Shown: positions 1 through 64,000 of the stretch, in pieces | Layout of the letters: each line of letters begins with the position of its first letter | How positions within the stretch are numbered: position 1 is the first letter of the stretch | Origin: Nitrospinota bacterium | GTDB lineage: Bacteria; Nitrospinota; Nitrospinia; Nitrospinales; VA-1 | Length of the DNA stretch: 64,000 nt | NCBI GenBank assembly: GCA_027619975.1 | Contig: JAQCGX010000002.1 | Coordinates: 1-64,000 of the forward strand | Reading direction: 5' to 3' | Notes under the pieces: model-generated | Told to the model about the DNA's origin: nothing | Databases searched by the model: none | What the model saw: the letters and a program-made list of their open reading frames with translations, nothing else | Translations under genes and position numbers: made by a program

Positions 1-41
1 CTTAAATTAACAGTAAACTTGAAATTAACATTTTAAGGTCC

Positions 42-65
42 CAAAAATAGTTTTTCAGCAACCTG
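42..65. repeat. Terminal part of a dispersed inverted-repeat element
   Basis: These 24 bases are identical to the right end (53190-53213) of the 189-bp inverted-repeat element at 53025-53213, including the core TTTTTCAGCAACCTG. They lie directly against the stop codon of the SUMF1 gene. No matching left end is visible in bases 1-41, so the rest of this copy lies outside the window or is lost. Confidence 0.6.
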
Positions 66-806
66 TTAGTGATTTTTTCTCGACGAAAGGGCGCACCGGA
101 AGCCCGTGTCCCAAAATCTCCCTGAAGGGGGAACAAAGTTTCTGTAGGTCAGGGTCGTAAACTCCTGCATAAACCCATGTTCGCGTTTTTGAATACCCGC
201 TCCGCGGGTGACCTTGTATTTATCGCCGAAGTTTTCGTCCTGATGGGTGGAGTTGGGGTAGGGGAGATACCAGCTTGCCGTCCATTCGGAAACGTTTCCA
301 TTCATATCGTAAACACCGTTACGGCTGATGTCTTTTTTAAAGCTCCCCACTGAGCTTACGGTTTTTCCGAAATTGGCCCAGTCGCCATGAAACTCTTGCC
401 CCCATACGAATAACAAGCCATTGTCGCCCCTTGCCGCCTTTTCCCATTCAAATTCCGTAGGCAGTCGTTTGCCAATCCACAAACAATATGCGTCGGCTTC
501 GTACCAACTGATTCCGCGAATGGGCTCATTGGGTTTTAAGGTTTTGTATTTGGCCAGGGGTTTAAATCGCATGAAGTCTTCATAAGTCACTTCATAGCGG
601 TCGATATAAAAGGATTCCAGGAAATATATTTGCTGAGGTTGGGCATTTTTACCTGCTGTGCGTTCGGACATGAACCTTGGAGTATTTTTTTCGGACGAAA
701 ATCCCAGCGTAAATTCCCCGGAAGGAATCAAGACTCCGTCTGAAATGTTCTGTTGACAGGAGAGTAAAGAAAAGAGAAACAAAATTGCCAGCGGTGTAAG
801 TTTCAA
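66..806 (-). CDS. SUMF1/FGE-domain lipoprotein
   Basis: The 246-residue protein starts with a lipoprotein signal (hydrophobic stretch ending LLSC, predicted lipidation at Cys17). The rest is a formylglycine-generating-enzyme-like (SUMF1/EgtB) fold, seen in IPSGEFTLG near residue 27, YRYEVTYEDF-like sequence near 70, GISWYEADAYCLWIGKRLPTE near 98, NGVYDMNGNVSEW near 163 and the closing GFRC. Most bacterial members of this family are not sulfatase activators. They serve as C-type-lectin-like or scaffold domains, so a catalytic role is not claimed. The start is a TTG placed immediately after the stop codon of the upstream HmuY-like gene, so translation is probably coupled. No Shine-Dalgarno sequence is visible. 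Confidence 0.8.
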   Translation of the reverse strand: MKLTPLAILFLFSLLSCQQNISDGVLIPSGEFTLGFSSEKNTPRFMSERTAGKNAQPQQIYFLESFYIDRYEVTYEDFMRFKPLAKYKTLKPNEPIRGISWYEADAYCLWIGKRLPTEFEWEKAARGDNGLLFVWGQEFHGDWANFGKTVSSVGSFKKDISRNGVYDMNGNVSEWTASWYLPYPNSTHQDENFGDKYKVTRGAGIQKREHGFMQEFTTLTYRNFVPPSGRFWDTGFRCALSSRKNH

Positions 807-1529
807 TTAAGGAGTTGTAGAATTTTGTTTAAGGTTTTGGGTGATTTCGCGTGGGGGAGAGATAGCAAATTTCCTGGTGCTTTCGTCGGACATAATGTAT
901 TCGACCGTCAAGCAGGCGGCTTCATCCCTGGAACACATAACTGTTCTACAGTCCGTGGCATCTTTGGAGCAATAATAATTTAGAATTCGCATTTTGAAGA
1001 AACTATTATCCGAAGTCTTTAGAATGTATACATGCTTATTTGATTCGATATTATGAGTGCGCGTTCGGTAATTATACCACCCATTGAATGCCTTGTTAAC
1101 ACGCGAACCGAAAGACCGTGAGTCTTGTATGAAATCGGTTTCAGGCACCTCGACAATACTATCGAAATCTACAGGACCCAGGTTGACGGCTCCGACCTTT
1201 CCGGTTGGATTGGTCACGCCGCTGTTGGTGACGATTTTGGTCCGTTGGAATCCCATGTCCCAATCCAGCCGCCCCAGTTCTTCCTTTTGCTCGTCCAAAT
1301 CGGACACAAAATGGGTTTTCCCCGAAGAAAAATCTACCAGAGCCCACCTTTCCTTGGAAGTTGCGTCAATGGTCAGCGTGGGGTTTGAGCTTTTAATTAC
1401 TTTTAGTTTTTTTGGAGGCAGCGGAACGGTTTCAAAATCTTCAATATTATCCAGCATCATATTTAATATAGTATGAAACAGGACCGTCGCAATCAGGAGA
1501 ATTCCAAATACCTTTACTGTTTTATTCAT
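807..1529 (-). CDS. HmuY-family-like exported protein
   Basis: The protein has about 240 residues from the chosen ATG (sequence MNKTVKVFG); an upstream in-frame start at 1565 would add 12 residues without a signal-like stretch. A single hydrophobic segment at the N-terminus suggests export or membrane anchoring. The middle matches the HmuY pattern: W-x-x-x-DFSSG, then LDWDMGFQRTKIVTNSG and a G-x-VGAVN stretch. Classical HmuY is a haem-binding lipoprotein of Bacteroidota; members elsewhere have unproven ligands. Here there is no lipobox, and two Cys-rich spots (YYCSKDATDC, VMCSRDEAAC) could form disulfides. It is co-directional with the SUMF1 lipoprotein and abuts it, so the two probably form an envelope pair. 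Confidence 0.6.
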   Translation of the reverse strand: MNKTVKVFGILLIATVLFHTILNMMLDNIEDFETVPLPPKKLKVIKSSNPTLTIDATSKERWALVDFSSGKTHFVSDLDEQKEELGRLDWDMGFQRTKIVTNSGVTNPTGKVGAVNLGPVDFDSIVEVPETDFIQDSRSFGSRVNKAFNGWYNYRTRTHNIESNKHVYILKTSDNSFFKMRILNYYCSKDATDCRTVMCSRDEAACLTVEYIMSDESTRKFAISPPREITQNLKQNSTTP

Positions 1530-1783
1530 TATTTCATTTAAGCAGAGATCCAGCTGACAACACATTGAAGAAAAGTCGGACCCAATTCAGCTAATTTATT
1601 AAGATTAGTGGTTATATTAATTTATTTCTATGGAAATCCATTAGCCTAATTCATTGAAATCAAGCGCGTTTATTAATTTAACAAATTTCTCTAGAGGTAT
1701 GATAAATTATATATTGAATAGTGTTGAGAATGAACAACTAATATTTTCAATTTTTTGGGTCCCTGGAACGATCGCTGAGGAAA

Positions 1784-2398
1784 ATGAATAAAGACCGGGA
1801 ATTTGAATTTAAAAAAGTACAAATAGAAAGCTTTTTAAAAGTAGCTTTTCAAAAAAAGTTTGGCCGAAATTCCAGGGTTTCCATCCGTAAAAGGCAAAAA
1901 TTTATGGATGAAATAACCCGAAAAGTCAGTAAGAAATTCGGCAAAGATGTGTTGTGCCTTGTTGATTTTACAAAACAGGGGTTCGTGACCCTGGTTTCTC
2001 CAGCAAGAAAAATTTCCACTGAAAAAGGCAAGTTAACGCAGTCGTTCACGCATCCTCAGGTGTTTTATACGTCTCATTGCATCGACCGTTTCAGTCAGAG
2101 AACAAAAACGGAAGCCAATTGTGTGGTATTTCTTGATTCCTTCATGAATGATGCCTTGCTCTCTTATGGGGAGAACGAAGGGAATTTAACCTGCCCCACC
2201 GGTGTTTTTGCCTATGAACTGGAAAACTACCGGTTGATAGTCAAGACTTTCGTTAATTTTGAATTGCTTTCAGCGGCTCAGATCAAGAAGTTTTATGGCC
2301 CCGGTATGATATCCACGTTTCCAGAGGAATTTTTAACAGATGAAGCCACAGAAAGTGACTTCATCATAGGAGACGAATTCGCCGATTTTGCAAAGTAG
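1784..2398 (+). CDS. Hypothetical protein
   Basis: A 204-residue soluble protein that I do not recognise. The ATG follows a GAGGAAA ribosome site at a good distance. The N-terminal 50 residues are strongly basic (many Lys and Arg). The middle carries a YTSHCIDRFSQRT stretch, and the C-terminal 25 residues are acidic. There are no membrane segments and no signal peptide. It stands alone, 107 bases before ftsE on the same strand, downstream of an AT-rich intergenic region that would hold its promoter. The basic-to-acidic charge gradient could fit a nucleic-acid or protein-binding role, but nothing in the sequence proves one. Confidence 0.6.
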   Translation: MNKDREFEFKKVQIESFLKVAFQKKFGRNSRVSIRKRQKFMDEITRKVSKKFGKDVLCLVDFTKQGFVTLVSPARKISTEKGKLTQSFTHPQVFYTSHCIDRFSQRTKTEANCVVFLDSFMNDALLSYGENEGNLTCPTGVFAYELENYRLIVKTFVNFELLSAAQIKKFYGPGMISTFPEEFLTDEATESDFIIGDEFADFAK

Positions 2399-2505
2399 CC
2401 ATGAGTTTGAGATAAGAAATTATTTTCTCTATTTTCAGAAGCCGGTCTTTTTCTACCCCTGTTATTTTTAGATTCCTAAACATCATCTCCTGAACCCTCG
2501 CATTA

Positions 2506-3162
2506 ATGATCCAGCTTTTCAATGTTACAAAAAATTATGGGGGAGTGACCCCGGCTCTCATTGACGTTACTTTTTCCGTCAAAAAAGGTGAGTTTATATT
2601 TTTGACTGGGCCTAGTGGCGCGGGTAAAACCACCCTTTTAAAAATACTTTTTCGAACGGAAAAATTCGACCGTGGGCAGGTATTGGTGCATGGAATGAAC
2701 ATAGGGAAAATTCCTGACCGAAAGCTTTACACCTTGAGACGCGAGATTGGTTTTGTTTTTCAGGATTACAAACTCCTTGCAAGGAAAAGCGTCTTTGAAA
2801 ATGTGTCTTTTGCTCAGGAGGTGATCGGCGCGGATAGAAAACGGATTCGTTTTAAAACCTGGGAAGCATTAAAGAATGTGGGATTGACTCATAAGAAAGA
2901 CGCCTATCCTCCGCAATTGTCCGGCGGGGAGCAACAGCGGGTGGCCATCGCCAGGGCATTGGTTAATTCTCCAAAGATTATTCTTGCCGATGAACCCACG
3001 GGAAATTTAGACCCGGAAATCTCTCTGGAAATATTAAATTTATTTGAACATGCGGTAAAAAAAGGAGTCACGGTTGTTTTTGCCACCCATGATCAGGAAA
3101 TGATCCGTTCCAGAAATCATCGTGTGATCGTGATCAAACGAGGGGAGTTGGTTGAACGTTGA
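2506..3162 (+). CDS. ftsE: Cell division ATP-binding protein FtsE
   Basis: ABC ATPase of the FtsEX complex, which couples ATP hydrolysis at the divisome to periplasmic peptidoglycan hydrolase activation. At 218 residues it has the usual FtsE length. Visible motifs are Walker A GPSGAGKT (35-42), Q-loop FQDYKLL (85-91), signature LSGGEQQR (138-145) and Walker B with ADEPTGNLD (161-169). The N-terminus [13 protein letters not shown] is typical of FtsE. It overlaps ftsX by four bases, and ftsX in turn overlaps the EnvC-like gene, giving a tight three-gene operon. Confidence 0.95.
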
Positions 3163-4079
3163 AAAGGATTTTACAATTTGTGTTGAACGCGGTTTCAACC
3201 ACCATTTCCAATATAAAATCCAATCGCCAGGTTTTTCTGGTTTCGATTACAACGATCACGATTGCCTTTTCAATCCTGGGACTATTTCTGGTCATATTTG
3301 TCAACCTCAATTCCTTTTTGATCACCTGGAACCAACAGGTTCAATTGATCGTCTATCTGGAAGATACTGTCACTACAGAGCAACGCCAGGCTTTGGAGCA
3401 GGTGATTTCCATTAATCCAGATGTGGAGTCCATGACCTTTATTCCAAGGGAGGCCGCGTGGGCAAAATTTAAAAATACTTTTTCGTCCAAAAAATCCAAT
3501 TTCATTGACGACTTGACATTCAATCCTTTACCTAGTTCCTACAATCTAAAATTTAAGCCTGCAGAGGACCGATTTTTGAAAATTCGTCAATTTTCAGAAA
3601 CTTTTAAGACGAAGGATGGTGTTGAATCGGTTGAGTTTGGTGAAAAGTGGTTGGCAACATTTGAAAATTTCATGGTTTTCATTCGCATTTTCATTTTAGC
3701 CATTGGATCGCTATTGGCCCTGGGTTTGATTTTTATTATATCCAATACCATCAAGTTATCGTTTTATTCACGTCAAGATGAAATCGAGTTGATGCTTTTG
3801 ATTGGCGCCACTCCCAATTTTATCGTCATTCCTTTTCTGATAGAGGGGATGCTACAGGGACTATTAGGGAGTATTTTGGGCCTTACTTTAATAAAGTTTC
3901 TGCATATTTATATTAGCATTCAGTTTCAAGGTTCACTCGAGTCTATTGCCCGCGGTATGGGTTTCCAATTTATAACCGCACCCTTGATTTTTAGCCTTTT
4001 AATAGCAGGAGTTTTCATTGGCTGGCTGGGCAGTTTAATTTCTATCCGCCAATTTTTAAGTCTGGGCCACAAAAAATGA
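3159..4079 (+). CDS. ftsX: Cell division permease FtsX
   Basis: Integral membrane partner of FtsE, 306 residues. There is one N-terminal transmembrane segment near 28-50, an extracytoplasmic domain from about 55 to 165 (containing YLEDTVTTEQ and FIPREAAWAKF, typical FtsX features), and three C-terminal transmembrane helices. The loop DEIELMLLIGATPNFI is the conserved FtsX cytoplasmic motif. The TTG start lies within the ftsE stop (TTGA, four-base overlap), indicating translational coupling. The gene ends in ATGA shared with the next gene, so the permease and its periplasmic client are co-translated. Confidence 0.93.
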   Translation: MKRILQFVLNAVSTTISNIKSNRQVFLVSITTITIAFSILGLFLVIFVNLNSFLITWNQQVQLIVYLEDTVTTEQRQALEQVISINPDVESMTFIPREAAWAKFKNTFSSKKSNFIDDLTFNPLPSSYNLKFKPAEDRFLKIRQFSETFKTKDGVESVEFGEKWLATFENFMVFIRIFILAIGSLLALGLIFIISNTIKLSFYSRQDEIELMLLIGATPNFIVIPFLIEGMLQGLLGSILGLTLIKFLHIYISIQFQGSLESIARGMGFQFITAPLIFSLLIAGVFIGWLGSLISIRQFLSLGHKK

Positions 4080-5263
4080 GATTCCTTTTTAAAAAAAATT
4101 GGTATCTCCCTTTTAGTCTGGCTTTAGTGGTTTTGGTTCTATCTGGTCCCGGGAGCGCCGATACGATTAAGGACATTCAGGTTCAGATAGCACTGGAAAA
4201 AACAGAACTCGATAAATTAAAAGCCCAATTGGATAAACACAACAAATCCATTGAATCTGCTGGGGCTAAGGAAAGCTCAGTATTGACGACGCTGCAGAAA
4301 ATTGACAACGGCTTGAAGATGAAAGAAAGGGAGCTGAAGATTCATCAGTATAATAAGGCAATAAACCAACAGAAAATATCTGAATCTTCAGAAAATATTG
4401 CCGTTGCTGAAAATCAATTGGTTCAACAAAAACAGATTCTGGCGAAGAGGCTTCGGGCCATTTTTAAAGAGGGAAACATGTTTCCCATTAAAGTGCTTTT
4501 TTCGGCTGAGAATTTTAACGACCTTATTCAGCGTATAAAATATATGGAATTGGTTACGGCCTATGACTCTTCATTATTTGAAAAGTACGATGAACGGTTA
4601 AAGCAACTTGAAGATGGAAAAAAAGCGTTACTTGTTGCGCGAGCCAAACTTGATAAACTGCAGCAGGACACCCTTAAAAAAAACGATGAAATCAAAAAGG
4701 AAAAAACCGAAAAGTCAGCGTTTTTGAATAAACTTAAAAAAGAAAAACAATTAAGCGCCAAACTGAAAGAGGAACTCCTGCAGGCTTCAAATAATTTAAA
4801 CAACCTGATTTTTAAATTGGAACAAAAGCTTGGAAAAGACCAGGGACTGGATTTTGGCGATAAAAAAGGCTGGTTGGCCCTCCCGGTTAATGGGCAGTTT
4901 CTCAATAAATTTGGCAAGAAAAGGGATAAACAATATGATTCCTATATCGTTTATAATGGAGTGGACATCAAGGCGGCCAAAGGAACCCCTGTCCGCTCGA
5001 TTTTTTCGGGAAATGTGTTGTATGCCAATGAACTGGAAGGTTATGGCAACCTTGTGATCATAGGGCATGGTAAAGATTACCATTCTCTGTATGGTCATCT
5101 GGATGAAATAATCACCAAAGAGGGCCGCACCGTCCAGCCCAGTCAAATCATTGGCCGGTCAGGAGACACTGGCTCCCTGGTGGGGGAAACCCTCTATTTT
5201 GAACTGAGGCACAAAGGCAAACCGATCGAACCCACCCGTTGGTTCAGGCTAGCCCAAAAGTAA
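4076..5263 (+). CDS. envC: EnvC-like murein hydrolase activator (degenerate LytM)
   Basis: A 395-residue periplasmic protein with a signal peptide (basic start, hydrophobic stretch to about residue 28), a long coiled coil (about 30-250) and a C-terminal M23/LytM domain (about 265-390). The LytM zinc site is degenerate. The usual HxGxD reads YNGVD, and the usual HLHFE reads TLYFE, while YGHLD is kept. EnvC in E. coli is likewise a non-enzymatic LytM protein that activates amidases under FtsEX control. The immediate overlap with ftsX makes the same role here very likely. No amidase gene is nearby. Confidence 0.88.
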   Translation: MRFLFKKNWYLPFSLALVVLVLSGPGSADTIKDIQVQIALEKTELDKLKAQLDKHNKSIESAGAKESSVLTTLQKIDNGLKMKERELKIHQYNKAINQQKISESSENIAVAENQLVQQKQILAKRLRAIFKEGNMFPIKVLFSAENFNDLIQRIKYMELVTAYDSSLFEKYDERLKQLEDGKKALLVARAKLDKLQQDTLKKNDEIKKEKTEKSAFLNKLKKEKQLSAKLKEELLQASNNLNNLIFKLEQKLGKDQGLDFGDKKGWLALPVNGQFLNKFGKKRDKQYDSYIVYNGVDIKAAKGTPVRSIFSGNVLYANELEGYGNLVIIGHGKDYHSLYGHLDEIITKEGRTVQPSQIIGRSGDTGSLVGETLYFELRHKGKPIEPTRWFRLAQK

Positions 5264-5402
5264 GTGTTTAGCATTTGAAACTATGAGTAACATAATGAGT
5301 ATTAAAGGTTTTGTGTTTAGATAAACCAAAAATTTTCATTTTGAATCAATACTCTTTATAATAAATATTAATAATATTAAAATTTTTTTGGGAGAAACCA
5401 AC

Positions 5403-6899
5403 TTGACTTCCGTGGAGCAGCAAACCAAATCCAATAAAGCACATTTATTTCCCAAGGCAGTGGCGACCATCGGCATGCTGGCTGTATTAATCATTCTGGG
5501 GTTCGGGGAGTTTGCCAAAGCGGAAGAAATGGGTACAGTAAAGGAAAAATCTTCCACAAAAAATTATGAAAAGTTGAAAGCCTTTTCCGAGATTCTTTCC
5601 CTGATCGAGTCCAGCTATGTTGAAGAGGTCGAATCCGAGAACCTGATTGATGGAGCGATCAGTGGCATGGTCAAATCACTGGACCCGCATTCATCTTACC
5701 TGCCGCCAACTTCTTATAAAGAAATGCTTGTGGATACCTCTGGAAAATTTGGAGGATTGGGCATTGAGATCAGCTTAAAAAAGGGAATATTGACCGTTAT
5801 TTCTCCTATAGAGGAAACTCCTGCTTTTAAAGCGGGAATTCAGGCGGGTGACAAAATCATCAAGATTGAAGATGAATCCACTCTGGACATGACGCTCACC
5901 GATGCAGTATCCCGTTTGCGTGGAAAGACCGGGGAACCCATCACCATCACTATTTTCAGAGAATCTCTTGATGCGCCCAAAGAGTACACGATTGTCAGGG
6001 ATATCATTAAGGTACGGAGTGTCGTCAAGAAGGTGTACCACAATGATATTGGCTATGTGAAAATCCGAAGTTTTTCCAAGTCCACCAGTGCGGACCTCGA
6101 TGCGGCTCTTGCTGAATTTGAGAGAATCGGCGTTTCCAGATTGATCCTGGATGTACGTAACAACCCAGGTGGATTGCTCAATCAGGCGGTGGAGGTTTCT
6201 GACCGGTTTCTTAAAAAAGAGAATTTGATTGTTTATACCAAAGGTCGGACCAACGAACAGAATATGCGGTTCACCACCCATGATAAAGTGAACCGGGTGA
6301 GCTACCCCATGATTGTTCTGGTTAATGGCGGTAGTGCCAGCGCTTCAGAAATTGTGGCAGGAGCCCTGCAAGACCTTGGGCGTGCGATTATTTTAGGAAC
6401 CACCACTTTTGGGAAAGGGTCCGTTCAGACCATCATACCCTTAACAGATGGTTCCGCATTGCGGTTGACGACGGCACGGTATTACACCCCCAGTGGACGG
6501 ATCATTCAGGAAAATGGAATCGTGCCTGATATTATCGTGGAAATGCCTTTGCCATCTGAATTGAAAGAAGATGAAGCGGATGAAGAAGAGAAGAATCCTG
6601 AAAAAGATAAACTCCGCCGTTATCTTCGCGAAAAGGATTTAAAAAAACACCTCAAGGGCAAAAAAAGTTTTGATGGAGTGGACGAGCGAACTCCGACGGA
6701 AATAGAACAGGAAGAAGCAGAAGCAAAAGAAAAAGAGAACGCAGAGGATAGCGCCTCGTTGGAAGCAGAGTTGAAAAAAGATCCGCAACTCAAGACAGCC
6801 CTGGCTCTTCTTGAAGGATGGGATATTATGAAAAAAACCTTAAAATCCAACCCCACAAATGATAACTCCCTGATTCCTAATCAGGTCAGCATGAATTAA
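5403..6899 (+). CDS. ctpA: C-terminal processing protease (S41, CtpA/Prc type)
   Basis: Periplasmic serine protease that trims C-termini of envelope proteins. I chose the TTG at 5403, which gives 498 residues, because a GGGAGA ribosome site lies eight bases before it; a further TTG at 5388 overlaps that site. Order of parts: an N-terminal hydrophobic anchor (about 18-40), a PDZ domain (about 105-190, GGLGIEISLKKG onward), and the S41 core with LDVRNNPGG, the Ser motif GGSASASEIVAGAL and the general-base Lys in TFGKGSVQ. The last 120 residues are a Lys/Glu-rich low-complexity tail. A terminator-like hairpin follows directly. Confidence 0.92.
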   Translation: MTSVEQQTKSNKAHLFPKAVATIGMLAVLIILGFGEFAKAEEMGTVKEKSSTKNYEKLKAFSEILSLIESSYVEEVESENLIDGAISGMVKSLDPHSSYLPPTSYKEMLVDTSGKFGGLGIEISLKKGILTVISPIEETPAFKAGIQAGDKIIKIEDESTLDMTLTDAVSRLRGKTGEPITITIFRESLDAPKEYTIVRDIIKVRSVVKKVYHNDIGYVKIRSFSKSTSADLDAALAEFERIGVSRLILDVRNNPGGLLNQAVEVSDRFLKKENLIVYTKGRTNEQNMRFTTHDKVNRVSYPMIVLVNGGSASASEIVAGALQDLGRAIILGTTTFGKGSVQTIIPLTDGSALRLTTARYYTPSGRIIQENGIVPDIIVEMPLPSELKEDEADEEEKNPEKDKLRRYLREKDLKKHLKGKKSFDGVDERTPTEIEQEEAEAKEKENAEDSASLEAELKKDPQLKTALALLEGWDIMKKTLKSNPTNDNSLIPNQVSMN

Positions 6900-6930
6900 T
6901 AAGGCAATTTTTTTTTTAATGGATGATATT

Positions 6931-6977
6931 CCTCCCTACTCTCTCCCGGTGGAGAGGTAGGGAGGTTTCATTTTTTT
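6931..6977 (+). terminator. Rho-independent-type hairpin after ctpA
   Basis: CCTCCCTAC pairs with GTAGGGAGG and CTCTCC with GGAGAG, separated by a small loop and one bulged T. The hairpin is followed by seven T residues. The distance to the ctpA stop (about 30 bases) fits a terminator. It also reads partly as a bidirectional structure because a run of T/A precedes it. A related but decayed CCTCCCTACCC...GGTGG sequence sits at 20729-20757 after nrdR, so this may belong to a small repeat family. Confidence 0.75.
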
Positions 6978-6999
6978 ATGAGGTTTTTGAAAACTATCA

Positions 7000-8010
7000 A
7001 TGTTGGTCCTGGGCATAGAAACATCCTGTGATGAAACAGCGGCGGCTGTACTAAAAGGTGGTAAAGAGCTGTTATCCAACGTCATTTCCGATCAAATCCA
7101 AATCCACAACCAATATGGAGGCGTGGTCCCGGAAATTGCGGGGCGCTGTCATGTTGAACGCATTCATCGTGTCATCAATCAATCCCTGAAGGAAGCGGGC
7201 GTTACCCTGAAAGATATCGACCTCATTGCCGTCACCAAGGGACCGGGGCTGGTGGGGGCCTTGCTGGTAGGGCTCAATACCGCCAAGGGGATCGCTTATG
7301 CGGCCCAAAAACCTCTCATCGGCGTTAACCATCTGGAGGGCCACCTGCTTGCTGTTTTCCTGCAGGAAGACGTAGCCTTTCCTTTCCTGGCTCTCGGCGT
7401 GTCCGGCGGGCACACGGACCTGTACCGCGTGGATGGGTTTGGCAAGTACAAGCTTCTGGGAAGAACTCGGGACGATGCGGCAGGCGAGTGTTTCGATAAA
7501 GTCGCCAAGATGATGGGGCTTGCCTATCCCGGTGGACCGATCATTGAGAAAACAGCCCGTTCGGGAAATTCAAAGGCTTTCAAGTTTCCGCGCGCGTTTT
7601 TGGAGAAAGAGTCGTTGGATTTCAGTTTCAGTGGATTAAAAACCGCCGTCCGCAACCTGCTCGAGAAACGCAGTAAAGGTGAATGGCCCAAACTATCAGA
7701 TGCAGACGTGGCCGCCAGTTTTCAAGAAGCGGTGATTGATGTCCTGGTCAAAAAGATGTTACTGGCCTGCGAGCAGAATGACCTTGAACGGGTGGTGGTG
7801 ACCGGCGGCGTTGCCTCCAACGGCGCCTTGCGAGAAGCAGTCAAAACCGCCGCCGAAGAAAACGGCATGCAATCGTATTTTCCAAAGCCCGTCTATTGCA
7901 CCGACAACGCCGCCATGATCGCCTGCGCCGGCTATCATCGCTACACAAATGGCGACCATCCAAAAGATAACTCCCTGGACCTCGATGCCCGCGCGACTTT
8001 GCCGTTATAG
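7000..8010 (+). CDS. tsaD: tRNA N6-adenosine threonylcarbamoyltransferase TsaD
   Basis: Transfers the threonylcarbamoyl group to A37 of ANN-decoding tRNAs, working with TsaB and TsaE, neither of which is in the window. The 336 residues have family length. The N-terminus LGIETSCDETAAAV is the ASKHA-fold phosphate loop. The metal-binding HLEGH has His111 and His115. GVSGGHTDLY, the central DEAAGEC-like DDAAGECFDKVAKMMGL, GGVASNGALR and the C-terminal CTDNAAMIA with the metal Asp are all present. It stands behind the ctpA terminator and is followed by the convergent gdhA. Confidence 0.96.
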   Translation: MLVLGIETSCDETAAAVLKGGKELLSNVISDQIQIHNQYGGVVPEIAGRCHVERIHRVINQSLKEAGVTLKDIDLIAVTKGPGLVGALLVGLNTAKGIAYAAQKPLIGVNHLEGHLLAVFLQEDVAFPFLALGVSGGHTDLYRVDGFGKYKLLGRTRDDAAGECFDKVAKMMGLAYPGGPIIEKTARSGNSKAFKFPRAFLEKESLDFSFSGLKTAVRNLLEKRSKGEWPKLSDADVAASFQEAVIDVLVKKMLLACEQNDLERVVVTGGVASNGALREAVKTAAEENGMQSYFPKPVYCTDNAAMIACAGYHRYTNGDHPKDNSLDLDARATLPL

Positions 8011-8123
8011 GAAGGAAAGGTAAGCTCCAATGTGCTCACTTTAAAGACACGATGTAACAAGTCAACTCATCACCAACCATGTATCTGGCGAAAGCTTAAT
8101 TCATCTCTTCTTTGAGGTTTATC

Positions 8124-9404
8124 TCAAGGATACAGCCCGCGCATCATTTGAGCTTCCGCTACTCGTTTGATGCCGATCATCAGAGCGGCTGTACGCATTC
8201 CCACTTTTTCCTGTTGATGCAATGTATAGGTTTCCTCGAAGGCGTTTCGCATGATCTTTTCCATGCGCTTGTAAACATCATCCATTTCCCAGAAAAAACT
8301 CTGCAGTCCTTGCACCCATTCAAAATAGGAAACCACCACGCCCCCGGAGTTACACAATATATCTGGAATCAGGAAAATCCCACTTTCTTCTAAAATTTTG
8401 TCCGCTTCCAGGGTTGTGGGGCCATTTGCCCCTTCCGCGAAAATTTTGCAATTAATTTTCCTTGCGTTTTTTTCTGTCACCTGATTTTCCAGAGCTGCCA
8501 ATACTAAAATGTCGCATTTGGTGGTCAGCAATTTGGCGTTGGTGATTTTTTCCATATCCGGGAAGTTGTCCAATTGCCGGTCCTCAAGCGAATGTTGGTG
8601 CAGGGGGTCGATGGGAATTCCATTTTTGTTGAAGATCCCGCCCAGTGAATTGCTGACCGCGATGATTTTCGCCCCCATCCCCTGTAAAAATTTGGCTGAG
8701 TAATAACCAACGTTGCCGAATCCCTGCACCACCACCGTTGCCCCCTCCAGCGGCAAATTGATTTTTTTGGCCGCATGCGCGATGGATTGCGCCACCCCCA
8801 GGCCAGTAGCTTCCCTGCGTCCCAGGGAACCTCCCATGATTTCCGGTTTTCCCGTGACCACGCCCATGGTATGGAATCCCGTCTGCATGCTGTAAGTGTC
8901 CATGATCCAGGCCATGGTCTGTGAATTGGTCCCCACATCCGGCGCGGGAACGTCTTTTTCCGGCCCGATGATCGGGAAAATCGCGGTGGTGTACCTGCGT
9001 GTCAACCTTTCCAGCTCGTTTTGCGACATTTCCTTGGGATCGCAGTTAACCCCGCCTTTAGCACCGCCGAGTGGAATGTTCATCAGTCCCCCTTTCCAGG
9101 TCATCCAGGTGGCCAGAGCCGTGACTTCACCCAGGTTGACGCTGGGATGGTAGCGCAGTCCGCCTTTTCCCGGCCCCAGGGCGCTATTGTGCTGAACTCT
9201 GTAGCCATAAAAAGTTTTGACTGTCCCGTTATCCATTTTTATAGGAAGACTGACCATCAGGGACCGGTCCGGTGTTATCATCCATTCCGCCACGTCTGGC
9301 GGCAGCTTTAACAGATCGACCGCCTTGTGGAACTGGGTCAAAGCCATTTGATAGAGCGGGGTAAAATATTCTGGATTGGTTCTCTGCTCTGGAACTAAAT
9401 TCAT
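8124..9404 (-). CDS. gdhA: Glutamate dehydrogenase
   Basis: Oxidises glutamate to 2-oxoglutarate and ammonia, or the reverse, with NAD(P). The start at 9404 (MNLVPEQRTN) is preceded by a GGGAGA ribosome site and gives 426 residues, the usual size of the hexameric bacterial/archaeal class; an in-frame start at 9491 lacks such support. Features are GPGKGGLRYHPSV, PLGGAKGGVNCDP with the catalytic Lys, PAPDVGTNSQTMAWIMD with the catalytic Asp, and the Rossmann loop VVQGFGNVG. It is convergent with tsaD. A second, diverged family member lies at 25118-26389. Confidence 0.93.
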   Translation of the reverse strand: MNLVPEQRTNPEYFTPLYQMALTQFHKAVDLLKLPPDVAEWMITPDRSLMVSLPIKMDNGTVKTFYGYRVQHNSALGPGKGGLRYHPSVNLGEVTALATWMTWKGGLMNIPLGGAKGGVNCDPKEMSQNELERLTRRYTTAIFPIIGPEKDVPAPDVGTNSQTMAWIMDTYSMQTGFHTMGVVTGKPEIMGGSLGRREATGLGVAQSIAHAAKKINLPLEGATVVVQGFGNVGYYSAKFLQGMGAKIIAVSNSLGGIFNKNGIPIDPLHQHSLEDRQLDNFPDMEKITNAKLLTTKCDILVLAALENQVTEKNARKINCKIFAEGANGPTTLEADKILEESGIFLIPDILCNSGGVVVSYFEWVQGLQSFFWEMDDVYKRMEKIMRNAFEETYTLHQQEKVGMRTAALMIGIKRVAEAQMMRGLYP

Positions 9405-9521
9405 AAATGATTCTCCCGTAGGGTGGGCGGCGACTTGCTTCTTGAGAAATAAAATGGATGCTGTTAGGCTTTTGGCCTTATTAAATTCCAACTTTTGTTA
9501 AATTGCAATTTTGATTTCATC

Positions 9522-10523
9522 ATGCGCGTATTAGTTACAGGTGGCGGCGGGTTTCTGGGCAGTCACATTGCCAATAGGCTGAATAACCGGGGGGACCAGG
9601 TTTCCGTTCTGGGGCGGAGAAAATATTCTTACCTGGGAGAAGGAATCGAATCCATCGTCTGCGATATTCGCGACAGTCAGGGGGTTGCTGACGCGCTCAA
9701 GGGCTGTGATGCGGTGTTTCATTCAGCGGCGATTCCCGGTGTTTGGGGGGATTTTAAGAAATACCACAGCATCAATGTGGAGGGCACGCACAATGTGATT
9801 GAGGGTTGCCGGGAGCATGGAGTTAAGAAATTGATATTTACAAGTTCTCCCAGTGTCGTGTTTGGCGATTCGGATCTGGAGAACGTGGACGAGAGCGTCC
9901 CTTACCCAGAAAGCTATCTTTGTCATTATCCCGAAACCAAGGCCATGGCGGAGCGAATGGTCATGGATGCTAACGGATTGGATGGATTGGCGACGGTTTC
10001 TCTACGCCCGCATCTGATCTGGGGAGCGGGGGACCCGCATCTGGTTCCCCGAATCCTGGAACGGGCCAAAAAGGGAAATCTGGTACGAGTGGGAAGCGGA
10101 ACCAACCTGGTGGACATGATCCATGTGGAGAATGCCGCCGCCGCGCATGTGCAGGTTTGCGATGCTTTAGAATCGGGGGCTAAAGTGGCGGGCCAATGTT
10201 ATTTTGTCAGCGATGGAGAGCCGGTGGTGTTATGGGATTGGATCGACCATCTGCTGATGGCCCTCGAACTTCCTATCGTAGAAAGGACCGTTTCCTATAA
10301 AACCGCATGGATTCTGGGAGGCATTCTGGAAAGAACTTATGGATTGTTGCGGATCAAGCGCGAGCCTCTCATGACGCGATTTGTGGCGGCTCAATTGGCA
10401 ACTTCCCATTATTTCGATATCTCAAAAGCAAAACGGGATTTTGGGTATACGCCGGTGATCAGTCCGGATACGGGGATGGAGCAGATGATCAAGACTCTTC
10501 GGCAGGTTCCCCCAGCATATTAA
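9522..10523 (+). CDS. NAD(P)-dependent epimerase/3-beta-HSD-like oxidoreductase
   Basis: Extended short-chain dehydrogenase of 333 residues starting at the ATG of MRVLVTGGGGFLGSHI, where GxxGxxG binds the dinucleotide. CDAVFHSAAIPG, the SSPSVVFGD strand and Y-x-x-x-K in HYPETKAMAE give the catalytic apparatus. The overall pattern is closest to 3-beta-hydroxysteroid-dehydrogenase/isomerase-like proteins, including OleD-type 2-alkyl-3-oxoalkanoate reductases and hopanoid-associated sugar epimerases. The substrate cannot be chosen from sequence, and no olefin or hopanoid genes are adjacent. The 3' end overlaps the convergent larB by 35 bases. Confidence 0.85.
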   Translation: MRVLVTGGGGFLGSHIANRLNNRGDQVSVLGRRKYSYLGEGIESIVCDIRDSQGVADALKGCDAVFHSAAIPGVWGDFKKYHSINVEGTHNVIEGCREHGVKKLIFTSSPSVVFGDSDLENVDESVPYPESYLCHYPETKAMAERMVMDANGLDGLATVSLRPHLIWGAGDPHLVPRILERAKKGNLVRVGSGTNLVDMIHVENAAAAHVQVCDALESGAKVAGQCYFVSDGEPVVLWDWIDHLLMALELPIVERTVSYKTAWILGGILERTYGLLRIKREPLMTRFVAAQLATSHYFDISKAKRDFGYTPVISPDTGMEQMIKTLRQVPPAY

Positions 10524-11259
10524 TTTTGTGCGCCATGCTTCCCGCTCCAAAGCCGTTATCGATATTGACCGTTGCGATGCCCTGAGCACAGCTGTTTAGC
10601 ATGGTGAGCAGTGCCGCCACTCCGTTGAAAGAAGCACCATAGCCGACGCTGGTGGGTACCGCAATGACCGGACTTTCCATCAATCCCCCCAAGACGCTGG
10701 CCAATGCCCCATCCATCCCCGCGACTGCCACCACCACACGGGCCCGGCGCAAGTGGTCTATATTATGCAGTAAGCGGTGAATGCCCGCGACCCCGACATC
10801 AAAAACCGTTTCCACCTTGCTGCCAAATAATTCCGCTGTGACCACGGCTTCCTCGGCGATTGGTATGTCGGACGTTCCGGCGGTGACGACCACGATCAAG
10901 CCTTTGCCCTGAACCTTTTTCTTTTTTCGGATCACCAGGGTTTGGGACAATTCGTTGTATTCGGCCTTTTTGGGCAGGTGACGCTTGATGACTTTGAGAA
11001 CCTCCGGTGCGAGTTTGGTGGCGAGGATATCGCTTCCGGCCTCGCTCATTTTCTGGATGATGGACACCAACTGTTTTGGGGTTTTGCCCTGGCAGAAAAT
11101 AACTTCGGGTTGTCCGGTTCTCAGGTGACGATGATGGTCGATGCGGGCAAATTCCAGATTTTCAAACGGAAGAGTTTTCAGGATTTCCAGACTTTGAGCC
11201 GGAGTCATTTTTTGGTGGTAAAGATCGGTCAGAATCTTTTTCAGTTCCTCTTTTTTCAT
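10489..11259 (-). CDS. larB: Nickel-pincer cofactor biosynthesis protein LarB
   Basis: LarB carboxylates and hydrolyses nicotinic acid adenine dinucleotide in the first step to the nickel-pincer nucleotide used by LarA-type racemases/epimerases. The 256-residue length is normal. Visible features are DHHRHLRTGQPEVIFCQGKTP in the N-terminal part and, in the PurE-like C-terminal domain, VVVTAGTSDIPIAEEAV and AGMDGALASVLGGL. No larC, larE or larA is in the window, so partners must be elsewhere. The start overlaps the gpsA stop by four bases, giving a gpsA-larB operon. Confidence 0.92.
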   Translation of the reverse strand: MKKEELKKILTDLYHQKMTPAQSLEILKTLPFENLEFARIDHHRHLRTGQPEVIFCQGKTPKQLVSIIQKMSEAGSDILATKLAPEVLKVIKRHLPKKAEYNELSQTLVIRKKKKVQGKGLIVVVTAGTSDIPIAEEAVVTAELFGSKVETVFDVGVAGIHRLLHNIDHLRRARVVVAVAGMDGALASVLGGLMESPVIAVPTSVGYGASFNGVAALLTMLNSCAQGIATVNIDNGFGAGSMAHKINMLGEPAEES

Positions 11260-12278
11260 TCCAATCCCCTGACCCCGGAAAATTCGGTGTCGATTTCCAC
11301 GCTCATCAAATCTTCCAGCGCTTTGTGTGGTGATTTATCCTCGTAAATCACGCGATACGTTTCTTCAATGATCGCCGCCTGAATTTTGAATTTATTTTTT
11401 AAGGCAAATGCCGATTTGACAGTAAAAATTCCCTCGGCCACCATTTTCATATTTTTGGTGATTTCGCTTAATTTTTTCCCTTGCCCGAGTTGGATGCCAA
11501 CGTTGCGGTTGCGGCTCAGGTCCCCCGTGCAGGTTAGTACCAGGTCCCCCATACCGGAAAGCCCGGAAAACGTTTCCGGACGAGCCCCCTGCGCGGTGCC
11601 GATGCGCGTGATTTCCACCAGGCCCCGGGTGATCAGGGCGGCTCTGGGGTTGTATCCCAATTGCATCCCGTCACAAATCCCGGTAGCAATGGCGATGACA
11701 TTTTTTAAAGCCCCGCCAATTTCCACCCCCAGAGGATCGGTGCTGGTGAAGACTTTCATTTTAGGTGTAGAAAATATTTCACGAACGCGCTCTGCGGTTT
11801 CCATAGTATCGGCGGCGGCCACCAGTGCGGATGGCAGTCCCTGGGCGATTTCCTTGGCGAACGTGGGGCCGGAAATGGCCGCTGACGTGTGCGGGACATC
11901 CAATTCCTGCTCCAGTATCTGGTGGATGGTGCAAAGGGTTTCATTTTCTATGCCCTTGCTGGCGTTAATGAGGAGGCACCCGGGTTTTAAATAGGGCTTA
12001 ATATTTTTTATGGTTTGCCGCATCACATGGGTGGGCACAACTAAAAGAAGAATGGATTTATCCGCAACGGCTTCTTTAAGGGAAGCCGTGGGATGAATAT
12101 TTTGGTGTAAAGGGAACCCCGGCAGGAAAAGGGTGTTCTCCCGCTTCTTTATCATGCTTGCACAAAGATCTTCCTCATAGACCCAGAGGGGAAAGGAATA
12201 CCCCTTTTCTGCCAATAAAAGAGCCAGGGCGGTTCCCCAGCTTCCGGCGCCAATAATCCCTAAAGATTCATATGTCAT
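11256..12278 (-). CDS. gpsA: Glycerol-3-phosphate dehydrogenase [NAD(P)+]
   Basis: Reduces dihydroxyacetone phosphate to sn-glycerol-3-phosphate for phospholipid synthesis. The 340 residues include the Rossmann loop GAGSWGTALA (9-18), NASKGIE, the GPTFAKEIAQGLPSALV motif, the catalytic Lys in EIGGALKNVIAIATGI and a C-terminal GLSGMGDLVLTCTGDLSRNR. It is the promoter-proximal gene of an operon with larB. About 235 bases of AT-rich sequence separate it from the divergent TPR gene, so the two promoters probably share this spacer. Confidence 0.96.
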   Translation of the reverse strand: MTYESLGIIGAGSWGTALALLLAEKGYSFPLWVYEEDLCASMIKKRENTLFLPGFPLHQNIHPTASLKEAVADKSILLLVVPTHVMRQTIKNIKPYLKPGCLLINASKGIENETLCTIHQILEQELDVPHTSAAISGPTFAKEIAQGLPSALVAAADTMETAERVREIFSTPKMKVFTSTDPLGVEIGGALKNVIAIATGICDGMQLGYNPRAALITRGLVEITRIGTAQGARPETFSGLSGMGDLVLTCTGDLSRNRNVGIQLGQGKKLSEITKNMKMVAEGIFTVKSAFALKNKFKIQAAIIEETYRVIYEDKSPHKALEDLMSVEIDTEFSGVRGLE

Positions 12279-12513
12279 GGAAAAAATTCGCGGATTGAAA
12301 GGTTTAAATCATTATATTTCTACATATTATAGCGAAAGGATTGCCTACGCCATAAAACTATTTTTGCAAGGAAATGGTTGTGAAAATGACCCTTGTATGT
12401 CCATTTTCTTTGTGCTTAAATCGAAAACAATCTGAATAATTATTAAAAGTAAAAATATATCCGTTTTTTAGCATCACTATTCATTAAATGATATCCGAAA
12501 TTTTCCTAATTTT

Positions 12514-13203
12514 ATGGCCAAGCGAGTAAAGGTTACCAGAAAAGAACTGCTTAAGGAACCCGACCAGTTTCTTTCCGCTTCACAGAAGGTTTCGTTATAT
12601 GCTTCTCAACACAAGAATAATTTATTGATTGGCACCGGTGTGGTCGTGGTAATTTTTGCGCTTCTAGGAGGATATCGATACAACCAGCAGGTGCAGAACT
12701 TGAGGATGGAGTCCTTGTATTTTAAAATGGTTAAACTCCATGATCAGAAACCTGGCAAGGACTCTCCGGACAACACAGGCGAATTGGAAACGTTACTGGG
12801 ACAGTTCAATGCGGGGCCTCAACAAGTGCGGGCCAGTTTGTTGGTGGCAGAGGAGTATTTCCGCAAGGAACAGTTTGACAAGGCAATTGCTCTTTATACC
12901 GATATTCAGCAGCGGTCTGAGTCAAAAGATCTTTCCAATCAACTGGCAAAAGTTGGTCTGGCCTATTCTTATGAGGGTAAAAAGGACTATGCAAAGGCAA
13001 TCGAAACCTACATAGCTCTTGTGAATAAACCGGACGGATTTCCATTATTCGATGTTTATATAAGTCTGGCTAGATGTTACGAATTGAACAAAGATAAAAA
13101 GAATGCTCTCTTAATCCTGCGAGAAATTGAAACTAAATTTCAGGGGCACCCACAGTTGGGATCCGTAGAACGCCGAATCGCCAGCTTGTCGGGGCAGACA
13201 TGA
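12514..13203 (+). CDS. TPR-containing single-pass membrane protein (YfgM-like)
   Basis: A 229-residue protein with a short cytoplasmic basic N-terminus, one transmembrane helix (about 36-55, LLIGTGVVVVIFALLGG) and a periplasmic tetratricopeptide domain with repeats near 105-200 (for example VRASLLVAEEYFRKEQFDKAIALY and KVGLAYSYEGKKDYAKAIETY). This layout is that of YfgM/DUF2133-type ancillary proteins that help SecYEG chaperone networks. The M48 protease gene follows by 24 bases, so an envelope quality-control pairing is plausible. The exact role is inferred only from architecture. Confidence 0.75.
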   Translation: MAKRVKVTRKELLKEPDQFLSASQKVSLYASQHKNNLLIGTGVVVVIFALLGGYRYNQQVQNLRMESLYFKMVKLHDQKPGKDSPDNTGELETLLGQFNAGPQQVRASLLVAEEYFRKEQFDKAIALYTDIQQRSESKDLSNQLAKVGLAYSYEGKKDYAKAIETYIALVNKPDGFPLFDVYISLARCYELNKDKKNALLILREIETKFQGHPQLGSVERRIASLSGQT

Positions 13204-13227
13204 GTATAAATTTTTCTTTTAGTGGTT

Positions 13228-14301
13228 ATGTCTTTAAAAGAGCATAAAAAGTTTCTCCCGCTTGTTGTTTTGATTCCCTTTTTGTTGGGAATCATTCTTC
13301 TTATTCCGCCCTCCGCATTTACCGTGCCTTTTATTTCCAAAGAAACCGAACTTTCCATGGGAAAGGGCGCCGATAAACAGGTTGTCCAGCAATATGGAAT
13401 TTATCAGGACAAAGAGCTTCAACTTTATGTCAATAAAGTGGGGCAAAAACTGGTTTCCAACCTTTCCGATAAAGTATTTCGCCGTTATTTCTTCAAGTTG
13501 GTGGACAGCTCCGAGATAAACGCCTTTGCCCTGCCAGGGGGGTATATCTATGTGACCCGGGGCCTCTTGGCGATGCTAAACAGTGAGGCTGAGTTGGCGG
13601 GGGTGTTGGGGCATGAAATTGCTCATGTGACCTTACATCACGGCGCTAAAATGATGGTCCGTTCCATTGGCGCTCAGATTTTAAGTATCGGTGGCGCCAT
13701 TGCCAGCCCAGAAAATGCGGGGCAATGGTTGGCGGTGAGTACGGCTATGTTTCAACAGATCAACCTTGGTTATGGAAGGGATGCCGAGCTTGAATCGGAC
13801 GCCCAGGGAATGTTGACAGCAACAGAGTCTGGGTACAAACCAGTGGGAATCGTGAATTTTCTAAAAAATCTCCGAAGGCAGGAAATCATGACCGGTCAGT
13901 CCTATCACAGTTTTCAGGCTTCGCATCCTGATACAAAGGACCGGGTCATTAAAGCGGATTTGATGGCCACATCTGTAGAAAGAAATAAGAAAAACCTGAC
14001 ACTCAATCGTGAAGTTTATCTTTCAAAGATCAAAGGATTAACGTATAGCGGTAAATCCCAGGGAAAAACAGAAATAAATTACAAGCCGCAATATATTGAT
14101 GTTTACGAAGTGCAGCCAGGGGATACGTTTCAGAGTATTGCCACAAAGGAACTGGGCGATAATAAGCTGGATCTGGATATTTCTGTTCTCAACGGAAGAA
14201 AAGAAAATTCTCAACCCGTTGCCGGAGAGTTGTTAAAATTAATCCGTGATGGAATCGATCCTGGCAATAAAATTTTAAAATTACAGAATAATACTCCTTG
14301 A
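13228..14301 (+). CDS. M48-family zinc metalloprotease with LysM-like C-terminus
   Basis: Envelope metalloprotease of the BepA/LoiP type, 357 residues from the ATG at 13228 (a GTG six bases earlier is also possible). An N-terminal hydrophobic signal or anchor (about 13-33) precedes the peptidase domain. The zinc motif is HEIAH within LGHEIAHVTLHHG, with the third ligand Glu in DAELESDAQGM. Residues about 290-345 (YEVQPGDTFQSIATKELG) look like a LysM or analogous wall-binding module, a common addition in Deltaproteobacteria-like lineages. It follows the TPR protein and is followed by two very small genes. Confidence 0.9.
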   Translation: MSLKEHKKFLPLVVLIPFLLGIILLIPPSAFTVPFISKETELSMGKGADKQVVQQYGIYQDKELQLYVNKVGQKLVSNLSDKVFRRYFFKLVDSSEINAFALPGGYIYVTRGLLAMLNSEAELAGVLGHEIAHVTLHHGAKMMVRSIGAQILSIGGAIASPENAGQWLAVSTAMFQQINLGYGRDAELESDAQGMLTATESGYKPVGIVNFLKNLRRQEIMTGQSYHSFQASHPDTKDRVIKADLMATSVERNKKNLTLNREVYLSKIKGLTYSGKSQGKTEINYKPQYIDVYEVQPGDTFQSIATKELGDNKLDLDISVLNGRKENSQPVAGELLKLIRDGIDPGNKILKLQNNTP

Positions 14302-14308
14302 TTTTCTT

Positions 14309-14476
14309 ATGGAGAAAGTTGTAACTTTAGCAAAAACCTACACCGTTTATTTGAAGGCGGGTGGGGAGGTTTGTAATAGGCTGGGCCGTGGAACCCGGGT
14401 TTGTCCTGTAAAAAGAAGCGGAGAATGGGTTAAAATTTCCTGGAAAAAAAAGAAAAAAGAGAGGCTGGATTCATAA
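14309..14476 (+). CDS. Small SH3b-like protein (55 aa)
   Basis: An ATG eight bases after the M48 stop opens a 55-residue reading frame ending at TAA 14474. The product reads like one bacterial SH3 half: a strand AKTYTVYLKAG, then LGRGTRVCPVKRSGEWVKISW, which matches the pattern 'L-x-x-G-x-x-V-x-x-x-x-x-x-x-W-x-K-V' of SH3b domains. A poly-Lys tail follows. There is no signal peptide and no clear ribosome site, so it may be translated by coupling to the protease gene or be the remnant of a lost C-terminal domain. Confidence 0.4.
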   Translation: MEKVVTLAKTYTVYLKAGGEVCNRLGRGTRVCPVKRSGEWVKISWKKKKKERLDS

Positions 14477-14571
14477 CCTTTTGGATTCCAGCAATATCAA
14501 TGGGGATGAACTGCATTTCTAAAAGACGAGTTGAAATTTAATTTCAATAATCAGTCGGATGGTTGGGGGCC

Positions 14572-14772
14572 ATGAACGATCAAAACTTAGATCATATTGA
14601 TGACGAAGAGTTGTTGAGTTTGTTTTATGCGACGGAGAAATTATTGCAATCCAATAATAATATTGCGGACCCGTCGGCACTGAGAAAAATCGAGTCCATC
14701 AAAAAAAAGCTTATCATATTGGAACAGGAAATGAAATTGAGAAGTCTTTGGGAAAGTGAGGAGGAGGAGTGA
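14572..14772 (+). CDS. Small acidic hypothetical protein (66 aa)
   Basis: Starts at the ATG of MNDQNLDHIDDEELL, just behind a GGGGG purine run at 14565-14569; an in-frame TTG at 14563 overlaps that run. The protein is predicted to be almost wholly helical, with an acidic N-terminus, a heptad-like core (LRKIESIKKKLIILEQEMKL) and a Glu-rich end. This suggests a short coiled coil or adaptor. It lies between the M48 gene cluster and convergent DUF507 genes. I do not recognise the family. Confidence 0.55.
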   Translation: MNDQNLDHIDDEELLSLFYATEKLLQSNNNIADPSALRKIESIKKKLIILEQEMKLRSLWESEEEE

Positions 14773-14807
14773 TCAAGGATCAAATGACCTGACTTATTAA
14801 GAGCTTT

Positions 14808-15086
14808 TCAGTAAAGCCCTAATTTATGAAGTTCCTCTTCATAGTGTTTGTGGTACATGATTTCCCATTCAGGGCTCCCCTCACGCAGTTTCTTACTGTA
14901 GGAGGTGATGGTTTTTCGGGCCAGTTCATCGGCCTTGTCTTCCACCATCAACTTTTCTGTGATGACTCGGGTGATTTCCAGGCGAATCTCATTGAGATCC
15001 ACCTTGTAGTCGATTTCCTCCCGATTCTTAAAATCGTTTGCAATGAGACTGCTGATATGATTGATTTTATCTCTGCTGATTTTCAT
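14808..15086 (-). CDS. DUF507 family protein (second of a pair)
   Basis: 92 residues. The N-terminus MKISRDKINHISSLIANDF, the central RLEITRVITEKLMVEDKADELARKTI and the C-terminal EWEIMYHKHYEEELHKLGLY are typical of DUF507, a small all-helical family of unknown function that often occurs as two adjacent genes in Aquificota, Nitrospirota and deltaproteobacterial-type genomes. It starts 16 bases after the stop of the other member, so they form an operon. Together they resemble the two halves of a longer double-domain protein. Confidence 0.85.
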   Translation of the reverse strand: MKISRDKINHISSLIANDFKNREEIDYKVDLNEIRLEITRVITEKLMVEDKADELARKTITSYSKKLREGSPEWEIMYHKHYEEELHKLGLY

Positions 15087-15102
15087 TTTAGTTAAATTCC
15101 AT

Positions 15103-15384
15103 TTATAAAATGAGACCGCGCTCTCTAACCAGTTTGGATTTTACCATTTGAAACACTCTGCCAAAATCCATCATACCTCGTTCATATTCTTCGGTCCGGG
15201 ATTCCAGAAGCATTTTCACTTCCTCGTTCAACCGATCCTCGACCATAAGATCATCAATGATGATGCCTGCGACAATGGCTTCCAGCTTTTCAGGGCGTTC
15301 TTCCCAAATGATTAACTCCTTGCTTGTCAAAGATTGAACGATTGATTTGGATATTTTTTCGACCAGCTCTTTGGGTATTCTCAT
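15103..15384 (-). CDS. DUF507 family protein (first of a pair)
   Basis: 93 residues beginning MRIPKELVEKISKSIVQSL and containing IVAGIIIDDLMVEDRLNEEVKMLL, the counterpart of the VITEKLMVEDKADELARK block in its neighbour. The C-terminus differs (FQMVKSKLVRERGLIL), as expected for the first member of a DUF507 pair. It is predicted to be helical and cytoplasmic. The function is unknown. It lies directly downstream of tRNA-Gly on the same strand, so it may share the tRNA promoter. Confidence 0.85.
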   Translation of the reverse strand: MRIPKELVEKISKSIVQSLTSKELIIWEERPEKLEAIVAGIIIDDLMVEDRLNEEVKMLLESRTEEYERGMMDFGRVFQMVKSKLVRERGLIL

Positions 15385-15449
15385 TATTTTGTTTGAATTT
15401 CAAGGTTTTTTTGAACTTCTTGGCTCGGCCATTTTCCCGATTAAGCTAA

Positions 15450-15522
15450 AGCGGGAGACGGGATTCGAACCCGCGACATTCAGCTTGGGAAGCTGACACT
15501 CTACCAACTGAGCTACTCCCGC
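15450..15522 (-). tRNA. tRNA-Gly (anticodon CCC)
   Basis: Read on the minus strand, a seven-pair acceptor GCGGGAG/CTCCCGC encloses a D-arm GCTCAGTTGGTAGAG, an anticodon stem TCAGC/GCTGA with loop TTCCCAA, and a T-arm GCGGG-TTCGAAT-CCCGT. The anticodon is therefore CCC, decoding GGG glycine. The 3' CCA is not encoded. Both wobble pairs seen (D-stem and T-stem ends) are tolerated. It sits alone between a small hypothetical gene and the DUF507 pair. Confidence 0.95.
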
Positions 15523-15549
15523 AGGTAATGAAGGCAAATTTAATTTTAT

Positions 15550-15741
15550 TTAAACTTCCTGCCCTCCTAAAATTATAATCAAATTGTCTCCGGTTGTCTG
15601 AATATCCAATATTTTTATTTTTTGATGGTGAATATCAGCTATCGCTTTGTTAACCATTTTTTCAATGGCCTCAGCGTTTTCTTCTATGATATTCAATACT
15701 TTTACTCCGGAAATTCTATGTGATTCTAAACCCATTTCCAC
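15550..15741 (-). CDS. Small hypothetical protein (63 aa)
   Basis: The reading frame lies just upstream of tRNA-Gly on the same strand. The product has a helix-rich middle (ENAEAIEKMVNKAIADIHHQK) followed by two probable strands (IKILDIQTTGDNLIIILGGQEV). This alpha-beta-beta pattern is loosely like Cse60-type small proteins, but similarity is too weak to name. M1 and M3 are both possible starts, and no strong ribosome site is visible. The coding status is uncertain. Confidence 0.4.
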   Translation of the reverse strand: MEMGLESHRISGVKVLNIIEENAEAIEKMVNKAIADIHHQKIKILDIQTTGDNLIIILGGQEV

Positions 15742-16187
15742 CTCGTAGAGTCACATCGGGGTTTAGCCCCCCTGAATTCATTTAAAAATCAGCAGAAAAT
15801 AGGGCTATAACCGTCTAGTCAATTTGTTTGCCATTATCCAATATTTTCTGGGAGTTATCAATTAATATAATATTATCTCCTTAAGGGGTGGTCCAGAAAT
15901 TGATAACCTTGATGCTGTGGGTATAAATTTTATGAAACAAACTATTCTCTTTAAATATCCGTAAGAGATTCTAAGAGTGCTCAATTAATTTTAGAAATTT
16001 ACGGAAGTGCGAGTATATTTTCAGGAAGTTGGCTTCATCCTGGTGCGAAATCATAGATGAGCTTATGGAATGGGGTTGAAAGTCCATTTAAAAAAGTATA
16101 ATGATTATTGTATTTCCAGATGTTATTAAGTATTATCTTTTTCAATAACATCCACACATTATCAAAGTGCAACGAATTATGCCTGGT
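15742..16187. other. Gene-free spacer upstream of tatC
   Basis: About 450 bases of AT-rich DNA without a supportable gene. It must contain the promoter for tatC and that for the small gene at 15550. Near its start there is a GGGGTTTAGCCCC hairpin at 15758-15770. No riboswitch or known RNA motif was recognised. Confidence 0.6.
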
Positions 16188-16206
16188 GGGAGATCTCCCT
16201 TTTTTT
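16188..16206 (+). terminator. Palindrome plus T-run just before tatC
   Basis: GGGAGATCTCCC is a perfect 12-base palindrome, able to fold as a four-pair stem with a GATC loop, followed by seven T residues. It ends only 13 bases before the tatC GTG start and right before its AGGA ribosome site. Such a position is more like an attenuator or a leaderless-transcript boundary than an ordinary terminator. The stem is short, so activity is uncertain. Confidence 0.4.
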
Positions 16207-16219
16207 AATAGGAAATAAC

Positions 16220-17089
16220 GTGGTCAGACCTGTCAATTTTACTGAAAAAATACCCATCAGCCATCACTTGATTGAGTTGAAGGATCGATTCATTGTCGTG
16301 GCCCTTGTTGTTGCTTTTTTCTTTGGGCTCTGCTTTTATTTCATCGATTTTTTGCTCATATGGCTGGAGGACCCACTTCCCAGCCAGTACGCGGACCTCA
16401 CTTTTATCACTCCCACAGAACCGTTCTTTACAGCCATGAAAGTTTCTTTCATGGGCTCTCTATTCATTTCAATGCCAGTAATTTTGTACCACACGTGGGG
16501 ATTCATAGCCCCCGGCCTGAAAGTGAAGGAGAAAAAAGTCACCGCCATGTTTGTTGGCTTTGGCACGTTTTTCTTTATGATGGGCGGTCTATTTTGCTAT
16601 TTTCTAGTGTTGCCGTTGGGACTAAAGTTTTTGCTGACCTATGGCAGTAATTGGTGGACGATGCAGGTCACCATCGGATTTTATTTTTCCTTCGTGGTCA
16701 AACTGATCCTGGCGTTTGCATTTGCTTTTCAGACCCCGCTGTTGATGGTGTTGATGACCAAGTTTGGCGTGGCCAATACGGTGAAAATGCGGTTGTATCG
16801 AAAGTGGGCTTTTATGGGTACCTTTGTGGTCGCGGCCGTTCTCACTCCCCCGGATATTATCACCCAGATTCTGCTTGCACTTCCTTTGTACGGATTGTAC
16901 GAGTTTGGAGTTGTGGTTTCCTATTTCTTTGAAGACCCCAAAAATAGGGAAAAAGTAAGGCAACAGATGGCAGATCAAATGGCTGCCAAACAGGCCGCCA
17001 GCCAAGCAAAACAGCAGTATGAGGAACAAAAGAAAACCAAGAAAAAAGTTGTTCGCAGGGTGGTGGTCCGCAAAGTTAAAAAGGAATAA
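16220..17089 (+). CDS. tatC: Sec-independent protein translocase TatC
   Basis: Receptor subunit of the twin-arginine translocon, binding RR signal peptides. The GTG start follows AGGA with six-base spacing. The N-terminal motif ISHHLIELKDRFI corresponds to the conserved HLxELRxR. Six transmembrane segments follow, with the family features FITPTEPFF and the periplasmic loop before YTWGFIAPGL-like HTWGFIAPGLK. After the last helix comes an unusual 60-residue Gln/Lys/Arg-rich tail (VRQQMADQMAAKQ, ending in a KKKVVRRVVVRKVKK stretch), predicted to be cytoplasmic. No intact tatA or tatB lies next to it; a frameshifted tatA-like gene is at 32118. Confidence 0.93.
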   Translation: MVRPVNFTEKIPISHHLIELKDRFIVVALVVAFFFGLCFYFIDFLLIWLEDPLPSQYADLTFITPTEPFFTAMKVSFMGSLFISMPVILYHTWGFIAPGLKVKEKKVTAMFVGFGTFFFMMGGLFCYFLVLPLGLKFLLTYGSNWWTMQVTIGFYFSFVVKLILAFAFAFQTPLLMVLMTKFGVANTVKMRLYRKWAFMGTFVVAAVLTPPDIITQILLALPLYGLYEFGVVVSYFFEDPKNREKVRQQMADQMAAKQAASQAKQQYEEQKKTKKKVVRRVVVRKVKKE

Positions 17090-17166
17090 ATTATATTCCT
17101 TCTAATCGAAGGCCCTTTAATTGCCTGTATGTAATTCTGATAGATTTTTTGGGTGTTTAAATATCG

Positions 17167-17871
17167 TTAAAAAAGAAACACCAGGAGGGTCGTCAAACGG
17201 GGATAAACATGCAGGAGCAACAAGCCCGCCAGGGAACAGCTTGCATGAAACAGGATGGATGCATACAACGTTCCCGTTAATTGGAACAAAAAAGCGGTGA
17301 TGAGACCCAGGATAAAAAGTCCCAAGTTCAATTTAAAATGGGCCAGGGTGAAAATGGCTGCGGCTCCATAGACGGCCAGGATGGAATTATATTTCCTGCT
17401 CAAGCTCTGAAACACCCCGCCGGTAAAAAAGAATTGTTTCAGCAGGGGAACAAGTAAAATTTGCCCCAGTATATACAAAGGGTGAAGATTTTCCCCTCCC
17501 TGCGCCCCGCGCTGATTTACACTGAACAGTTCGTGCTTGTCCAGCCCCGAAACCAAAATGAGACCGTCTAAAAGAGGCAGGGCGACGACAATCAATCCTC
17601 CGGAAATCACTCCAATCATTAAATGATTCCCAATATGTTGTATGGAAAACCCCGATTGGTTTAAGGGGTTTTTTTTGATGCCCAGAACATATAAGAGAAT
17701 GACCGTAAAAAATAACAAATAAACATATTGAGGCATCCAGGGGTGGCCTCGAAAGAATAATTGAATCCCTGGATATAAAACGAAGAAATAAAATAAAACC
17801 ATCGTTACTGTGAACTTGAAATCCCAGATTTCTTGCGATTCAACCTTTTTTATTTTTAATGGGAGTCCCAA
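17167..17871 (-). CDS. CPBP (Abi/CAAX-like) membrane protein with degenerate site
   Basis: A 234-residue, largely hydrophobic protein with about seven transmembrane segments, starting at a TTG. Its second half matches the CPBP intramembrane protease region: PLLKQFFFTGGVFQSL in place of the usual EExxxR motif, then IFTLAHFKLN (conserved His) and SILFHASCSLAG. The two Glu of motif one are Lys and Gln and the Arg is Thr, so proteolysis is doubtful. It follows a small membrane-anchored protein gene by 31 bases, and these two probably form an operon. Assignment to the family is from pattern, not alignment. Confidence 0.65.
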   Translation of the reverse strand: MGLPLKIKKVESQEIWDFKFTVTMVLFYFFVLYPGIQLFFRGHPWMPQYVYLLFFTVILLYVLGIKKNPLNQSGFSIQHIGNHLMIGVISGGLIVVALPLLDGLILVSGLDKHELFSVNQRGAQGGENLHPLYILGQILLVPLLKQFFFTGGVFQSLSRKYNSILAVYGAAAIFTLAHFKLNLGLFILGLITAFLFQLTGTLYASILFHASCSLAGLLLLHVYPRLTTLLVFLF

Positions 17872-17902
17872 GGGGTGAAGATCCTGGTAAAAGGATGGCA
17901 GT

Positions 17903-18193
17903 TTATTTTGTGCTGGGGAGGGGAGGTTGGTCTACGCCCGAAATGGGAGCGACAGGGTTGACCTGGGTGGTGTTTCCGCTGAAATGAGCCTGATTTCTAT
18001 TTTTTTCCTCTGGGTTGGCGACTCGTGTCTCAAAGCCACTGATGTGCGTCCAGAGTAATTTGTCCTTCGATTTGTTGCTAAAATTATCCTGATTTCCCGA
18101 GATTTCGTTTTTTAAATGGGCGGCATTAAAGTAAAAGCCGCCAAAAATTAAAGCGGAAAGGATGCAAGATTCTATAAAGACGTTTTTCCACAT
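17903..18193 (-). CDS. Small membrane-anchored hypothetical protein
   Basis: A 96-residue protein with one N-terminal hydrophobic helix (about 6-26) followed by a polar, Asn/Ser/Pro-rich and probably disordered extracytoplasmic region. There is no lipobox and no recognised domain. It precedes the CPBP-like gene and could be its partner or substrate, but that is inference from adjacency only. Confidence 0.5.
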   Translation of the reverse strand: MWKNVFIESCILSALIFGGFYFNAAHLKNEISGNQDNFSNKSKDKLLWTHISGFETRVANPEEKNRNQAHFSGNTTQVNPVAPISGVDQPPLPSTK

Positions 18194-18321
18194 TTGTTTA
18201 ATTTCGAGAGCCTATTAATATTTGGCATATTGTATTGCGATACTATGCTATTAGCAATATTTAACGGAAGTGAGCCCACTGTTTAATCCTTTAAAAACTT
18301 GTTAACCATAAGGTTATGGAG

Positions 18322-18350
18322 TTGACAAAATATTGCTCTTTATTTACTAT
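18322..18350 (+). promoter_or_regulatory. Sigma-70-type promoter for rpiB-glyA-nrdR
   Basis: A perfect -35 box TTGACA (18322-18327), a 17-base spacer and a -10 box TACTAT (18345-18350). The predicted start near 18357 would leave a leader of about 130 bases before rpiB. This is the best promoter match I see in the window. Confidence 0.7.
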
Positions 18351-18490
18351 CCCGAAAAGCACTACAATGCTCCTAGAGACTTCATTTAATTGCTCTAATT
18401 TTAATACCATAATCCTTTCAAAGCCATTTAAAACTTTATTGGATGCTTTATGGGAAATTGACGCAACAATTTTTTTCAACGAATGAGAAA

Positions 18491-18943
18491 ATGAATAAAC
18501 TTGCCATTGCATCTGACCATGCGGGATTTGAACTTAAACAAAACGTTGTTGCCTATTTGCGCGCTAAAGGGGTGGCGTTTGAGGACTATGGGCCGGTCAA
18601 CTCCGACCGCGTGGACTATCCCGATTACGGAATTCAGGTTGCAAAGGCAATAATAGATAAAAAAGTCGACCGTGGAATCGTGATCTGCGGTACCGGCGTG
18701 GGCATGTCGATCGTTGTGAACCGATTTCCTGGGATCCGCGGGACGCTGTGCGCGGATTTATATACCGCCAAGATGTGCCGCGAGCACAACGATTCCAATA
18801 TCCTCATTATGGGAGGGCGCGTCATTGGGATGGGCCTGGCCGAAGAGATCGTTAAGACCTGGCTGGAAACTCCATTCGAGGGTGGCCGCCATCAGCAACG
18901 CCTCGATAAAATTGAAGAAATTGACCGGACGTTAATAAATTAA
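18491..18943 (+). CDS. rpiB: Ribose-5-phosphate isomerase B
   Basis: Interconverts ribose-5-phosphate and ribulose-5-phosphate. The start is the ATG of MNKLAIASDHAGFELK; the 150-residue product has family length. The catalytic Cys66 is in ICGTGVGMSI. The N-terminal D9-H10 and the phosphate-binding region around NRFPGIRGTLC and HNDSNILIMGGRVIG are intact. It is the first gene of an apparent operon with glyA (29-base gap) and nrdR, behind the promoter at 18322. Confidence 0.95.
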   Translation: MNKLAIASDHAGFELKQNVVAYLRAKGVAFEDYGPVNSDRVDYPDYGIQVAKAIIDKKVDRGIVICGTGVGMSIVVNRFPGIRGTLCADLYTAKMCREHNDSNILIMGGRVIGMGLAEEIVKTWLETPFEGGRHQQRLDKIEEIDRTLIN

Positions 18944-18972
18944 TAAGTTAATCAATCAAGGAGAACATTAAA

Positions 18973-20223
18973 TTGTCGCTTGCGGATTTTGACCCAGATA
19001 TTGCCAACGCCATAAAAAATGAGGCCGATCGGGAGAATAATACTCTGGAAATGATTGCCTCTGAAAATTTTGTCAGCCCCCAGGTTATGGCAGCCCAGGG
19101 GTCGGTCATGACCAATAAATATGCCGAAGGCTATCCGGGAAAGCGGTATTACGGAGGCTGCGAGTTTGTTGATGTTGCCGAGACCCTGGCCATTGAACGG
19201 GCCAAAAAACTGTTCGGCGCCGAGCATGCTAATGTTCAGCCGCATTCCGGGTCGCAGGCGAATATGGCCGTTTATCACGTGGCCGTGAAACCCGGCGACA
19301 CGATTCTGGGAATGAATCTTTCCCACGGCGGCCATTTAACCCACGGTTGCCCGGTTAATTTTTCCGGCTATACCTATAATGTCGTACCCTATGGGGTCAA
19401 CAAAGATACGGAACAGATCGACTATGAAGAAGTCGCAACGTTGGCGCGTGAACACAAGCCGAAACTAATTATCGTCGGCGCCAGCGCTTATCCAAGAGTG
19501 ATTGATGCTGTCAAATTTCGCGAAATTGCTGATGAGATCGGCGCCAAGATCATGACCGACATTGCCCATCCGGCTGGACTTGTCGCCACGGGGCTTTACC
19601 CGTCTCCTGTTCCCTATTCGGAGTTTGTGACCACCACGACCCACAAAACCCTGCGCGGACCGCGTGGCGGCATGATCCTGTGCAATGAGAAATTTGCCAG
19701 GGAAGTGGATAAGAAAATTTTTCCTGGTATTCAGGGCGGACCTCTCATGCACGTCATCGCTGCAAAGGCCGTGGCCTTCAAAGAAGCGTTGAGCGAGGAT
19801 TTCGTCACCTATCAAAAACAGGTGGTGGCCAATGCCAAATACCTTGGCGAGCATTTGTCCAAGAACGGATTCAAAATGGTCAGCGGTGGAACCGACACGC
19901 ATTTGTTGCTGGTCGATCTGCGTGCGCAGGACATCACCGGAAAAGCTGCCGAAGAGGCGTTGGAACTGGCTGGAATCACGGTGAATAAAAATACCGTTCC
20001 GTTTGAAACCCGCAGTCCCTTTGTCACGTCCGGCATTCGCATTGGCACCCCGGCTTTGACGACTCGAGGCATGAAGGAAAAGGAAATGGCAGCGATCGGT
20101 GATATGATCATCCAGACTTTAGAGCGGGTGGAGGATAAAGAGTTCCATGCAAAAACCTTGTGTAAGGTTCGTGAGCTGTGCGAGCAGTTTCCCTTGAAAT
20201 ATGAATTGACGGGAAAATATTAA
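18973..20223 (+). CDS. glyA: Serine hydroxymethyltransferase
   Basis: PLP enzyme converting serine and tetrahydrofolate to glycine and methylene-tetrahydrofolate. The TTG start is supported by AAGGAG with about nine-base spacing; the 416-residue length is standard. Visible features are the N-terminal LIASENF equivalent [21 protein letters not shown], the [10 protein letters not shown] block, and the PLP Lys in [14 protein letters not shown]. It sits between rpiB and nrdR, six bases before the latter. No glycine riboswitch is visible upstream. Confidence 0.97.
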
Positions 20224-20229
20224 TAGCCG

Positions 20230-20712
20230 ATGAAATGCCCTGCTTGTTCCAATATGGAAAATAAGGTGATCGACTCCCGTATGAACAAGGAGGGGAATAT
20301 CATCCGCCGCCGCAGAGAATGCCTCAGTTGCAGTGACCGGTTTACCACTTACGAACGTTTGGAAAGATCTTTACCATTTGTCGTTAAAAAAGATGGCCGG
20401 CGGGAAGAGTTCAACCGGGAAAAGATTCTCGACGGAGTGAAAAAAGCCTGCCAGAAGCGGCCAGTCAGTATCGAGAAAGTTGAAGCCCTGGTAGACCGCG
20501 TCGAACAGCATTTTCAGGATTTAGGCGAAAAGGAAATTTCCGCCGTCGACATTGGCGAGAAAGTCGTCAAGGAACTGTACAAACTGGACGATGTGGCCTA
20601 CGTCCGGTTCGCCTCCGTGTATCGCTCGTTCAAGGACGTAAACGAATTCATGGTTGAATTGAAGGAAGTCCTGAAAGATAAGCAAAGCCCCAAAGAACCC
20701 GATCGCGTTTAG
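20230..20712 (+). CDS. nrdR: Transcriptional repressor NrdR
   Basis: ATP/dATP-sensing repressor of ribonucleotide reductase genes. The 160 residues start with a zinc ribbon (Cys3, Cys6, Cys31, Cys34) with the usual [17 protein letters not shown] and [10 protein letters not shown] sequences. An ATP-cone domain follows (about 46-136: [38 protein letters not shown]). No nrd structural gene or obvious pair of NrdR boxes is next to it. Co-transcription with rpiB and glyA is likely. Confidence 0.96.
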
Positions 20713-20753
20713 TAACCTCTGGAAAATCAAAACCTCTCCTCCCTACCCTGACG

Positions 20754-20891
20754 GTGGAAGGAAAAGATCTGGATAGCCAAATTCTGGATCTTGCCGAAAG
20801 AGGAAAGAAATTGGACGCGATTTCCATGGTCCGTCAGAAATATGGGTATTCCCTGGCCCAGTCCAAGGAGATTGTCGAAGGGCTAATGTAA
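20754..20891 (+). CDS. Micro-protein like the ribosomal L7/L12 C-terminal domain
   Basis: A 45-residue frame from GTG 20754 to TAA 20889. The product DLAERGKKLDAISMVRQKYGYSLAQSKEIVEGL-type sequence has the pattern of the L7/L12 C-terminal helix pair (K-x-x-A-I-x-x-V-R-x-x-x-x-x-x-L-x-x-A/S-K-x-x-V-E). Such stand-alone 'ribosomal L7/L12-like' micro-proteins occur in other bacteria with unknown roles. No good ribosome site is seen before GTG, so the start is uncertain. It lies 42 bases after nrdR on the same strand. Confidence 0.5.
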   Translation: MEGKDLDSQILDLAERGKKLDAISMVRQKYGYSLAQSKEIVEGLM

Positions 20892-21052
20892 GGTTGATTG
20901 ATTTTTCTCCGAGTATCTCCTTTTTTTAACTAATCTCCCCCGTTGAATCCCTCAGTACAAAATGTTACCATAAGTCTCTCTATTTGCAGACGTTATAGTT
21001 CCATCGTTTCCCTTTGAATTTATAAGCACTAAGTCCTTACCGCTCAGGCTTT

Positions 21053-21838
21053 ATGGAAAAAATCGCGTTTAACATTTCCCTATTCAGTTATCTAGCAGCG
21101 TCTCTGGGGTATTTCCTCTATCTGGTCTATCGCAAGCCTGTGGTTTCGACTCTTGCAACTGCCACGGTCGGGGCGGGGCTGTTGTCGCATACGGTCTGGC
21201 TGGGGTTGCGTTCGATGAAAACCGGGCATGGCCCCTATACCACCAATTTTGAGATCGCCATGTTTTTTGCCTGGGTGATCGTGGTGGTCTATTTCCTGAC
21301 AGAGTGGAAGTATAAAATCAAAGACTTGGGGGCTTTTGTCATTCCCATGGCGTTTCTGGCTCTTTTGTTTTCTGTATTTATGTCTCAGGAAGCGGCACTG
21401 GTGGAGGAAACCGAGACCTTCTGGCTGACTCTGCACCGTACCCTTTCGGTGATAGGATATGCGGCTTTCACCATCGCTTTTGCGGTGGCGATCATGTATC
21501 TTATTCAGGAAAATCAGGTCAAATCCAAGAAGCTGGGGATCATGTATTTTCGCATGCCCTCGCTTGAAGTTTTAGATAAGCTGAACGACAAGGTCATCAC
21601 AATAGGCTTTCCTTTGTTTACCTTAGGTTTCATGACCGGGCCTCTGTGGACAGCCAAGATGAACCAGTCGTTTTTTTCGTGGGACATAACAAAAACCTGG
21701 CCACTTGTTATCGTTTGGATCATTTATGGCTATCTGTTTTTTGGACGGTTATTTGCCGGCATTCGCGGTAAGAAAGCGGCGCAGGGGGCGGTTCTCGGTT
21801 TTGTGATGGTGGTATTAACTTATTTTTTGCACGTGTGA
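21053..21838 (+). CDS. CcsA/HemX-type cytochrome c assembly membrane protein
   Basis: A 261-residue protein with about eight transmembrane helices. The family signature lies in GHGPYTTNFEIAMFFAW near 60 and in the SWDITKTWPLVIVW stretch near 215, a variant of the CcsA WD-x-K-ETW motif. His residues near 45, 130 and at the C-terminus could be haem ligands. CcsA helps attach haem to c-type cytochromes, while HemX homologues next to hemA are thought to modulate HemA levels. Since hemA starts within its stop codon, the HemX role fits the context, but sequence alone does not decide. Confidence 0.85.
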   Translation: MEKIAFNISLFSYLAASLGYFLYLVYRKPVVSTLATATVGAGLLSHTVWLGLRSMKTGHGPYTTNFEIAMFFAWVIVVVYFLTEWKYKIKDLGAFVIPMAFLALLFSVFMSQEAALVEETETFWLTLHRTLSVIGYAAFTIAFAVAIMYLIQENQVKSKKLGIMYFRMPSLEVLDKLNDKVITIGFPLFTLGFMTGPLWTAKMNQSFFSWDITKTWPLVIVWIIYGYLFFGRLFAGIRGKKAAQGAVLGFVMVVLTYFLHV

Positions 21839-23115
21839 ACATGGCGGACCCTAATTTAATTCTGGTGGGTGTGAACCACAAAACGACTCCGGTGGAAATC
21901 CGCGAACGTCTGGCGTTTTCCCGTGGCGAAATCGAAGCCTCACTGGAACGGTTGGTTGGCAATCCAGAGATCATCGAGAACATCATCCTGTCTACCTGCA
22001 ACCGGGTGGAAATATACGCACGTGTCAATGACACGACAAAAGGGATCGGGCTTCTTAAAGATTTCATCTGCGATTACCACAATATCAGCCCCAAAGAACT
22101 GGATAAATATTTTTACAGCTATCAGGATGAACGTGCGGTGGAGCACCTGTTCCGTGTGTCGTCCAGTCTGGATTCGATGGTGTTGGGCGAAGCCCAGATT
22201 CTGGGGCAGGTGAAGGATGCCTACAATACGGCGCGTGCGCTCCGTTCCACGGGGATGGTCCTGAACCAGTTGTTTGAAAAGGCGTTCAATGTCGCCAAGA
22301 AGGTGCGGGAAGAAACGGGCATTGCCGAGAGGGGTGTTTCCATCAGCAGTGCCGCCGTGGAACTGGCTCGGAAGATTTTCGAGGATTTGGAAAATCATTC
22401 CGTCATGCTGGTGGGAACGGGTGAAATGGCGGAACTGGCGGCCAAGCATCTCATCTCTTATGGCGTTAAAACCGTCTATGTCTGTAGTCGCACGTATGAA
22501 CGAGCCGCCGCTCTGGCCAAGACGCTCAATGGATGCGCCCTTGATTTTGAAATGTTCAAGGATGAAATGTATAAGGCCGATATCGTCATCACGTCCACTG
22601 CATCGCCAAAGTTTATTATCAAAAAGGACATGGTGGAACGCGCGATTCATCAGAGAAAAAATAAACCGATCTTTTTTATCGATATCGCGGTTCCACGGGA
22701 TATCGAGCCGGAAGTCAACGATCTGGAAAACGTTTATCTCTATGATATTGACGATCTTCAGGGCGTTGTATCTGCAAATATCAAGGAACGGGAGAAAGAA
22801 GCGGAAACCGCTATGGAACTGATTCAGATTGAGGTCACCAAGTTCAACAACTGGGTGGTTTCTCTGGATGCGGTGCCCACGATTGTTGAAATTCGCAACC
22901 GCGCTGACTCCATCCGCAAAAAGGAGTTAGAGAAGGCTTTAAAGAAAATGGAGCCTCTATCCGAACAGGATGAAAATACGTTGCACCTGATGACCCAATC
23001 AATCCTCAATAAAATTTTTCATAAGCCCACCATCAACCTCAAAAAACAAACTCAATCCCAGGAAGGCCATGTTTACTTGAAGGCCATCCGGCATCTTTTT
23101 CATCTGGACGACTGA
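21835..23115 (+). CDS. hemA: Glutamyl-tRNA reductase
   Basis: First committed enzyme of C5 tetrapyrrole synthesis, reducing glutamyl-tRNA to glutamate-1-semialdehyde. The 426 residues show LVGVNHKTTPVEIRERLAF, the catalytic Cys in ILSTCNRVEIYA, SSLDSMVLGEAQILGQVK, the NADPH-binding VMLVGTGEMAELAAKHL and DIAVPRDIEPEV. The GTG at 21835 overlaps the previous stop (GTGA); an ATG at 21841 is the alternative. hemC follows with no gap. hemL, hemB and hemD are not in the window. Confidence 0.96.
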   Translation: MNMADPNLILVGVNHKTTPVEIRERLAFSRGEIEASLERLVGNPEIIENIILSTCNRVEIYARVNDTTKGIGLLKDFICDYHNISPKELDKYFYSYQDERAVEHLFRVSSSLDSMVLGEAQILGQVKDAYNTARALRSTGMVLNQLFEKAFNVAKKVREETGIAERGVSISSAAVELARKIFEDLENHSVMLVGTGEMAELAAKHLISYGVKTVYVCSRTYERAAALAKTLNGCALDFEMFKDEMYKADIVITSTASPKFIIKKDMVERAIHQRKNKPIFFIDIAVPRDIEPEVNDLENVYLYDIDDLQGVVSANIKEREKEAETAMELIQIEVTKFNNWVVSLDAVPTIVEIRNRADSIRKKELEKALKKMEPLSEQDENTLHLMTQSILNKIFHKPTINLKKQTQSQEGHVYLKAIRHLFHLDD

Positions 23116-24066
23116 ATGGATTTAGAAAAAATTATTATCGGTAGCCGGGGCAGTGGTCTGGCTCTCTGGCAGGCCAACTGGATAAAATCCCAGTTGGAAG
23201 AACTTCACCCCGGTCTCGCGGTGGAAATAAAAATTATCAAGACTTCAGGTGACATCATCCAGGATGTTCCCCTGGCCAAGATCGGTGGCAAGGGATTGTT
23301 CGTCAAGGAAATTGAAGAGGCAATGTTGCGTGGAGAAATAGACATCGCCGTTCACAGCATGAAAGACGTGCCGATGAATCTTCCCTATGAATTGGATATT
23401 TCTGTCATAACCGAACGGGAGAACCCGTTCGACGCCTTGATTTCACGGGATAATATCAAACTCGATGATTTGCCTGAAAATGCCAAAATAGGCACCGGCA
23501 GTTTAAGAAGAAGTTCTCAATTGTTGAAATATCGCCCGGACCTGCAAATTTTCCCCCTGCGTGGAAACATCGATACCCGGATCAAGAAGCTGGAATCCGA
23601 AGGGTTGGATGCCATCATTTTAGCCGCCGCAGGGCTGAGACGCATGGGATGGGCGGATAAGATCACTGAAGTAATCTCCCCGGAAATTATTTTACCGGCT
23701 ATGGGCCAGGGGGCTGTGGGCATTGAGGCGCGAAAGAACGACTATGAGGTACTCGCCGCAATACTGGATCTGGATCATGAGCCCACTCACCTGGCTCTGG
23801 ATGCGGAACGGGCTTTGGTTGGGGAACTGGAAGGAGGCTGTCAGGTTCCTATTGGGGCGTATGCCACACTCGACGATGATTCCGATGAATTAACCCTCAA
23901 GGGTCTTGTCTCCAGCCTGGATGGAAAAACCATTTATCAAAAGGAAAAAAAGGGAGCATCCTTTGAGGCCAAGAAACTGGGCCGGGAGACGGGCAAGGAT
24001 CTCCTTCGTATGGGTGCGGATATAATTTTAAAAGAAATTTATCAGCCATCCGATCCTAATTCATAA
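23116..24066 (+). CDS. hemC: Porphobilinogen deaminase (hydroxymethylbilane synthase)
   Basis: Polymerises four porphobilinogens into hydroxymethylbilane. The 316 residues include the N-terminal IIGSRGSGLALWQANWI, KGLFVKEIEEAMLRGEIDIAVHSMKDVP, the substrate-binding IGTGSLRRSSQLL and RGNIDTRIKKL, and the dipyrromethane-bearing Cys in GELEGGCQVPIGAY. The start ATG abuts the hemA stop, so the genes are co-translated. The 240-base spacer after it contains no supportable gene. Confidence 0.97.
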   Translation: MDLEKIIIGSRGSGLALWQANWIKSQLEELHPGLAVEIKIIKTSGDIIQDVPLAKIGGKGLFVKEIEEAMLRGEIDIAVHSMKDVPMNLPYELDISVITERENPFDALISRDNIKLDDLPENAKIGTGSLRRSSQLLKYRPDLQIFPLRGNIDTRIKKLESEGLDAIILAAAGLRRMGWADKITEVISPEIILPAMGQGAVGIEARKNDYEVLAAILDLDHEPTHLALDAERALVGELEGGCQVPIGAYATLDDDSDELTLKGLVSSLDGKTIYQKEKKGASFEAKKLGRETGKDLLRMGADIILKEIYQPSDPNS

Positions 24067-24307
24067 TTTATCCAAAAAGTTTAGCCGTATCGAAGATAGA
24101 CTCTCTTCTTCCTCGCCTTCCTGAATACATTTCGACTTTTTATTTGAATGTTCAAAGATCCCCCAGGGAAGCCGCAAATATTTTATTCACAAAGGTATCG
24201 ACAAAACGGCCTTTGGTCCAAATATTTGGAGCACCTAACCAAGATTGGATGAGGAACGTTCTGCCGTAAATTGACCGGTTCCCGCTAGCTTGTTGACAGG
24301 AAGGGTC

Positions 24308-24629
24308 ATGACCGTTTTTAAAGTGAATGTAGGCGATAGGGGTCGCGGGGCAAGGGTTGTTTGTGGGTGTTGTTCTGGTTGCGGTTGGCATCGCAATGAT
24401 GGGACCGTGGGGGGGGGTGCTCGGCGTTATTGGGTTTGTCCCATTTATCACGGGTCTGACTGGGTGGTGTCCGCTTTATGCTTTGTTTAAGGGCAACACC
24501 AGCAATTTGCTTCGCCATTGGGAGGTGTTCCAAGCGAGGACGCAGGGGAGAGCGGAGGCCTTTATTTTAAAGGAGTGGGGTAATTCAAAAAAATTTTCGT
24601 CATTTCCGAAAAAGTTAGTAATTTTCTGA
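24308..24629 (+). pseudogene. Frameshifted DUF2892-type small membrane protein
   Basis: An ATG behind an AGGAAGGG ribosome site opens MTVFKVNVGDRG, like the start of DUF2892 proteins, but the frame then turns nonsensical (RVVCGCCSGC). The continuing hydrophobic half, VGVVLVAVGIAMMGPWGG then FITGLTGWCPLYALF, lies in the frame one base later. Removing one G from the run at 24339-24342 joins both parts into one protein. The C-terminal 40 residues are also longer than usual. It may be a decayed gene or a base-calling error. An intact relative follows at 24849. Confidence 0.6.
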
Positions 24630-24848
24630 TACAATTGCGCTAATTTAAATGAATTTCATCTAATTATTTCCTTTTCTTTAATCATCTTCCAAATCCATTC
24701 CTGCAAGAAATTCGGTTTGTGATAAAAATGGGACACTTCCTTAATAGTTTCTTAATAAATAGATAGCAAAATAGAGAAATAAATTTGATCAATAATTTTG
24801 TCGATCAGAGTAAACCTCTGATTTGATTGACTGGTGGAGTTGTAAATA

Positions 24849-25091
24849 ATGTTTAGTTTAAAGAAGAATCTGAATGATTGGGCAAGAGTGGGAAGAATTG
24901 TGATGGCAGTCGTTCTGATCAATTTGGGAATTGCGTTTGAGGGCACTCTGGGGTTCACTCTTGGATTAATAGCTCTTCTTCCATTGTTTATTGGGCTGAC
25001 GAGCTGGTGTCCCATCAATGCACTGCTAATCCGTCTCCAAGGTACGGGCTCTGCTACAGTCGGCACGGTCCATGTAAATAAGTCTGCCTGA
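24849..25091 (+). CDS. DUF2892 (YgaP-like inner-membrane) protein
   Basis: 80 residues with two transmembrane helices (about 16-32 and 36-54), joined as VGRIVMAVVLINLGIAFEG and LGLIALLPLFIGLTSWCPINALL. The GxTxWCPxxAL motif after helix two is the hallmark of this small family, seen alone or fused to rhodanese domains. The function is unknown; links to thiosulfate/sulfur metabolism are by association only. The ATG follows a GGAG site. The frameshifted relative at 24308 shares GLTGWCPLYAL, so this is a tandem duplication. Confidence 0.8.
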   Translation: MFSLKKNLNDWARVGRIVMAVVLINLGIAFEGTLGFTLGLIALLPLFIGLTSWCPINALLIRLQGTGSATVGTVHVNKSA

Positions 25092-25117
25092 TATTTTATG
25101 ATTACTGGGTTTGTTTA

Positions 25118-26389
25118 TTAAAACCACTGCTCATTTTTCGGTGATTGCAGTCTTTCTTCTGCCAGTTTGATGGCCTCTTCCTTAAAGATAATATCTTTTT
25201 GTTTCTGTCTAGCCAAGCGCTTGTGAATTTCTGTGATATTCCGGGAAACAGTTTTTTCAATCAATTCTTCCAGATAGCCTCTGGGTCCTTTTTTTAAGAC
25301 ATTCTGTCTGTAAGTCGGGTCTGCGGTCATTTTTAATTCGACAGCGCATCCTATAACGCCGCCGACATTCACGATAAAGTCCGAAAGTGACCGAATATTT
25401 CTTCGGTTTTGCAGATAGTATTCGGTCATTTTGTTGACCGGTGCGTTGGCTCCCTGAAGTATCATGCGACACTGAATACGATCGGCATTTTTTGCGGTGA
25501 TGCAATCGGGTCTTGCCGCCGGAACCAGAATATCGCAGGGCGCTTCCAGCATCCAGTCCAGTTGTTTTTTTGGGAGTCGCCTTCCCACCGGTTCAGAATA
25601 GTTTTGCAGTCCTTGTGGGGCTTTTCTGATGCGGTTCAATTCCTCCACATTCAAGCCTTTAGGATTCCACAATGCCGCATGGATGTCGGATGCGCCTACA
25701 ATCACAGCGCCCGCACGATGCAGTTTGGTGGCGGTCCAGGACCCCACATTGCCATATCCCTGAATGACCACCCGGGCATTTTTAACTGGAAAACCTCCCT
25801 CCTGTTGTTCCATGGTTTTTGCCGCGGCGAATAGGCCGTGGGCGGTGAGCCCCCATTCATCAATAGGAATTCCTCCCTTTTCAGGAGGCCTTCCGGCCCC
25901 GCCCCGCAAATGATTTTCGGTTCCCAGTTTTTCCGAAAAGGATTCATAAATCTGCTGAATGTCTGTTTCGTTAGTTCCCATATCCGGCGCCGAGATATAA
26001 GTATTAATTTTGAACAGGGCTTCCGCAAAGAGTCCGATGAGATCCTTTTTGAGATTGGGTTGAGCCTGTAAAAATAATGGATCGACGGCCAGTCCAGATT
26101 TTCCACCTCCAAAGGGAAGGCACGCCGCGCTGTTCTTTAGAGTCATGGCTCGCGCCAGACGCGAGACTTCCATCAAAGTCACATCCGGGGCCATGCGAAT
26201 TCCTCCTAGACCAGGGCCGCGAAGGGTGTTGTCGACGACTACAAACCCCCAGGTTTTCGCGGTTTTAGGATCGTTCAAGCGAATTCTTCGATCTGGGGGA
26301 TATTCATCGCATTCGGAAAATCGCCCGGACGTTGATTTTTCCGGGAGGATTTCTAGTACAAACTGGTTTGGCAATTCAATAGCTGTCAA
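25118..26389 (-). CDS. Glu/Leu/Phe/Val dehydrogenase family enzyme
   Basis: A 423-residue amino-acid dehydrogenase distinct from GdhA at 8124. It has GPGLGGIRMAPDV, LPFGGGKSGLAVDP with the catalytic Lys, ISAPDMGTNETDIQQIYE with the catalytic Asp and VVIQGYGNVGSWTA as dinucleotide loop. GGGKSG rather than GGAKGG moves it toward the leucine/valine or archaeal-glutamate branches, so the substrate is open. An insert around residues 158-175 (HLRGGAGRPPEKGG) is present. The start is a TTG without a strong ribosome site. It is divergent from nadC. Confidence 0.85.
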   Translation of the reverse strand: MTAIELPNQFVLEILPEKSTSGRFSECDEYPPDRRIRLNDPKTAKTWGFVVVDNTLRGPGLGGIRMAPDVTLMEVSRLARAMTLKNSAACLPFGGGKSGLAVDPLFLQAQPNLKKDLIGLFAEALFKINTYISAPDMGTNETDIQQIYESFSEKLGTENHLRGGAGRPPEKGGIPIDEWGLTAHGLFAAAKTMEQQEGGFPVKNARVVIQGYGNVGSWTATKLHRAGAVIVGASDIHAALWNPKGLNVEELNRIRKAPQGLQNYSEPVGRRLPKKQLDWMLEAPCDILVPAARPDCITAKNADRIQCRMILQGANAPVNKMTEYYLQNRRNIRSLSDFIVNVGGVIGCAVELKMTADPTYRQNVLKKGPRGYLEELIEKTVSRNITEIHKRLARQKQKDIIFKEEAIKLAEERLQSPKNEQWF

Positions 26390-26555
26390 CGCTTAGTCTA
26401 ATTTAAATGATTGTTTAGTTGAAATATTAAGAGAAACAAGGCAAAAATAAGCGGTTCGTGGTTATATCCATTCGTAACCGTTTAACTATATTAAAGCAAA
26501 TATAGAATTCAGTAATGGAAAAAACATTTCTCTTAATTTCTCTGGTTAAGGAATC

Positions 26556-27410
26556 ATGATGAAAAACTCCCTCACACACGATCAAATAGACGCTCTGGTT
26601 CAACGGACGTTGGTTGAAGACCTGGGTACTGGCGACATCACTACCCGCAATATTATTGACAATGGGGCTGTCTGGGAAGCGGAGGCGGTGGCGAAAGAAG
26701 CATTGACACTCTGTGGGATGGAAATATTCCGTCGGGTATTCACTATGCTTGACCCCTCGTGTACGTTTCCGGGTCCATGTCATCGTGATGGGGAGGAAGT
26801 GTCTGTTGGTGAAGTGATCATAAAAATCCAGGGCAAAGCCGTTACGTTGTTGGAAGGAGAACGGACTGCTCTGAATATCCTGCAACAATTGAGCGGTATC
26901 GCGACCTTGACACGAAAATTTGTGGATCGGGCCAAACCCGTTACTATCTTGGATACGCGAAAAACGACACCGGGTCTGAGAGCTTTCGAGAAATACGCAG
27001 TTACTTGTGGAGGCGGTATGAATCACCGCTTTGGTTTGTATGATGCGGTGATGATCAAGGACAATCATATCAAGGCCGCAGGTGGTATCAACGTGGCGGT
27101 GGAACGGATTCGAAAAAAACTGGCACACGAAAAAACCATCGAGGTGGAAACCACCAGTCTGGAAGAGGTGGCGGAAGCTTTATCCGCTGGTGTGGATATT
27201 ATCATGCTGGACAATATGACGACTGCTATGATTCAGCAAGCTGTCAAGTTGGTTGACCACCGGGTAAAAATTGAAGTGTCCGGTTCCATTTCACTGGAGC
27301 GTCTGGATGAATTGGCCGGTACTGGAATTGACTATATTTCGGTTGGGGCCTTGACTCATTCCGCCCCGGCGGTGGACATCAGTATGAATTTCCTAGGAAA
27401 TGCTTCTTGA
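26556..27410 (+). CDS. nadC: Nicotinate-nucleotide pyrophosphorylase (quinolinate PRT)
   Basis: Converts quinolinate and PRPP to nicotinate mononucleotide in NAD synthesis. The 284 residues contain LVEDLGTGDITTRN, the basic pocket TILDTRKTTPGLRAFEKYAV, GGGMNHRFGLYDAVMIKDNHI and the phosphate site ISVGALTHSAPAVDISMNF. The ATG at 26556 gives an N-terminus of normal length. nadA and nadB are not in the window. The 165-base divergent spacer to the dehydrogenase has an inverted GGTTA...TAACC pair. Confidence 0.96.
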   Translation: MMKNSLTHDQIDALVQRTLVEDLGTGDITTRNIIDNGAVWEAEAVAKEALTLCGMEIFRRVFTMLDPSCTFPGPCHRDGEEVSVGEVIIKIQGKAVTLLEGERTALNILQQLSGIATLTRKFVDRAKPVTILDTRKTTPGLRAFEKYAVTCGGGMNHRFGLYDAVMIKDNHIKAAGGINVAVERIRKKLAHEKTIEVETTSLEEVAEALSAGVDIIMLDNMTTAMIQQAVKLVDHRVKIEVSGSISLERLDELAGTGIDYISVGALTHSAPAVDISMNFLGNAS

Positions 27411-27482
27411 GGAGAAGCCGGTTAGAAATGGTATACTGGGAAACAGATTTTAGAGGTCCCATTAAAACTATAAGGATTGGCC

Positions 27483-27914
27483 GTGCCCTGTAAAGATTCT
27501 TCTTCAAGAGTTGTGGTCAAGCTGGATTTTGACGAACGTTTACTGACGTTCGACTTTTCCAAGATAACCTGTAGCAAGGAAGTCGGCGGTGGCTCAGGTT
27601 ATCTGGAATATTGCTCAGGCAAACTTGTACACGAAATCCTGACGGACGATTTTAACGACCTGGTGCAGACTTTGAGATTGGAGGACCCGGAAGATCAATT
27701 TTTTCTCTACCTGGAATGGGATGCCCTGAGAACGGCTATTTTTCAATATCTGGGAAGCGATGAGGAGGTGGACCGGGAACGGTATCAATTGTCCTCCATC
27801 ACCCATGAGATGGACCATATAGAAATATGCCAGGTCATACGCCCGAACCAAAATATGCCAAAGCTCGTCTCCTGTTTTAAACGCTCCTCCCTGCCGCAGA
27901 ATCAATCGGGGTAG
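27483..27914 (+). CDS. Hypothetical protein
   Basis: A 143-residue soluble acidic protein with no family I can name. I prefer the GTG at 27483 because AAGGA lies six bases upstream; a TTG at 27477 overlaps that site. The N-terminal half (VVVKLDFDERLLTFDFSKITC) looks beta-rich, the middle is acidic. A possible promoter (TTGAGG at 27407, TATACT at 27432) overlaps the nadC end. Its 3' end overlaps the convergent DUF1566 gene by 13 bases. Confidence 0.6.
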   Translation: MPCKDSSSRVVVKLDFDERLLTFDFSKITCSKEVGGGSGYLEYCSGKLVHEILTDDFNDLVQTLRLEDPEDQFFLYLEWDALRTAIFQYLGSDEEVDRERYQLSSITHEMDHIEICQVIRPNQNMPKLVSCFKRSSLPQNQSG

Positions 27915-28324
27915 AGACGAACCGGCCGCACATACCCTTGTGAAAAATCCTGATCGAACCCCTGCGAAATTCCACTGGAATAATTAAAATAAAAAGCTGC
28001 CTGCTGATCAAACGGCAGACACCAGGACCCGTTGCCGCCACCGGGAGCGAAGGCGGGGTCGAGGTGAAGCTCTTGTTTCGATCGACCGATAATCAGGCTC
28101 TCTGGAACATACAGCTTCTCAATTTCTTCGCGTTCGGCAATGCGCCAGTCATGAAACCCAAGGAAATCGGTTTTGTTTAAGTTATCAACAAAAGCCAATG
28201 CCTCCTGAAAGGTGAGCCAATCCTGCTCAATGGACCAGGAGTCCTCTTTGGACCAGACGAGTCCGGATTCATTGTCCCGGACCATCCCTGGTCCCTCATC
28301 TACAAATCTCGTTTCATTATTCAT
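27902..28324 (-). CDS. DUF1566 (Lcl-C-like) protein
   Basis: 140 residues with the DUF1566 signature: GMVRDNESGLVW near 13, WLTFQEALAFVDNLNKTDFLG and the invariant HDWRIAEREEIEKL, then a C-terminal GYVRPVR. Proteins with this domain bind or decorate surfaces in some cases, but most are uncharacterised. No signal peptide is visible, so it is probably cytosolic. A 140-residue paralogue with the same order of blocks is at 57640. Both paralogues overlap the 3' end of a convergent unknown gene. Confidence 0.8.
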   Translation of the reverse strand: MNNETRFVDEGPGMVRDNESGLVWSKEDSWSIEQDWLTFQEALAFVDNLNKTDFLGFHDWRIAEREEIEKLYVPESLIIGRSKQELHLDPAFAPGGGNGSWCLPFDQQAAFYFNYSSGISQGFDQDFSQGYVRPVRLYPD

Positions 28325-28481
28325 CGCGGTAAATTCAAAAATAGTGTTTGAAGGTTCAAAGAAATATTTTTCAATAATAAAAACACCGTCTATAATGCCA
28401 AAATACTAGTATCAAGGGATGTATCTTGGCGTATCCATATTATATTCAAAAATTACCTTGTAAAGAAATTAGAAACTTCCC

Positions 28482-29105
28482 ATGCAGAAACGATTCATTG
28501 TGACAGTCATCATTTGTATCTTATTCACAAGCATCTTTCTTATCGAGAAGGAGGAACTTGCCTGGGGGCAGTCGGGTATTTCTTCCTGGGGAATTTTTTC
28601 TTCGTTTCACCTGCCGGGCGATGTTTCCAGTGAGGCATGTGGGGAAAAAATAAAACCAGCAAAATATTTTACCAATGTTTCGCTTTATTCTCTTATCGCC
28701 GGATTTGGTCTGGTTTTCGCGGGAATATTTATCAATAAAAAAGCACTGAAATTAGGGCTTTGGTCTGTATCTCTCATTCCGTTACTTATCTGGGTTTACC
28801 TGAATTATTTTGTCGATTATGAGCGAATGAAAAGATTGCAGTTCACCTACAATGCCGCGGCTGAAAATACTCTGGCAAACATCGCGGAGGCGCAGGACAG
28901 ATACAAATCCGAGCAGGATACCTTTATTAAGGATTTTGATCAATTGTATTCCCATATGGCGGGATCGCATGGCATTGACGAATGTGTGGAAATTCTGAAA
29001 ATTGAAGCGGAATGGAATAAATGGTCCGCTCAGGCCAAACATGTTTCCAGCCCTGATAAAGTTATTTGGGACAGTCGCACAGGTAGCTCTCTAAAAAAGG
29101 GTTAA
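28482..29105 (+). CDS. Membrane protein with pilin-like C-terminal module
   Basis: 207 residues of unknown function. A hydrophobic N-terminal segment (about 6-21) may be a signal anchor. Two further membrane segments lie near 70-87 and 91-108. The C-terminal part has NIAEAQDRYKSEQDTFIKDF, which resembles the 'AIAEAQEkYyaenGtY' region of type IV pilin-like and general-secretion minor pilins, but here it follows membrane helices, not a prepilin leader. It lies before a lone receiver-domain gene (73-base gap). Confidence 0.55.
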   Translation: MQKRFIVTVIICILFTSIFLIEKEELAWGQSGISSWGIFSSFHLPGDVSSEACGEKIKPAKYFTNVSLYSLIAGFGLVFAGIFINKKALKLGLWSVSLIPLLIWVYLNYFVDYERMKRLQFTYNAAAENTLANIAEAQDRYKSEQDTFIKDFDQLYSHMAGSHGIDECVEILKIEAEWNKWSAQAKHVSSPDKVIWDSRTGSSLKKG

Positions 29106-29178
29106 GGAAGAGTTTTTTTATTCAAACCATAAACCAGATGCAATCATCTGCCCTGGATTACTTCATTAGACACAAACA

Positions 29179-29577
29179 ATGCCCCTGACTAAAATACTTG
29201 TAGTTGACGATGAGCAAAAAACACAAAAAATCTTAAAACGATTTCTTGAGAATAAACAGTTTGAGGTGATGGTTGCGGGAGACGGTAAGGACGCACTTGC
29301 CAAATTCGATACGTTCAACCCTGAGTGCGTTCTTCTGGATATTCAGATGCCGCATCTAAGTGGTACAGAGACCCTGAAAATGATCAAAAGCCGGAAACCG
29401 GAAGTCGAGGTGATCATGGTGACGGCAGTGACCACTCTCAAGGTCGCCGAGGGTTGCCTGGACGATGGCGCCTTTTCCGTGATCGAGAAACCAGTGAACC
29501 TGGAATACCTGCACAGTAAAATAGTGGAAGCCTTGAAACTAAGGGAAGAAACCGTTAGTAAAACCAATAGGAAGTAA
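29179..29577 (+). CDS. Single-domain response regulator (receiver only)
   Basis: 132 residues forming one REC domain with the acidic pocket (VVDDEQ at 9-13), the phospho-acceptor Asp54 in VLLDIQMP, the Thr/Ser switch in IMVTAVTT and the conserved Lys in VIEKPVNLEYL. There is no output domain, so it would act like CheY/Spo0F through a partner. No histidine kinase is in the window. It follows the pilin-like-module membrane protein. Confidence 0.92.
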   Translation: MPLTKILVVDDEQKTQKILKRFLENKQFEVMVAGDGKDALAKFDTFNPECVLLDIQMPHLSGTETLKMIKSRKPEVEVIMVTAVTTLKVAEGCLDDGAFSVIEKPVNLEYLHSKIVEALKLREETVSKTNRK

Positions 29578-29676
29578 AAAACAGCCCCCAGTTCGCTCCA
29601 TACACCACTCCTCTGAATCAAACACGGTGTAAAATTTTAATTTGTTTTTTGAGGTGACGGTTATCCTCAGGGCAGG

Positions 29677-30072
29677 TTATCCTTCATCCCAATACTGGGC
29701 AATTCCATGCAGTGAAACCATTCCGATTATGTTGTTATTTTCCAGCACCATGGCATAAGACACATTGAAATTAGTCAAGTGCCGTGCCGCATAGGGGAGG
29801 GGCATATTGGAAGGAATACTGAGAACCGGTTTTGACATGATTTCATAGACATGGGTCTCTTGCAGTTTTCGTCCTTGTCCTATCACTTTCCGGGCAATGT
29901 CTCTCATAGTCATGATCCCATAGACATCCGTATTGGATCTTGGCTCAATAAGAATTACACTGATTTTTTCCGCTTTCATCAGGGCCAGGGCATCTGACAC
30001 TTTAGTAATGCCTTCGATTTTTTTGAAATCACGCATCATGATGTCTTGAACCCTTTTAGAATCCGGCATCAA
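29677..30072 (-). CDS. Two-CBS-domain protein
   Basis: 131 residues made almost only of a CBS pair: VQDIMMRDFKKIEGITKVSDALALM with VYGIMTMRDIARKVI, then VYEIMSKPVLSIPSNMPLPYAAR with IIGMVSLHGIAQY. CBS pairs usually sense adenine nucleotides. A perfect AGGAGG site precedes the ATG. It begins six bases after the stop of the PII-like gene and completes an operon with it and two DUF1538 membrane proteins, suggesting a regulatory role there. Confidence 0.9.
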   Translation of the reverse strand: MMPDSKRVQDIMMRDFKKIEGITKVSDALALMKAEKISVILIEPRSNTDVYGIMTMRDIARKVIGQGRKLQETHVYEIMSKPVLSIPSNMPLPYAARHLTNFNVSYAMVLENNNIIGMVSLHGIAQYWDEG

Positions 30073-30078
30073 ACCCTC

Positions 30079-30426
30079 CTAAAAATATTTTATTTTTGTG
30101 TCTTTTTCCATAACAGGGAGCTGACTTTCCAACCCAATCGCCCGATCAATCGTCCAGCAAAAAGCGATCCCATTGCCATGCTCGTTCAAATGCCCACCAT
30201 TGTAAATGGCTTCCATAATTTCATCAGATTTGAAATCTTCTACCAAAAAGAGAAGCATATCTTTCTGGGTTTCCATAGTCAGGCCAAAAAATGATTTATT
30301 CTTGTGAATTCCTTCTCCGCGGGCATTCAGGATCGTGACCCCCGTGGCTCCGGCATCCTTGGCTGCATTAATAACCTCATCCTGGTAGTCGTCATTAACT
30401 AAGGCGAGAATAATTTTAAAACGCAT
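30079..30426 (-). CDS. PII-like signalling protein
   Basis: 115 residues with a GlnB-like ferredoxin fold. FKIILALVNDDYQDEVINAAKDAGATGVTILNARG matches the first strand-helix-strand. A T-loop-sized segment (GIHKNKSFFGLTMETQKD) lacks the Tyr of uridylylated GlnB. The GNGIAFCWTIDRAIG block near 85 replaces the usual C-terminal nucleotide-contact region. Members next to membrane proteins commonly gate transport. It lies downstream of two DUF1538 genes and upstream of a CBS gene. Confidence 0.8.
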   Translation of the reverse strand: MRFKIILALVNDDYQDEVINAAKDAGATGVTILNARGEGIHKNKSFFGLTMETQKDMLLFLVEDFKSDEIMEAIYNGGHLNEHGNGIAFCWTIDRAIGLESQLPVMEKDTKIKYF

Positions 30427-30463
30427 TGGAATTGTTTCCTTTAAAAGTTTGCATTATAGGATT

Positions 30464-31261
30464 TCAATTTGTTTTTGCAAGCCATTGGCCGATCATAGCA
30501 TAGGCCAAAACGGCGATGATAGGGAAAAGGGAAGCGAAGGCTATGAGACCGAAACCATCCAAAACCGGAGAGCGTCCGGGCACGTTGGAAGCCAGGCCGA
30601 TTCCCAATGCCGCTAATACGGGGACGGTTACAGTGGATGTGGTCACGCCTCCACTGTCATACGCCAGGGGGATGATCATTTTAGGGGCAAACATAGTTTG
30701 GATGAGGAGAACCAGATATCCGCCGGAGATGTAAACATACAGTGGCGTTCCCGTAACAATGCGATAGGCTCCCAAAGCCACCCCACATGCAACCCCAAGG
30801 GCAACGGCAATTCTCAACCCCCATTCCGTTATGGAACCTGTAGAAATTTCTCTTGCCTTGATAGAGACTGCAATCAAGGCGGGTTCCGCAAGGGTGGTTG
30901 AAAATCCGATAAGAAATGCGAATATATAGGTCCACATATAAAGTGCAGGGTCCACTTTGTCAGCGGCAAGAAATGCCTTTAAATTTTCACTATTGCCCCC
31001 GGTCAAAAATTCAGGTTGGGTTAATTGATCCGCCATACTGATTCCGATTGGGAAAATGCATTGCTCCAATCCAACAATAAAAATTGCCAGGCCAATGATG
31101 ACGAGAACAAGTCCAAATAAAATTTGCTTTAAATGGGGAATTTTTTTTCTAAGAACAGCGCCTTGAAAAAATGCGAGGACCAGCAAAATTGGTAAAATAT
31201 CAATGAGAGTGCCTTTTAGAGAACTCTGAATAAGTGCGATTAAGTTTATTTCTTCCGTCAT
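30464..31261 (-). CDS. DUF1538 membrane protein (second of a pair)
   Basis: 265 residues, about seven transmembrane segments. The DUF1538 pattern shows as a leading LIDILPILLVLAFFQGAVLRK-like stretch, IGLAIFIVGLEQCIFPIG, GFSTTLAEPALIAVSIKA and AYDSGGVTTSTVTVPVLAALG. The family is of unknown function but looks like a solute or ion transporter fold with GG loops. Its start overlaps the upstream copy by four bases, so the two are probably partners in one complex. Confidence 0.85.
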   Translation of the reverse strand: MTEEINLIALIQSSLKGTLIDILPILLVLAFFQGAVLRKKIPHLKQILFGLVLVIIGLAIFIVGLEQCIFPIGISMADQLTQPEFLTGGNSENLKAFLAADKVDPALYMWTYIFAFLIGFSTTLAEPALIAVSIKAREISTGSITEWGLRIAVALGVACGVALGAYRIVTGTPLYVYISGGYLVLLIQTMFAPKMIIPLAYDSGGVTTSTVTVPVLAALGIGLASNVPGRSPVLDGFGLIAFASLFPIIAVLAYAMIGQWLAKTN

Positions 31262-32004
31262 AACTTGACACCGAGGGTAAACATTCCATATAGCATGACA
31301 AATAATATAGGTGCCAGGCTGGCCATGGCGATCAAACCAAATCCGTCAATCATGGGGTTGCGGCCACGGATAGAAACAGCCAACCCAATACCCAATGCGG
31401 TAACCAGGGGAACCGTAATGGTTGAGGTCGTGATCCCCCCTGAATCATATGCGATTCCTATAATTTCTTTAGGTGCAAAAAAGGTGGAAATAATGATCAA
31501 ACCATACCCTGAAAGGATGAACCAAATCAGCGGCCAGCCCTTAATTATTCGAACCACTCCAAGGGCGGTGGACAACCCCACGGAAATGGCTACGGTGAGT
31601 CGAAGTCCAAAGACAAAGGAAGTTATGGCAGACTCTTGTTGTGAAATTGAACCGGAGTCGGCAACCAATTGACCGGCTTTGTTGGCAATAACGGTAAGTG
31701 CGGGTTCAGCAATGGTCGTGGAGAACCCCAATAAAAAACCAAAAAGTATGATCCAAAAAATATTTCCCTTTTGGGCAAATTGGGTGGCGATTCTTTCCCC
31801 CATGGGAAATAAGGCTTTTTCCAATCCCAAAATAAATAAAAAGAGGCCCACCACAACGAAACCAACACCAAGAATCGTTTGCTCAAGGTGAGGGAAGGGT
31901 TTTTGAATGACAAATGTTTGGAAAAAAAATATGACGCCCAACAAAGGGAGTATGTCTATCAGAACGGAAAAAAATTTATGGAAAATAAATTTTAGAATGC
32001 TCAC
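31258..32004 (-). CDS. DUF1538 membrane protein (first of a pair)
   Basis: 248 residues starting at a GTG. It has the same pattern as its neighbour: LIDILPLLGVIFFFQTFVIQ, LFILGLEKALFPMGERIA, GFSTTIAEPALTVIANKA and AYDSGGITTSTITVPLVTALGIGLA. In many organisms both units form one longer polypeptide with two DUF1538 repeats; here they are separate overlapping genes. It heads the DUF1538-DUF1538-PII-CBS operon. Confidence 0.85.
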   Translation of the reverse strand: MSILKFIFHKFFSVLIDILPLLGVIFFFQTFVIQKPFPHLEQTILGVGFVVVGLFLFILGLEKALFPMGERIATQFAQKGNIFWIILFGFLLGFSTTIAEPALTVIANKAGQLVADSGSISQQESAITSFVFGLRLTVAISVGLSTALGVVRIIKGWPLIWFILSGYGLIIISTFFAPKEIIGIAYDSGGITTSTITVPLVTALGIGLAVSIRGRNPMIDGFGLIAMASLAPILFVMLYGMFTLGVKL

Positions 32005-32117
32005 AGAAAGATAAGAAACGGTTGTTTCATGAGGAGGTCGGAGAAAATGTAAAAATTATTTACGCAAAAAAGATAAAGTTTGAATTACTAGAAATTATTT
32101 TCGTTTGGAATACTTGA

Positions 32118-32394
32118 TTATGATTCATCTGGATTCTGGGAAGTTTTCGAACCTGAACTACCCAGTGTTTCTGGGATAAGTTGTACTGCACCGGAATTTA
32201 CATCACTGACTAACCGCGAAATATTCTCAACCGAGACTTCCTGATAGTCGGATTCTTTCTTAGATCGCCTGAAGTTGCGGATGGTGTTTCCAAACAGCGC
32301 TCCCAAGGCTGGGTATTTTCCAGGCCCCGAACAGGATCATGATGATAACCAGAACAATCATTAATTCGGGAAACCCTATTCTCCCCCTATCCAT
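32118..32394 (-). pseudogene. Frameshifted TatA/TatE-like protein
   Basis: Minus-strand reading from ATG 32394 gives the TatA start pattern (IGFPELMIVLVIIMILFG, then KIPSLG), but the frame then breaks. The downstream frame supplies ALFGNTIRNFRRSKKE and a polar tail to the stop at 32118. One extra base around 32303-32312 (in AGCCTTGG on the minus strand) separates the two. Repaired, the product has about 91 residues, normal for TatA, which forms the Tat pore. tatC is 16 kb away. It may be a true pseudogene, a programmed shift or a sequencing error. Confidence 0.65.
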
Positions 32395-32540
32395 CCGTGA
32401 CAACCAAATTTTCCAATTACTTACAGGCCAAAGAGTATACCTAATACAATTTTGAAAACCAAGTTATAATAGCTTCATAGCTGAAAAACAGCGCAAGACG
32501 GTTATCAAGTGAATTTCATTGACCTGAGGAATATGCAGAT

Positions 32541-33053
32541 ATGGACAACGAAGAATTAAATAAAGAAATCCTTATTGAATTATTCTATTCAACCAAAGGC
32601 AATATCGATAAAGTGAATGCAGCGATTGACGTCAGATTTAAAATGCACCCGACTCGCAAGATAACCATGTTTGAAAAATACGTGCAATCCCGTCTCCAGT
32701 TGAATCCTAAAGTTCTTAAAATGTCGGGCCTGGAAGTCTCTGTAATGGAAGTCGTTTATTTAAGCCAGCACCCTGGTCTTCAACAACTTGAGGTTTTAGA
32801 TTTACGGAAAAATGGGTTTGGTGATGCGGGGCTGGATGCAATCGCTCAATCCACGGTGTTTACAAATTTAAAGAAGCTGGATTTGCGGAATAATCAGATC
32901 ACGCGGGTAGGAATGTTGTCGCTGTCTAAAACAAAAGCACTGAATAATCTTGAAGAGTTGGATCTAAGAGTTAATAGCCTGGGAAAACGATGGGAAGAAA
33001 AACTCAGGGAAGTTGGTGATTTCCCTAAACTAAAAGAATTAAAAATCATTTAA
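32541..33053 (+). CDS. Leucine-rich-repeat protein
   Basis: 170 residues. The N-terminal 70 are helical and unrecognised. Three or four ribonuclease-inhibitor-type leucine-rich repeats follow: LQQLEVLDLRKNGFGDAGLDAI, FTNLKKLDLRNNQITRVGMLSL and LNNLEELDLRVNSLGKRW. Such short LRR proteins act as binding scaffolds. There is no signal peptide, so a cytoplasmic partner is likely. It is divergent from the tatA-like gene. Confidence 0.8.
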   Translation: MDNEELNKEILIELFYSTKGNIDKVNAAIDVRFKMHPTRKITMFEKYVQSRLQLNPKVLKMSGLEVSVMEVVYLSQHPGLQQLEVLDLRKNGFGDAGLDAIAQSTVFTNLKKLDLRNNQITRVGMLSLSKTKALNNLEELDLRVNSLGKRWEEKLREVGDFPKLKELKII

Positions 33054-33077
33054 AAATTTTTGTTGGGGAAAAGAGCG

Positions 33078-33386
33078 TTAAATAATTGCACTATTTTTTT
33101 GTTCCCTAATTTTCTGAACCATTTTATCTGCAATTTCCTCCGCTTTGACTTGGTAGGTTCCATTTTCCAGAATGTCACGAAACTTGCTGACTAATTTTTC
33201 GCGAACCTGTACCCCTGTCTTGGATTTTGTTGCTTCAGAAAGCGCTTCTGGCTTATGTGATAATGTCACGCGATCTATGGTTTCTGGCCCCTTGGATGCT
33301 GCCGTTTGAGCCGGAATTAAACGGGGGGACGAATTATTGACCAAACTTCGCCTGCTAATTTTTTGGGTGGGATCGAATTCTGTCAT
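33078..33386 (-). CDS. flgM: FlgM-like anti-sigma-28 factor
   Basis: 102 residues. The N-terminal half is low-complexity and disordered, as in FlgM. The C-terminal VREKLVSKFRDILENGTYQVKAEEIADKMVQKI matches the sigma-28-binding helices. FlgM inhibits FliA until the hook is complete. No flagellar structural gene is within this window, although a defective Maf/DUF115 gene lies at 61270. A 51-residue gene precedes it by 18 bases on the same strand. Confidence 0.8.
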   Translation of the reverse strand: MTEFDPTQKISRRSLVNNSSPRLIPAQTAASKGPETIDRVTLSHKPEALSEATKSKTGVQVREKLVSKFRDILENGTYQVKAEEIADKMVQKIREQKNSAII

Positions 33387-33404
33387 TTTATTTCGATTCG
33401 GGGC

Positions 33405-33560
33405 TCAATGGTTGAATGCTAAATACCAGCGACAATTTTTTTGAGGAACCGTTTCCAAAAAATAACAGGGGTTGCCGGGAACTGCTTGGTTGCGTTTCTC
33501 CTGTTTGATTTGAAAAAAGGTTGGAGGACATTGAGGGATGGGGAAGCGTAGACACTTCAT
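33405..33560 (-). CDS. Small cysteine-containing protein upstream of flgM (51 aa)
   Basis: A 51-residue frame on the minus strand with an excellent ribosome site, AAGGAGG about eight bases before ATG 33560. Cysteines are at 3, 11, 32 and 43 in an otherwise basic, aromatic-rich sequence (PTFFQIKQEKRN, CYFLETVPQKNCRWYLAF). I do not recognise a family. With flgM starting 18 bases downstream and lacking its own strong ribosome site, this may be a leader that couples translation of flgM. Coding status rests on the ribosome site and position. Confidence 0.5.
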   Translation of the reverse strand: MKCLRFPIPQCPPTFFQIKQEKRNQAVPGNPCYFLETVPQKNCRWYLAFNH

Positions 33561-34396
33561 GAATTATTTCCTCCTTGAAATAAAATTATCTGAGACCGAA
33601 TAACTATTCTCCAATGAAATCAGAGAAAGAATGTTGAATCTCATCGGGTCAATCTTCCTTGCTGACACCTATTTAAATTTTCGGATTAAATACAGGAATC
33701 TTGAGCCTTTTGACAAAGAAATCTCATAATAATTAAAAATAACAAGAGATTAGCGTTTATTCTATCGTATGCGCGTTAATTATCATTAGGATCGTAAAAA
33801 TTCCTACGGGATAATGTTTGGTTCTTGGACCGAAGTTGAAAACTTGTGAAATATCATAGGGTTTCGATCCAAAATAATAAATATTTGTATTCCGATAAAA
33901 TTATTGTATAATAATAACAATGAGTTACCTCCCGTTAGTGGACCCGCTTGTGAGAATGGCCCCCCCCGACTCCCAAGCGGGTTCTCTTATTTGGCCTTCT
34001 TTTTAAAATCATGTTCCCAAATTAAAAGCCAGGACGCAGGCTGGAGGCATTTTAAATGTTTTTTTAAGATCTGATGCGATCAAGAATATTTAAATTAAAA
34101 TTGAAATGAATTGAAACCTACGGAGGTGATACCGGCTGACGCACTAGGAAATTCACCCAATTAAAAAAATTAATTGGACCTTAATTACCAGTCCACTGTT
34201 GTAAATTAGCCATGAACCTGGGTAATTTATTGAGAACAGGTCGAGTTGAGTGCAATTGAATCGGTTGAAGGGTGTTCAGTCCTTTTGATTGCCAGTTTTG
34301 CTTTTTATATCTTGATAAATAGTAGCAACTTCCCCATTTGAAAAATACGATGTTCTTTGCTCAAATAGATCAGGTAACTAACTGCCAAGTAATTTC
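33561..34396. other. 836-base intergenic region
   Basis: There is no protein gene of credible length. The region holds a candidate small RNA (33907-34003). It also has a stretch rich in inverted repeats between 34118 and 34240: CCTA...TAGG at 34118-34147, CCAATTAA/TTAATTGG with an A-loop at 34158-34178, and GGAC/GTCC at 34177-34195. I could not match these to a known riboswitch. Confidence 0.5.
33907..34003 (+). ncRNA. Candidate small RNA with its own promoter and terminator
   Basis: A consensus -10 TATAAT (33907-33912), with a partial -35 TTGTAT (33885-33890) 16 bases before it, is followed within 30 bases by a strong stem GGACCCGCTTG (33940-33950) pairing with CAAGCGGGTTC (33974-33984) and then a T-rich tract. 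The single-stranded 5' part contains ACCTCCCG, which is complementary to a ribosome-binding sequence. This layout suits a short anti-Shine-Dalgarno regulatory RNA. It could alternatively encode a 28-residue peptide. Confidence 0.4.
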
Positions 34397-34612
34397 TTAG
34401 GAGCTCGTATGCCTTGACTCAGAGAAATCTGGAAACTTAGCATCAAGCGCTTCTTTAACCCAGCGTGGAATCTTACGTCGGTCTGCAGTTTGCAAAGACA
34501 TGTTCTCTTCTGCCTTCTTGAAATTATCCCAATGTGTTTTTAGAAGAACATCACTGGATACGACTTGCTTCATTGTGCCATCCGGATTCAATACTTTAAC
34601 CTCATAAAACAT
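34397..34612 (-). CDS. Small hypothetical protein (71 aa)
   Basis: A 71-residue protein behind a strong AGGAGG site, so it is very likely translated. It begins with a beta-like stretch MFYEVKVLNPDGTMKQVVSSDVLL, then a charged helix and a basic IPRWVKEALDAKFPDF. There are no membrane segments or metal motifs. It is divergent from the copper-chaperone-like gene, 199 bases apart, and may share the regulatory region there. No family was recognised. Confidence 0.6.
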   Translation of the reverse strand: MFYEVKVLNPDGTMKQVVSSDVLLKTHWDNFKKAEENMSLQTADRRKIPRWVKEALDAKFPDFSESRHTSS

Positions 34613-34755
34613 GACAGCCTCCTTATTTATCTTTAAGTTTCAATAACTTAGAGGCAAAGGTTGTGCCATTTTCGAATAATTATTTAAATATAAGGGTTTA
34701 CACGAATCCCAACCCATTCGACAGAAAAATAATTATTGATAAATCATACAGTTTC

Positions 34756-34790
34756 AGCCAAATTGTGACTAAAAATGTCATTTATTGGCT
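34756..34790 (+). promoter_or_regulatory. Interrupted 35-base dyad upstream of copZ-like gene
   Basis: AGCCAA-N4-TGAC-N7-GTCA-N4-TTGGCT is exactly symmetric in spacing. It ends about six bases before the AAGGAGGG ribosome site. It could be an operator for a dimeric (metal-responsive) repressor or an RNA hairpin in the leader. No regulator gene is adjacent. Confidence 0.5.
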
Positions 34791-34811
34791 AATAAAAAGG
34801 AGGGAAATGGT

Positions 34812-35039
34812 ATGCAGGATTTAAGGATAAAAGTTATGGGAATGAGCTGCAATCATTGCGTTCAAACCATTGAGAAAGCGGTTGGAGAAATTTCAGGGGT
34901 TCAGCAAGTGAATGTGGATTTAGATAAGAAAGAAGTAACCGTAGCTATTGACGAGAATCAAACCAAATTGGAAACCATAACCTCGAAAATTATGGAAGTG
35001 GGTTTTGAGGTCGTTGAAGAAAAGAGAAGTCCTGAATAG
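34812..35039 (+). CDS. copZ: Heavy-metal-associated (CopZ-like) chaperone
   Basis: 75 residues from the ATG preceded by AAGGAGGG with eight-base spacing; a TTG at 34785 falls inside the upstream dyad and is unlikely. The ferredoxin-like HMA fold carries GMSCNHC with metal-binding Cys13 and Cys16, then GVQQVNVDLDKKEVTVAID and VGFEVVE. CopZ passes Cu(I) to P-type ATPases or the CueR/CopY regulators, but no ATPase is near. Mercury or zinc binding cannot be excluded from sequence. Confidence 0.85.
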   Translation: MQDLRIKVMGMSCNHCVQTIEKAVGEISGVQQVNVDLDKKEVTVAIDENQTKLETITSKIMEVGFEVVEEKRSPE

Positions 35040-35044
35040 AAGAA

Positions 35045-36229
35045 TCAGGAGGCGAGTCGTCCAATTTTTACCTTGAGAGTTCTTTCCGTTCCGTTGCGAA
35101 TCACTTTGATGGGAACAGTTTTGCCTATTTGCGTGTCGGCTACCATTTGCTGAAGTTTTGATGAACCGGAAACATTGACTCCATTGAATTGAACAATGAT
35201 ATCGCCTCTTACAATGCCTCCGCTTGCAGCTGGAGTACTTTTGTCCACGCTGTTCACCAATACCCCGGCTTTAGTGTGCTTGAGGTTAAATGATAACGCC
35301 AGGTCAGGGGTCAGGGATTGAATACCGATTCCAAGCCAACCCCGCGTCACTTCGCCTTTTTCAATGAGCTGAGAGGCAACATTCATTGCCATTTCTATGG
35401 GAATGGCAAAACCAACGCCTGACCCAATTTCCGCGACGGCGGTGTTGATACCTATGACTTCCCCCTTTAGGTTGATCAAGGGACCCCCGCTGTTTCCAGG
35501 GTTGATGGATGCATCAGTCTGGATAAAGTTTTCATAAGTGGTGATGCCAAGGTTGGACCTCCCCTTGCCGCTGATCACGCCAACGGTTACCGTTCCCTCA
35601 AGGCCATAGGGATTGCCAACAGCCATCACCCATTCGCCCACACCCAAATCGTTGGACTGCCCGAAAGCCGGGTAGGGCAGGCTCCTAAAGGTAGAAATTT
35701 TTAATACTGCCAGATCTGTCAAAGGATCGCTTCCCACCAGCTTTGCCGTATGATCCGAGCCATGGGGGAGCCTCACTAGAAAATTTGAAATATCTTTAAC
35801 AACATGGTAGTTGGTTAAAATATAACCTTTAGAATTAAGAAACACACCGGACCCAACGTTTTCCATGCGAAATTTTTTTTTGGAAAGAGAATTTGTCATC
35901 CAATTTTTAAAAGAATAAAACCAGGGAATGGAAGGGGAGGGCTGAGAGTCTGGCAACGAAGCCTGTTGAATACTCTCCGTAATTTTATTAATACTGACAA
36001 CGGTAGGCTTAATTTTTTTGGCATTGGCTATAAACGCCGCTTGCAACTCCAGGATATCCTTAAAATCCTGCCGTCCAGAAAATTCATTATCAGCGGTCCT
36101 GGCAATATTTGGTAAGCCCATATCAAAATATGGAAGCCGGTTGAGCAACAGATGGGTTCCCATAAATACCAGAGCAATGACCAATAGGGTTCTTAAGGGA
36201 AATTTATACTTGCGGAATCGCTCAACCAT
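35045..36229 (-). CDS. HtrA/DegQ-type periplasmic serine protease
   Basis: 394 residues from the ATG at 36229, which has AGGGGA upstream and lies eight bases inside the end of ubiE. An N-terminal anchor (about 10-30) is followed by a trypsin-like domain with the catalytic triad His142 (TNYHVVKD), Asp172 (LTDLAVLKI) and Ser247 (NPGNSGGPL), and a single C-terminal PDZ domain (about 300-390). One PDZ and a membrane anchor fit DegS/HhoA-like members better than DegP. It may take part in envelope stress sensing. Confidence 0.92.
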   Translation of the reverse strand: MVERFRKYKFPLRTLLVIALVFMGTHLLLNRLPYFDMGLPNIARTADNEFSGRQDFKDILELQAAFIANAKKIKPTVVSINKITESIQQASLPDSQPSPSIPWFYSFKNWMTNSLSKKKFRMENVGSGVFLNSKGYILTNYHVVKDISNFLVRLPHGSDHTAKLVGSDPLTDLAVLKISTFRSLPYPAFGQSNDLGVGEWVMAVGNPYGLEGTVTVGVISGKGRSNLGITTYENFIQTDASINPGNSGGPLINLKGEVIGINTAVAEIGSGVGFAIPIEMAMNVASQLIEKGEVTRGWLGIGIQSLTPDLALSFNLKHTKAGVLVNSVDKSTPAASGGIVRGDIIVQFNGVNVSGSSKLQQMVADTQIGKTVPIKVIRNGTERTLKVKIGRLAS

Positions 36230-36947
36230 ATTTTTTCCCCTGATACAAAGTGACAATTCCAAAAGTCAGGTCGCTGTGAGTAACATCTTTAAAACCTGCT
36301 TTTTCCATGAGGAGAGCAAAATCAGCCCGCATAGGAAATTGTGAGACCGATTGAGGCAAATAATGATAAGCGGTATTGTGCCGTGAAAAAAATTTTCCCA
36401 CTTGCGGCAATAGAAAGTGAAAATATAATTTGTACATGGCTCCAAGAATAGCATTGCTGGGATGAGAAAATTCCAGAATAATAATTCTCCCATCATTTTT
36501 TGTGACCCGGTGCATTTCTCTCAGAGAGCGTTGTGGGTTTGCGAAATTACGGATGCCAAAAGCCGTAATAACCCCATAAAAACTATCGTCGGCAAAGGGA
36601 AGAGACTCTCCACAACCTTTTTGCAGGGGGATGGATGCTTCCAGGTTTTTTGATTTAATTTTTCGTTGGCCAAGTTCCAGCATAGGGCCACTAAAGTCAA
36701 TTCCCATCACTTTTATTTTGGATGGATGACGGGAAGCTATTTCCAAAGCAATGTCGCCTGTTCCGGTGGCGAGGTCTAAAAAACGTTCTCCCTGTTTGGG
36801 CGCGAGAAGATCCACCGCAATTTTTCTCCAATACTGGTCCCGTCCTGCACTTAGTAACCGATTGAGCAAATCATACTTTGGGGCCACAGCGCCAAACATC
36901 GACTGTATTTGGTGGGAAAATTCCGGCGTTTTTTCTAAAGTTTGCAT
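36222..36947 (-). CDS. ubiE: Ubiquinone/menaquinone C-methyltransferase UbiE/MenG
   Basis: SAM-dependent methyltransferase of quinone synthesis, 241 residues. It shows the family start APKYDLLNRLLSAGRDQYWR, motif I LDLATGTGDIALEIA, GIDFSGPMLELG, and the typical GVITAFGIRNFANPQRSLREMHRV. Its stop overlaps the htrA-like start by eight bases. Whether it acts on ubiquinone or menaquinone precursors cannot be told; other quinone genes are absent here. Confidence 0.93.
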   Translation of the reverse strand: MQTLEKTPEFSHQIQSMFGAVAPKYDLLNRLLSAGRDQYWRKIAVDLLAPKQGERFLDLATGTGDIALEIASRHPSKIKVMGIDFSGPMLELGQRKIKSKNLEASIPLQKGCGESLPFADDSFYGVITAFGIRNFANPQRSLREMHRVTKNDGRIIILEFSHPSNAILGAMYKLYFHFLLPQVGKFFSRHNTAYHYLPQSVSQFPMRADFALLMEKAGFKDVTHSDLTFGIVTLYQGKKYG

Positions 36948-37185
36948 GAATGATATTTTTAGGACGAACGCTTGGGTTAAATTAACTCATTTAAATTTTA
37001 TCATCAGAAAAAAACCTAAACAAGACGGATTATTGAAATTTGAATATTCCTGTTTATTGGTTTTCCGGTGTATCTTGGTTCCGCCTTGTTAAATATTATT
37101 TGGGCTAGTAATATTCCGTTTAGTTCCCTGAACAATCTAGAAAGCTTATTAATGTGTTTTTACAATATGATAAAAGGAAGGTCTC

Positions 37186-37734
37186 ATGAAAAAAGTATTG
37201 GTACCGCTGGCTCCGGGGTTTGAAGAAATTGAAACGGTGACGGTCGTGGATATTCTTCGTCGGGCAGGGGCCAGGGTGACGCTGGCCGGAACACAGGACG
37301 GTAGTCTTGAAGGTTCTCGTGGAATCCACCTGATTGCGGACATTCTGCTGGTAAAGGTGGACATTGATGAATTTGACTTGGTGGTCCTGCCAGGGGGCCA
37401 ACCCGGAACAACCAACCTGCAAAAAAATGAACGGGTACAAATTATGCTGGAAACCATGAACCGGAACGGTAAGTTGATTGCCGCCATATGTGCTGCTCCG
37501 CTGGTTCTGCAATCAGCTGGGATTTTGCAGGATAGAACCGCAACCAGCCATCCATCTGTCAAAGACGGGTTAAATAAAGTTAACTACTCTGAAGACCGGG
37601 TCGTGGTTGATGGCAACCTGATCACCAGCAGAGGCCCTGGTACGGCCATGGAGTTTGCCATGAAACTCGTTGAAATATTGTTTGGTAGGGATCGCATGGA
37701 AACCGTTAATAAGGGCGTCATGGCCATATTATGA
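37186..37734 (+). CDS. DJ-1/PfpI family protein
   Basis: 182 residues with a good GGAAGG site before the ATG. The fold shows in the N-terminal VLVPLAPGFEEIETVTVVDILRRAG and the nucleophile elbow AAICAAPLVL with Cys102; the partner Glu14/15 and His-like region TSHPSVKD are kept. The DJ-1 subgroup includes glyoxalase/deglycase-like, chaperone-like and ThiJ-like members. The context (alone, behind an AT-rich promoter region) does not narrow the substrate. Confidence 0.92.
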   Translation: MKKVLVPLAPGFEEIETVTVVDILRRAGARVTLAGTQDGSLEGSRGIHLIADILLVKVDIDEFDLVVLPGGQPGTTNLQKNERVQIMLETMNRNGKLIAAICAAPLVLQSAGILQDRTATSHPSVKDGLNKVNYSEDRVVVDGNLITSRGPGTAMEFAMKLVEILFGRDRMETVNKGVMAIL

Positions 37735-37883
37735 TTCTTTCGCCTTGAAGTTCTGCTTTAATCCCCTTCTATTTTCTTCCTATTTCTGACTTTTCATTAA
37801 AAAAACATAAAAATTAGAAACTTTTTAAAATTTGAAACATCGTAGGTTTAAGAAAATTCTTGCAAAATGGGAATTCCTTTAAT

Positions 37884-37911
37884 TTGAATGGGTTCCCGCG
37901 AACTATATAAG
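37884..37911 (+). promoter_or_regulatory. Possible sigma-70 promoter for the zinc-ribbon gene
   Basis: TTGAAT (37884-37889) and TATAAG (37906-37911) with a 16-base spacer, overlapped by an inverted GGGAA...TTCCC (37869-37896). The following gene starts 39 bases downstream of the -10 box. Confidence 0.4.
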
Positions 37912-37949
37912 AAAACACATTTTTTAAACTTCAGATATTAGGTGTTCAA

Positions 37950-38189
37950 ATGTACGTGAATATTTCTCGTAACAGACTTTTAATCAATAATCGGCGTCAT
38001 AACCCGATAAAACAGAAAAAAACCTCTAAAAGCGTCGCGGTTAATTGCAATCACTGCGGTGGGATCATCCGACCCGATGGCGAAATCCAGACCTGTATCA
38101 TGTGTACACGTGAATTGGGTCACCTGTGCGCCAATTGCTCTAACGTGAGCGCCCAACAATTGGCCGATATAAACAGTAAGAGCTCCTGA
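37950..38189 (+). CDS. Small zinc-ribbon protein
   Basis: 79 residues with a basic N-terminus and three CxxC pairs: CNHC (33-36), CIMC (49-52) and CANC (61-64), plus one nearby His. The spacing indicates one or two zinc ribbons. Such proteins bind nucleic acid or proteins. The ATG follows AGGTG. It faces the convergent asnB gene. No closer assignment is possible. Confidence 0.65.
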   Translation: MYVNISRNRLLINNRRHNPIKQKKTSKSVAVNCNHCGGIIRPDGEIQTCIMCTRELGHLCANCSNVSAQQLADINSKSS

Positions 38190-38253
38190 TTGCGGATTTT
38201 GCTGTTTTCAACGCAAATTATAAAGGCTGAGGGGCTAAAAGTGATTTTGGCTC

Positions 38254-40164
38254 TTAGCTTTCCAGCCTGTTTGTGGAATTTATCAGGAACCATTTTTTCA
38301 GGATATAAAGAGCCCAGGGCCGGGACCAGGTAACTTTTCCTTTTAGAAAATCTCTCCATACCGTGCTGACCGCCGCTTCTGAAATCAGGTCCGCGAGACG
38401 CGGCACAGGAGTCATCAATACAGACTCCACCTCCTGCTTCAAATCTTTACGCATCCAGCTTTCAAAGGGCAAGGTGAATCCCATTTTTTTTCTATGAATC
38501 AATTGGGAAGGAATTTTATTGGTGAGAGAACGAATCAAAAGGGATTTGACCGGGTGTCGCGCGAACTGGATGTTGGCCGGAACCGAAAACATTAATTCTA
38601 CCAGTTGATGGTCAATTAAAGGAACTCGGATTTCCAGGCCGTGCGCCATGCTCATCATGTCCACATCTCTTAGAAGGGTATTGGGCAGGTAATGGGTCAA
38701 CTCCAGAAATGAGATTTGTTTCAGAGGGTGAGCATGTTTTAAAGGTTCGATCAGAGTTTGAGTTCGATCCAGGTGTTTTTGGATTTGCCTGTCGGCTTGA
38801 TTTTTATCCACGAATAAACCTTTCACCTGATCTTCACAAAATAACGCTCGCAACAAATAGTAAATATGACTACCGGAATTTTTTCTGCTGATAAAATGAC
38901 CCAGCTTGGTATTTTGGTCCGAAGTGGGAAGGGTACGTTTAAAAAAGTTACCCATCGCTCGAGACCAGGATGAGGGAAGGGCATTTAAGAGTTTTTTCAG
39001 CCGAAGCAATTTAGGGGCGAGTCGAAACGATTCATAGCCTCCAAAAAGTTCATCACCCCCGATACCTGAAAGAGCGACCTTCCAGCCGGCTTCCCGGGCA
39101 CATTTTGAAATGAGATAGGTATTGATCCCGTCCACAGTGGGTTGATCCATGGCCCCAATAGCTTGTGAAAGGGTGGTGATGAGATGGGACTCTTTGAGTT
39201 CCAATGTATGGTGCGTGGTTGCCATCTGCTGTGCCACCAAATTCGAATACCTGGATTCATCGAATTCCTGTTCCTTAAAAATGACCGAAAGGGTTTCCAC
39301 GGGCTGATCGTTGTACTGGTCCATGAGCGAGACCACCGCGCTGGAATCAATACCACCGCTCAAAAAAGCGCCCAGAGAAACGTCACTGACCTGTCTCAGG
39401 CAGACAGATTCCTTCAGTGTGCTTGCAACTCGTTCTTCATAAGAACCTGCATTGTTACTGACAGATTGCAGAGGATCCCAATATTTTTTTCCCGTTATGG
39501 AATTGTTGCTTACAAGCAGATAATGGGCAGGGAGCAGTTCTTTTATGGATTTCCATATCGTCTCTGGTCCCGATACACTGCCAAAGGATAAGTAATTGAA
39601 CAGTCCTGTTTCACTTATGGTGGTTTCAGGAAGGCCGGTGGCCGCCAGGGCACGCACTTCCGATGCGAATAGAAAACAGTCTGGACTGGAGAAATAATAA
39701 AGCGGTTTGATTCCCAGCCGGTCTCTCGCCAGAAATAGAACTTTTAGTCGGGAATCCCAGATACCGAAAGCAAACATGCCCCTCAGTTTTTCCAGGCAAT
39801 CCACTCCCCATTCTTCATAAGCTTTTAGCAGAACTTCTGTATCGGAATTAGAATGAAAACGATAATGTTTTGCCTCAAGTTCTGATCTTAATTCCTTAAA
39901 ATTGTATATTTCGCTGTTGGTAGAGATCCAGACCGTGCGGGTATCGTTGCCCATGGGTTGATGGCCCCTGGGCGAAAGATCGATAATGGAAAGCCGTTGA
40001 TGCCCTAAATAAACCGTTGGGCCATTAGGATGTTCCAGTCGTTCTTCGCCACGGTCATCAGGACCGCGATGAACCAGATGATCCAGCATGATTCTAAGAG
40101 TTTTTTCAGGAGGGTCTGGCAGTTTGCCTTGGGTGAAATCGACTAAGCCAGCAATTCCGCACAT
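38254..40164 (-). CDS. asnB: Asparagine synthase (glutamine-hydrolysing)
   Basis: 636 residues starting at the ATG that puts the nucleophile Cys directly after Met (MCGIAGLVDF); an in-frame start six codons earlier would bury it. The class-II glutaminase domain covers about 1-210 (HRGPDDRGEE, GHQRLSIIDLS, SNSDTEVLLKAYEEWG). The synthetase domain has the PP-loop FLSGGIDSSAVV and GIGGDELFGGYE. Members of this length also amidate surface sugars or peptides. No glycan genes are next to it, so the metabolic role is the default. Confidence 0.9.
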   Translation of the reverse strand: MCGIAGLVDFTQGKLPDPPEKTLRIMLDHLVHRGPDDRGEERLEHPNGPTVYLGHQRLSIIDLSPRGHQPMGNDTRTVWISTNSEIYNFKELRSELEAKHYRFHSNSDTEVLLKAYEEWGVDCLEKLRGMFAFGIWDSRLKVLFLARDRLGIKPLYYFSSPDCFLFASEVRALAATGLPETTISETGLFNYLSFGSVSGPETIWKSIKELLPAHYLLVSNNSITGKKYWDPLQSVSNNAGSYEERVASTLKESVCLRQVSDVSLGAFLSGGIDSSAVVSLMDQYNDQPVETLSVIFKEQEFDESRYSNLVAQQMATTHHTLELKESHLITTLSQAIGAMDQPTVDGINTYLISKCAREAGWKVALSGIGGDELFGGYESFRLAPKLLRLKKLLNALPSSWSRAMGNFFKRTLPTSDQNTKLGHFISRKNSGSHIYYLLRALFCEDQVKGLFVDKNQADRQIQKHLDRTQTLIEPLKHAHPLKQISFLELTHYLPNTLLRDVDMMSMAHGLEIRVPLIDHQLVELMFSVPANIQFARHPVKSLLIRSLTNKIPSQLIHRKKMGFTLPFESWMRKDLKQEVESVLMTPVPRLADLISEAAVSTVWRDFLKGKVTWSRPWALYILKKWFLINSTNRLES

Positions 40165-40565
40165 AGTGTGTCGCCTTGGCAAAGCTTGAAGGGTGAGAAA
40201 TTTTTATTACCACAAGTTCCCATAATGCATATTATGTCAACTAAGATGGAGAGAGCTTGATTTTGATTTGTCGATCAGTCTCAGGATGATCAAACGAAGG
40301 ATGTTTATCAAGGGCATCTCTAAAAATTAGTTTTCACCGAAAATAGAATCCGTGTGCAAAAGTTTCTTAAATCAGTGGCACGGGCAACCTATCCTTAAAT
40401 TTAAGGGTGGGTCGCCTGTCCTACTAAAACAAAAGACGCTTCTTTAGAATTGGCGATTCGGTGCCGTTGTCAATTTTTGGAAGTGCCCTCAAATGAAAAT
40501 ATGAGTGCCAACAAAAGACACCCTTCCGGCAACTGAAGGTAAATGTCAGGCAGGATTCACGATGT
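40165..40565. other. Gene-free spacer with long imperfect palindrome
   Basis: 400 bases between asnB and the transketolase pair. At 40383-40416 the perfect palindrome CCTTAAATTTAAGG (40393-40406) is flanked by GGCAACC and GGGTCGCC arms that also pair. It lacks a T-run on either strand, so it looks more like an operator or a structured leader than a simple terminator. No gene is visible. Confidence 0.5.
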
Positions 40566-41501
40566 TTATTTTGGTAGAATTTCTTTAACGGCCCGGATTA
40601 TATGGGTGGATGACAGGCCATACTTTTCAAATAATTCTTCAGCCGTCCCCGTTTCAGCAAACTGATCTTTCACGGCAATTCTTTTCATCGGGACATGAAT
40701 ATTATTATCCAGAAGGACTTCTCCAACGGCATCACCCAAACCGCCAATGCGATTATGATCTTCTGCAGTGATCACCGCGCCGTGTTCTTTGGCCAGCCTT
40801 GCGACCAACTCCGCGTCGATGGGCTTGATTGTGGAAATATTTACTAATGTTGGCGAGATATTTTCCTTTTTCAATTCCTCAATTGCCTTCATCGTCTCCT
40901 GGATCATGATGCCAGTCGCAAATATGACAACATCTTTGCCCTTTTGGAGAACGTGGCCCTTGCCAATCTGAAATTTATGGGAAGAATCGTAAATGCCTTT
41001 TACTTTCGCTCTTCCAAATCGCAGGTACATGGGGCCTATGTGATTTGCGGCGGCATGCGTTGCCTGGCGGGCCTCTTCCCAGTCAGCCGGTTGAATGACA
41101 ATTATATTGGGAATAGCACGCGTGTAAGCCATGTCCACGATCATTTGCGCCGAGGGACCGTCTTCACCTACGGACATTCCAGCGTGGGTTCCCGCCAGCT
41201 TGACATTTGTGTTGGAATAGGCAACGCTCACCAGGATTTGGTCCATGGAGCGGCCTAAAAGAAAACAGGCGAATGTGGTCGCGAATGGAATTTTTCCTGT
41301 CGTGGCCAGGCCAGCGGCGGTGCAGACCATGTCCCCTTCCGCGATTCCCATATTAAAAAAACGTTCAGGGAATTGCTTTCCAAATGGTTGCGTCCGGGAA
41401 CTATCGCTCACGCCGGCATCCAAAACGACAACGTTAGGGTTTTTTTCTCCTAATTCAATAAGGGCCGCGCCATATCCGTCCCTGGTAGCTCCGTCTTTCA
41501 T
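40566..41501 (-). CDS. Transketolase, C-terminal subunit
   Basis: 311 residues holding the pyrimidine-binding and C-terminal domains of transketolase: DAGVSDSSRTQPFGKQFPERFFNMGIAEGDM, THAGMSVGEDGPSAQMIVDMAYTRAIPNI and a TIKPIDAELVARLAKEHGAVITAEDHNRIGGLG region. Split transketolases need the N-terminal partner, encoded just before it with a four-base overlap. The pair transfers two-carbon ketol groups in the pentose phosphate pathway. Confidence 0.92.
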   Translation of the reverse strand: MKDGATRDGYGAALIELGEKNPNVVVLDAGVSDSSRTQPFGKQFPERFFNMGIAEGDMVCTAAGLATTGKIPFATTFACFLLGRSMDQILVSVAYSNTNVKLAGTHAGMSVGEDGPSAQMIVDMAYTRAIPNIIVIQPADWEEARQATHAAANHIGPMYLRFGRAKVKGIYDSSHKFQIGKGHVLQKGKDVVIFATGIMIQETMKAIEELKKENISPTLVNISTIKPIDAELVARLAKEHGAVITAEDHNRIGGLGDAVGEVLLDNNIHVPMKRIAVKDQFAETGTAEELFEKYGLSSTHIIRAVKEILPK

Positions 41502-42367
41502 TGCAGCTCCTTCAATGCTTTTTCTAAATCCTCATCGGAAGGCGCAACTCCGTGCCATGCTGTTTTACCTTCCATAAAACTGACTCCTTTACCCTTTATA
41601 GTGTCCGCAATGATGACACGGGGTTTATCCGCGTGTAGCGGAAGGTTGAGAGTTTGAACGATATCCTGCATATTGTGACCATCAATTCGGTGGGTGTCCC
41701 AGCCGAAAGCCCGCCATTTGTCTTCTATAGGTTCCAGGTCTTTGAGTTCCGCAGTCACGCTATCCTGACAAACCTTGTTGTAATCGACGATGGCGATCAG
41801 GTTGTTGGTTTTAAATTTAGCCGCAGACATAGCCGCTTCCCAGATTTGCCCCTCCTGAGTTTCACCATCTCCCAGGACGACATAGACCTTGCAGTTTTTT
41901 TTATCCAGCCGGGTTCCTAGAGCAATTCCATGACCGACACTCAACCCCTGCCCCAAACTGCCGGAGGCGATTTCCACTCCGGGTGTTTTGGGATGTGCGT
42001 GCCCGGAGAGAAACAGCGGGCTGTTGATTTTTCGATAAGTTGCCAGCTCCTTTTCAGCGAAATACCCTGCCCTGGCCAGAGCAACGTAATACAAAGCCGA
42101 TGCGTGCCCCTTGCTTAAAATAAACCGATCCCGGTCCGGGTCGCGGGGATTTTCGGAATCATATTTCATGATTCCTCCAAAAAATAAAGCTGTCACGATA
42201 TCTGCGGCGGAAAGACTGCCGCCAGGATGTCCCGACCCTGCCCCATGAATGGTTATCAAACTTTTACGTCTGATTTCCAGGGCGATGTTTTTTAACTCGT
42301 TAATTGTCGGGGGTGCCGACGAGGCGCTTGTCATAGGGATGCTTTGGTGTAAAGGATTGGAAATCAA
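41498..42367 (-). CDS. Transketolase, N-terminal subunit
   Basis: 289 residues with the thiamine diphosphate domain: GSGHPGGSLSAADIVTALF, SKGHASALYYVALA, GSLGQGLSVGHGIALG and the ThDP motif GDGETQEGQIWEAAM...NN. The listed TTG has AGGA about five bases upstream, while an ATG 11 codons on has none; both remain possible. It is the first gene of the operon with the C-terminal subunit and lies behind the promoter and inverted repeat at 42374-42414. Confidence 0.92.
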   Translation of the reverse strand: MISNPLHQSIPMTSASSAPPTINELKNIALEIRRKSLITIHGAGSGHPGGSLSAADIVTALFFGGIMKYDSENPRDPDRDRFILSKGHASALYYVALARAGYFAEKELATYRKINSPLFLSGHAHPKTPGVEIASGSLGQGLSVGHGIALGTRLDKKNCKVYVVLGDGETQEGQIWEAAMSAAKFKTNNLIAIVDYNKVCQDSVTAELKDLEPIEDKWRAFGWDTHRIDGHNMQDIVQTLNLPLHADKPRVIIADTIKGKGVSFMEGKTAWHGVAPSDEDLEKALKELQ

Positions 42368-42373
42368 AATTTT

Positions 42374-42414
42374 CCTAAGACTTATATCATATTAATTTAT
42401 CTTAGGGAATCCAA
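42374..42414 (-). promoter_or_regulatory. Transketolase promoter with overlapping inverted repeat
   Basis: On the minus strand TTGGAT (-35, 42414-42409) and TATGAT (-10, 42391-42386) are 17 bases apart. An inverted repeat CCTAAGA (42374-42380)/TCTTAGG (42400-42406) is centred on the -10 box. This is an operator-like arrangement in which a bound dimer would block or remodel the promoter. The nearest regulator gene is the HTH-receiver protein directly upstream. Confidence 0.5.
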
Positions 42415-42507
42415 TTCTAATTGAGCTTTTGAACTACAAGCAGGGAATGGAATGCCTGGCGAGTGAGAGCTGAAACTTTAATCTCTTTCTGTAAGGTTAT
42501 GAGAAGA

Positions 42508-43134
42508 TCAACTCTTTCCATTGACGCCGACAAATTCGTTGCAGACATTGAGGAGGGTTTCGAAATCCACCGGTTTGGTGAAATAAATGTCAGCTCCGGC
42601 ATCCAGGATAACCTGTTCAGAGTGTCGCAGATCACCTGAAATCGTGACTATTTTTATATTTCCGGTTTTGGGATTAGATTTTAAATTTTTGCAAACTTCC
42701 ATCCCGTTGATTCCCGGAAGTGCTATGTCGAGAATAATAATGGAAGGCATGAATTGAGCCGCTTTCAAACCCGCATCCCATCCATCAAAAGCTAGCTCGA
42801 CCACGTAATTATTTTTCTCAAAAAACTTTTTCAGAAGATTAGAAAATTTCTTTTCATCATCCACAATTAAAATTTTCCGGACCGATTGCTTCTCTTCTTC
42901 CTGCTGAAGGATATCCTTGATCATGCTTATGGTGTAGCCCTTCTTTTGGAGAGCGTAAACTTTTTTACAACGCTCTTCCACCCACGCCGGATAATAACCC
43001 ACGATCCCCTTCCCTCCTGGATGGGCTTCCTTTACGGGGTCTGGGAAAAACCCGTATTTCTTCTGCCATAACCAAAGAGTTTTTCTAGTGATGGGTACAA
43101 CTTTTAAAATGTCGGCGGCTGTTACTCTGGTCAT
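42508..43134 (-). CDS. MerR-like HTH plus C-terminal receiver-domain regulator
   Basis: 208 residues in an unusual order. The N-terminal 75 residues are a MerR/winged-helix DNA-binding unit (ITRKTLWLWQKKYGFFPDPV, YYPAWVEERCKKVYALQKKGYTISMIKDIL). A receiver domain follows (about 87-205) with the acidic pocket Asp92/93, the phospho-acceptor Asp136 in IIILDIALPG, Thr/Ser in TISGD and Lys187 in TKPVD. Typical response regulators have the receiver first. No kinase is next to it. It precedes the transketolase operon on the same strand and is a candidate for binding the dyad there. Confidence 0.85.
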   Translation of the reverse strand: MTRVTAADILKVVPITRKTLWLWQKKYGFFPDPVKEAHPGGKGIVGYYPAWVEERCKKVYALQKKGYTISMIKDILQQEEEKQSVRKILIVDDEKKFSNLLKKFFEKNNYVVELAFDGWDAGLKAAQFMPSIIILDIALPGINGMEVCKNLKSNPKTGNIKIVTISGDLRHSEQVILDAGADIYFTKPVDFETLLNVCNEFVGVNGKS

Positions 43135-43715
43135 GGTATTTCCCTGAATTTCGTTAGATTAATATTGGTAAAAAGGTAACTGAATAAATCATATAAGCCC
43201 AAAGCTGGAAACGGTTTTTTCAGTAACTTCTATCAAGGGCTTTGTTGCGCAGTGATTCTTTCTATTAACTCTTCACTATAATATTACACAGTTAATGTAA
43301 CTTTACAAATATAAATTTTCAATTTTCTTTATATTTTCATTTAAAGGTGCTCAAATTAATTGAAAAATAGGACTTTATCTTAAATAAAAAATTATATACA
43401 ATAACTCACATAGATAAATTCAAACAACGAACTTTCATGGACCAGTCCCCATTTTGGTCCCTGACCAAGCTGACTTAAAAGTCTGTTTTGTCTGGATTAT
43501 ATTGCCTGTGGATTGCCCTTTACCAGGTGTGAAACACAGGTGGATGGTGGAAATAGTTGGGAGATAAATTCTCTATTATCGAAGAAAATTTCAGCCCCCT
43601 GCCCTTTTTCTTAAATTACGGCTAAGAGCAGAGTTTAAGTTTCAACAAATGTATTGCTGTTTTAATTATTTAACTAATTGGTCAATTATTTATAGATGAT
43701 GGAGATGAAAGTGCC
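43135..43715. other. Gene-free spacer upstream of the export cluster
   Basis: 580 bases, AT-rich in the first 300, separating the divergent HTH-receiver gene and the TolC operon. It contains a GGACCA (43439-43444)/TGGTCC (43455-43460) hairpin. No gene, repeat copy or known riboswitch was seen; promoters for both directions must be here. Confidence 0.5.
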
Positions 43716-45311
43716 ATGTGTCGCAAACTCCCTGCAATAATCATTCTGAGTTTTCTTTCCTTTTCAGTCATTTTTCCATTTTCTGCCCTGTGGGCGGTGG
43801 AATCTGCAACCGACATGCCTTCTGAAGACAATTTGCATTTTCTGACGTTAAGGGAAGCCATTGAGCAGACCCTGAAAAATAATGTCACCATCGCCGTTGA
43901 GGAGTTCAATTCAAAAATTCGAGCCCAGGATATCATTGACAGGAAATCCGAGTTCGACCCCAGTGTCGCTATCGAACTGTCTACCGGAGAACAAAAAAGA
44001 CAAGCCTCCGGTGCCTTTTCTTCGCCCGACGAAAGCCGAGCCCGCGATCACGCCTGGGACCTGTCCCTGAAACAAAAAGTGATCACGGGTGGTGATTATG
44101 AAATCAACTTCAACAATGCAAGAGACAAGACCAATTCCGCATTTGCCGGCTTGAATCCGCAATATTCTTCAGAGCTTATTTTGTCGGCCACCCAGCCGCT
44201 GTTGAAAAACTTTGGCTTTGACAATAATAAAAGAAATATTTATATCGCCAATAATGACCAGGACATTTCGGAATTTGAATTTGAAGGTAAGGTGATCGAC
44301 ACCGTCACCGCAATGGAAAACGTTTACTGGGAGCTGGTGTTCAGTATCGAAGACCTGAATGTGAAAAAGAAGTCTTTAAAAAGAGCGCAGGATCTTGAAA
44401 AACGGGTGCGTGCTCAAGTGGAAGTGGGAACCGTCGCGCCACTTGAAATTCTTCAAGCCCAATCGGAAGTGGCTTCTCGCGAAGAACTCCTGCTTCAGGC
44501 CGAGGATCTGATTCAGGACAATGAGGATAACCTGAAAAATATTTTGAATATCAATTTTGACTCTCCAACAGGATTAAAAAAAATGGTTCCTGCGGACAAA
44601 CCGCAATTCAAGCCTGAGGAAGAAAATTATTTAAATGAGCCTATCAAGGAAGCCTTGAAGAATCGTCCCGATTACCTGTCCCGAAAAACTACACTGGCAA
44701 ATGAAAATATTCTCGTTAAATACAATGAAAATCAGGTTTATCCTTCCGTGGACCTATTTGGCAGTTTGGGGCTGAACGGAATCAGCGGAGATGCGGTTCC
44801 TATCACCACCGGAACCATTACTGGCACCAGTCGTTTCGGTGGGGGATATGATACGGCTCTGAATAATACGATTTCAAAGGATTATTATCAGTGGGAAGTG
44901 GGACTTAAGCTCAGCTATCCTTTAGGTAACCGGTCTGCAAAAAGCAAGTTGACGGCCTCCCGTCTGAAAGTAGCTCAGACCCTGCTGGATATCAAGGATC
45001 TTGAAAAAAAGATTGTTGTGGAAGTGAGGGAAGCCGTCCGGCAAATAAAAACAGAGAGCAAGCGGGTGCAGGCCACTCGCATTGCCCGCAAACTTGCGGA
45101 GGAAAAACTAAACGCTGAGGAAAAAAAGTTGGAGGTTGGCTTGTCCACCAGTTTTGAAGTTCTGCAATTTCAGGAAGATCTGGTTGCAGAGCAGAGCAAC
45201 GAGATCCGAGCCCTCATTGATTACAATAAATCAAAAACCAGATTGCGCCAGGTATTAGCCACCACGCTTGACTCCAACAATATCAAAGTGGCGTCAAAAA
45301 CAGATTCATGA
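43716..45311 (+). CDS. TolC-family outer-membrane efflux protein
   Basis: 531 residues with a signal peptide (basic start, hydrophobic to about residue 28, ending SALWA). The protein shows paired TolC repeats: LTLREAIEQTLKNN near 47, the helical ENVYWELVFSIEDLNVKKKSLKRAQDLEKRVRAQVEVGTV-type block, EALKNRPDYLSRK, then the second half RLKVAQTLLDIKDLEKKIVVEVREAVRQI. It would form a trimeric periplasm-spanning channel for the adaptor that follows (four-base overlap). Confidence 0.93.
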   Translation: MCRKLPAIIILSFLSFSVIFPFSALWAVESATDMPSEDNLHFLTLREAIEQTLKNNVTIAVEEFNSKIRAQDIIDRKSEFDPSVAIELSTGEQKRQASGAFSSPDESRARDHAWDLSLKQKVITGGDYEINFNNARDKTNSAFAGLNPQYSSELILSATQPLLKNFGFDNNKRNIYIANNDQDISEFEFEGKVIDTVTAMENVYWELVFSIEDLNVKKKSLKRAQDLEKRVRAQVEVGTVAPLEILQAQSEVASREELLLQAEDLIQDNEDNLKNILNINFDSPTGLKKMVPADKPQFKPEEENYLNEPIKEALKNRPDYLSRKTTLANENILVKYNENQVYPSVDLFGSLGLNGISGDAVPITTGTITGTSRFGGGYDTALNNTISKDYYQWEVGLKLSYPLGNRSAKSKLTASRLKVAQTLLDIKDLEKKIVVEVREAVRQIKTESKRVQATRIARKLAEEKLNAEEKKLEVGLSTSFEVLQFQEDLVAEQSNEIRALIDYNKSKTRLRQVLATTLDSNNIKVASKTDS

Positions 45312-46639
45312 AAAAAATCATTATTTATATAGGGGTTCCTGTTCTATTAATTGTCCTTTATTTGATTGCATCCAATTCAAATAGTGATGATTCTAAGCCA
45401 ACAGTTGCTTTTAAAACCACCGAGGTCATCAAAGGGGATCTGGCAGTTCAAATTTCTGCGACCGGAATCGTCGAACCCAACTTTAAAGTGGAAGTTAAAT
45501 CGAAAGCAAGCGGCGAAGTTTTAAAATTCGCGTTTGAAGAGGGGGATTTTGTCCAAAAAAATACACTTTTACTGCAACTGGATAAGTCGGACGAAAAAAG
45601 AAATGTGGCCAAAGCAAACGCGGAAAAATCAAGCAGCATTGCCAAGTTAAGAAAAGCTGAAACCGCCCTTCTCCTGCAGGAAACCAGGTATCAAACAGAT
45701 CTGCAAAAAGCCCAGTCCGGGGTGCTTGCCGCAGAAGCCAACTTGAAAGAATCCGAAGATAAGCTCCAGCGACAGAAAGATCTGTTTGAGAAGAAATTTT
45801 CTTCCCAGGAAACTTTAGATACTGCTTCTACCGCATATTCAATCAATAGAGAAAATTTGATTCAGGCTCAGGCTCAATTGCAGGTGGCGAACGATTCCGT
45901 TCACGACATCACCATGAAAAAAAATGAGATTCAACTCGCCAGAGCGGATGTCGAGCGGGCTGAAATTGCCCTGGATGAAGTACAGGAACGCTTGGATGAA
46001 ACGGAAATATTCGCTCCCATCACTGGAGTGATCATACAAAAGCTGGTTGAGGAAGGACAGATCATCGCCTCGGGAATATCCAATGTGAGCGGCGGAACTC
46101 CTCTGGCAACCATTGCGGACATGTCCCGCTTGTTCATCATTGCTGATGTGGATGAAACAGACATCGGTTCGGTAAAACTGGATCAAAATGTGACCCTTTC
46201 GGCGGATGCCTTTCCGGGAAAGACCTTTCAGGGAATGGTCCGGCGCATCGCTCCTCAGGGAATCGTTGAAAACAGCATCACCGTTTTCAAAGTCAAGATC
46301 GAGGTCCTGGGCTCTGGAAAAAGCAACCTAAAACCCATGATGTCAGCCAACATCGATATTGTGACCTCTTCAGTAAATGATACCCTTTACATTTCAAGAG
46401 GGGCGGTCCGAAAAGAGGAAGATGCTAATTATGTTGTCGTTCTGGATAATGGAGCGCCAATGAAAATCCCGATTGAAACAGGTATAGAGAATGCTATTCA
46501 TACCCAGGTAATTTCAGGATTGGAGATGGGGCAAAAAGTCATATTGGCCGATTGGGAAAAAATTCTGGCAGAGGCTGGTGGTGAAAATAATAAAGGCTCT
46601 TCATTGAAAAAAATTCTTTGGATGATTCGGTCTAAATAA
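45308..46639 (+). CDS. macA: MacA/HlyD-type periplasmic adaptor
   Basis: 443 residues with an N-terminal anchor (about 4-20), a barrel-sandwich hybrid domain split by a long coiled-coil hairpin (about 95-215, rich in Ala/Gln/Lys), a beta-barrel region (ETEIFAPITGVIIQKLVEEGQII, TIADMSRLFIIADVDETDIGSV) and a membrane-proximal end (VISGLEMGQKVI). It connects the inner-membrane ABC proteins to the TolC channel. Its ATPase and permease genes lie 6.6 kb downstream. Confidence 0.9.
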   Translation: MKKIIIYIGVPVLLIVLYLIASNSNSDDSKPTVAFKTTEVIKGDLAVQISATGIVEPNFKVEVKSKASGEVLKFAFEEGDFVQKNTLLLQLDKSDEKRNVAKANAEKSSSIAKLRKAETALLLQETRYQTDLQKAQSGVLAAEANLKESEDKLQRQKDLFEKKFSSQETLDTASTAYSINRENLIQAQAQLQVANDSVHDITMKKNEIQLARADVERAEIALDEVQERLDETEIFAPITGVIIQKLVEEGQIIASGISNVSGGTPLATIADMSRLFIIADVDETDIGSVKLDQNVTLSADAFPGKTFQGMVRRIAPQGIVENSITVFKVKIEVLGSGKSNLKPMMSANIDIVTSSVNDTLYISRGAVRKEEDANYVVVLDNGAPMKIPIETGIENAIHTQVISGLEMGQKVILADWEKILAEAGGENNKGSSLKKILWMIRSK

Positions 46640-46702
46640 TATTTTTCGTTTTTGTGGTTTTTTGTGCGGTAAGCTTGATGATATAAAAAATTTGCGGAGA
46701 GT

Positions 46703-48592
46703 ATGAATCGGAAATCAATTTTCAATCAGGTAAAAATAAAGTTATGGTTTTCATGTCTGCGAACACCAAAAGGGTTCCCCTGGGTGATTTTGCTTGTGTG
46801 GTCTTTCGTATTCCCCCTCCCCTCTCATGGTGAGGAAATTTCCTATCGGGTTAATTTCAAGGGTATCGAAAATGATGAGGTTCAGAAGGCCTTGGAAGCG
46901 TCTTCCAATCTTGTTCAGTTAAAAGAAAAACCTCTATCAAGTTCATCCAGTTTAATCCTCCGTGCCCGTGATGATGAAAAACGCCTGCCACAGGTATTAA
47001 AGTCTTTTGGCTATTTTGCAGGAAAGACACAAATAGAAATTGAAAAACAATCTGTACAATCCATCCTTCCAAGCGGACTTCGGGGCAAAGAATCCATCGA
47101 AGTCGTTATAAGCATTGAAACAGGCCCTGTTTATAATATCGGGAACATTCAAATTATGGGAATCGATCAACTAAATTTACGAAATTTTCAGATCGAATTG
47201 AAAACGGGAGACCCGGCACTGGGGCAATCCGTTCTCAATGCCGGGAGCGAAATCACTTCCCGAATCAAACTTGCGGGATATCCCTTTGTTCGTATGGCCA
47301 AAAGAAAACTCCGGGTCAATCATCTGAAAAAAATAATGGATGTGTTTTTTGAAATAGACCCAGGTCCCGTAGCAAGTCTGGGGGAAGTTTCCATTACTGG
47401 ATTGGATAAGGTGAAAGAGGAATTCATACTGAAACGGGTTCCCTGGGTACCCGGCGATGACTATGACCCGCGAATCCTGGAAAAATTTCGCTCTGATCTT
47501 TCCGGATTGGGAGTTTTTTCTTCTATGAAATTGAGGATCCCCGATAAAGCCGATTTGAATAAGGAAGAAGCTTCTCAACCCCTGCCGGTGCAATTGGATG
47601 TTGAGGAAAAGGCCCCTCGATTTTTCGGATTTGGCGGTGATTTTTCAACGAACCAGGGCATTGGTTTGAATGCCTTCTGGGGGCACCGGAATTTTTTTGG
47701 AGAGGCAGACAAATTAAAAATAAAGGGCCGTCTGGGGCGTATCGGCGAAAATGAATTTTCTAGAATTGATCAAATACTGGGGTTGGATTTTCAAAAACCG
47801 GATTTTCTGTCCCGTCATCAAGATCTTTTATTTAACGCGGAACTGGCGAATGAACACCCCAACGCATTTGAGCGTGAAAGCATATCCTCCTCGCTGGGAT
47901 TGAACCGTCGATTGGATAATAAATTTTCGGTCAGCGGGGGTGTTAAATGGGAGTTCGCATCTATTGAGGATGCTAACGGTAAAGATGAGTTCGCTCTGTT
48001 TAGTTTTCCCATGGGTCTCATGCACGACACCACAACGGATTTACTGGACCCGAAAACGGGTTTTCGGAATGAGTTGAGCGTCACGCCTTATACCGTAGCG
48101 GTCGGATCAACTGGCGGATTCACCAAGTTTAAAGTCGGCAGTCGAGCCTATTATAAAGTTGCGAAAGACGGTTCGGTAGTTCTGGCTGGACGGGTTCTTT
48201 TAGGAAGTATCGTTGGCCCCGCAACGAATCAAGTTCCGGCGGACAAGCGCTTCTTTTCAGGCGGTGGAGGGTCTGTCCGCGGTTACGAGTTTCAGAATGT
48301 AGGGCCTTTAGATAGCAAAAATGATCCCGCAGGGGGAAGGAGTCTCATTGAAGTGGGAGTGGAAGCCCGGTTTCGATATAAAGATTTTGGTATTGTTCCC
48401 TTTATTGATGGTGGCAATGTTTTCGACTCCCAGCTGCCTAAATTTGATGAAGATTTACGATGGGGCGTAGGACTAGGCCTTCGTTATTATACAAAAATAG
48501 GTCCCTTGCGGGTTGATCTAGCGGCGCCTTTGAACCGTCGAACCAATGATGACCCTGTCGCTTTCTATATCAGCATCGGTCAATCGTTTTAA
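46703..48592 (+). CDS. tamA: TamA/BamA-type outer-membrane assembly protein
   Basis: 629 residues. A signal peptide ends near residue 45 (FPLPSHGEE). Three POTRA-like domains follow (about 45-300; GPVYNIGNIQIMGIDQLN, GPVASLGEVSITGLDKVKEEF). The C-terminal 16-strand barrel of the Omp85 family carries the conserved GGGGSVRGYEFQ near residue 520, and ends in an aromatic (IGQSF). TamA works with TamB, whose gene starts right after its stop. Three POTRAs point to TamA rather than BamA (five). Confidence 0.9.
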   Translation: MNRKSIFNQVKIKLWFSCLRTPKGFPWVILLVWSFVFPLPSHGEEISYRVNFKGIENDEVQKALEASSNLVQLKEKPLSSSSSLILRARDDEKRLPQVLKSFGYFAGKTQIEIEKQSVQSILPSGLRGKESIEVVISIETGPVYNIGNIQIMGIDQLNLRNFQIELKTGDPALGQSVLNAGSEITSRIKLAGYPFVRMAKRKLRVNHLKKIMDVFFEIDPGPVASLGEVSITGLDKVKEEFILKRVPWVPGDDYDPRILEKFRSDLSGLGVFSSMKLRIPDKADLNKEEASQPLPVQLDVEEKAPRFFGFGGDFSTNQGIGLNAFWGHRNFFGEADKLKIKGRLGRIGENEFSRIDQILGLDFQKPDFLSRHQDLLFNAELANEHPNAFERESISSSLGLNRRLDNKFSVSGGVKWEFASIEDANGKDEFALFSFPMGLMHDTTTDLLDPKTGFRNELSVTPYTVAVGSTGGFTKFKVGSRAYYKVAKDGSVVLAGRVLLGSIVGPATNQVPADKRFFSGGGGSVRGYEFQNVGPLDSKNDPAGGRSLIEVGVEARFRYKDFGIVPFIDGGNVFDSQLPKFDEDLRWGVGLGLRYYTKIGPLRVDLAAPLNRRTNDDPVAFYISIGQSF

Positions 48593-51500
48593 ATGTATTC
48601 AATAACACCCACACGAAAGAAAATTGCCCTGATCGCCGGGATACTTTTGTCTCTGCTGTTTGTTGTGATTTTTAGCGCCTATGGATGGTTGCAATCGAAC
48701 TCAGGAAAACAACAATTGGTGCGATGGATAGAGGCGGCGGCTAATAATGGGGATACAAAACTGGCTATTGGCTCTCTGGAGGGCAGTGTCCCATCCGCTA
48801 TGGTATTGACGGATATTTGGGTTTCAGACTCTGCGGGAGTCTGGTTGAAGGTGGATCGAGTGGAATATCGTTGGCATCCGTGGAGCCTGCTTAAAGGACT
48901 ATTCCGGGTCGAAGAATTAGCTATCCAAACCGTCGATTTATTGAGAAAACCTATTTTACCCGAAACGGAAATTGAAGCGCCCCCACAAGAAAATAGCGAA
49001 CCCTTCACGGGTATTCCCGTTGCTTTGAGTATTGACCGGCTTGTAGCGGAAAAAATTCGACTGGGGGAAACAGTTTTAGGTGAGGAAGTACAATTAACCT
49101 TGAACAGCCAGATGGCCTATCTGGGACTATCCGAAGGGTTGTTGCTCAATCTGAACCTGAAACGCATCGATCAAACCCCTGGCAAGGTGGATCTTGAAAT
49201 TTCTTTTCTTCCGTTGTCTAAGACCTTTGTGATGGGGTTGAATGCAGAAGAGCCTGCAGGCGGACTTCTGGTGCATGCACTGCAGGTTCCAGATTTGCCG
49301 GAAATGTCCGCCATCATCAAGGGAGAAGGAACCCTGGATGATTGGCAGGGACGGTTCAATTTTCATGCAGGGCCTTTCCTGGGTGTGGAAGGACGAGCGG
49401 GGCTAAAAACGATTGCCAGTGAGCAATACGCTCTCGATCTTACAATGAAAGCCAAGCTCGCTTCCTATATACCCCCTGAGCTTTTGGATGTCTGGGGAGA
49501 TTCAGTGGATTTGAGTACCCGTGTGGTCTCAGAATCTTTTAAAAAGATAACAATCCAAAAGCTGAACGTCTCGCATCCAGCGGTCCATTTGGACGTGGGT
49601 GGTGATGTGGACTTGGGTGAAGGTGAAATGAGCATGCGTTACACCCTCACTGCCGGAGACGACAAGGCGTATTCAACAATGGTTCCGGATGTTCAGTGGA
49701 ATTCGCTCAAGCTTTCTGGATCAGCGGAAGGGTTGTTCCTGCAACCCAAAATTGATGTGACTATTGAAGGAAAGGATTTGAGGGCATTGAGTTATGCCGT
49801 TTCCCTCACCAATGCTCAATTGCAAATCACACCGGACCAACCACTTAATCAAAAGGGTTTCAAACTGGCTGTGCGTGGAGGCGGGTTGTTGAATGGCCTC
49901 AGCGGACCTGACCTGAGTTTAAAGAAAATCATTCCAGAGAAAATGACATGGGGGTTGCTAGGAAATATCGATTTGGATCATCAAAAAATCGATCTGGAGC
50001 AATTTGAATTTTTGAGCGATTTGGCTAATTTTAATTTGAAGGGTCAACTGAACCAATGGGGCGAGCAGGCTAAAGTAAATGGAGTTGTCAATCTACCAGA
50101 ACTATCGAAGTTCACTGAGTTGGCTCAAACGAAATTGACGGGTAATTTAAACTTAGATTTGAGTGTTGAGTCTGAGGAATATGGAAAAACCATATTCACC
50201 CGTTTTGATACGTTGATCGAAAATATGGTTACCGACTTTCCAGACGTGAATACTTTGGCGGGAGAGCGGATAAGCATTGCTGGCAAAGTAAGTCTTGCTA
50301 AAGATGGTTTGATTCATGTCGATGCGTTGAAGTTCAATGGTGTAGCAATTTCCGGTGTGCTGAATGCAACATTGACTGAGAAGCAGGCAGTGGAAGCCGA
50401 CTTGTCGGTTACCTTGCCTCGTCTCGCCGTATTATCCGCGAAAGTGGGAAAAAATCTATCCGGCCAATTGCATGTCAAAACAAAAATCCAAGGTATCTTG
50501 TCCTCGCCCAGGATCACTGCCAGCATTGAAAGCAAGAATCTCGTTTTTGATGGTATTCCGGTTGAAAAAGGCCGGGGCGATGTAACAGCTGGAAATTTGC
50601 AAAAGTCTCCGACGGGAACATTAGCAACTCATATCAAAGCAAATGAATGGGAGGCAACCACTTCCACCGATTTTGCCCTGCAACCGGATGATCGTTTGTC
50701 GCTGAAGAAAATCAAAGTTGCGGGTTCAGGGGCAGAAATTCTCGGAGATCTGTTGGTCGATCTAAAATCCACTTCTGTAAATGGAACCTTGAATGGACGG
50801 ATACTCGATTATTCGACGATCAATGACATCATTAAACAGGATATATCCGGCAATACCGTTTTGACTGTGAATTTGTCGAATGCCGATGGGCAGACGGTAA
50901 ACTTTGCGGCGCAAGTGGATGATTTCAATTTGAAGGGAGAATCTCCACTTTCAATCAAGTCAGTGGGCTTGTCCGGGAAAGTGACCCATGCCCTGACAGA
51001 ACCTATCGTAGAAAGTAAATTGCAAGTATCTGCGTTGAGTCACTCGGCGGCAAAAGTTAATAATTTGGTTTTGACTACGCAGGGGTCGTTGAAGGCCATG
51101 GATGTTTCACTGGAAGCTGATGCAATGCCGACTGCAGGACCAGAAGCGAATGTTAAATCGACCGGAAAATTGAGCATGGCGGATGCCTCTCAGGAATTTC
51201 AATTGAAAACACTGGCAGGAAAAGTGGGTAAGATTCCTTTCCAATTGACTCAACCGGCCCTCATTAAAGTCAATGCTACGGATTTGGAACTGAGTCAATT
51301 TGCAATGAAGATACAGGATGGCCAAGTGTCTTCTAATTTTAAAAAGAACTCCGAAGGGTTGTTTGGTGATTTTACCGTGGATCATTTTCCTTTGAACATA
51401 GTGAACCAACTTGTTCCAGGGCTGGGTGTTCATGGAGATCTAAAAGGAAAAGCGGTTTTCGATGGTAATTTTGAAAATCCCAAAGGCAATTTAAAATTTT

Positions 51501-53005
51501 CTGTGACGCAATTGAAATTTGATCAGGCAACTAAACAGGGGTTGGCTCCAGCCACAGTCGATTTGCAAGGAACCTGGGAAAAGGGACTCACAAAAGTTGA
51601 TTTAAATTTCACTCAACCCTCTGTGGGGGAATTCAAGGCAAACGGTGAAATTCCTCTGGTAATGGTTAATGACCCGACAGGAATTAGTATTCCTGCCAAA
51701 GCTCCCCTAAAAGGTAGTGCCAAAGGCCAACTGGGTTTGGATATTTTAAATGATATCCTGGTGGCCAGCGGCAATCAGATTCGAGGCAAGGTGGATCTGG
51801 CAGTTCAAGCGGGAGGAACGATAGATGCGCCGCAGGTGGCGGGTACCGTTAAATTCCTCGATGGCGAATTTGAAAACCTGAAATTGGGAACTTCTCTTAA
51901 ATCCATAGAAATCCTGACATCATTCGATAGGAACCAATTTATTTTAGATAGTCTGAGTGCCCGAACTCCGAAGGACGGTACTATTTTCGCGAAGGGAACT
52001 ATAAAAAAATCTGGCGAAGATGATTTCATTGCCGACCTGAAACTGAACACAAAATCTGCGCAATTGGTGGCTATCGATACGATCACCTCCCAGGTGACGA
52101 GTGATCTGCATTTGCTGGGTTCGATAAAATCCCCTGCATTAAAAGGGGGAATTACCATCAACCATACGGAAATATACGTTCCCAATAAACTGCCTCCAAG
52201 TGTCGTGGTGTTGGAGGTCGAAGAAACTGACGGCAATGAAGATGAAATTGAAAAAACAATAAAGATCGAATCAGCAAAAAAAGAGGACCCTGGATTTGAT
52301 ATGGCTTTGGATTTGAAGATAAAGGCTCCAGGGCAGATCTTTGTTCGTGGCAGAGGCTTGGATGCAGAACTTGAAGGAGATCTGCAGGTTACAGGAACTA
52401 CAAATAAGCCCAAGGTGGATGGAGCATTCAAGCTTCGCCGGGGAACGTTGAATATATTGAATCGAAAAGTAAAATTCAAACAGGGAGTGGTGAGATTCGA
52501 TGGTGTCCCAGCACGAGAGCCCGATCTTGATTTCAAAGCTGAAATCCCTGCCCAGAACATGACCATACTGATCAGTGTTCTGGGTGCTGTTTCTGACCCA
52601 AAAATTAAATTGAGCTCTGATCCGGAAATGCCTCAGGATGAAATACTTTCGAATTTCCTGTTTGATAAAAGCGCTGGTTCCATGACGCCGATTGAGCCGG
52701 TGCAACTTGCAAACTCAGCCGCTCAACTCGCGGGGATGGGTGGCCAGGGTGCGGGCGTCATGGATAAAGTGCGCGGCTCTCTGGGATTGGATACGTTGAA
52801 ATTCTCTGGCGATGATTCCGGACCGGGCGTCGAGGCCGGACGATATGTTGCAGAGGGTGTTTATGTTGGGGTGAAACAAGGGTTGGGAGAGGATTCCAGC
52901 GGTGCGATTCTCGAATATGAGGTCACCCCAAATATTACCGTGGAGAGCGATATCGGCGCGGATGCCAAATCCCGTGTGGGGATTTCCATGGAATGGGATT
53001 ATTAA
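48593..53005 (+). CDS. tamB: TamB-family translocation/assembly protein (DUF490)
   Basis: 1470 residues. One N-terminal transmembrane helix (about 12-30) is followed by a very long series of beta-rich segments forming the lipid-groove beta-taco. The C-terminal DUF490 region (about 1100-1470) has GRGLDAELEGDLQVTGT, KPKVDGAFKLRRGTLNIL, DPEMPQDEILSNFLFDKS and an aromatic C-terminus (SMEWDY). TamB bridges inner and outer membranes for barrel assembly or phospholipid transfer. It abuts tamA with no gap. Confidence 0.93.
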   Translation: MYSITPTRKKIALIAGILLSLLFVVIFSAYGWLQSNSGKQQLVRWIEAAANNGDTKLAIGSLEGSVPSAMVLTDIWVSDSAGVWLKVDRVEYRWHPWSLLKGLFRVEELAIQTVDLLRKPILPETEIEAPPQENSEPFTGIPVALSIDRLVAEKIRLGETVLGEEVQLTLNSQMAYLGLSEGLLLNLNLKRIDQTPGKVDLEISFLPLSKTFVMGLNAEEPAGGLLVHALQVPDLPEMSAIIKGEGTLDDWQGRFNFHAGPFLGVEGRAGLKTIASEQYALDLTMKAKLASYIPPELLDVWGDSVDLSTRVVSESFKKITIQKLNVSHPAVHLDVGGDVDLGEGEMSMRYTLTAGDDKAYSTMVPDVQWNSLKLSGSAEGLFLQPKIDVTIEGKDLRALSYAVSLTNAQLQITPDQPLNQKGFKLAVRGGGLLNGLSGPDLSLKKIIPEKMTWGLLGNIDLDHQKIDLEQFEFLSDLANFNLKGQLNQWGEQAKVNGVVNLPELSKFTELAQTKLTGNLNLDLSVESEEYGKTIFTRFDTLIENMVTDFPDVNTLAGERISIAGKVSLAKDGLIHVDALKFNGVAISGVLNATLTEKQAVEADLSVTLPRLAVLSAKVGKNLSGQLHVKTKIQGILSSPRITASIESKNLVFDGIPVEKGRGDVTAGNLQKSPTGTLATHIKANEWEATTSTDFALQPDDRLSLKKIKVAGSGAEILGDLLVDLKSTSVNGTLNGRILDYSTINDIIKQDISGNTVLTVNLSNADGQTVNFAAQVDDFNLKGESPLSIKSVGLSGKVTHALTEPIVESKLQVSALSHSAAKVNNLVLTTQGSLKAMDVSLEADAMPTAGPEANVKSTGKLSMADASQEFQLKTLAGKVGKIPFQLTQPALIKVNATDLELSQFAMKIQDGQVSSNFKKNSEGLFGDFTVDHFPLNIVNQLVPGLGVHGDLKGKAVFDGNFENPKGNLKFSVTQLKFDQATKQGLAPATVDLQGTWEKGLTKVDLNFTQPSVGEFKANGEIPLVMVNDPTGISIPAKAPLKGSAKGQLGLDILNDILVASGNQIRGKVDLAVQAGGTIDAPQVAGTVKFLDGEFENLKLGTSLKSIEILTSFDRNQFILDSLSARTPKDGTIFAKGTIKKSGEDDFIADLKLNTKSAQLVAIDTITSQVTSDLHLLGSIKSPALKGGITINHTEIYVPNKLPPSVVVLEVEETDGNEDEIEKTIKIESAKKEDPGFDMALDLKIKAPGQIFVRGRGLDAELEGDLQVTGTTNKPKVDGAFKLRRGTLNILNRKVKFKQGVVRFDGVPAREPDLDFKAEIPAQNMTILISVLGAVSDPKIKLSSDPEMPQDEILSNFLFDKSAGSMTPIEPVQLANSAAQLAGMGGQGAGVMDKVRGSLGLDTLKFSGDDSGPGVEAGRYVAEGVYVGVKQGLGEDSSGAILEYEVTPNITVESDIGADAKSRVGISMEWDY

Positions 53006-53024
53006 AGTCTATTTTACCCTCTAA

Positions 53025-53213
53025 CAGGTTGCTGAAAAAGTCCTAAACACGAGCGTTTCCACTGTTGTCATGCTGAGCCTGTCGAAGTATGACCTTGATA
53101 ATAAAGCTTGGTTTCGCACTTCGACATACCCCTGCGGGGCATGAAGGCAATTGTCGAATATCACAAGCTCAGTGTGACAGTTGCGGGTGGCAAAAATAGT
53201 TTTTCAGCAACCT
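53025..53213. repeat. 189-bp inverted-repeat (MITE-like) element
   Basis: The left end CAGGTTGCTGAAAAA (53025-53039) is the perfect reverse complement of the right end TTTTTCAGCAACCTG (53199-53213). The interior has a GTCATGCTGAGCCTGTCGAAG block like the widespread intergenic repeats of many bacteria, and no coding capacity. The right end recurs at 42-65. It sits between tamB and the MacB-type ATPase gene, separating them by 285 bases. Confidence 0.75.
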
Positions 53214-53290
53214 GCCAAGGGAATCATTTATTTATTTCTTGCCACTTCCCCACGCCCATTGAGATAATCAGGACACACATTATAATTTGA

Positions 53291-54001
53291 ATGTTTTCAT
53301 TTGTGAAAAAGCCCTCTGTGATTGATGTCTTAAATTTAAGTAAAACCTATAGGCTCGGCAATGTGGAAGTGCCCGCTCTGGCAGATGTCAGCTTTAACTT
53401 TAACCGGGGAGAATTCATAGCCATTATGGGGCCCTCAGGAAGCGGAAAATCGACATTGATGAACCTGCTGGGCTGTCTGGATCTTCCCACCTCCGGCACT
53501 TACCGTTTGGATAATATCGATATTCAGAATATGAGTCCCGACCAGCTCGCAGAAGTAAGAAATCGAAAAATCGGATTCGTGTTCCAGAGTTTTAATCTTT
53601 TGCCGCGCGCGTCGGCTTTGGAAAATATCGAGCTTCCTCTCCTTTACGGCCGAGTTCCCAATGCGTCTAAAATAGCGATGGATGCCCTTGCCCGCGTGGG
53701 TCTGGCAGATCGAGCCCGACACAAGCCGGCGGAACTATCTGGAGGGGAACGGCAACGGGTGGCCATTGCCCGTGCCTTTGTGAATAACCCCGCCATCATT
53801 CTCGCCGATGAGCCCACGGGAAATCTCGATTCCAAAACGGGTGAAGAAATCATGAATATATTCACACGCCTGAATGAAGAGGGAGTGATGGTCATTCTGG
53901 TCACGCATGAAAAAGAAATCGCCCAATACGCCCGCCACATTCTGAACATGAAAGATGGAAAATTGTTAAACCCGCCAATGATGACGGGACGCGTTTCCTG
54001 A
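53291..54001 (+). CDS. MacB-type ABC transporter ATP-binding protein
   Basis: 236 residues with Walker A GPSGSGKST, Q-loop FQSFNLLPR, signature LSGGERQR, Walker [12 protein letters not shown] and H-loop THE. The pattern, with a short N-terminal addition MFSFVKKPSV, is that of LolD/MacB ATPases that power export from the periplasmic side. The permease starts in its stop codon (one-base overlap). The upstream tolC-macA pair suggests a MacAB-TolC-like tripartite pump. Confidence 0.93.
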   Translation: MFSFVKKPSVIDVLNLSKTYRLGNVEVPALADVSFNFNRGEFIAIMGPSGSGKSTLMNLLGCLDLPTSGTYRLDNIDIQNMSPDQLAEVRNRKIGFVFQSFNLLPRASALENIELPLLYGRVPNASKIAMDALARVGLADRARHKPAELSGGERQRVAIARAFVNNPAIILADEPTGNLDSKTGEEIMNIFTRLNEEGVMVILVTHEKEIAQYARHILNMKDGKLLNPPMMTGRVS

Positions 54002-55209
54002 TGCTGATCTGGGACTTGTTCAAAATGGCATTGCGAAGTTTGATCGCCAATAAACTGCGAACATTTTTGACAACGCTCGGGATCATCATCGGGGTGGCCT
54101 CGGTGATTTCAATGATTGCCATTGGCGAAGGCGCCAAACAACAGACCTTGAGCACGATTTCAAAATTCGGGACCAATATCATCACCGTCAACCCGGGTCG
54201 TAAAAAGACCCGTCACGTTTCCAGCGATAAAGTCGTTACGTTGACGTTTGACGATGCGGGCGCTATTGAGACAAGCATACCCCTGATAACAGGAGTGGCG
54301 GCTCAGGTGTACCGACCGGCGCAATTAAAGTTTGCCAATAAAAACACCAACACCACGGTTCGCGGAACGGGAAAAGAATATGACCGTCTGGCCAATTTCA
54401 ACATTGACCGGGGGCGATATTTTAATTCTGACGAAATCAGAACTTCCCGTCAGGTTGCGGTTCTGGGAGCTACAGTGGTCAAGAACCTGTTTGACAGTGA
54501 AGACCCCATCGGTAAAACGATGAAGGTCGATGGCAAGAATTATCTGGTCATCGGGATCATGGAAGCCAAGGGAGCGTTGAGTTGGTTCGATCCGGACGAT
54601 CAAATCTTCATCCCGGTGAGCACGGCGCAGAAACGGCTGTTCGGCATGGATTATGTTCAATCCATCGACGTGCAGGCGGAAAATATTGAGGACCTGGAAG
54701 CTATTATGGAAGATATCGATCGGCTCCTGCGATTGCGACACAACATCCGCGAGGGTGAGGAAAGTGATTTCCATGTGCAGAACTCCTCGCAATGGTTGAG
54801 CAGTTGGGGCGATGCAGCAAAGACCTTCACCTACCTTTTAGGCGGCATCGCGGCGATATCGCTAATGGTCGGGGGCATCGGCATCATGAACATCATGTTG
54901 GTTTCGGTGACGGAACGCACACGGGAAATAGGCATTCGCAAAGCTATTGGAGCGAAAAAAAGAGAGATCATGGAACAGTTTTTGATTGAATCGGTGTTGA
55001 TGAGTTTTCTGGGAGGAGGCATCGGCATCCTGCTCGGATTGATGATTTCCAAAGTTGTTTCCAAAATGGGTGGATGGGAAACGGTGGTTTCTCCTGAATC
55101 CATTCTGCTGTCATTCGGATTTTCTGTCGGCATAGGAATTTTCTTCGGATATTATCCAGCCAATAAAGCCGCCAACCTCAACCCCATTGAAGCGTTAAGG
55201 TACGAATAA
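54001..55209 (+). CDS. MacB-like ABC transporter permease
   Basis: 402 residues. An N-terminal transmembrane helix with the FtsX-like LRSLIANKLRTFLTTLGIIIGVASVI motif is followed by a large periplasmic MacB_PCD domain (about 45-265) and three C-terminal helices with GGIGIMNIMLVSVTERTREIGIRKAIGAKKREI. This mechanotransmission fold uses ATP to drive TolC-linked export of substrates such as antibiotics, haem or lipoproteins. The substrate is unknown. The MacA-like adaptor lies upstream of tamA-tamB. Confidence 0.92.
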   Translation: MLIWDLFKMALRSLIANKLRTFLTTLGIIIGVASVISMIAIGEGAKQQTLSTISKFGTNIITVNPGRKKTRHVSSDKVVTLTFDDAGAIETSIPLITGVAAQVYRPAQLKFANKNTNTTVRGTGKEYDRLANFNIDRGRYFNSDEIRTSRQVAVLGATVVKNLFDSEDPIGKTMKVDGKNYLVIGIMEAKGALSWFDPDDQIFIPVSTAQKRLFGMDYVQSIDVQAENIEDLEAIMEDIDRLLRLRHNIREGEESDFHVQNSSQWLSSWGDAAKTFTYLLGGIAAISLMVGGIGIMNIMLVSVTERTREIGIRKAIGAKKREIMEQFLIESVLMSFLGGGIGILLGLMISKVVSKMGGWETVVSPESILLSFGFSVGIGIFFGYYPANKAANLNPIEALRYE

Positions 55210-55210
55210 A

Positions 55211-56716
55211 ATGCGAATCGTACCCAGCCGAGATGAATATTTAGATTTAGTTAAAAGATCCAATCGCGTTCCCGTTTGCGGGGAGAAGTTCATTCCCAAC
55301 CTGTCGCCTCACCTACTCTATCGCGAACTCTATAAAGATTGTAGTGATTCGTTTTTACTGGAAAGCGGGAAGGGTCCAGAAGATACGTCCCGATATTCTT
55401 TCATGGGCGCTTCCAATTCAAGTTCTATAAAAATTCAAGGAAACAATGCCTTCGTGCAAAGCGGTGATGTCTCGGATGCAGTGGACCCTATGGAAGCTCT
55501 TGGACGATTGAATTTCGATGATGACATTAAACAGGCAAATTACCTGCCGCATTTTTGGGGCGGCTGGGTGGGAGTCATCGGTTACGAGTTGGTAGGACTG
55601 TTTGAAAATCTCCCGGAACGTAAATCAGACGACCTGGAAATCCCTGATTTATACATGGTGCAGGTGGACCATCTTCTTGTTTACGATCATAAAGAAGAAA
55701 CTTTGAAGGTCGTTGTTTCTCACGAGTCCGGCGAAGGACTTGAGGACTACAACACAATAGTGTCCGAGATTCAGAAATCATGGAATCAGATTGAACAATT
55801 TATAGACTCGATACAGAAAACGTCTAAATCCATTTTAAGTAGTCCAATAACGTTCAGTGGAAACAATGGAAGCCACAAGAACGGACTTCAATCCGATATG
55901 ACTCGCGATGAATATATAAAGTCCGTTAGGAAGGCAAAAAAATATATTGAAGAGGGCGATATCTATCAGGCCAATCTGTCTCAACGATTTACAACCGCGT
56001 ATGAAGGCGACCCTTTTGACCTGTACCTTGATCTGCGATCCGTGAACCCCTCCCCTTTTTCGGGATTTTTAAAATTCCAGGACTTTGCGATCGTGAGCTC
56101 CTCCCCCGAACGGTTGGTCAAGGTTGATAATTACAACGTGGAAACCCGGCCCATTGCCGGAACACGGCCAAGAAGCCCGGACCCTGTGAAAGATCAATCA
56201 TTATCAACGGAATTATTACTCAACGAAAAGGAACGCGCGGAACATTTGATGCTGGTGGATCTAGAACGCAATGATCTGGGGCGAATCTGCAAAACCGGAA
56301 GTGTGCATGTTTCCGACCTCATGTTTCTGGAACAATATTCCCACGTGAGCCACATCGTTTCCAATATAACAGGAGAATTATTGCCTGAGGTCTCGGTCCG
56401 GGATATCCTGCGCGCCGTATTTCCCGGAGGAACCATTACGGGATGTCCGAAAGTCCGTTGTATGGAAATCATCGGAGAACTGGAGCCTGTAAGCCGCGGG
56501 CCCTATTGCGGTTCATTTGGTTATATTGGTTTCTCCCGCAATATGGATTTGAATATTATTATACGCTCCATTCTATTGAAAGAAGGCAAAGCCTACTTTA
56601 ACGTTGGCGCCGGGATCGTGGCAGACTCGTGCCCGGAAAAGGAATACCTGGAAACTTTGGACAAGGCCGCGGCGATGATTCAGGTTCTTTCCGAACCAAT
56701 AAAAGAGAGCCTGTGA
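55211..56716 (+). CDS. pabB: Aminodeoxychorismate synthase component I
   Basis: 501-residue chorismate-utilising enzyme. The N-terminal part LSPHLLYRELYKDCSDSFLLES and DTSRYSFMG, and the C-terminal core with YIKSVRKAKKYIEEGDIYQANLSQRF, RPIAGTRPRSPD, DLVRNDLGR-like VDLERNDLGR and FPGGTITGCPKVR are shared by PabB and TrpE. The directly overlapping pabC points to PabB. No pabA or trpG amidotransferase is in the window. Confidence 0.85.
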   Translation: MRIVPSRDEYLDLVKRSNRVPVCGEKFIPNLSPHLLYRELYKDCSDSFLLESGKGPEDTSRYSFMGASNSSSIKIQGNNAFVQSGDVSDAVDPMEALGRLNFDDDIKQANYLPHFWGGWVGVIGYELVGLFENLPERKSDDLEIPDLYMVQVDHLLVYDHKEETLKVVVSHESGEGLEDYNTIVSEIQKSWNQIEQFIDSIQKTSKSILSSPITFSGNNGSHKNGLQSDMTRDEYIKSVRKAKKYIEEGDIYQANLSQRFTTAYEGDPFDLYLDLRSVNPSPFSGFLKFQDFAIVSSSPERLVKVDNYNVETRPIAGTRPRSPDPVKDQSLSTELLLNEKERAEHLMLVDLERNDLGRICKTGSVHVSDLMFLEQYSHVSHIVSNITGELLPEVSVRDILRAVFPGGTITGCPKVRCMEIIGELEPVSRGPYCGSFGYIGFSRNMDLNIIIRSILLKEGKAYFNVGAGIVADSCPEKEYLETLDKAAAMIQVLSEPIKESL

Positions 56717-57591
56717 TGCGGGAACGGACGGTTTTTCTCAACGGACTATTTATGCCCCAGTCATCGGCCACCGTTTCAGTTATGGACCGGGGATTTTGTT
56801 ATGGAGACGGTTTGTTTGAAACCATGCGCTCTTACGGCAATAATGTGTTTCGTCTGGAAGATCATTTGGAAAGGCTTTATCAGTCGCTGGATCTTATTTA
56901 TCTCAACGTTCCCATAACGCGCGATGAAATGCGGTCTGCTATTCAGGAAACGTTAAAAAGAAATCAGTGTCCTGACAGCATGGTCCGTTTGACAATTTCC
57001 AGGGGCGAACAAACGACGGGATTCCATATCGATCCTGAGGCGTGCCCCACTCTGGTCATCATTGTGAGAGAGCTGGAACCCTTGCCGGAAGAATGGCTTG
57101 AAGAGGGAATCAAAATATCACTTTTCCCCTCAACCGCATTCAGGGTCGGTGGCTTGACGCAACAAATAAAATCCTGCAATTTTTTGAGTTATATCCTCGT
57201 GCGTGAAATGGCACATCGGGAAAATTCGATGGAGGGCATTTTAATCGACGACGACGACCGCATCACCGAAGGAACCACAAGTAATGTGTTTATTGTTAAA
57301 AATGGCCAGCTCAAAACACCGCAATTGAACCGCTATATTTTACCGGGAATCACCCGCCAGGTGGTTTTGAAGCTTGCCGAAAAGAGAGGAATTCCGGTTT
57401 CCGAGCAAACTCTCAAATCGGAAGATATTTACCACGCCGATGAGGTGTTTATCACCAATTCCAGGGTCGAAATTTTGCCGGTGAGGTGTGCGGATGACAA
57501 GATCATTGGGGCTGGAAAACCTGGAAAAATAACTCGTTTTCTGCATGCCGAATTTTTAAAAAGCATTGAAGGGTCGTATCAAAAGTGCTAA
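56716..57591 (+). CDS. pabC: Aminodeoxychorismate lyase / class IV aminotransferase
   Basis: 291 residues from ATG 56716, which shares one base with the pabB stop. The PLP fold shows FLNGLFMPQSSATVSVMDRGFCYGDGLFETMR, the PLP Lys in QQIKSCNFLSYILV and the phosphate site ITEGTTSNVFIV. PabC yields p-aminobenzoate from aminodeoxychorismate; D-alanine or branched-chain aminotransferases are close relatives. The operon with pabB supports PabC. Confidence 0.85.
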   Translation: MRERTVFLNGLFMPQSSATVSVMDRGFCYGDGLFETMRSYGNNVFRLEDHLERLYQSLDLIYLNVPITRDEMRSAIQETLKRNQCPDSMVRLTISRGEQTTGFHIDPEACPTLVIIVRELEPLPEEWLEEGIKISLFPSTAFRVGGLTQQIKSCNFLSYILVREMAHRENSMEGILIDDDDRITEGTTSNVFIVKNGQLKTPQLNRYILPGITRQVVLKLAEKRGIPVSEQTLKSEDIYHADEVFITNSRVEILPVRCADDKIIGAGKPGKITRFLHAEFLKSIEGSYQKC

Positions 57592-57639
57592 CCTCCTCAA
57601 TTCAAAATTCTCTCATTAATTTTCCAAAAGACAACTCTC

Positions 57640-58062
57640 ATGACTGACCGGTTTCACGATAATCCCAGTGGCATCATCACCGACACCCAAAATCAAATCG
57701 AGTGGCTTCCGAAAGATTCCTATTTGGACCTCGGCTGTTGGAGAACCTGGCAAGCCGCTAAAGCATATGTGCTGCTAATGAACCAGGTGTATGCCGGTGG
57801 CTACAGCGACTGGCGTCTGCCCACTGAAGAAGAGGCGTTGGCGTTGTTTGACCCACAACTCACATCCGTTGATTGGGAGGGAGAGGAAATTCATATTCAC
57901 CCGGCGTTCGTGCAAAAATGCGCCAATAATATTTGGACGAGTGTTGCAAATGAGGACGGTCAGGCATTGACGGTTGATTTGCGTGACGGGTCCACAATTT
58001 ATAACGCCAAAACGGAAGAAGAGTTCCAGTCCGCAAGGCTGGTCCGAAATATCAAAAACTAA
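57640..58062 (+). CDS. DUF1566 (Lcl-C-like) protein, second copy
   Basis: 140 residues in the same order as the copy at 27902: GIITDTQNQIEWLPK near 13, TWQAAKAYVLLMNQVYAGGYSDWRLPTEEEALALF and the closing SARLVR. No signal peptide is seen. It follows pabC by 48 bases and overlaps the 3' end of the convergent unknown gene by four bases. Its paralogue also ends against a convergent unknown gene. Confidence 0.8.
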   Translation: MTDRFHDNPSGIITDTQNQIEWLPKDSYLDLGCWRTWQAAKAYVLLMNQVYAGGYSDWRLPTEEEALALFDPQLTSVDWEGEEIHIHPAFVQKCANNIWTSVANEDGQALTVDLRDGSTIYNAKTEEEFQSARLVRNIKN

Positions 58063-58472
58063 CCTATCGCTTCATCCTTCTTCAGAAAATTCGTGAACCT
58101 TTGATAGAAGGTTTCAAAAGGCATACCGGCTACAGAATCCGTGCGATAAGAATCCCCTGCAACGATATGTTCTTCCACCCCCGAGTCTTTATAGGTCACG
58201 ACCTGAACATCGGCATGTTGGGTTTTCTCAAATCCGTTGAATAAGCTGGCAGGGGTAATGGCGGGCATGTCGAGGCTAAAGCGCCTCAAGGTTCTTTTTT
58301 CTCTCTTTTGATCGTGTAAATCGACAATCAGGGTGTTGTCCATCACCCGGCAATCGATGGTGGCACTTTCTTCCATTCCGGGGACAAACACTTTGTTCTC
58401 CACCCGCAGTGCGTATTCAGGGCGAAATGCCCCCTGAAACCATACTTTTCCCGTATCTTTAATTTCCGCCAT
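58059..58472 (-). CDS. Hypothetical protein
   Basis: 137 residues from the ATG with a GGGGT site; an upstream in-frame start at 58562 lacks one and would approach bioF. The product is soluble and beta-rich (GKVWFQGAFRPEYALRVENKVFVPG, TIDCRVMDNTLIVDLHD), with a helical C-terminal MPFETFYQRFTNFLKK. I do not recognise it. It is divergent from bioF and convergent with the DUF1566 gene. Confidence 0.6.
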   Translation of the reverse strand: MAEIKDTGKVWFQGAFRPEYALRVENKVFVPGMEESATIDCRVMDNTLIVDLHDQKREKRTLRRFSLDMPAITPASLFNGFEKTQHADVQVVTYKDSGVEEHIVAGDSYRTDSVAGMPFETFYQRFTNFLKKDEAIG

Positions 58473-58573
58473 GACCCCGCAATCCAGAAAGTTGATTTTT
58501 GACTTGATCCCATTTTTATAACATAATTTGGTGAAATTTAAATACCAACCAACATCATGCACTCTCTAATTCT

Positions 58574-59716
58574 TTGACACATACATTACATCTTCGTTTA
58601 GAAAAACAACTGGCGCGTCTCAAGGACGAGAATTTGTTCCGCAAGGTTGTGGTTTATAAAGATTACCGTCTGAACTTATCAAGCAATGATTATTTGCAAT
58701 TGCGGTTTCATCCGCAAGTATTGGCAGGTGCCCACCAGGCCGCAGAAGATTATGGGACCGGAAGCGGCGCTTCTCCCCTGCTCTCGGGTTTTCTTCCCTG
58801 CCATCAGGATCTCCTTGAAAAGCTGTGTCAATGGAAACACAAATCCTGTGGAATGCTGTTTAATACGGGTTTTCTAGCAAATCAGGCAGTGCTGAAACAC
58901 TTGCCGGGGAAAAACGATCTGGTTCTCGCCGACAAGCTGATCCATCATTCCATTGCCCAGGCTCTGGTTCATGGACAGGCTCGCTTCAAACGCTATCATC
59001 ACCTCGACCTGGACCATTTGCAAGAACTGCTGGACAAAAATAAAGATGATTATGAAACCATTTTTGTGGTGACTGAAAGCGTATTCAGCATGGATGGGGA
59101 TCATCCTGATCTCAAACGTCTAGTGGAATTGAAACGCAAAGTCCCCTTTATTCTTGTTCTGGATGAAGCACATGGAACGGGTGCGTACGGACAAACAGGC
59201 GGCGGTCTGGCCGAGGAAATGAATGTGTTGGAGGAGATAGACATTCTCGTTGGAACGCTTGGCAAAGCGCTGGCCAGCGCAGGGGCTTATGTACTGACTT
59301 CTTCCACAACGATTGTGGATTATCTCACCAACCATGCCGGCGAATATATCTATTCGACTTTTTTATCGCCTGCTCAGGCCGGGGCCGCTTCAGCGGCAAT
59401 TGACATTATCAGAAGCGAAGCGGGTAAGCGCGACGCCCTGAGGGCACTGGCCAAAAAGTTTCGCCAACAGTTGGCCGAATCAGGGTGGAAAACGAATGAC
59501 TTCGATTCTCCGATCGTCCCGATTGTGATCGGTGATGCGGGTGAAACCTTAAAGCTTCGCAACCACCTGCTGGAATACGGGTATCTGGTGGGAGCGGTGC
59601 GTCCGCCCACAGTGCCGCGTGGAACGTCACGACTGCGAGTTTCTCTCTATTCAGATGTGACGGAGTCTCAGTTGACAGAATTTCTCGGTGTATTGAAGCA
59701 ATGGAAAAAAAATTGA
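58574..59716 (+). CDS. bioF: 8-amino-7-oxononanoate synthase
   Basis: PLP enzyme joining pimeloyl-ACP and alanine in biotin synthesis. The 380 residues start at a TTG and include NLSSNDYLQLRFHP, GTGSGASPLLSGF, FVVTESVFSMDGD, LDEAHGTGAYG and the PLP Lys in LVGTLGKALASAGAYV. Its end overlaps the next gene by 16 bases. It heads a bioF-bioH-like-bioC operon; bioA, bioD and bioB are not in the window. Confidence 0.94.
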   Translation: MTHTLHLRLEKQLARLKDENLFRKVVVYKDYRLNLSSNDYLQLRFHPQVLAGAHQAAEDYGTGSGASPLLSGFLPCHQDLLEKLCQWKHKSCGMLFNTGFLANQAVLKHLPGKNDLVLADKLIHHSIAQALVHGQARFKRYHHLDLDHLQELLDKNKDDYETIFVVTESVFSMDGDHPDLKRLVELKRKVPFILVLDEAHGTGAYGQTGGGLAEEMNVLEEIDILVGTLGKALASAGAYVLTSSTTIVDYLTNHAGEYIYSTFLSPAQAGAASAAIDIIRSEAGKRDALRALAKKFRQQLAESGWKTNDFDSPIVPIVIGDAGETLKLRNHLLEYGYLVGAVRPPTVPRGTSRLRVSLYSDVTESQLTEFLGVLKQWKKN

Positions 59717-60345
59717 CCATCACCGCGGTCTGCGGATGGGCTCTGCCTCCGGAATGGTTCAGAGAACAGGTAGAGAATGCTTTTCCCGATGCAAAAGTAA
59801 AAGTTCTCTATCCTTCCCTACCCGGAGATATTTTAGAAGCTGGGGATCTGCTGGGAGGTTCAAAGGCGGACCTGTACATCGGCTATTCTTTGGGAAGCCT
59901 TTGGCTCATGACCCATCAGGACTACCTTCCGAAAAATTCCATCAAGGCGGTGTTGGCTCCGATTTTTGCATTTACCCGCGAAAGGAATAGAGGTGGCAAA
60001 ACTCCTGAAACCAAATTAAAATATCTCATGAAACAATTGATTAGAAACCCGGAGGATCTTTCGCCATTATTGGAATTTTATGCTGACAATGAAATTCATT
60101 TCCCGGAAATTCTAATAAAGGAGGTTCCCGCGAGGGGAATTTTAATCAATGGGTTGGAGTTTCTGCAAAGTGCTCCTTCTCCTGAATTGGGGTTGGAAAC
60201 CTTTGTGGGGCTGGTAGGCGAAAAGGATCGGTTATTGGATGGAGTGCAATTGAAAGCGTACCTTCCTCAATTGGAAATAATTGGAGAAACCGGGCATGCT
60301 CCAGGACCTTTATTAAACCATCTGGCCAATAAATTGAATCTTTAA
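59701..60345 (+). CDS. BioH/BioG-like alpha/beta hydrolase (pimeloyl-ACP methyl esterase)
   Basis: 214 residues with a Ser nucleophile in GYSLGSLWLM (Ser63), an Asp in GEKDRLLDG and a His in GETGHAPGP, that is an ordered catalytic triad. A WALPPEWF-like start replaces the usual HGWG (here CGWALPP). Between bioF and bioC, the expected job is to cleave the methyl ester of pimeloyl-ACP after elongation. Sequence is diverged from E. coli BioH, so BioG, BioV or a new type are alternatives. Confidence 0.75.
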   Translation: MEKKLTITAVCGWALPPEWFREQVENAFPDAKVKVLYPSLPGDILEAGDLLGGSKADLYIGYSLGSLWLMTHQDYLPKNSIKAVLAPIFAFTRERNRGGKTPETKLKYLMKQLIRNPEDLSPLLEFYADNEIHFPEILIKEVPARGILINGLEFLQSAPSPELGLETFVGLVGEKDRLLDGVQLKAYLPQLEIIGETGHAPGPLLNHLANKLNL

Positions 60346-60443
60346 TCCAAAGAACCTGGATAATACCTGAGGCATTTTTTCCGAAGCTTGTACAATTTAT
60401 GATGGATGAGTAAAACCTTTTTCAAAAAACGACCCTATTTGGA

Positions 60444-61205
60444 ATGCATTCCCAGAAAATTCCCGCTGACATAGAAGCTCAAATAGTTAATAGTTTTTCC
60501 AAATACGCGAAAAGCTATGACAGACACGCCCAATTACAAAAGACAATGGCGGAAAGGCTGGCTTCCATGTTGCCGGAACCGCTTCCTGCATGTGTGACGG
60601 AATTAGGTTGCGGTACAGGGGTGTTTACCCGTCACCTTTTAGCCCACCCTCTTGAAAGCCTGATACTAAATGATATTTCCCCCAGTATGATGGACCATCT
60701 TCAGGAAGGAATGACTCTACCTGAAAACACAAAACTTATAATCGGAAACGCGGAACGGGCTGAATTATACCCAACCGATCTGATTGTAGGCAATGCGGTC
60801 TTCCAATGGTTTGCCGACCCGCAAAAAACATTGAGCCATCTTCTCCAGTATATGAATCCCGAAGGAGCATTGGTTTTCAGTACATTTGGTCCCGGGACTT
60901 TAAAAGAATTCCGCGAGACAGGTTCCCTTAAAAGCCCCAACACTCTTTATTCCTTGCAAGAGTGGAAAACCATGATCGAACAAGCAGGGTTAATTTTAAA
61001 GGAATCGCATCTCGAAATTAGAAAAAGTTTTTTCCCTAACACACGAGCTTTGATCCGAAACCTGCAACAAATTGGCGCGGCCCCCCTTCGATTGCTCAAA
61101 CCGGGTGGATTGAGAAAGTTGATTCGAGAATATGATGAAAAATATATTATGGAGCAAGGGGTCTATGTCACATGGGAATTACTCTACTTTTCAGCCCATC
61201 GGTAA
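60444..61205 (+). CDS. bioC: Malonyl-ACP O-methyltransferase
   Basis: 253 residues. SAM methyltransferase that masks the malonyl carboxyl so that fatty-acid synthase can build pimelate. Motif I is ELGCGTGVFTRHLL, and the N-terminal FSKYAKSYDRHAQLQKTMAERL is characteristic of BioC. VGNAVFQWFADPQKTLSHLL is also typical. It ends the bioF-bioH-like-bioC operon (98-base gap before it). Confidence 0.92.
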   Translation: MHSQKIPADIEAQIVNSFSKYAKSYDRHAQLQKTMAERLASMLPEPLPACVTELGCGTGVFTRHLLAHPLESLILNDISPSMMDHLQEGMTLPENTKLIIGNAERAELYPTDLIVGNAVFQWFADPQKTLSHLLQYMNPEGALVFSTFGPGTLKEFRETGSLKSPNTLYSLQEWKTMIEQAGLILKESHLEIRKSFFPNTRALIRNLQQIGAAPLRLLKPGGLRKLIREYDEKYIMEQGVYVTWELLYFSAHR

Positions 61206-61269
61206 AGGAAATATTTTAAAAAATTTTCGTTGTCGTTAGTCAACAAATTCCTATTCAATACCCCACCGC

Positions 61270-63144
61270 ATGCACTTAGAAATCTTCAATAAAAACCTTG
61301 CCCATTTGAAAGAAATAGATCCGGCCCTGGCTGATGCGGTTCAGTCTATTCATCCTGGGGATCGATATGTTGTCAGTTGATCCAAAAAAAGACCACCAAG
61401 TTTATCCCTTAATTTGCCGGATGGAAATCGAATCACCCTTCATAGTTCATACGATCCTGTTAAAGAAGCAGGGCGATTTGTCAACCTGTGCGATGTCGAT
61501 AAGTATACAAACTTTATCGTTCCCAGCATTGGATTGGGGTATCACATTCAGGAGCTTATTGAAAGGGTCCCTCGCTCCAGTAAAATAATAATTATTGAAA
61601 AGGAAATAGAGGGTCTATTTTGTTGCCTGGCGAATATCGACTTCACTTCCGTCATAACACATCCCGGCGTCCAGTTTCAAATTGGAGTGGCTGCTTCTTC
61701 TGTGGAAGAAATTCTGGAACCAAACCGGATTCGTTTTTCTTTAAACGGTTACGCAACCGTAAAATTCAAACCCCTTGTGAATGCGGAAATTGAGTACTAT
61801 TCGCAACTCTTAAAAAAAATAGATGCGGTATTTAATGAAACCCAGATAGATCTTAAGACCCAGGCGGCATTTTCAAAAATATTCTATCGGAATATATTTG
61901 AGAACTGGATAAATATTATTAGCAGTCCGGGAGTCCGCTCCCTGAAAAATAAATATTTTGGGATTCCGGCAATAGTTGTTTCCGCCGGGCCGTCTCTTGA
62001 TAAAAATATCGCGCTTCTAAAAGAATCCTCTAATAGAGTTTTGGTGATAGCTGTGGCGACCGCCTTAAAACCACTGATAAAAAATAATATTGCAGTCGAT
62101 TTTGTGGTTGCTGTGGACCCGGAGGAATCCACTCTTCAGTTCTTTGATTTTGAAAATATTTCGCAAAATACCTGGCTGGTTTTTGATCCCTGTGTCCCTG
62201 CTTCTGTTGTAAATAAATTTCCAGACAGGAAAATACGGATTGATTCTGGAGTATACCTTTCCCGTTGGCTTGCCTGCAGGCTGGAAGAAGATAACTTTTT
62301 GGGGAAAACTCTTTCCGTTGCCCATGCGGCGTTTCTTTTGGCCCGCTATCTTGGATGCAGTCCAATTATTTTGACGGGTCAGGATTTGTCATTCAGTCAA
62401 AGTCGCTTACATTGCGCCGACTCCCATTATGATCAAACTCGAAAAGATAAAATTGGTTCGAGACACCCTTTTAAGGAACTCGATGATAATAAATTTGATG
62501 AATTTTCGTCTTCTTTTAAAGCCGTCAAGAATATATTTGGAAAGGAAGTCGATACGACATCGGCTTTAAATGCCTATAAAGATGTATTTGCAGATTAAGT
62601 GAATGGCCAGACCTCAATTTATAATGCAACCGAAGGGGGACTTCCCATATCCGGCGCTCCCAATATAACTCTCCGCGAAGCAATAAATACGTTCTGTTCT
62701 GATAATAATAGATCTCGAATTAATGCGCTGTCAATTGATGTCCCAAAGCCAAAGCAATTGGAGACTATTCATTCGGAACTGATCAAACAATCGGAACTAT
62801 TCGACAAAATTAGTCAGAATACCCAGAAAATGCAATCAACTTATAGAGTGTCTGACGCCATGACTGATGACCTTAAGAAAAAATTTGTCGGGAAAATGGA
62901 TAAATTTTATCAATTTATTTTGGATCAGCCGGATACACTGAAGTTAATGCAAGGCTATTCGTATCTGGGGTTTATCGAATGGAATCAGTAAAGCAGTCGG
63001 ATTTCTCTGAAAGAAACAATGGGCGAGGAATCTGAAATTCTTGCAGATAAGTTTATTAGAGATAAAAAATTTTTGGATATCCTGGGGGAAACGGCTGATT
63101 CTTTAAGAAACGCCTTCAAGAAAATGGCCAGCGAGATCAATTAA
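61270..63144 (+). pseudogene. Maf/DUF115 (motility-associated glycosyltransferase-like) gene with three in-frame stops
   Basis: One continuous frame of 624 codons from ATG 61270 to TAA 63142 is broken by TGA 61378, TAA 62596 and TAA 62989, with no frameshift. Family blocks lie on both sides of each stop: NLAHLKEIDPALADAV before the first; RITLHSSYDPVKEA, PSIGLGYHIQEL, PAIVVSAGPSLDKNI, VDFVVAVDPEES and LTGQDLSFSQSRLHC after it; YNATEGGLPISGA after the second. Maf proteins add pseudaminic/legionaminic acids to flagellin. The last part (ADKFIRDKKFLDILGETADSLRNAF) is a helical tail. Confidence 0.8.
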
Positions 63145-63152
63145 AAATTCAA

Positions 63153-64000
63153 TTATAACCTCACGGCCTCCAGCAAGCTGGCGCCATGATCCAAAGTGAA
63201 CCGCTTTATGGAACCAAATCCTGCACCTTTAAGGAGCGTTTCAGTCTCCTTGAAGGTGTACGTTTTTCCGGTGGCAGTGAACATCAACATGGTCAATGAA
63301 AATAAGGCGGCATCATAAGGTTCCGTCCTATTTTCATTGAGGAAAAGGTCCACAAGAAGAAACCTCCCCCCTTTTTCCAGGGAGCGATGAATCTTCTTAA
63401 AGAGAAGCCTGTTTTCTTTTGGATTATAAATATGCAGGATATTGGAAAAGAGAACGGTGTCAAACCCCTTTCCATAATCCGTCTGGAAGAGGTCACCTTC
63501 CATAAAAGTGAAGCGGGAAAATACGGGCGAAGTCTCTAGAATCTTTTTAGCCACTTGAATAGTGACTGGCCGGTCAAACAAAGTGGCGGTTGCTTTTTTA
63601 TCCTTTCGCAGTATAGCGGCACTGTAAGAACCCGGCCCTCCCCCAAGATCAAGCAATCGTCTAACCGGTTTGCCTGCAACGCAGGTAGCCAGCTTGGCCG
63701 AGTAGAATGCACTTCTTTCATGCATTGCGTGGGTGAAATACCATCTAAAGTCGGCATCATCTTCCCCTTCGTGCGGTGACGGGTTCCGCCCACTGCGGAC
63801 TATTTCCAACAAGTTAGCCCACTCTTGACGGTTTTCCGAGCGCAATTTCACCATGCCCTTTTTATAATGAGGGCTGGATTCGCACAGATGTTTGTAGGTC
63901 TCAGGTGTATTTTTAAACTGAGTTTTGATTTTGGAAAGAGCCCCGATCGCTACTAATGCATTCAGAAGCATTTCCGTTTCCAACGGCTGGCTGTTAGCTT
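63153..64000 (-). CDS. SAM-dependent O-methyltransferase (5'-truncated at window edge)
   Basis: The reading frame is open through the window end, so the true start lies outside. Visible residues cover the end of a dimerisation domain (GALSKIKTQFKNTPETYKHLCESSPHYKKGM) and a whole catalytic domain: motif I LLDLGGGPGSYSAAIL, LFDRPVTIQVAKKIL, FDTVLFSNILHIYNPKENRLLFKKIHRSL and GGRFLLVDLFLNENRTEP. This matches the ASMT/hydroxyneurosporene-type family 2. The substrate is unknown. Confidence 0.85.
   Translation of the reverse strand, partial: ANSQPLETEMLLNALVAIGALSKIKTQFKNTPETYKHLCESSPHYKKGMVKLRSENRQEWANLLEIVRSGRNPSPHEGEDDADFRWYFTHAMHERSAFYSAKLATCVAGKPVRRLLDLGGGPGSYSAAILRKDKKATATLFDRPVTIQVAKKILETSPVFSRFTFMEGDLFQTDYGKGFDTVLFSNILHIYNPKENRLLFKKIHRSLEKGGRFLLVDLFLNENRTEPYDAALFSLTMLMFTATGKTYTFKETETLLKGAGFGSIKRFTLDHGASLLEAVRL

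Follow-up and report, generated by a model that had tools for sequence, protein, structure and literature searches.

The window, that is, the whole 64,000-nt stretch of DNA that was analyzed and in which all positions are counted, is part of a 2.93-Mb draft genome (G000) from a relative of Nitrospina, a genus known for nitrite oxidation. It carries a gene for a regulator composed of a MerR-type winged HTH domain and a receiver domain (REC). Immediately downstream on the same strand are tktN and tktC, which encode the two halves of a transketolase, and a divergent gene for an outer-membrane efflux protein (OEP) lies on the regulator's other side. The positions of these genes, and of the promoter elements and candidate sites associated with them, are given in Table 1.

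Table 1. Genes, protein domains and candidate regulatory elements at the locus (window positions, except for the last line).
Feature	Position	Strand	Basis or remark
MerR-type HTH-receiver (REC) regulator gene, 208 aa	42508..43134	-	Pfam MerR_1 and Response_reg
MerR-type winged HTH domain, aa 1-85	42880..43134	-	AlphaFold2 model, VIA-align, Foldseek
Receiver domain, aa 86-203, with D92, D93, D136, S166, K187	42526..42879	-	Pfam, structure model, alignment
tktN, transketolase N-terminal half	41498..42337	-	PF00456; ATG at 42337 taken as start
tktC, transketolase C-terminal half	40566..41501	-	PF02779 and PF02780; 4-base overlap with tktN
Divergent outer-membrane efflux protein (OEP) gene, conserved neighbor	43716..45311	+	PF02321
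Dyad CCTAAGA-N19-TCTTAGG	42374..42406	.	Exact, but at chance level and not conserved
Extended -10 TGA-TATAAG of tktN promoter	42381..42389	-	TGnTATAA(G/A/T) in 28/41 loci; top conserved spacer word
Candidate autoregulatory operator TTACATTAACTGTGTAA, core TTACATTNACNGT at 43288-43300	43284..43300	-	Conservation, genome pattern scans
Probable regulator promoter region around the candidate operator	43281..43308	-	-35/-10 register uncertain in window copy; clearest in g14
Second site, upstream of cheX	L152:2820-2832 (G000:C26:5819-5831), same place in L153-L156		Exact copy, around TTGAC(T/A) -35-like box

In the window copy, MerR_1 (PF13411) was matched at residues 15-78 with 23.5 bits against a cut-off of 21.6, and Response_reg (PF00072) at residues 88-197 with 78.8 bits. 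Both profiles were also matched at E <=0.01 in all 37 aligned orthologues, and the order of HTH followed by REC was the same throughout the alignment. A preliminary description of this locus had placed a MerR-like DNA-binding part ahead of the receiver, and the positions of the two Pfam matches agree with this. It had also called the domain order reversed. That is correct for response regulators, in which the receiver typically comes first, but not for the MerR family, whose proteins carry the DNA-binding domain at the N-terminus in the passages of PMC9909328 cited here. Its N-terminal winged HTH (VIA-align Z up to 11.7) is of the MerR-family type, and its receiver holds the acidic pair, phospho-Asp, Ser/Thr and Lys of response regulators.

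The full 208-residue model had a mean pLDDT of 89.3 and includes a predicted helix (residues 69-83) between the HTH and the receiver. The fold search with the full-length model returned only receivers among the matches listed, and the HTH was therefore modeled (AlphaFold2, pLDDT 92.1) and searched separately. VIA-align matched the HTH to CadR (Z 11.7), TnrA (11.2), GlnR (11.1), CarH (5c8e, 9.9) and CvkR (8.9). Foldseek placed CvkR (7xn2) first (TM 0.78, E 0.012), with CarH 5c8f at an equal E of 0.012. The receiver model matched receivers in the PDB, 3lte among them. Another receiver, PDB 3cnb from Colwellia psychrerythraea, is annotated as 'DNA-binding response regulator, merR family' and is 30% identical over 119 alignment columns; 3cnb is a chain of receiver length only, and the likeness is one of receivers.

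CarA and CarH join an N-terminal MerR-type domain to a C-terminal B12 (cobalamin-binding) sensor. The window regulator has the same general layout of an N-terminal MerR-type domain and a C-terminal sensor, but the sensor is a receiver rather than a cobalamin-binding domain. Structural matches to CarA/CarH were 5c8e (Z 9.9) and 2jml (Z 7.1), and the sequence match to 2jml was weak (E 0.55). Response regulators of the OmpR/PhoB and NarL types have the phospho-acceptor set of the receiver in common with the window regulator; unlike in those types, its output domain, a MerR-type HTH, stands N-terminal to the receiver. Among the matches listed in a literature search whose scope left most subscription journals outside, no title or abstract opening concerned a MerR-receiver regulator of transketolase.

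The HTH is better conserved than the receiver, with a mean pairwise identity of 84% compared to 60% (666 pairs from 37 orthologues). The segment PITRKTLWLWQKKY (residues 14-27), which includes the recognition helix, is identical in 36/37 orthologues. Within the receiver, D92, S/T166 and K187 are kept in 37/37 and D93 and D136 in 35/37. L085 and L092 have Asn in place of the phospho-Asp, and L092 and L036 have lost one residue of the acidic pair (all three are from genera g7 and g9); the HTH is still conserved in these proteins. A loss of phospho-control is possible in all three. G020, also of genus g7, does not have the regulator gene. Since D136 is replaced by Asn in g7/g9 and the gene is missing from a g7 genome, phosphorylation may perhaps have become dispensable in these few genomes before the gene itself did. 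No kinase was found among the subset of window neighbors given to Pfam.

The regulator was matched at E 1e-25 in 39/60 genomes searched, the window's own included, and in 26/30 high-quality genomes. These matches came from all four sampled families of the order and from 0/5 genomes of other families of the class. The HTH alone, at E 0.001, was found in 44/77 genomes of the phylum, all of them in this order, and in 0/13 from other families. The loci are related to each other and the counts are not independent. Of 17 additional loci, L038-L046 apparently duplicate genomes already present under G handles and were not counted, and L047-L054 match mainly the receiver. Named loci with closely related regulators came from Nitrospinaceae, Nitrospinota and Nitrospina assemblies and from one labeled Nitrospirae. 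Outside the phylum, the HTH was found in 4/198 genomes in a sample of one other phylum and in 0/7 genomes reached through loci, a sample unable to show absence. The loci from the four genomes with a match (L191-L195, phylum of G078) encode a similar MerR-type HTH with longer C-terminal parts, which by eye look PAS/cyclase-like rather than like a receiver.

In each of the 39 loci examined, tktN lies directly downstream of the regulator on the same strand, which bears out the previously proposed link to the split transketolase at the level of gene order. The tie between regulator and transketolase is one of position. The efflux gene was present on the regulator's other side in 29/39 loci and was not found in the fetched flanks of the other 10, several of which are short or masked. 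Other families of the class provide four loci (L096-L099) that have the tktN-tktC pair but not the regulator. There the pair adjoins genes that by eye resemble ftsE/ftsX, in place of the regulator and efflux gene, and in L097 and L098 a single open frame (636 and 633 aa) contains both transketolase halves.

The preliminary description had drawn attention to a dyad, CCTAAGA-N19-TCTTAGG, in the spacer between the regulator and tktN, and had proposed it as an operator. The dyad is present and exact. However, when this 170-nt spacer was dinucleotide-shuffled, 177/500 shuffles had perfect arms of at least 7, as did 113/376 window tiles, and arms matching at 9/10, as in this dyad, were found in 80/500 shuffles and 69/376 tiles. 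In 27 other loci with the promoter element, between 0 and 4 of the 7 arm positions were complementary at the same offset from the promoter, and L009, the nearest relative (protein 93% identical), had 2/7. A search of the window's own genome, which had been suggested as a check for the dyad near other genes, gave four places at <=2 mismatches, this one included, compared to 17 when the pattern was read backwards as a control, and all three of the further places had the full 2 mismatches. The six words that hold an arm of the dyad (the left arm at the start or the right arm within) ranked 47th-140th of 163 in conservation. The dyad was rejected as an operator on the shuffles, the other loci, the own-genome control and the low conservation rank.

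The same spacer does contain a conserved promoter. In an unguided scan, TATGATATAAG ranked first of 163 spacer words in conservation. The extended -10 is absent in that form from 13/41 loci, with genus g14 reading TGTTA(A/G)AAT. A 17-base-spaced promoter had been reported here: TTGGAT and TATGAT can be read 17 apart and there is a real promoter at this place, but TTGGAT agrees with TTGACA at only 3/6 positions. The -10 box itself had been misplaced, as the conserved -10 lies five bases away from TATGAT and the TTGGAT/TATGAT pair was not listed by the promoter scan. A scan of the window gave no terminator-like site between the regulator and tktN on their strand.

Two relatives allow the tktN promoter to be viewed apart from the regulator. 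In G017 (L094; 97% complete) and G020 (L095; 84%), the regulator is missing and the efflux gene adjoins tktN, and the HTH was not matched anywhere else in either genome; on sequence, both loci are natural deletions of the regulator. The extended -10 is kept in both, and G017 also keeps the TTTCAATTCGCAAAA element of its genus. These elements are therefore not there for the regulator, or at least not only for it, and the tktN promoter is therefore not evidently the regulator's target. The persistence of this promoter suggests that control of tkt by the regulator may be weak or absent. Two other candidates in the spacer were rejected as regulator sites. The TTTCAATTCGCAAAA element upstream of the tktN promoter in g6/g8 is also present in the regulator-less L094, and the motif TTACATTNA(C/A)NGT, described below, was matched in the 39 loci with 2-4 mismatches at best, a level that shuffles also reached. 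Direct binding in the spacer by that motif is therefore unsupported.

Other elements were observed near the tktN -10 in individual genera. The conserved element TTTCAATTCGCAAA lies upstream of the -10 in L016, L017, L019, L021-L024, L093 and L094, with one change in L018; in these loci, of genera g6/g8, its distance from the extended -10 is variable, and it is present also without the regulator. Some g8 genomes (L017, L019, L021) have an inverted repeat, e.g. GGACACAATTTTGTGTCC, just after the -10 and near the expected transcript start. This repeat shows a partly paired change between species.

A better candidate operator was found upstream of the regulator itself. It was first recognized by reading the regulator upstream regions and was then recovered by an unguided 13-mer scan, in which TTACATTAACTGT came out as the most conserved among the 288 13-mers of the region before the window regulator, with <=2 mismatches in 35/35 other loci; in the shuffled control no word exceeded 6/35. 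Exact TTACATTNACNGT was present 55-185 bp upstream of 33/39 regulator starts, always in the same orientation, although the site is linked to the regulator gene and this co-occurrence is partly trivial. Of the six other loci, five depart once from this sequence, three of them (G037, G040, G050) reading TTACATTGAATGT and two (G009, G030) having one mismatch, and the sixth (G005) is masked with N. The set of 39 leaves out G019, whose copy is cut at the start, and includes G015, a fragment with the start only. The site forms a near-palindrome centered on N, TTACATT-N-A(C/A)NGT, and the form found in genus g10, TTTACATTGAATGTAAA, is palindromic about its central base. From its strong conservation in the regulator's own promoter region, TTACATTNACNGT is probably a better candidate operator than the dyad.

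Across 60 genomes, exact TTACATTNACNGT was matched 66 times, 33 times at the regulator and 33 times elsewhere, compared to 52 matches for a backwards-pattern control. The matches elsewhere do not exceed the control, as expected of a dedicated site, and a regulon of TTACATTNACNGT in these 60 genomes was rejected. The longer form TTACATTNACNGTNTAA gave 13 matches and no control matches in the same 60 genomes. Twelve were upstream of the regulator (in G008, where the gene is split, on the contig with its start); the thirteenth, in G023, was not near a recognized regulator copy.

The position of the site relative to the promoter is clearest in g14, where in 5/5 loci the near-palindrome TTACATTNA(C/A)NGT fills the 17-bp spacer of TTGTT(G/A/C)-N17-TATAAT; elsewhere the register is uncertain. 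The best-scoring spacers ranged from 15 to 20 and were 17 in 18/36 loci and 19 or 20 in 7/36, with an uncertain register in many, and in 3/5 loci of the window's genus g1 the best-scoring -10 overlaps the site. A spacer of 17 bp is the optimum for polymerase and MerR activators use 19-20 bp, as described in excerpts of PMC9909328. The regulator promoters do not appear to have the 19-20 bp spacer of classical MerR activators, and repression is therefore favored.

CvkR, a MerR-type repressor of V-K CAST systems with an HTH fold like that of the window regulator (Foldseek TMq 0.78), offers a comparison. In the portions of PMC9938897 cited here, CvkR binds AnnACATnATGTnnT at promoters as a repressor, and the promoters of two of its targets have spacers of 21 and 17 nt. 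This motif and TTACATTNACNGT have common ACAT/ATGT half-sites, separated by one base in the CvkR motif and by three in the candidate site. CvkR differs in having no receiver domain and other targets, and it ranked only 26th by VIA-align (Z 8.9). We regard it as a fair precedent for the half-sites and the mechanism, not as proof.

A second exact site was observed 130-138 bp upstream of cheX in 5/5 g1 genomes, in the cluster cheY-cheX-cheA-cheW, where it reads TTACATTGAC(T/A)GT around a -35-like TTGAC. Outside g1, cheX was clearly recognizable (45-65% identity) at 22 loci, the more distant L188-L190 not being counted. One had an exact site (one of four from g6), three had one mismatch (one each from g12, g6 and g15) and three had two, compared to shuffle expectations of 0.02, 0.16 and 2.6. 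At the remaining 15/22 the site has at least 3 mismatches, and when the sequences before cheX outside g1 were scanned unguided, the site word came no higher than 38th of 288. This excess may reflect only the -35 box. We do not count the cheX site as a conserved target and keep it as a lead.

Taken together, these observations lead us to infer, with moderate confidence, that the protein is an orphan MerR-receiver autoregulator that binds TTACATTNACNGT, most likely as a repressor gated by phosphorylation of D136, from a promoter that probably also feeds tktN-tktC. In this model the receiver would be the sensor part of the protein. The regulator, probably as a dimer, would bind the near-palindrome upstream of its own gene and set its own expression, most likely by repression, and phosphorylation of D136 would change its grip on the site. 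Read-through from the regulator promoter into tktN-tktC is probable because the regulator lies directly upstream and no terminator was found between them; tktN-tktC also has a promoter of its own, with the extended -10 in the majority of loci, that is independent of the regulator. If the regulator controls transketolase at all, read-through is the likely route. Control of pentose flux in this way is possible, and its control by phosphorylation, as proposed in the preliminary description, would be a further step of conjecture.

Several other explanations must be weighed against autorepression. Another transcription factor could own the site, or TTACATTNACNGT could be an unusual RNA polymerase element, with the MerR-receiver protein acting on other targets. 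The overlap or abutment of the site with the core promoter is consistent with this, as is the similar sequence around the -35-like TTGAC before cheX-cheA-cheW in all five g1 genomes. However, a global factor or polymerase element fits poorly with copies elsewhere that do not exceed the control, the site lies directly before the one HTH-matching gene per genome (in G008 the gene is split over two contigs), and its half-sites resemble those of CvkR, a MerR-type protein. We consider this reading unlikely, though it carries appreciable weight. Alternatively, the regulator could distort DNA and so activate both its own promoter and the tkt genes behind it. This is suggested by its MerR-family fold and by the clearest cases (g14), in which the site is flanked by the -35 and the -10, distortion being typical of MerR proteins in the excerpts of PMC9909328. 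The same excerpts give 19-20 bp as the spacing that activation by distortion needs, and the best spacers here are 17 bp in half of the 36 loci scored and in 5/5 from g14, with 19 or 20 in only seven; activation is thus rather unlikely.

It could also be that the adjacency to tkt is historical only and that the outputs, at least in g1, are the regulator itself and cheX-cheA-cheW, a reading that overlaps autorepression where autoregulation is concerned. The exact site before cheX in 5/5 g1 genomes, the excess of exact and one-mismatch sites outside g1 (1/22 and 3/22) and the tktN promoter that is present without the regulator all point this way. Against it, the cheX similarity is largely the -35-like TTGAC itself, the word ranks low and most loci outside g1 have at least 3 mismatches, and matches away from the regulator are not above control overall. 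We think it improbable. More improbable again is a scheme that couples chemosensory signaling to carbon metabolism, in which the regulator would occupy its own promoter at one dedicated site and act on tkt by read-through and on g1 cheX-cheA-cheW, with CheA phosphorylating the regulator in a feedback loop. The original proposal placed the regulator on the CCTAAGA dyad at the tktN promoter, from where it would switch transketolase in response to phosphorylation. This proposal can call on an exact dyad that overlaps a conserved promoter element and on a regulator that is the upstream neighbor of tktN in 39/39 loci. The dyad, however, is at chance level and poorly conserved, both in its arms in the 27 other loci and in the words that hold them, the tktN promoter is retained without the regulator in L094 and L095, and the best conserved site lies elsewhere. 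Non-conservation, which the preliminary description had itself named as a ground for refutation, largely refutes this proposal, and we consider it to have almost no chance of being correct. The unusual protein and the promoter of the preliminary description are both real, but the dyad used there to connect them looks like a chance occurrence.

Replacing that dyad with TTACATTNACNGT exchanges an unsupported operator for a testable one. If autoregulation through this site is correct, the order to which Nitrospina belongs has a conserved MerR-type protein whose input is phosphorylation instead of a metal or drug, paired with close to one dedicated DNA site in each genome. The protein and its site would then be an unusually clean pair in which to study how a receiver gates a MerR-type DNA-binding domain.

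What the first reader, a model, noticed from the sequence alone, without database searches (positions are those of the whole stretch)
61270..63144. Maf/DUF115 gene with three nonsense codons but an otherwise intact 1.9-kb frame
Sequence shows the same frame continuing through TGA, TAA and TAA with conserved family motifs after each. A neutrally decaying gene of this length would be expected to gain indels too. Either the inactivation is recent, the stops are read through, or the gene has been kept as segments. It pairs with an orphan flgM in the same window, hinting at partial loss of glycosylated flagella.
Basis: partly seen in the sequence, partly recalled or inferred. Interest (0 to 1): 0.6.

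Follow-up and report, generated by a model that had tools for sequence, protein, structure and literature searches.

The report
Recently broken flagellin-glycosylation gene (maf)
A spare gene for decorating the bacterial flagellum has very recently been broken by three stop codons in a relative of marine nitrite oxidizers, at a spot where its close relatives have repeatedly lost the same gene; this is ordinary gene decay caught early, not a new genetic trick.

Summary
The frame 61270-63144 is open except for TGA (61378), TAA (62596) and TAA (62989), with no frameshift. Intact full-length orthologues exist in many Nitrospinaceae. They include a syntenic congener (G003, 57% aa identity) and a closer sister copy (L186, 76% aa, no indel in the gene). 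None shares any of the stops, so they arose on this lineage alone.

Best explanation: a young unitary pseudogene of an accessory Maf (DUF115/MptE-like) flagellin glycosyltransferase. The gene between bioC and an O-methyltransferase is ancestral in the family but dispensable: gone in three congeners, half-deleted in G011. Relaxation is barely detectable (own-branch omega 0.25 vs 0.15, p=0.08; conserved sites untouched), so inactivation is recent, roughly 10-30 neutral substitutions ago. Absence of indels is unremarkable at that age.

Read-through is unlikely: no stop-reading tRNA among 42, no conserved stops, no structure 3' of them. Functional segments are unlikely: the family's NATEGG motif lies after stop 2. 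Assembly error at the surveyed background rate cannot give three stops here. The flgM is not orphan, but the assembly lacks flgI, flgK, flgL and a close flgG, so wider flagellar erosion is plausible.

The parts
61270..63144 (+). maf (DUF115/MptE-like flagellin glycosyltransferase) pseudogene, 624 codons plus stop
61270..61377 (+). segment 1 (36 codons) before the first stop; Maf N-terminal domain fragment
   Evidence: weak PF20157 match; alignment
61378..61380 (+). in-frame TGA; column very variable in the family (96th percentile of entropy)
61381..62595 (+). segment 2 (405 codons) with the MptE-like core; longest remaining ORF starts at TTG 61414
   Evidence: PF01973 E=1.3e-41
62596..62598 (+). 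in-frame TAA, ahead of the conserved NATEGG motif
62599..62988 (+). segment 3 (130 codons), C-terminal region with NATEGG
62989..62991 (+). in-frame TAA
62992..63144 (+). segment 4 (50 codons) and the normal terminal TAA at 63142
60444..61205 (+). bioC-like gene, intact left neighbour; fixes the ancestral bioC-maf-MTase order
   Evidence: TIGR02072 E=6.8e-50 (slightly under its cut-off)
63153..63983 (-). O-methyltransferase, intact convergent right neighbour
   Evidence: PF00891 E=6.7e-29

Best explanation
This is a recent unitary pseudogene. The gene coded a Maf-type (DUF115/MptE-like) glycosyltransferase that puts nonulosonic-acid-type sugars on flagellin (function inferred from family). It sits in the ancestral Nitrospinaceae order bioC-maf-O-methyltransferase and is accessory: several relatives lost it outright. 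In this lineage one nonsense mutation inactivated it, and two more followed (order unknown) within about 10-30 neutral substitutions, too short for visible missense decay or indels. Translation stops at residue 37, or at residue 443 from an internal start, before the conserved NATEGG motif, so no working enzyme is expected. Shown: stops, intact orthologues, absence of relaxation at conserved sites, repeated loss elsewhere, other intact paralogues in the genome. Inferred: glycosyltransferase function, lack of product, order of events, and a link to wider erosion of the flagellum.
For: Intact syntenic copies: G003 and sister L186; 27 Nitrospinaceae-type loci have an uninterrupted open frame, one cut by its contig end. 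None of the aligned orthologues has a stop at these positions. Codon ML: gene omega about 0.18; own branch 0.25 vs 0.15 elsewhere, p=0.08. Relative rate 48:39, p=0.39; at columns with >=80% consensus 2 vs 2 departures. Dispensability: bioC and the MTase adjoin without maf in G001 and G002, with a 374-bp gap and no recognisable remnant in G004, although G001 and G002 keep flgF-flgL and G004 a flgL-sized gene; in G011 the middle of maf is deleted. Paralogues in the own genome are intact: C3 (609 aa) and C19 (480 aa). Other erosion: flagellin-like gene with one TAA, DUF115 gene with a frameshift, flg genes not found.
Against: Mild tension: three stops are rather many for so little missense decay. 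At N=20 neutral substitutions P(>=3 stops)=0.04, or 0.18 for two or more beyond the founding one, while P(as few conserved-site departures)=0.035-0.05. No indel at all. The neutral-tail codon fit peaks at about 62 substitutions, which the conserved columns reject, so the dating is loose. No expression data.
Confidence: 0.85

Rival explanations
1. Assembly or sequencing error in a metagenome-type assembly; the real gene is intact.
For: The genome is in 72 contigs. Internal stops are inflated in poorly covered assemblies (PMC11017572). Four other genes in about 300 compared carry a single stop and two seem frameshifted, while the reverse comparison shows no convincing case in G003.
Against: At that background rate 0.025 stops are expected in 624 codons; P(>=3)=2e-6. 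The stops are clumped in one dispensable gene; neighbours within 40 kb of G003 synteny are intact. The first stop codon differs from the sister codon at more than one base, which a single miscall does not give.
Confidence: 0.07
2. The stops are suppressed or read through, so a full-length Maf is made at low level (regulatory in-frame stops as proposed by Belinky et al. 2021, PMC7918605).
For: The reading frame and conserved residues are preserved after each stop; omega is far below 1; somewhat more stops than missense decay.
Against: 42 tRNA genes found, none with an anticodon reading UAA, UAG or UGA. Two of three are TAA. Stops are not conserved in any relative, whereas that paper relied on stops shared between species. 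No stable 3' structure at any stop (z -0.15, +1.82, -0.33). Stop columns not significantly biased to variable sites (p=0.14). Low omega over the long pre-stop branch is expected anyway.
Confidence: 0.04
3. The gene survives as separately translated segments, above all the 394-aa MptE-like core (TTG 61414 to TAA 62598), with coupled re-initiation at GTG 62599.
For: TAA is followed directly by GTG. Shorter DUF115 proteins of 305 and 480 aa exist in the family.
Against: The core would lack the invariant NATEGG region (N458-G463 in G003 numbering). No relative has this split. Segment 3 has no known domain above cut-off.
Confidence: 0.03

Closest known systems
Maf flagellin glycosyltransferases (motility-associated factor; e.g. 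Aeromonas caviae Maf1, PMC4065374)
   Same: MptE-like core PF01973 and Maf N-terminal domain PF20157 in the intact orthologue; NCBIfam flagellin modification protein PseD matched at E about 1e-30 but far below its cut-off; solved relative 5mu5.
   Different: Here broken by three stops; located by bioC, not in a flagellin or sugar locus.
Young bacterial unitary pseudogenes (nonsense-inactivated)
   Same: Lineage-specific stops, intact sister orthologue, little extra missense change.
   Different: Three stops and no frameshift: slightly unusual but within chance.
In-frame stop codons with purifying selection (Belinky et al. 2021, PMC7918605)
   Same: In-frame stops, preserved frame, omega below 1.
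   Different: Those analysed were shared between orthologues; these are private to one genome and threefold.
Phase-variable maf genes of Campylobacter (PMC13130089)
   Same: maf genes switched off, with effect on motility.
   Different: Phase variation there acts through repeat tracts; here point nonsense changes.

Membership tests
Maf/DUF115 flagellin glycosyltransferase | MptE-like domain (PF01973) | tested here: met
   142.7 bits vs cut-off 34.6 in segment 2; 149.2 in the G003 orthologue
Maf/DUF115 flagellin glycosyltransferase | Maf N-terminal domain (PF20157) | tested here: inconclusive
   22.9 bits, just under cut-off 23.5 in segment 2; above it (38.4) in intact G003
Maf/DUF115 flagellin glycosyltransferase | transfers nonulosonic sugar to flagellin | not testable with these tools
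   needs biochemistry
Recent pseudogene | orthologue intact in close relatives, lesions private to the lineage | tested here: met
Recent pseudogene | relaxed selection on the lineage | tested here: inconclusive
   omega 0.25 vs 0.15, p=0.08; conserved columns 2 vs 2; as expected if very recent
Functional read-through gene | stops conserved among relatives | tested here: not met
Functional read-through gene | suppressor tRNA or recoding signal | tested here: not met
Functional read-through gene | full-length product | not testable with these tools
   needs proteomics or ribosome profiling

The most novel reading that the evidence does not exclude
A gene with three nonsense codons is still translated across or around them, so purifying selection continues; the slight excess of stops over missense decay and the lack of indels would reflect this.
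Probability: 0.04. Interest if true: 0.6.

Novelty: new member of a known kind. Interest (0 to 1): 0.17.

Why it matters
It is a clean snapshot of an early step of gene loss at a locus that Nitrospinaceae lose repeatedly: intact copy, multi-stop copy, half-deleted copy and clean absence can all be seen among relatives. It also points to possible erosion of the flagellar system in this lineage. It needs no new mechanism.

Tried and rejected
Read-through: tRNA survey of the own genome, 3' structure, conservation of stops, variability of stop columns; all negative. Segment function: no split homologue, motif lost. Assembly error: survey of about 420 kb against G003; the background rate is too low for three stops in one gene. 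First idea that the C4 gene (L059:12020-12868) was flgL was wrong: it is a short flagellin paralogue, and true flgL is the 506-aa gene of the flg operon. First count of two stops in it was wrong too: one lies upstream of the start. Many 'interrupted' genes of the survey were antisense or start-extension artefacts. A neutral-tail codon fit suggested about 62 neutral substitutions, but conserved columns reject so many; I give the lower range. A plasmid search found nothing. Two tool calls failed or were useless.

Full report
OBSERVATION. The frame starting at ATG 61270 runs to TAA 63142-63144 and is interrupted by TGA 61378, TAA 62596 and TAA 62989. Similarity to relatives runs through all stops. 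The window is the start of contig C2 (135,678 bases) of a 72-contig, 2.93-Mb genome estimated 96.6% complete. Named relatives of the gene lie in Nitrospinaceae/Nitrospina, and the window shares gene order with the congener G003 over at least the 40 kb compared.

IDENTITY. Segment 2 carries the MptE-like/DUF115 core (PF01973, E=1.3e-41). The intact orthologue in G003 also has the Maf N-terminal domain PF20157 above cut-off. NCBIfam's PseD flagellin modification model matches at about 1e-30 but far below its cut-off, so the precise acceptor and sugar are not established. The nearest solved structure by profile is 5mu5. In Aeromonas caviae Maf1 is needed for flagellin glycosylation before chaperone binding and export, and glycosylation is needed for filament assembly (PMC4065374). 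Function here is inferred from family.

INTACT COPIES. Of 40 relatives, 17 hold a long orthologue, none with a stop inside. The public genome scan gave 27 Nitrospinaceae-type loci, each with one uninterrupted frame, one of them cut by its contig end. The closest is L186 (contig JAJFIL010000120.1, filed under an Alphaproteobacteria MAG but collinear with the window at 80% nt identity over 3,985 bases). It has the full 624-codon gene, no gap against the window, and 76% aa identity. No orthologue has a stop at any of the three positions.

SELECTION. Three-taxon codon ML (window, L186, G003) gives omega about 0.18; window branch 0.25 vs 0.15 elsewhere, p=0.08. Tajima-type counts are 48 vs 39 (p=0.39). 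At columns with >=70% consensus among outgroups the window departs alone 2 times, L186 3 times; at >=80% 2 and 2. A Poisson comparison of stops, conserved-site departures and frameshifts puts the time since inactivation at very roughly 10-30 neutral substitutions. At N=20, three or more stops have P=0.04, two or more beyond the founding stop P=0.18, so few departures P=0.035-0.05, and no frameshift P=0.2-0.45 under assumed indel:substitution ratios of 0.1-0.05. This is mild tension, not a refutation, and the finding was picked as an oddity in the first place. A pure codon fit of a neutral tail peaks at 62 substitutions but is flat and conflicts with the conserved columns.

LOCUS HISTORY. bioC-maf-O-methyltransferase is found in several genera of the family. 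In G001 and G002 bioC and the methyltransferase adjoin without maf; in G004 a gap of about 374 bp has no recognisable maf. G001 and G002 carry complete flgF-flgL operons and G004 a flgL-sized gene. In G011 only N- and C-terminal pieces of maf remain, and its flagellin-like gene has a stop. So the gene is repeatedly lost, also where flagella are kept.

FLAGELLAR STATE. flgM at 33078-33386 is not orphan. FlhA and the surrounding fli/flh genes are intact, and three flagellins are intact. FlgI, FlgK and FlgL of G003 find no orthologue in the own genome, and FlgG only distant paralogues. The operon is absent both next to coaD (its G003 place) and upstream of the gamma-glutamyltransferase gene (its G001/G002 place). 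Because gene order varies and the assembly is about 97% complete, a gap is not excluded. A short flagellin paralogue on C4 has one TAA, and a 305-aa DUF115 gene on C13 has a frameshift in an A-run.

WIDER CONTROL. Comparing about 300 genes (101,643 codons) with G003 shows, besides maf, four single-stop genes and two apparent frameshifts in the own genome, and no convincing case in the reverse direction. At that rate three stops in maf have P=2e-6. So maf is a real decay site, while some single stops may be errors (compare PMC11017572).

ALTERNATIVES. Read-through lacks a suppressor tRNA (42 tRNA genes), 3' structure and conservation of the stops. Segment function lacks the NATEGG region and any split homologue. 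Both remain unlikely but not formally excluded without expression data.

VERDICT. An ordinary, recent pseudogene of an accessory Maf gene in a lineage that may be losing its flagellum. Confidence 0.85; interest 0.17.

Noticed in passing
G000 C30 (L149:1-3600), C56 (L273): Flagellar operon flgF-flgL of congeners not found in the own assembly: absent next to coaD and upstream of the gamma-glutamyltransferase gene. Deletion or assembly gap.
   Followed up: partly
L059:12020-12868 (G000 C4): Short flagellin paralogue (283 aa in relatives) with a single in-frame TAA; intact in congeners.
   Followed up: yes
L063:6995-7908 (G000 C13): 305-aa MptE-like/DUF115 gene with a frameshift in an A-run; intact in congeners.
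   Followed up: partly
G000 C2:103494, C4:76261, C4:109595: Single in-frame stops in an MlaC-like gene, a FecR-like gene and a hybrid histidine kinase (names by sequence impression, no family search run); pseudogenes or assembly errors.
   Followed up: partly
G000 C5 near 76739: Apparent frameshift in a uracil-DNA-glycosylase-like gene compared with G003.
   Followed up: no
L268:3372-4230 (G011 C26): maf remnant with the middle deleted between N- and C-terminal pieces; the same genome has a stop in its flagellin-like gene (L269). A parallel, older loss.
   Followed up: partly
L186 (JAJFIL010000120.1): Contig filed under an Alphaproteobacteria MAG is collinear with this Nitrospinaceae window; probably mis-binned.
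   Followed up: no
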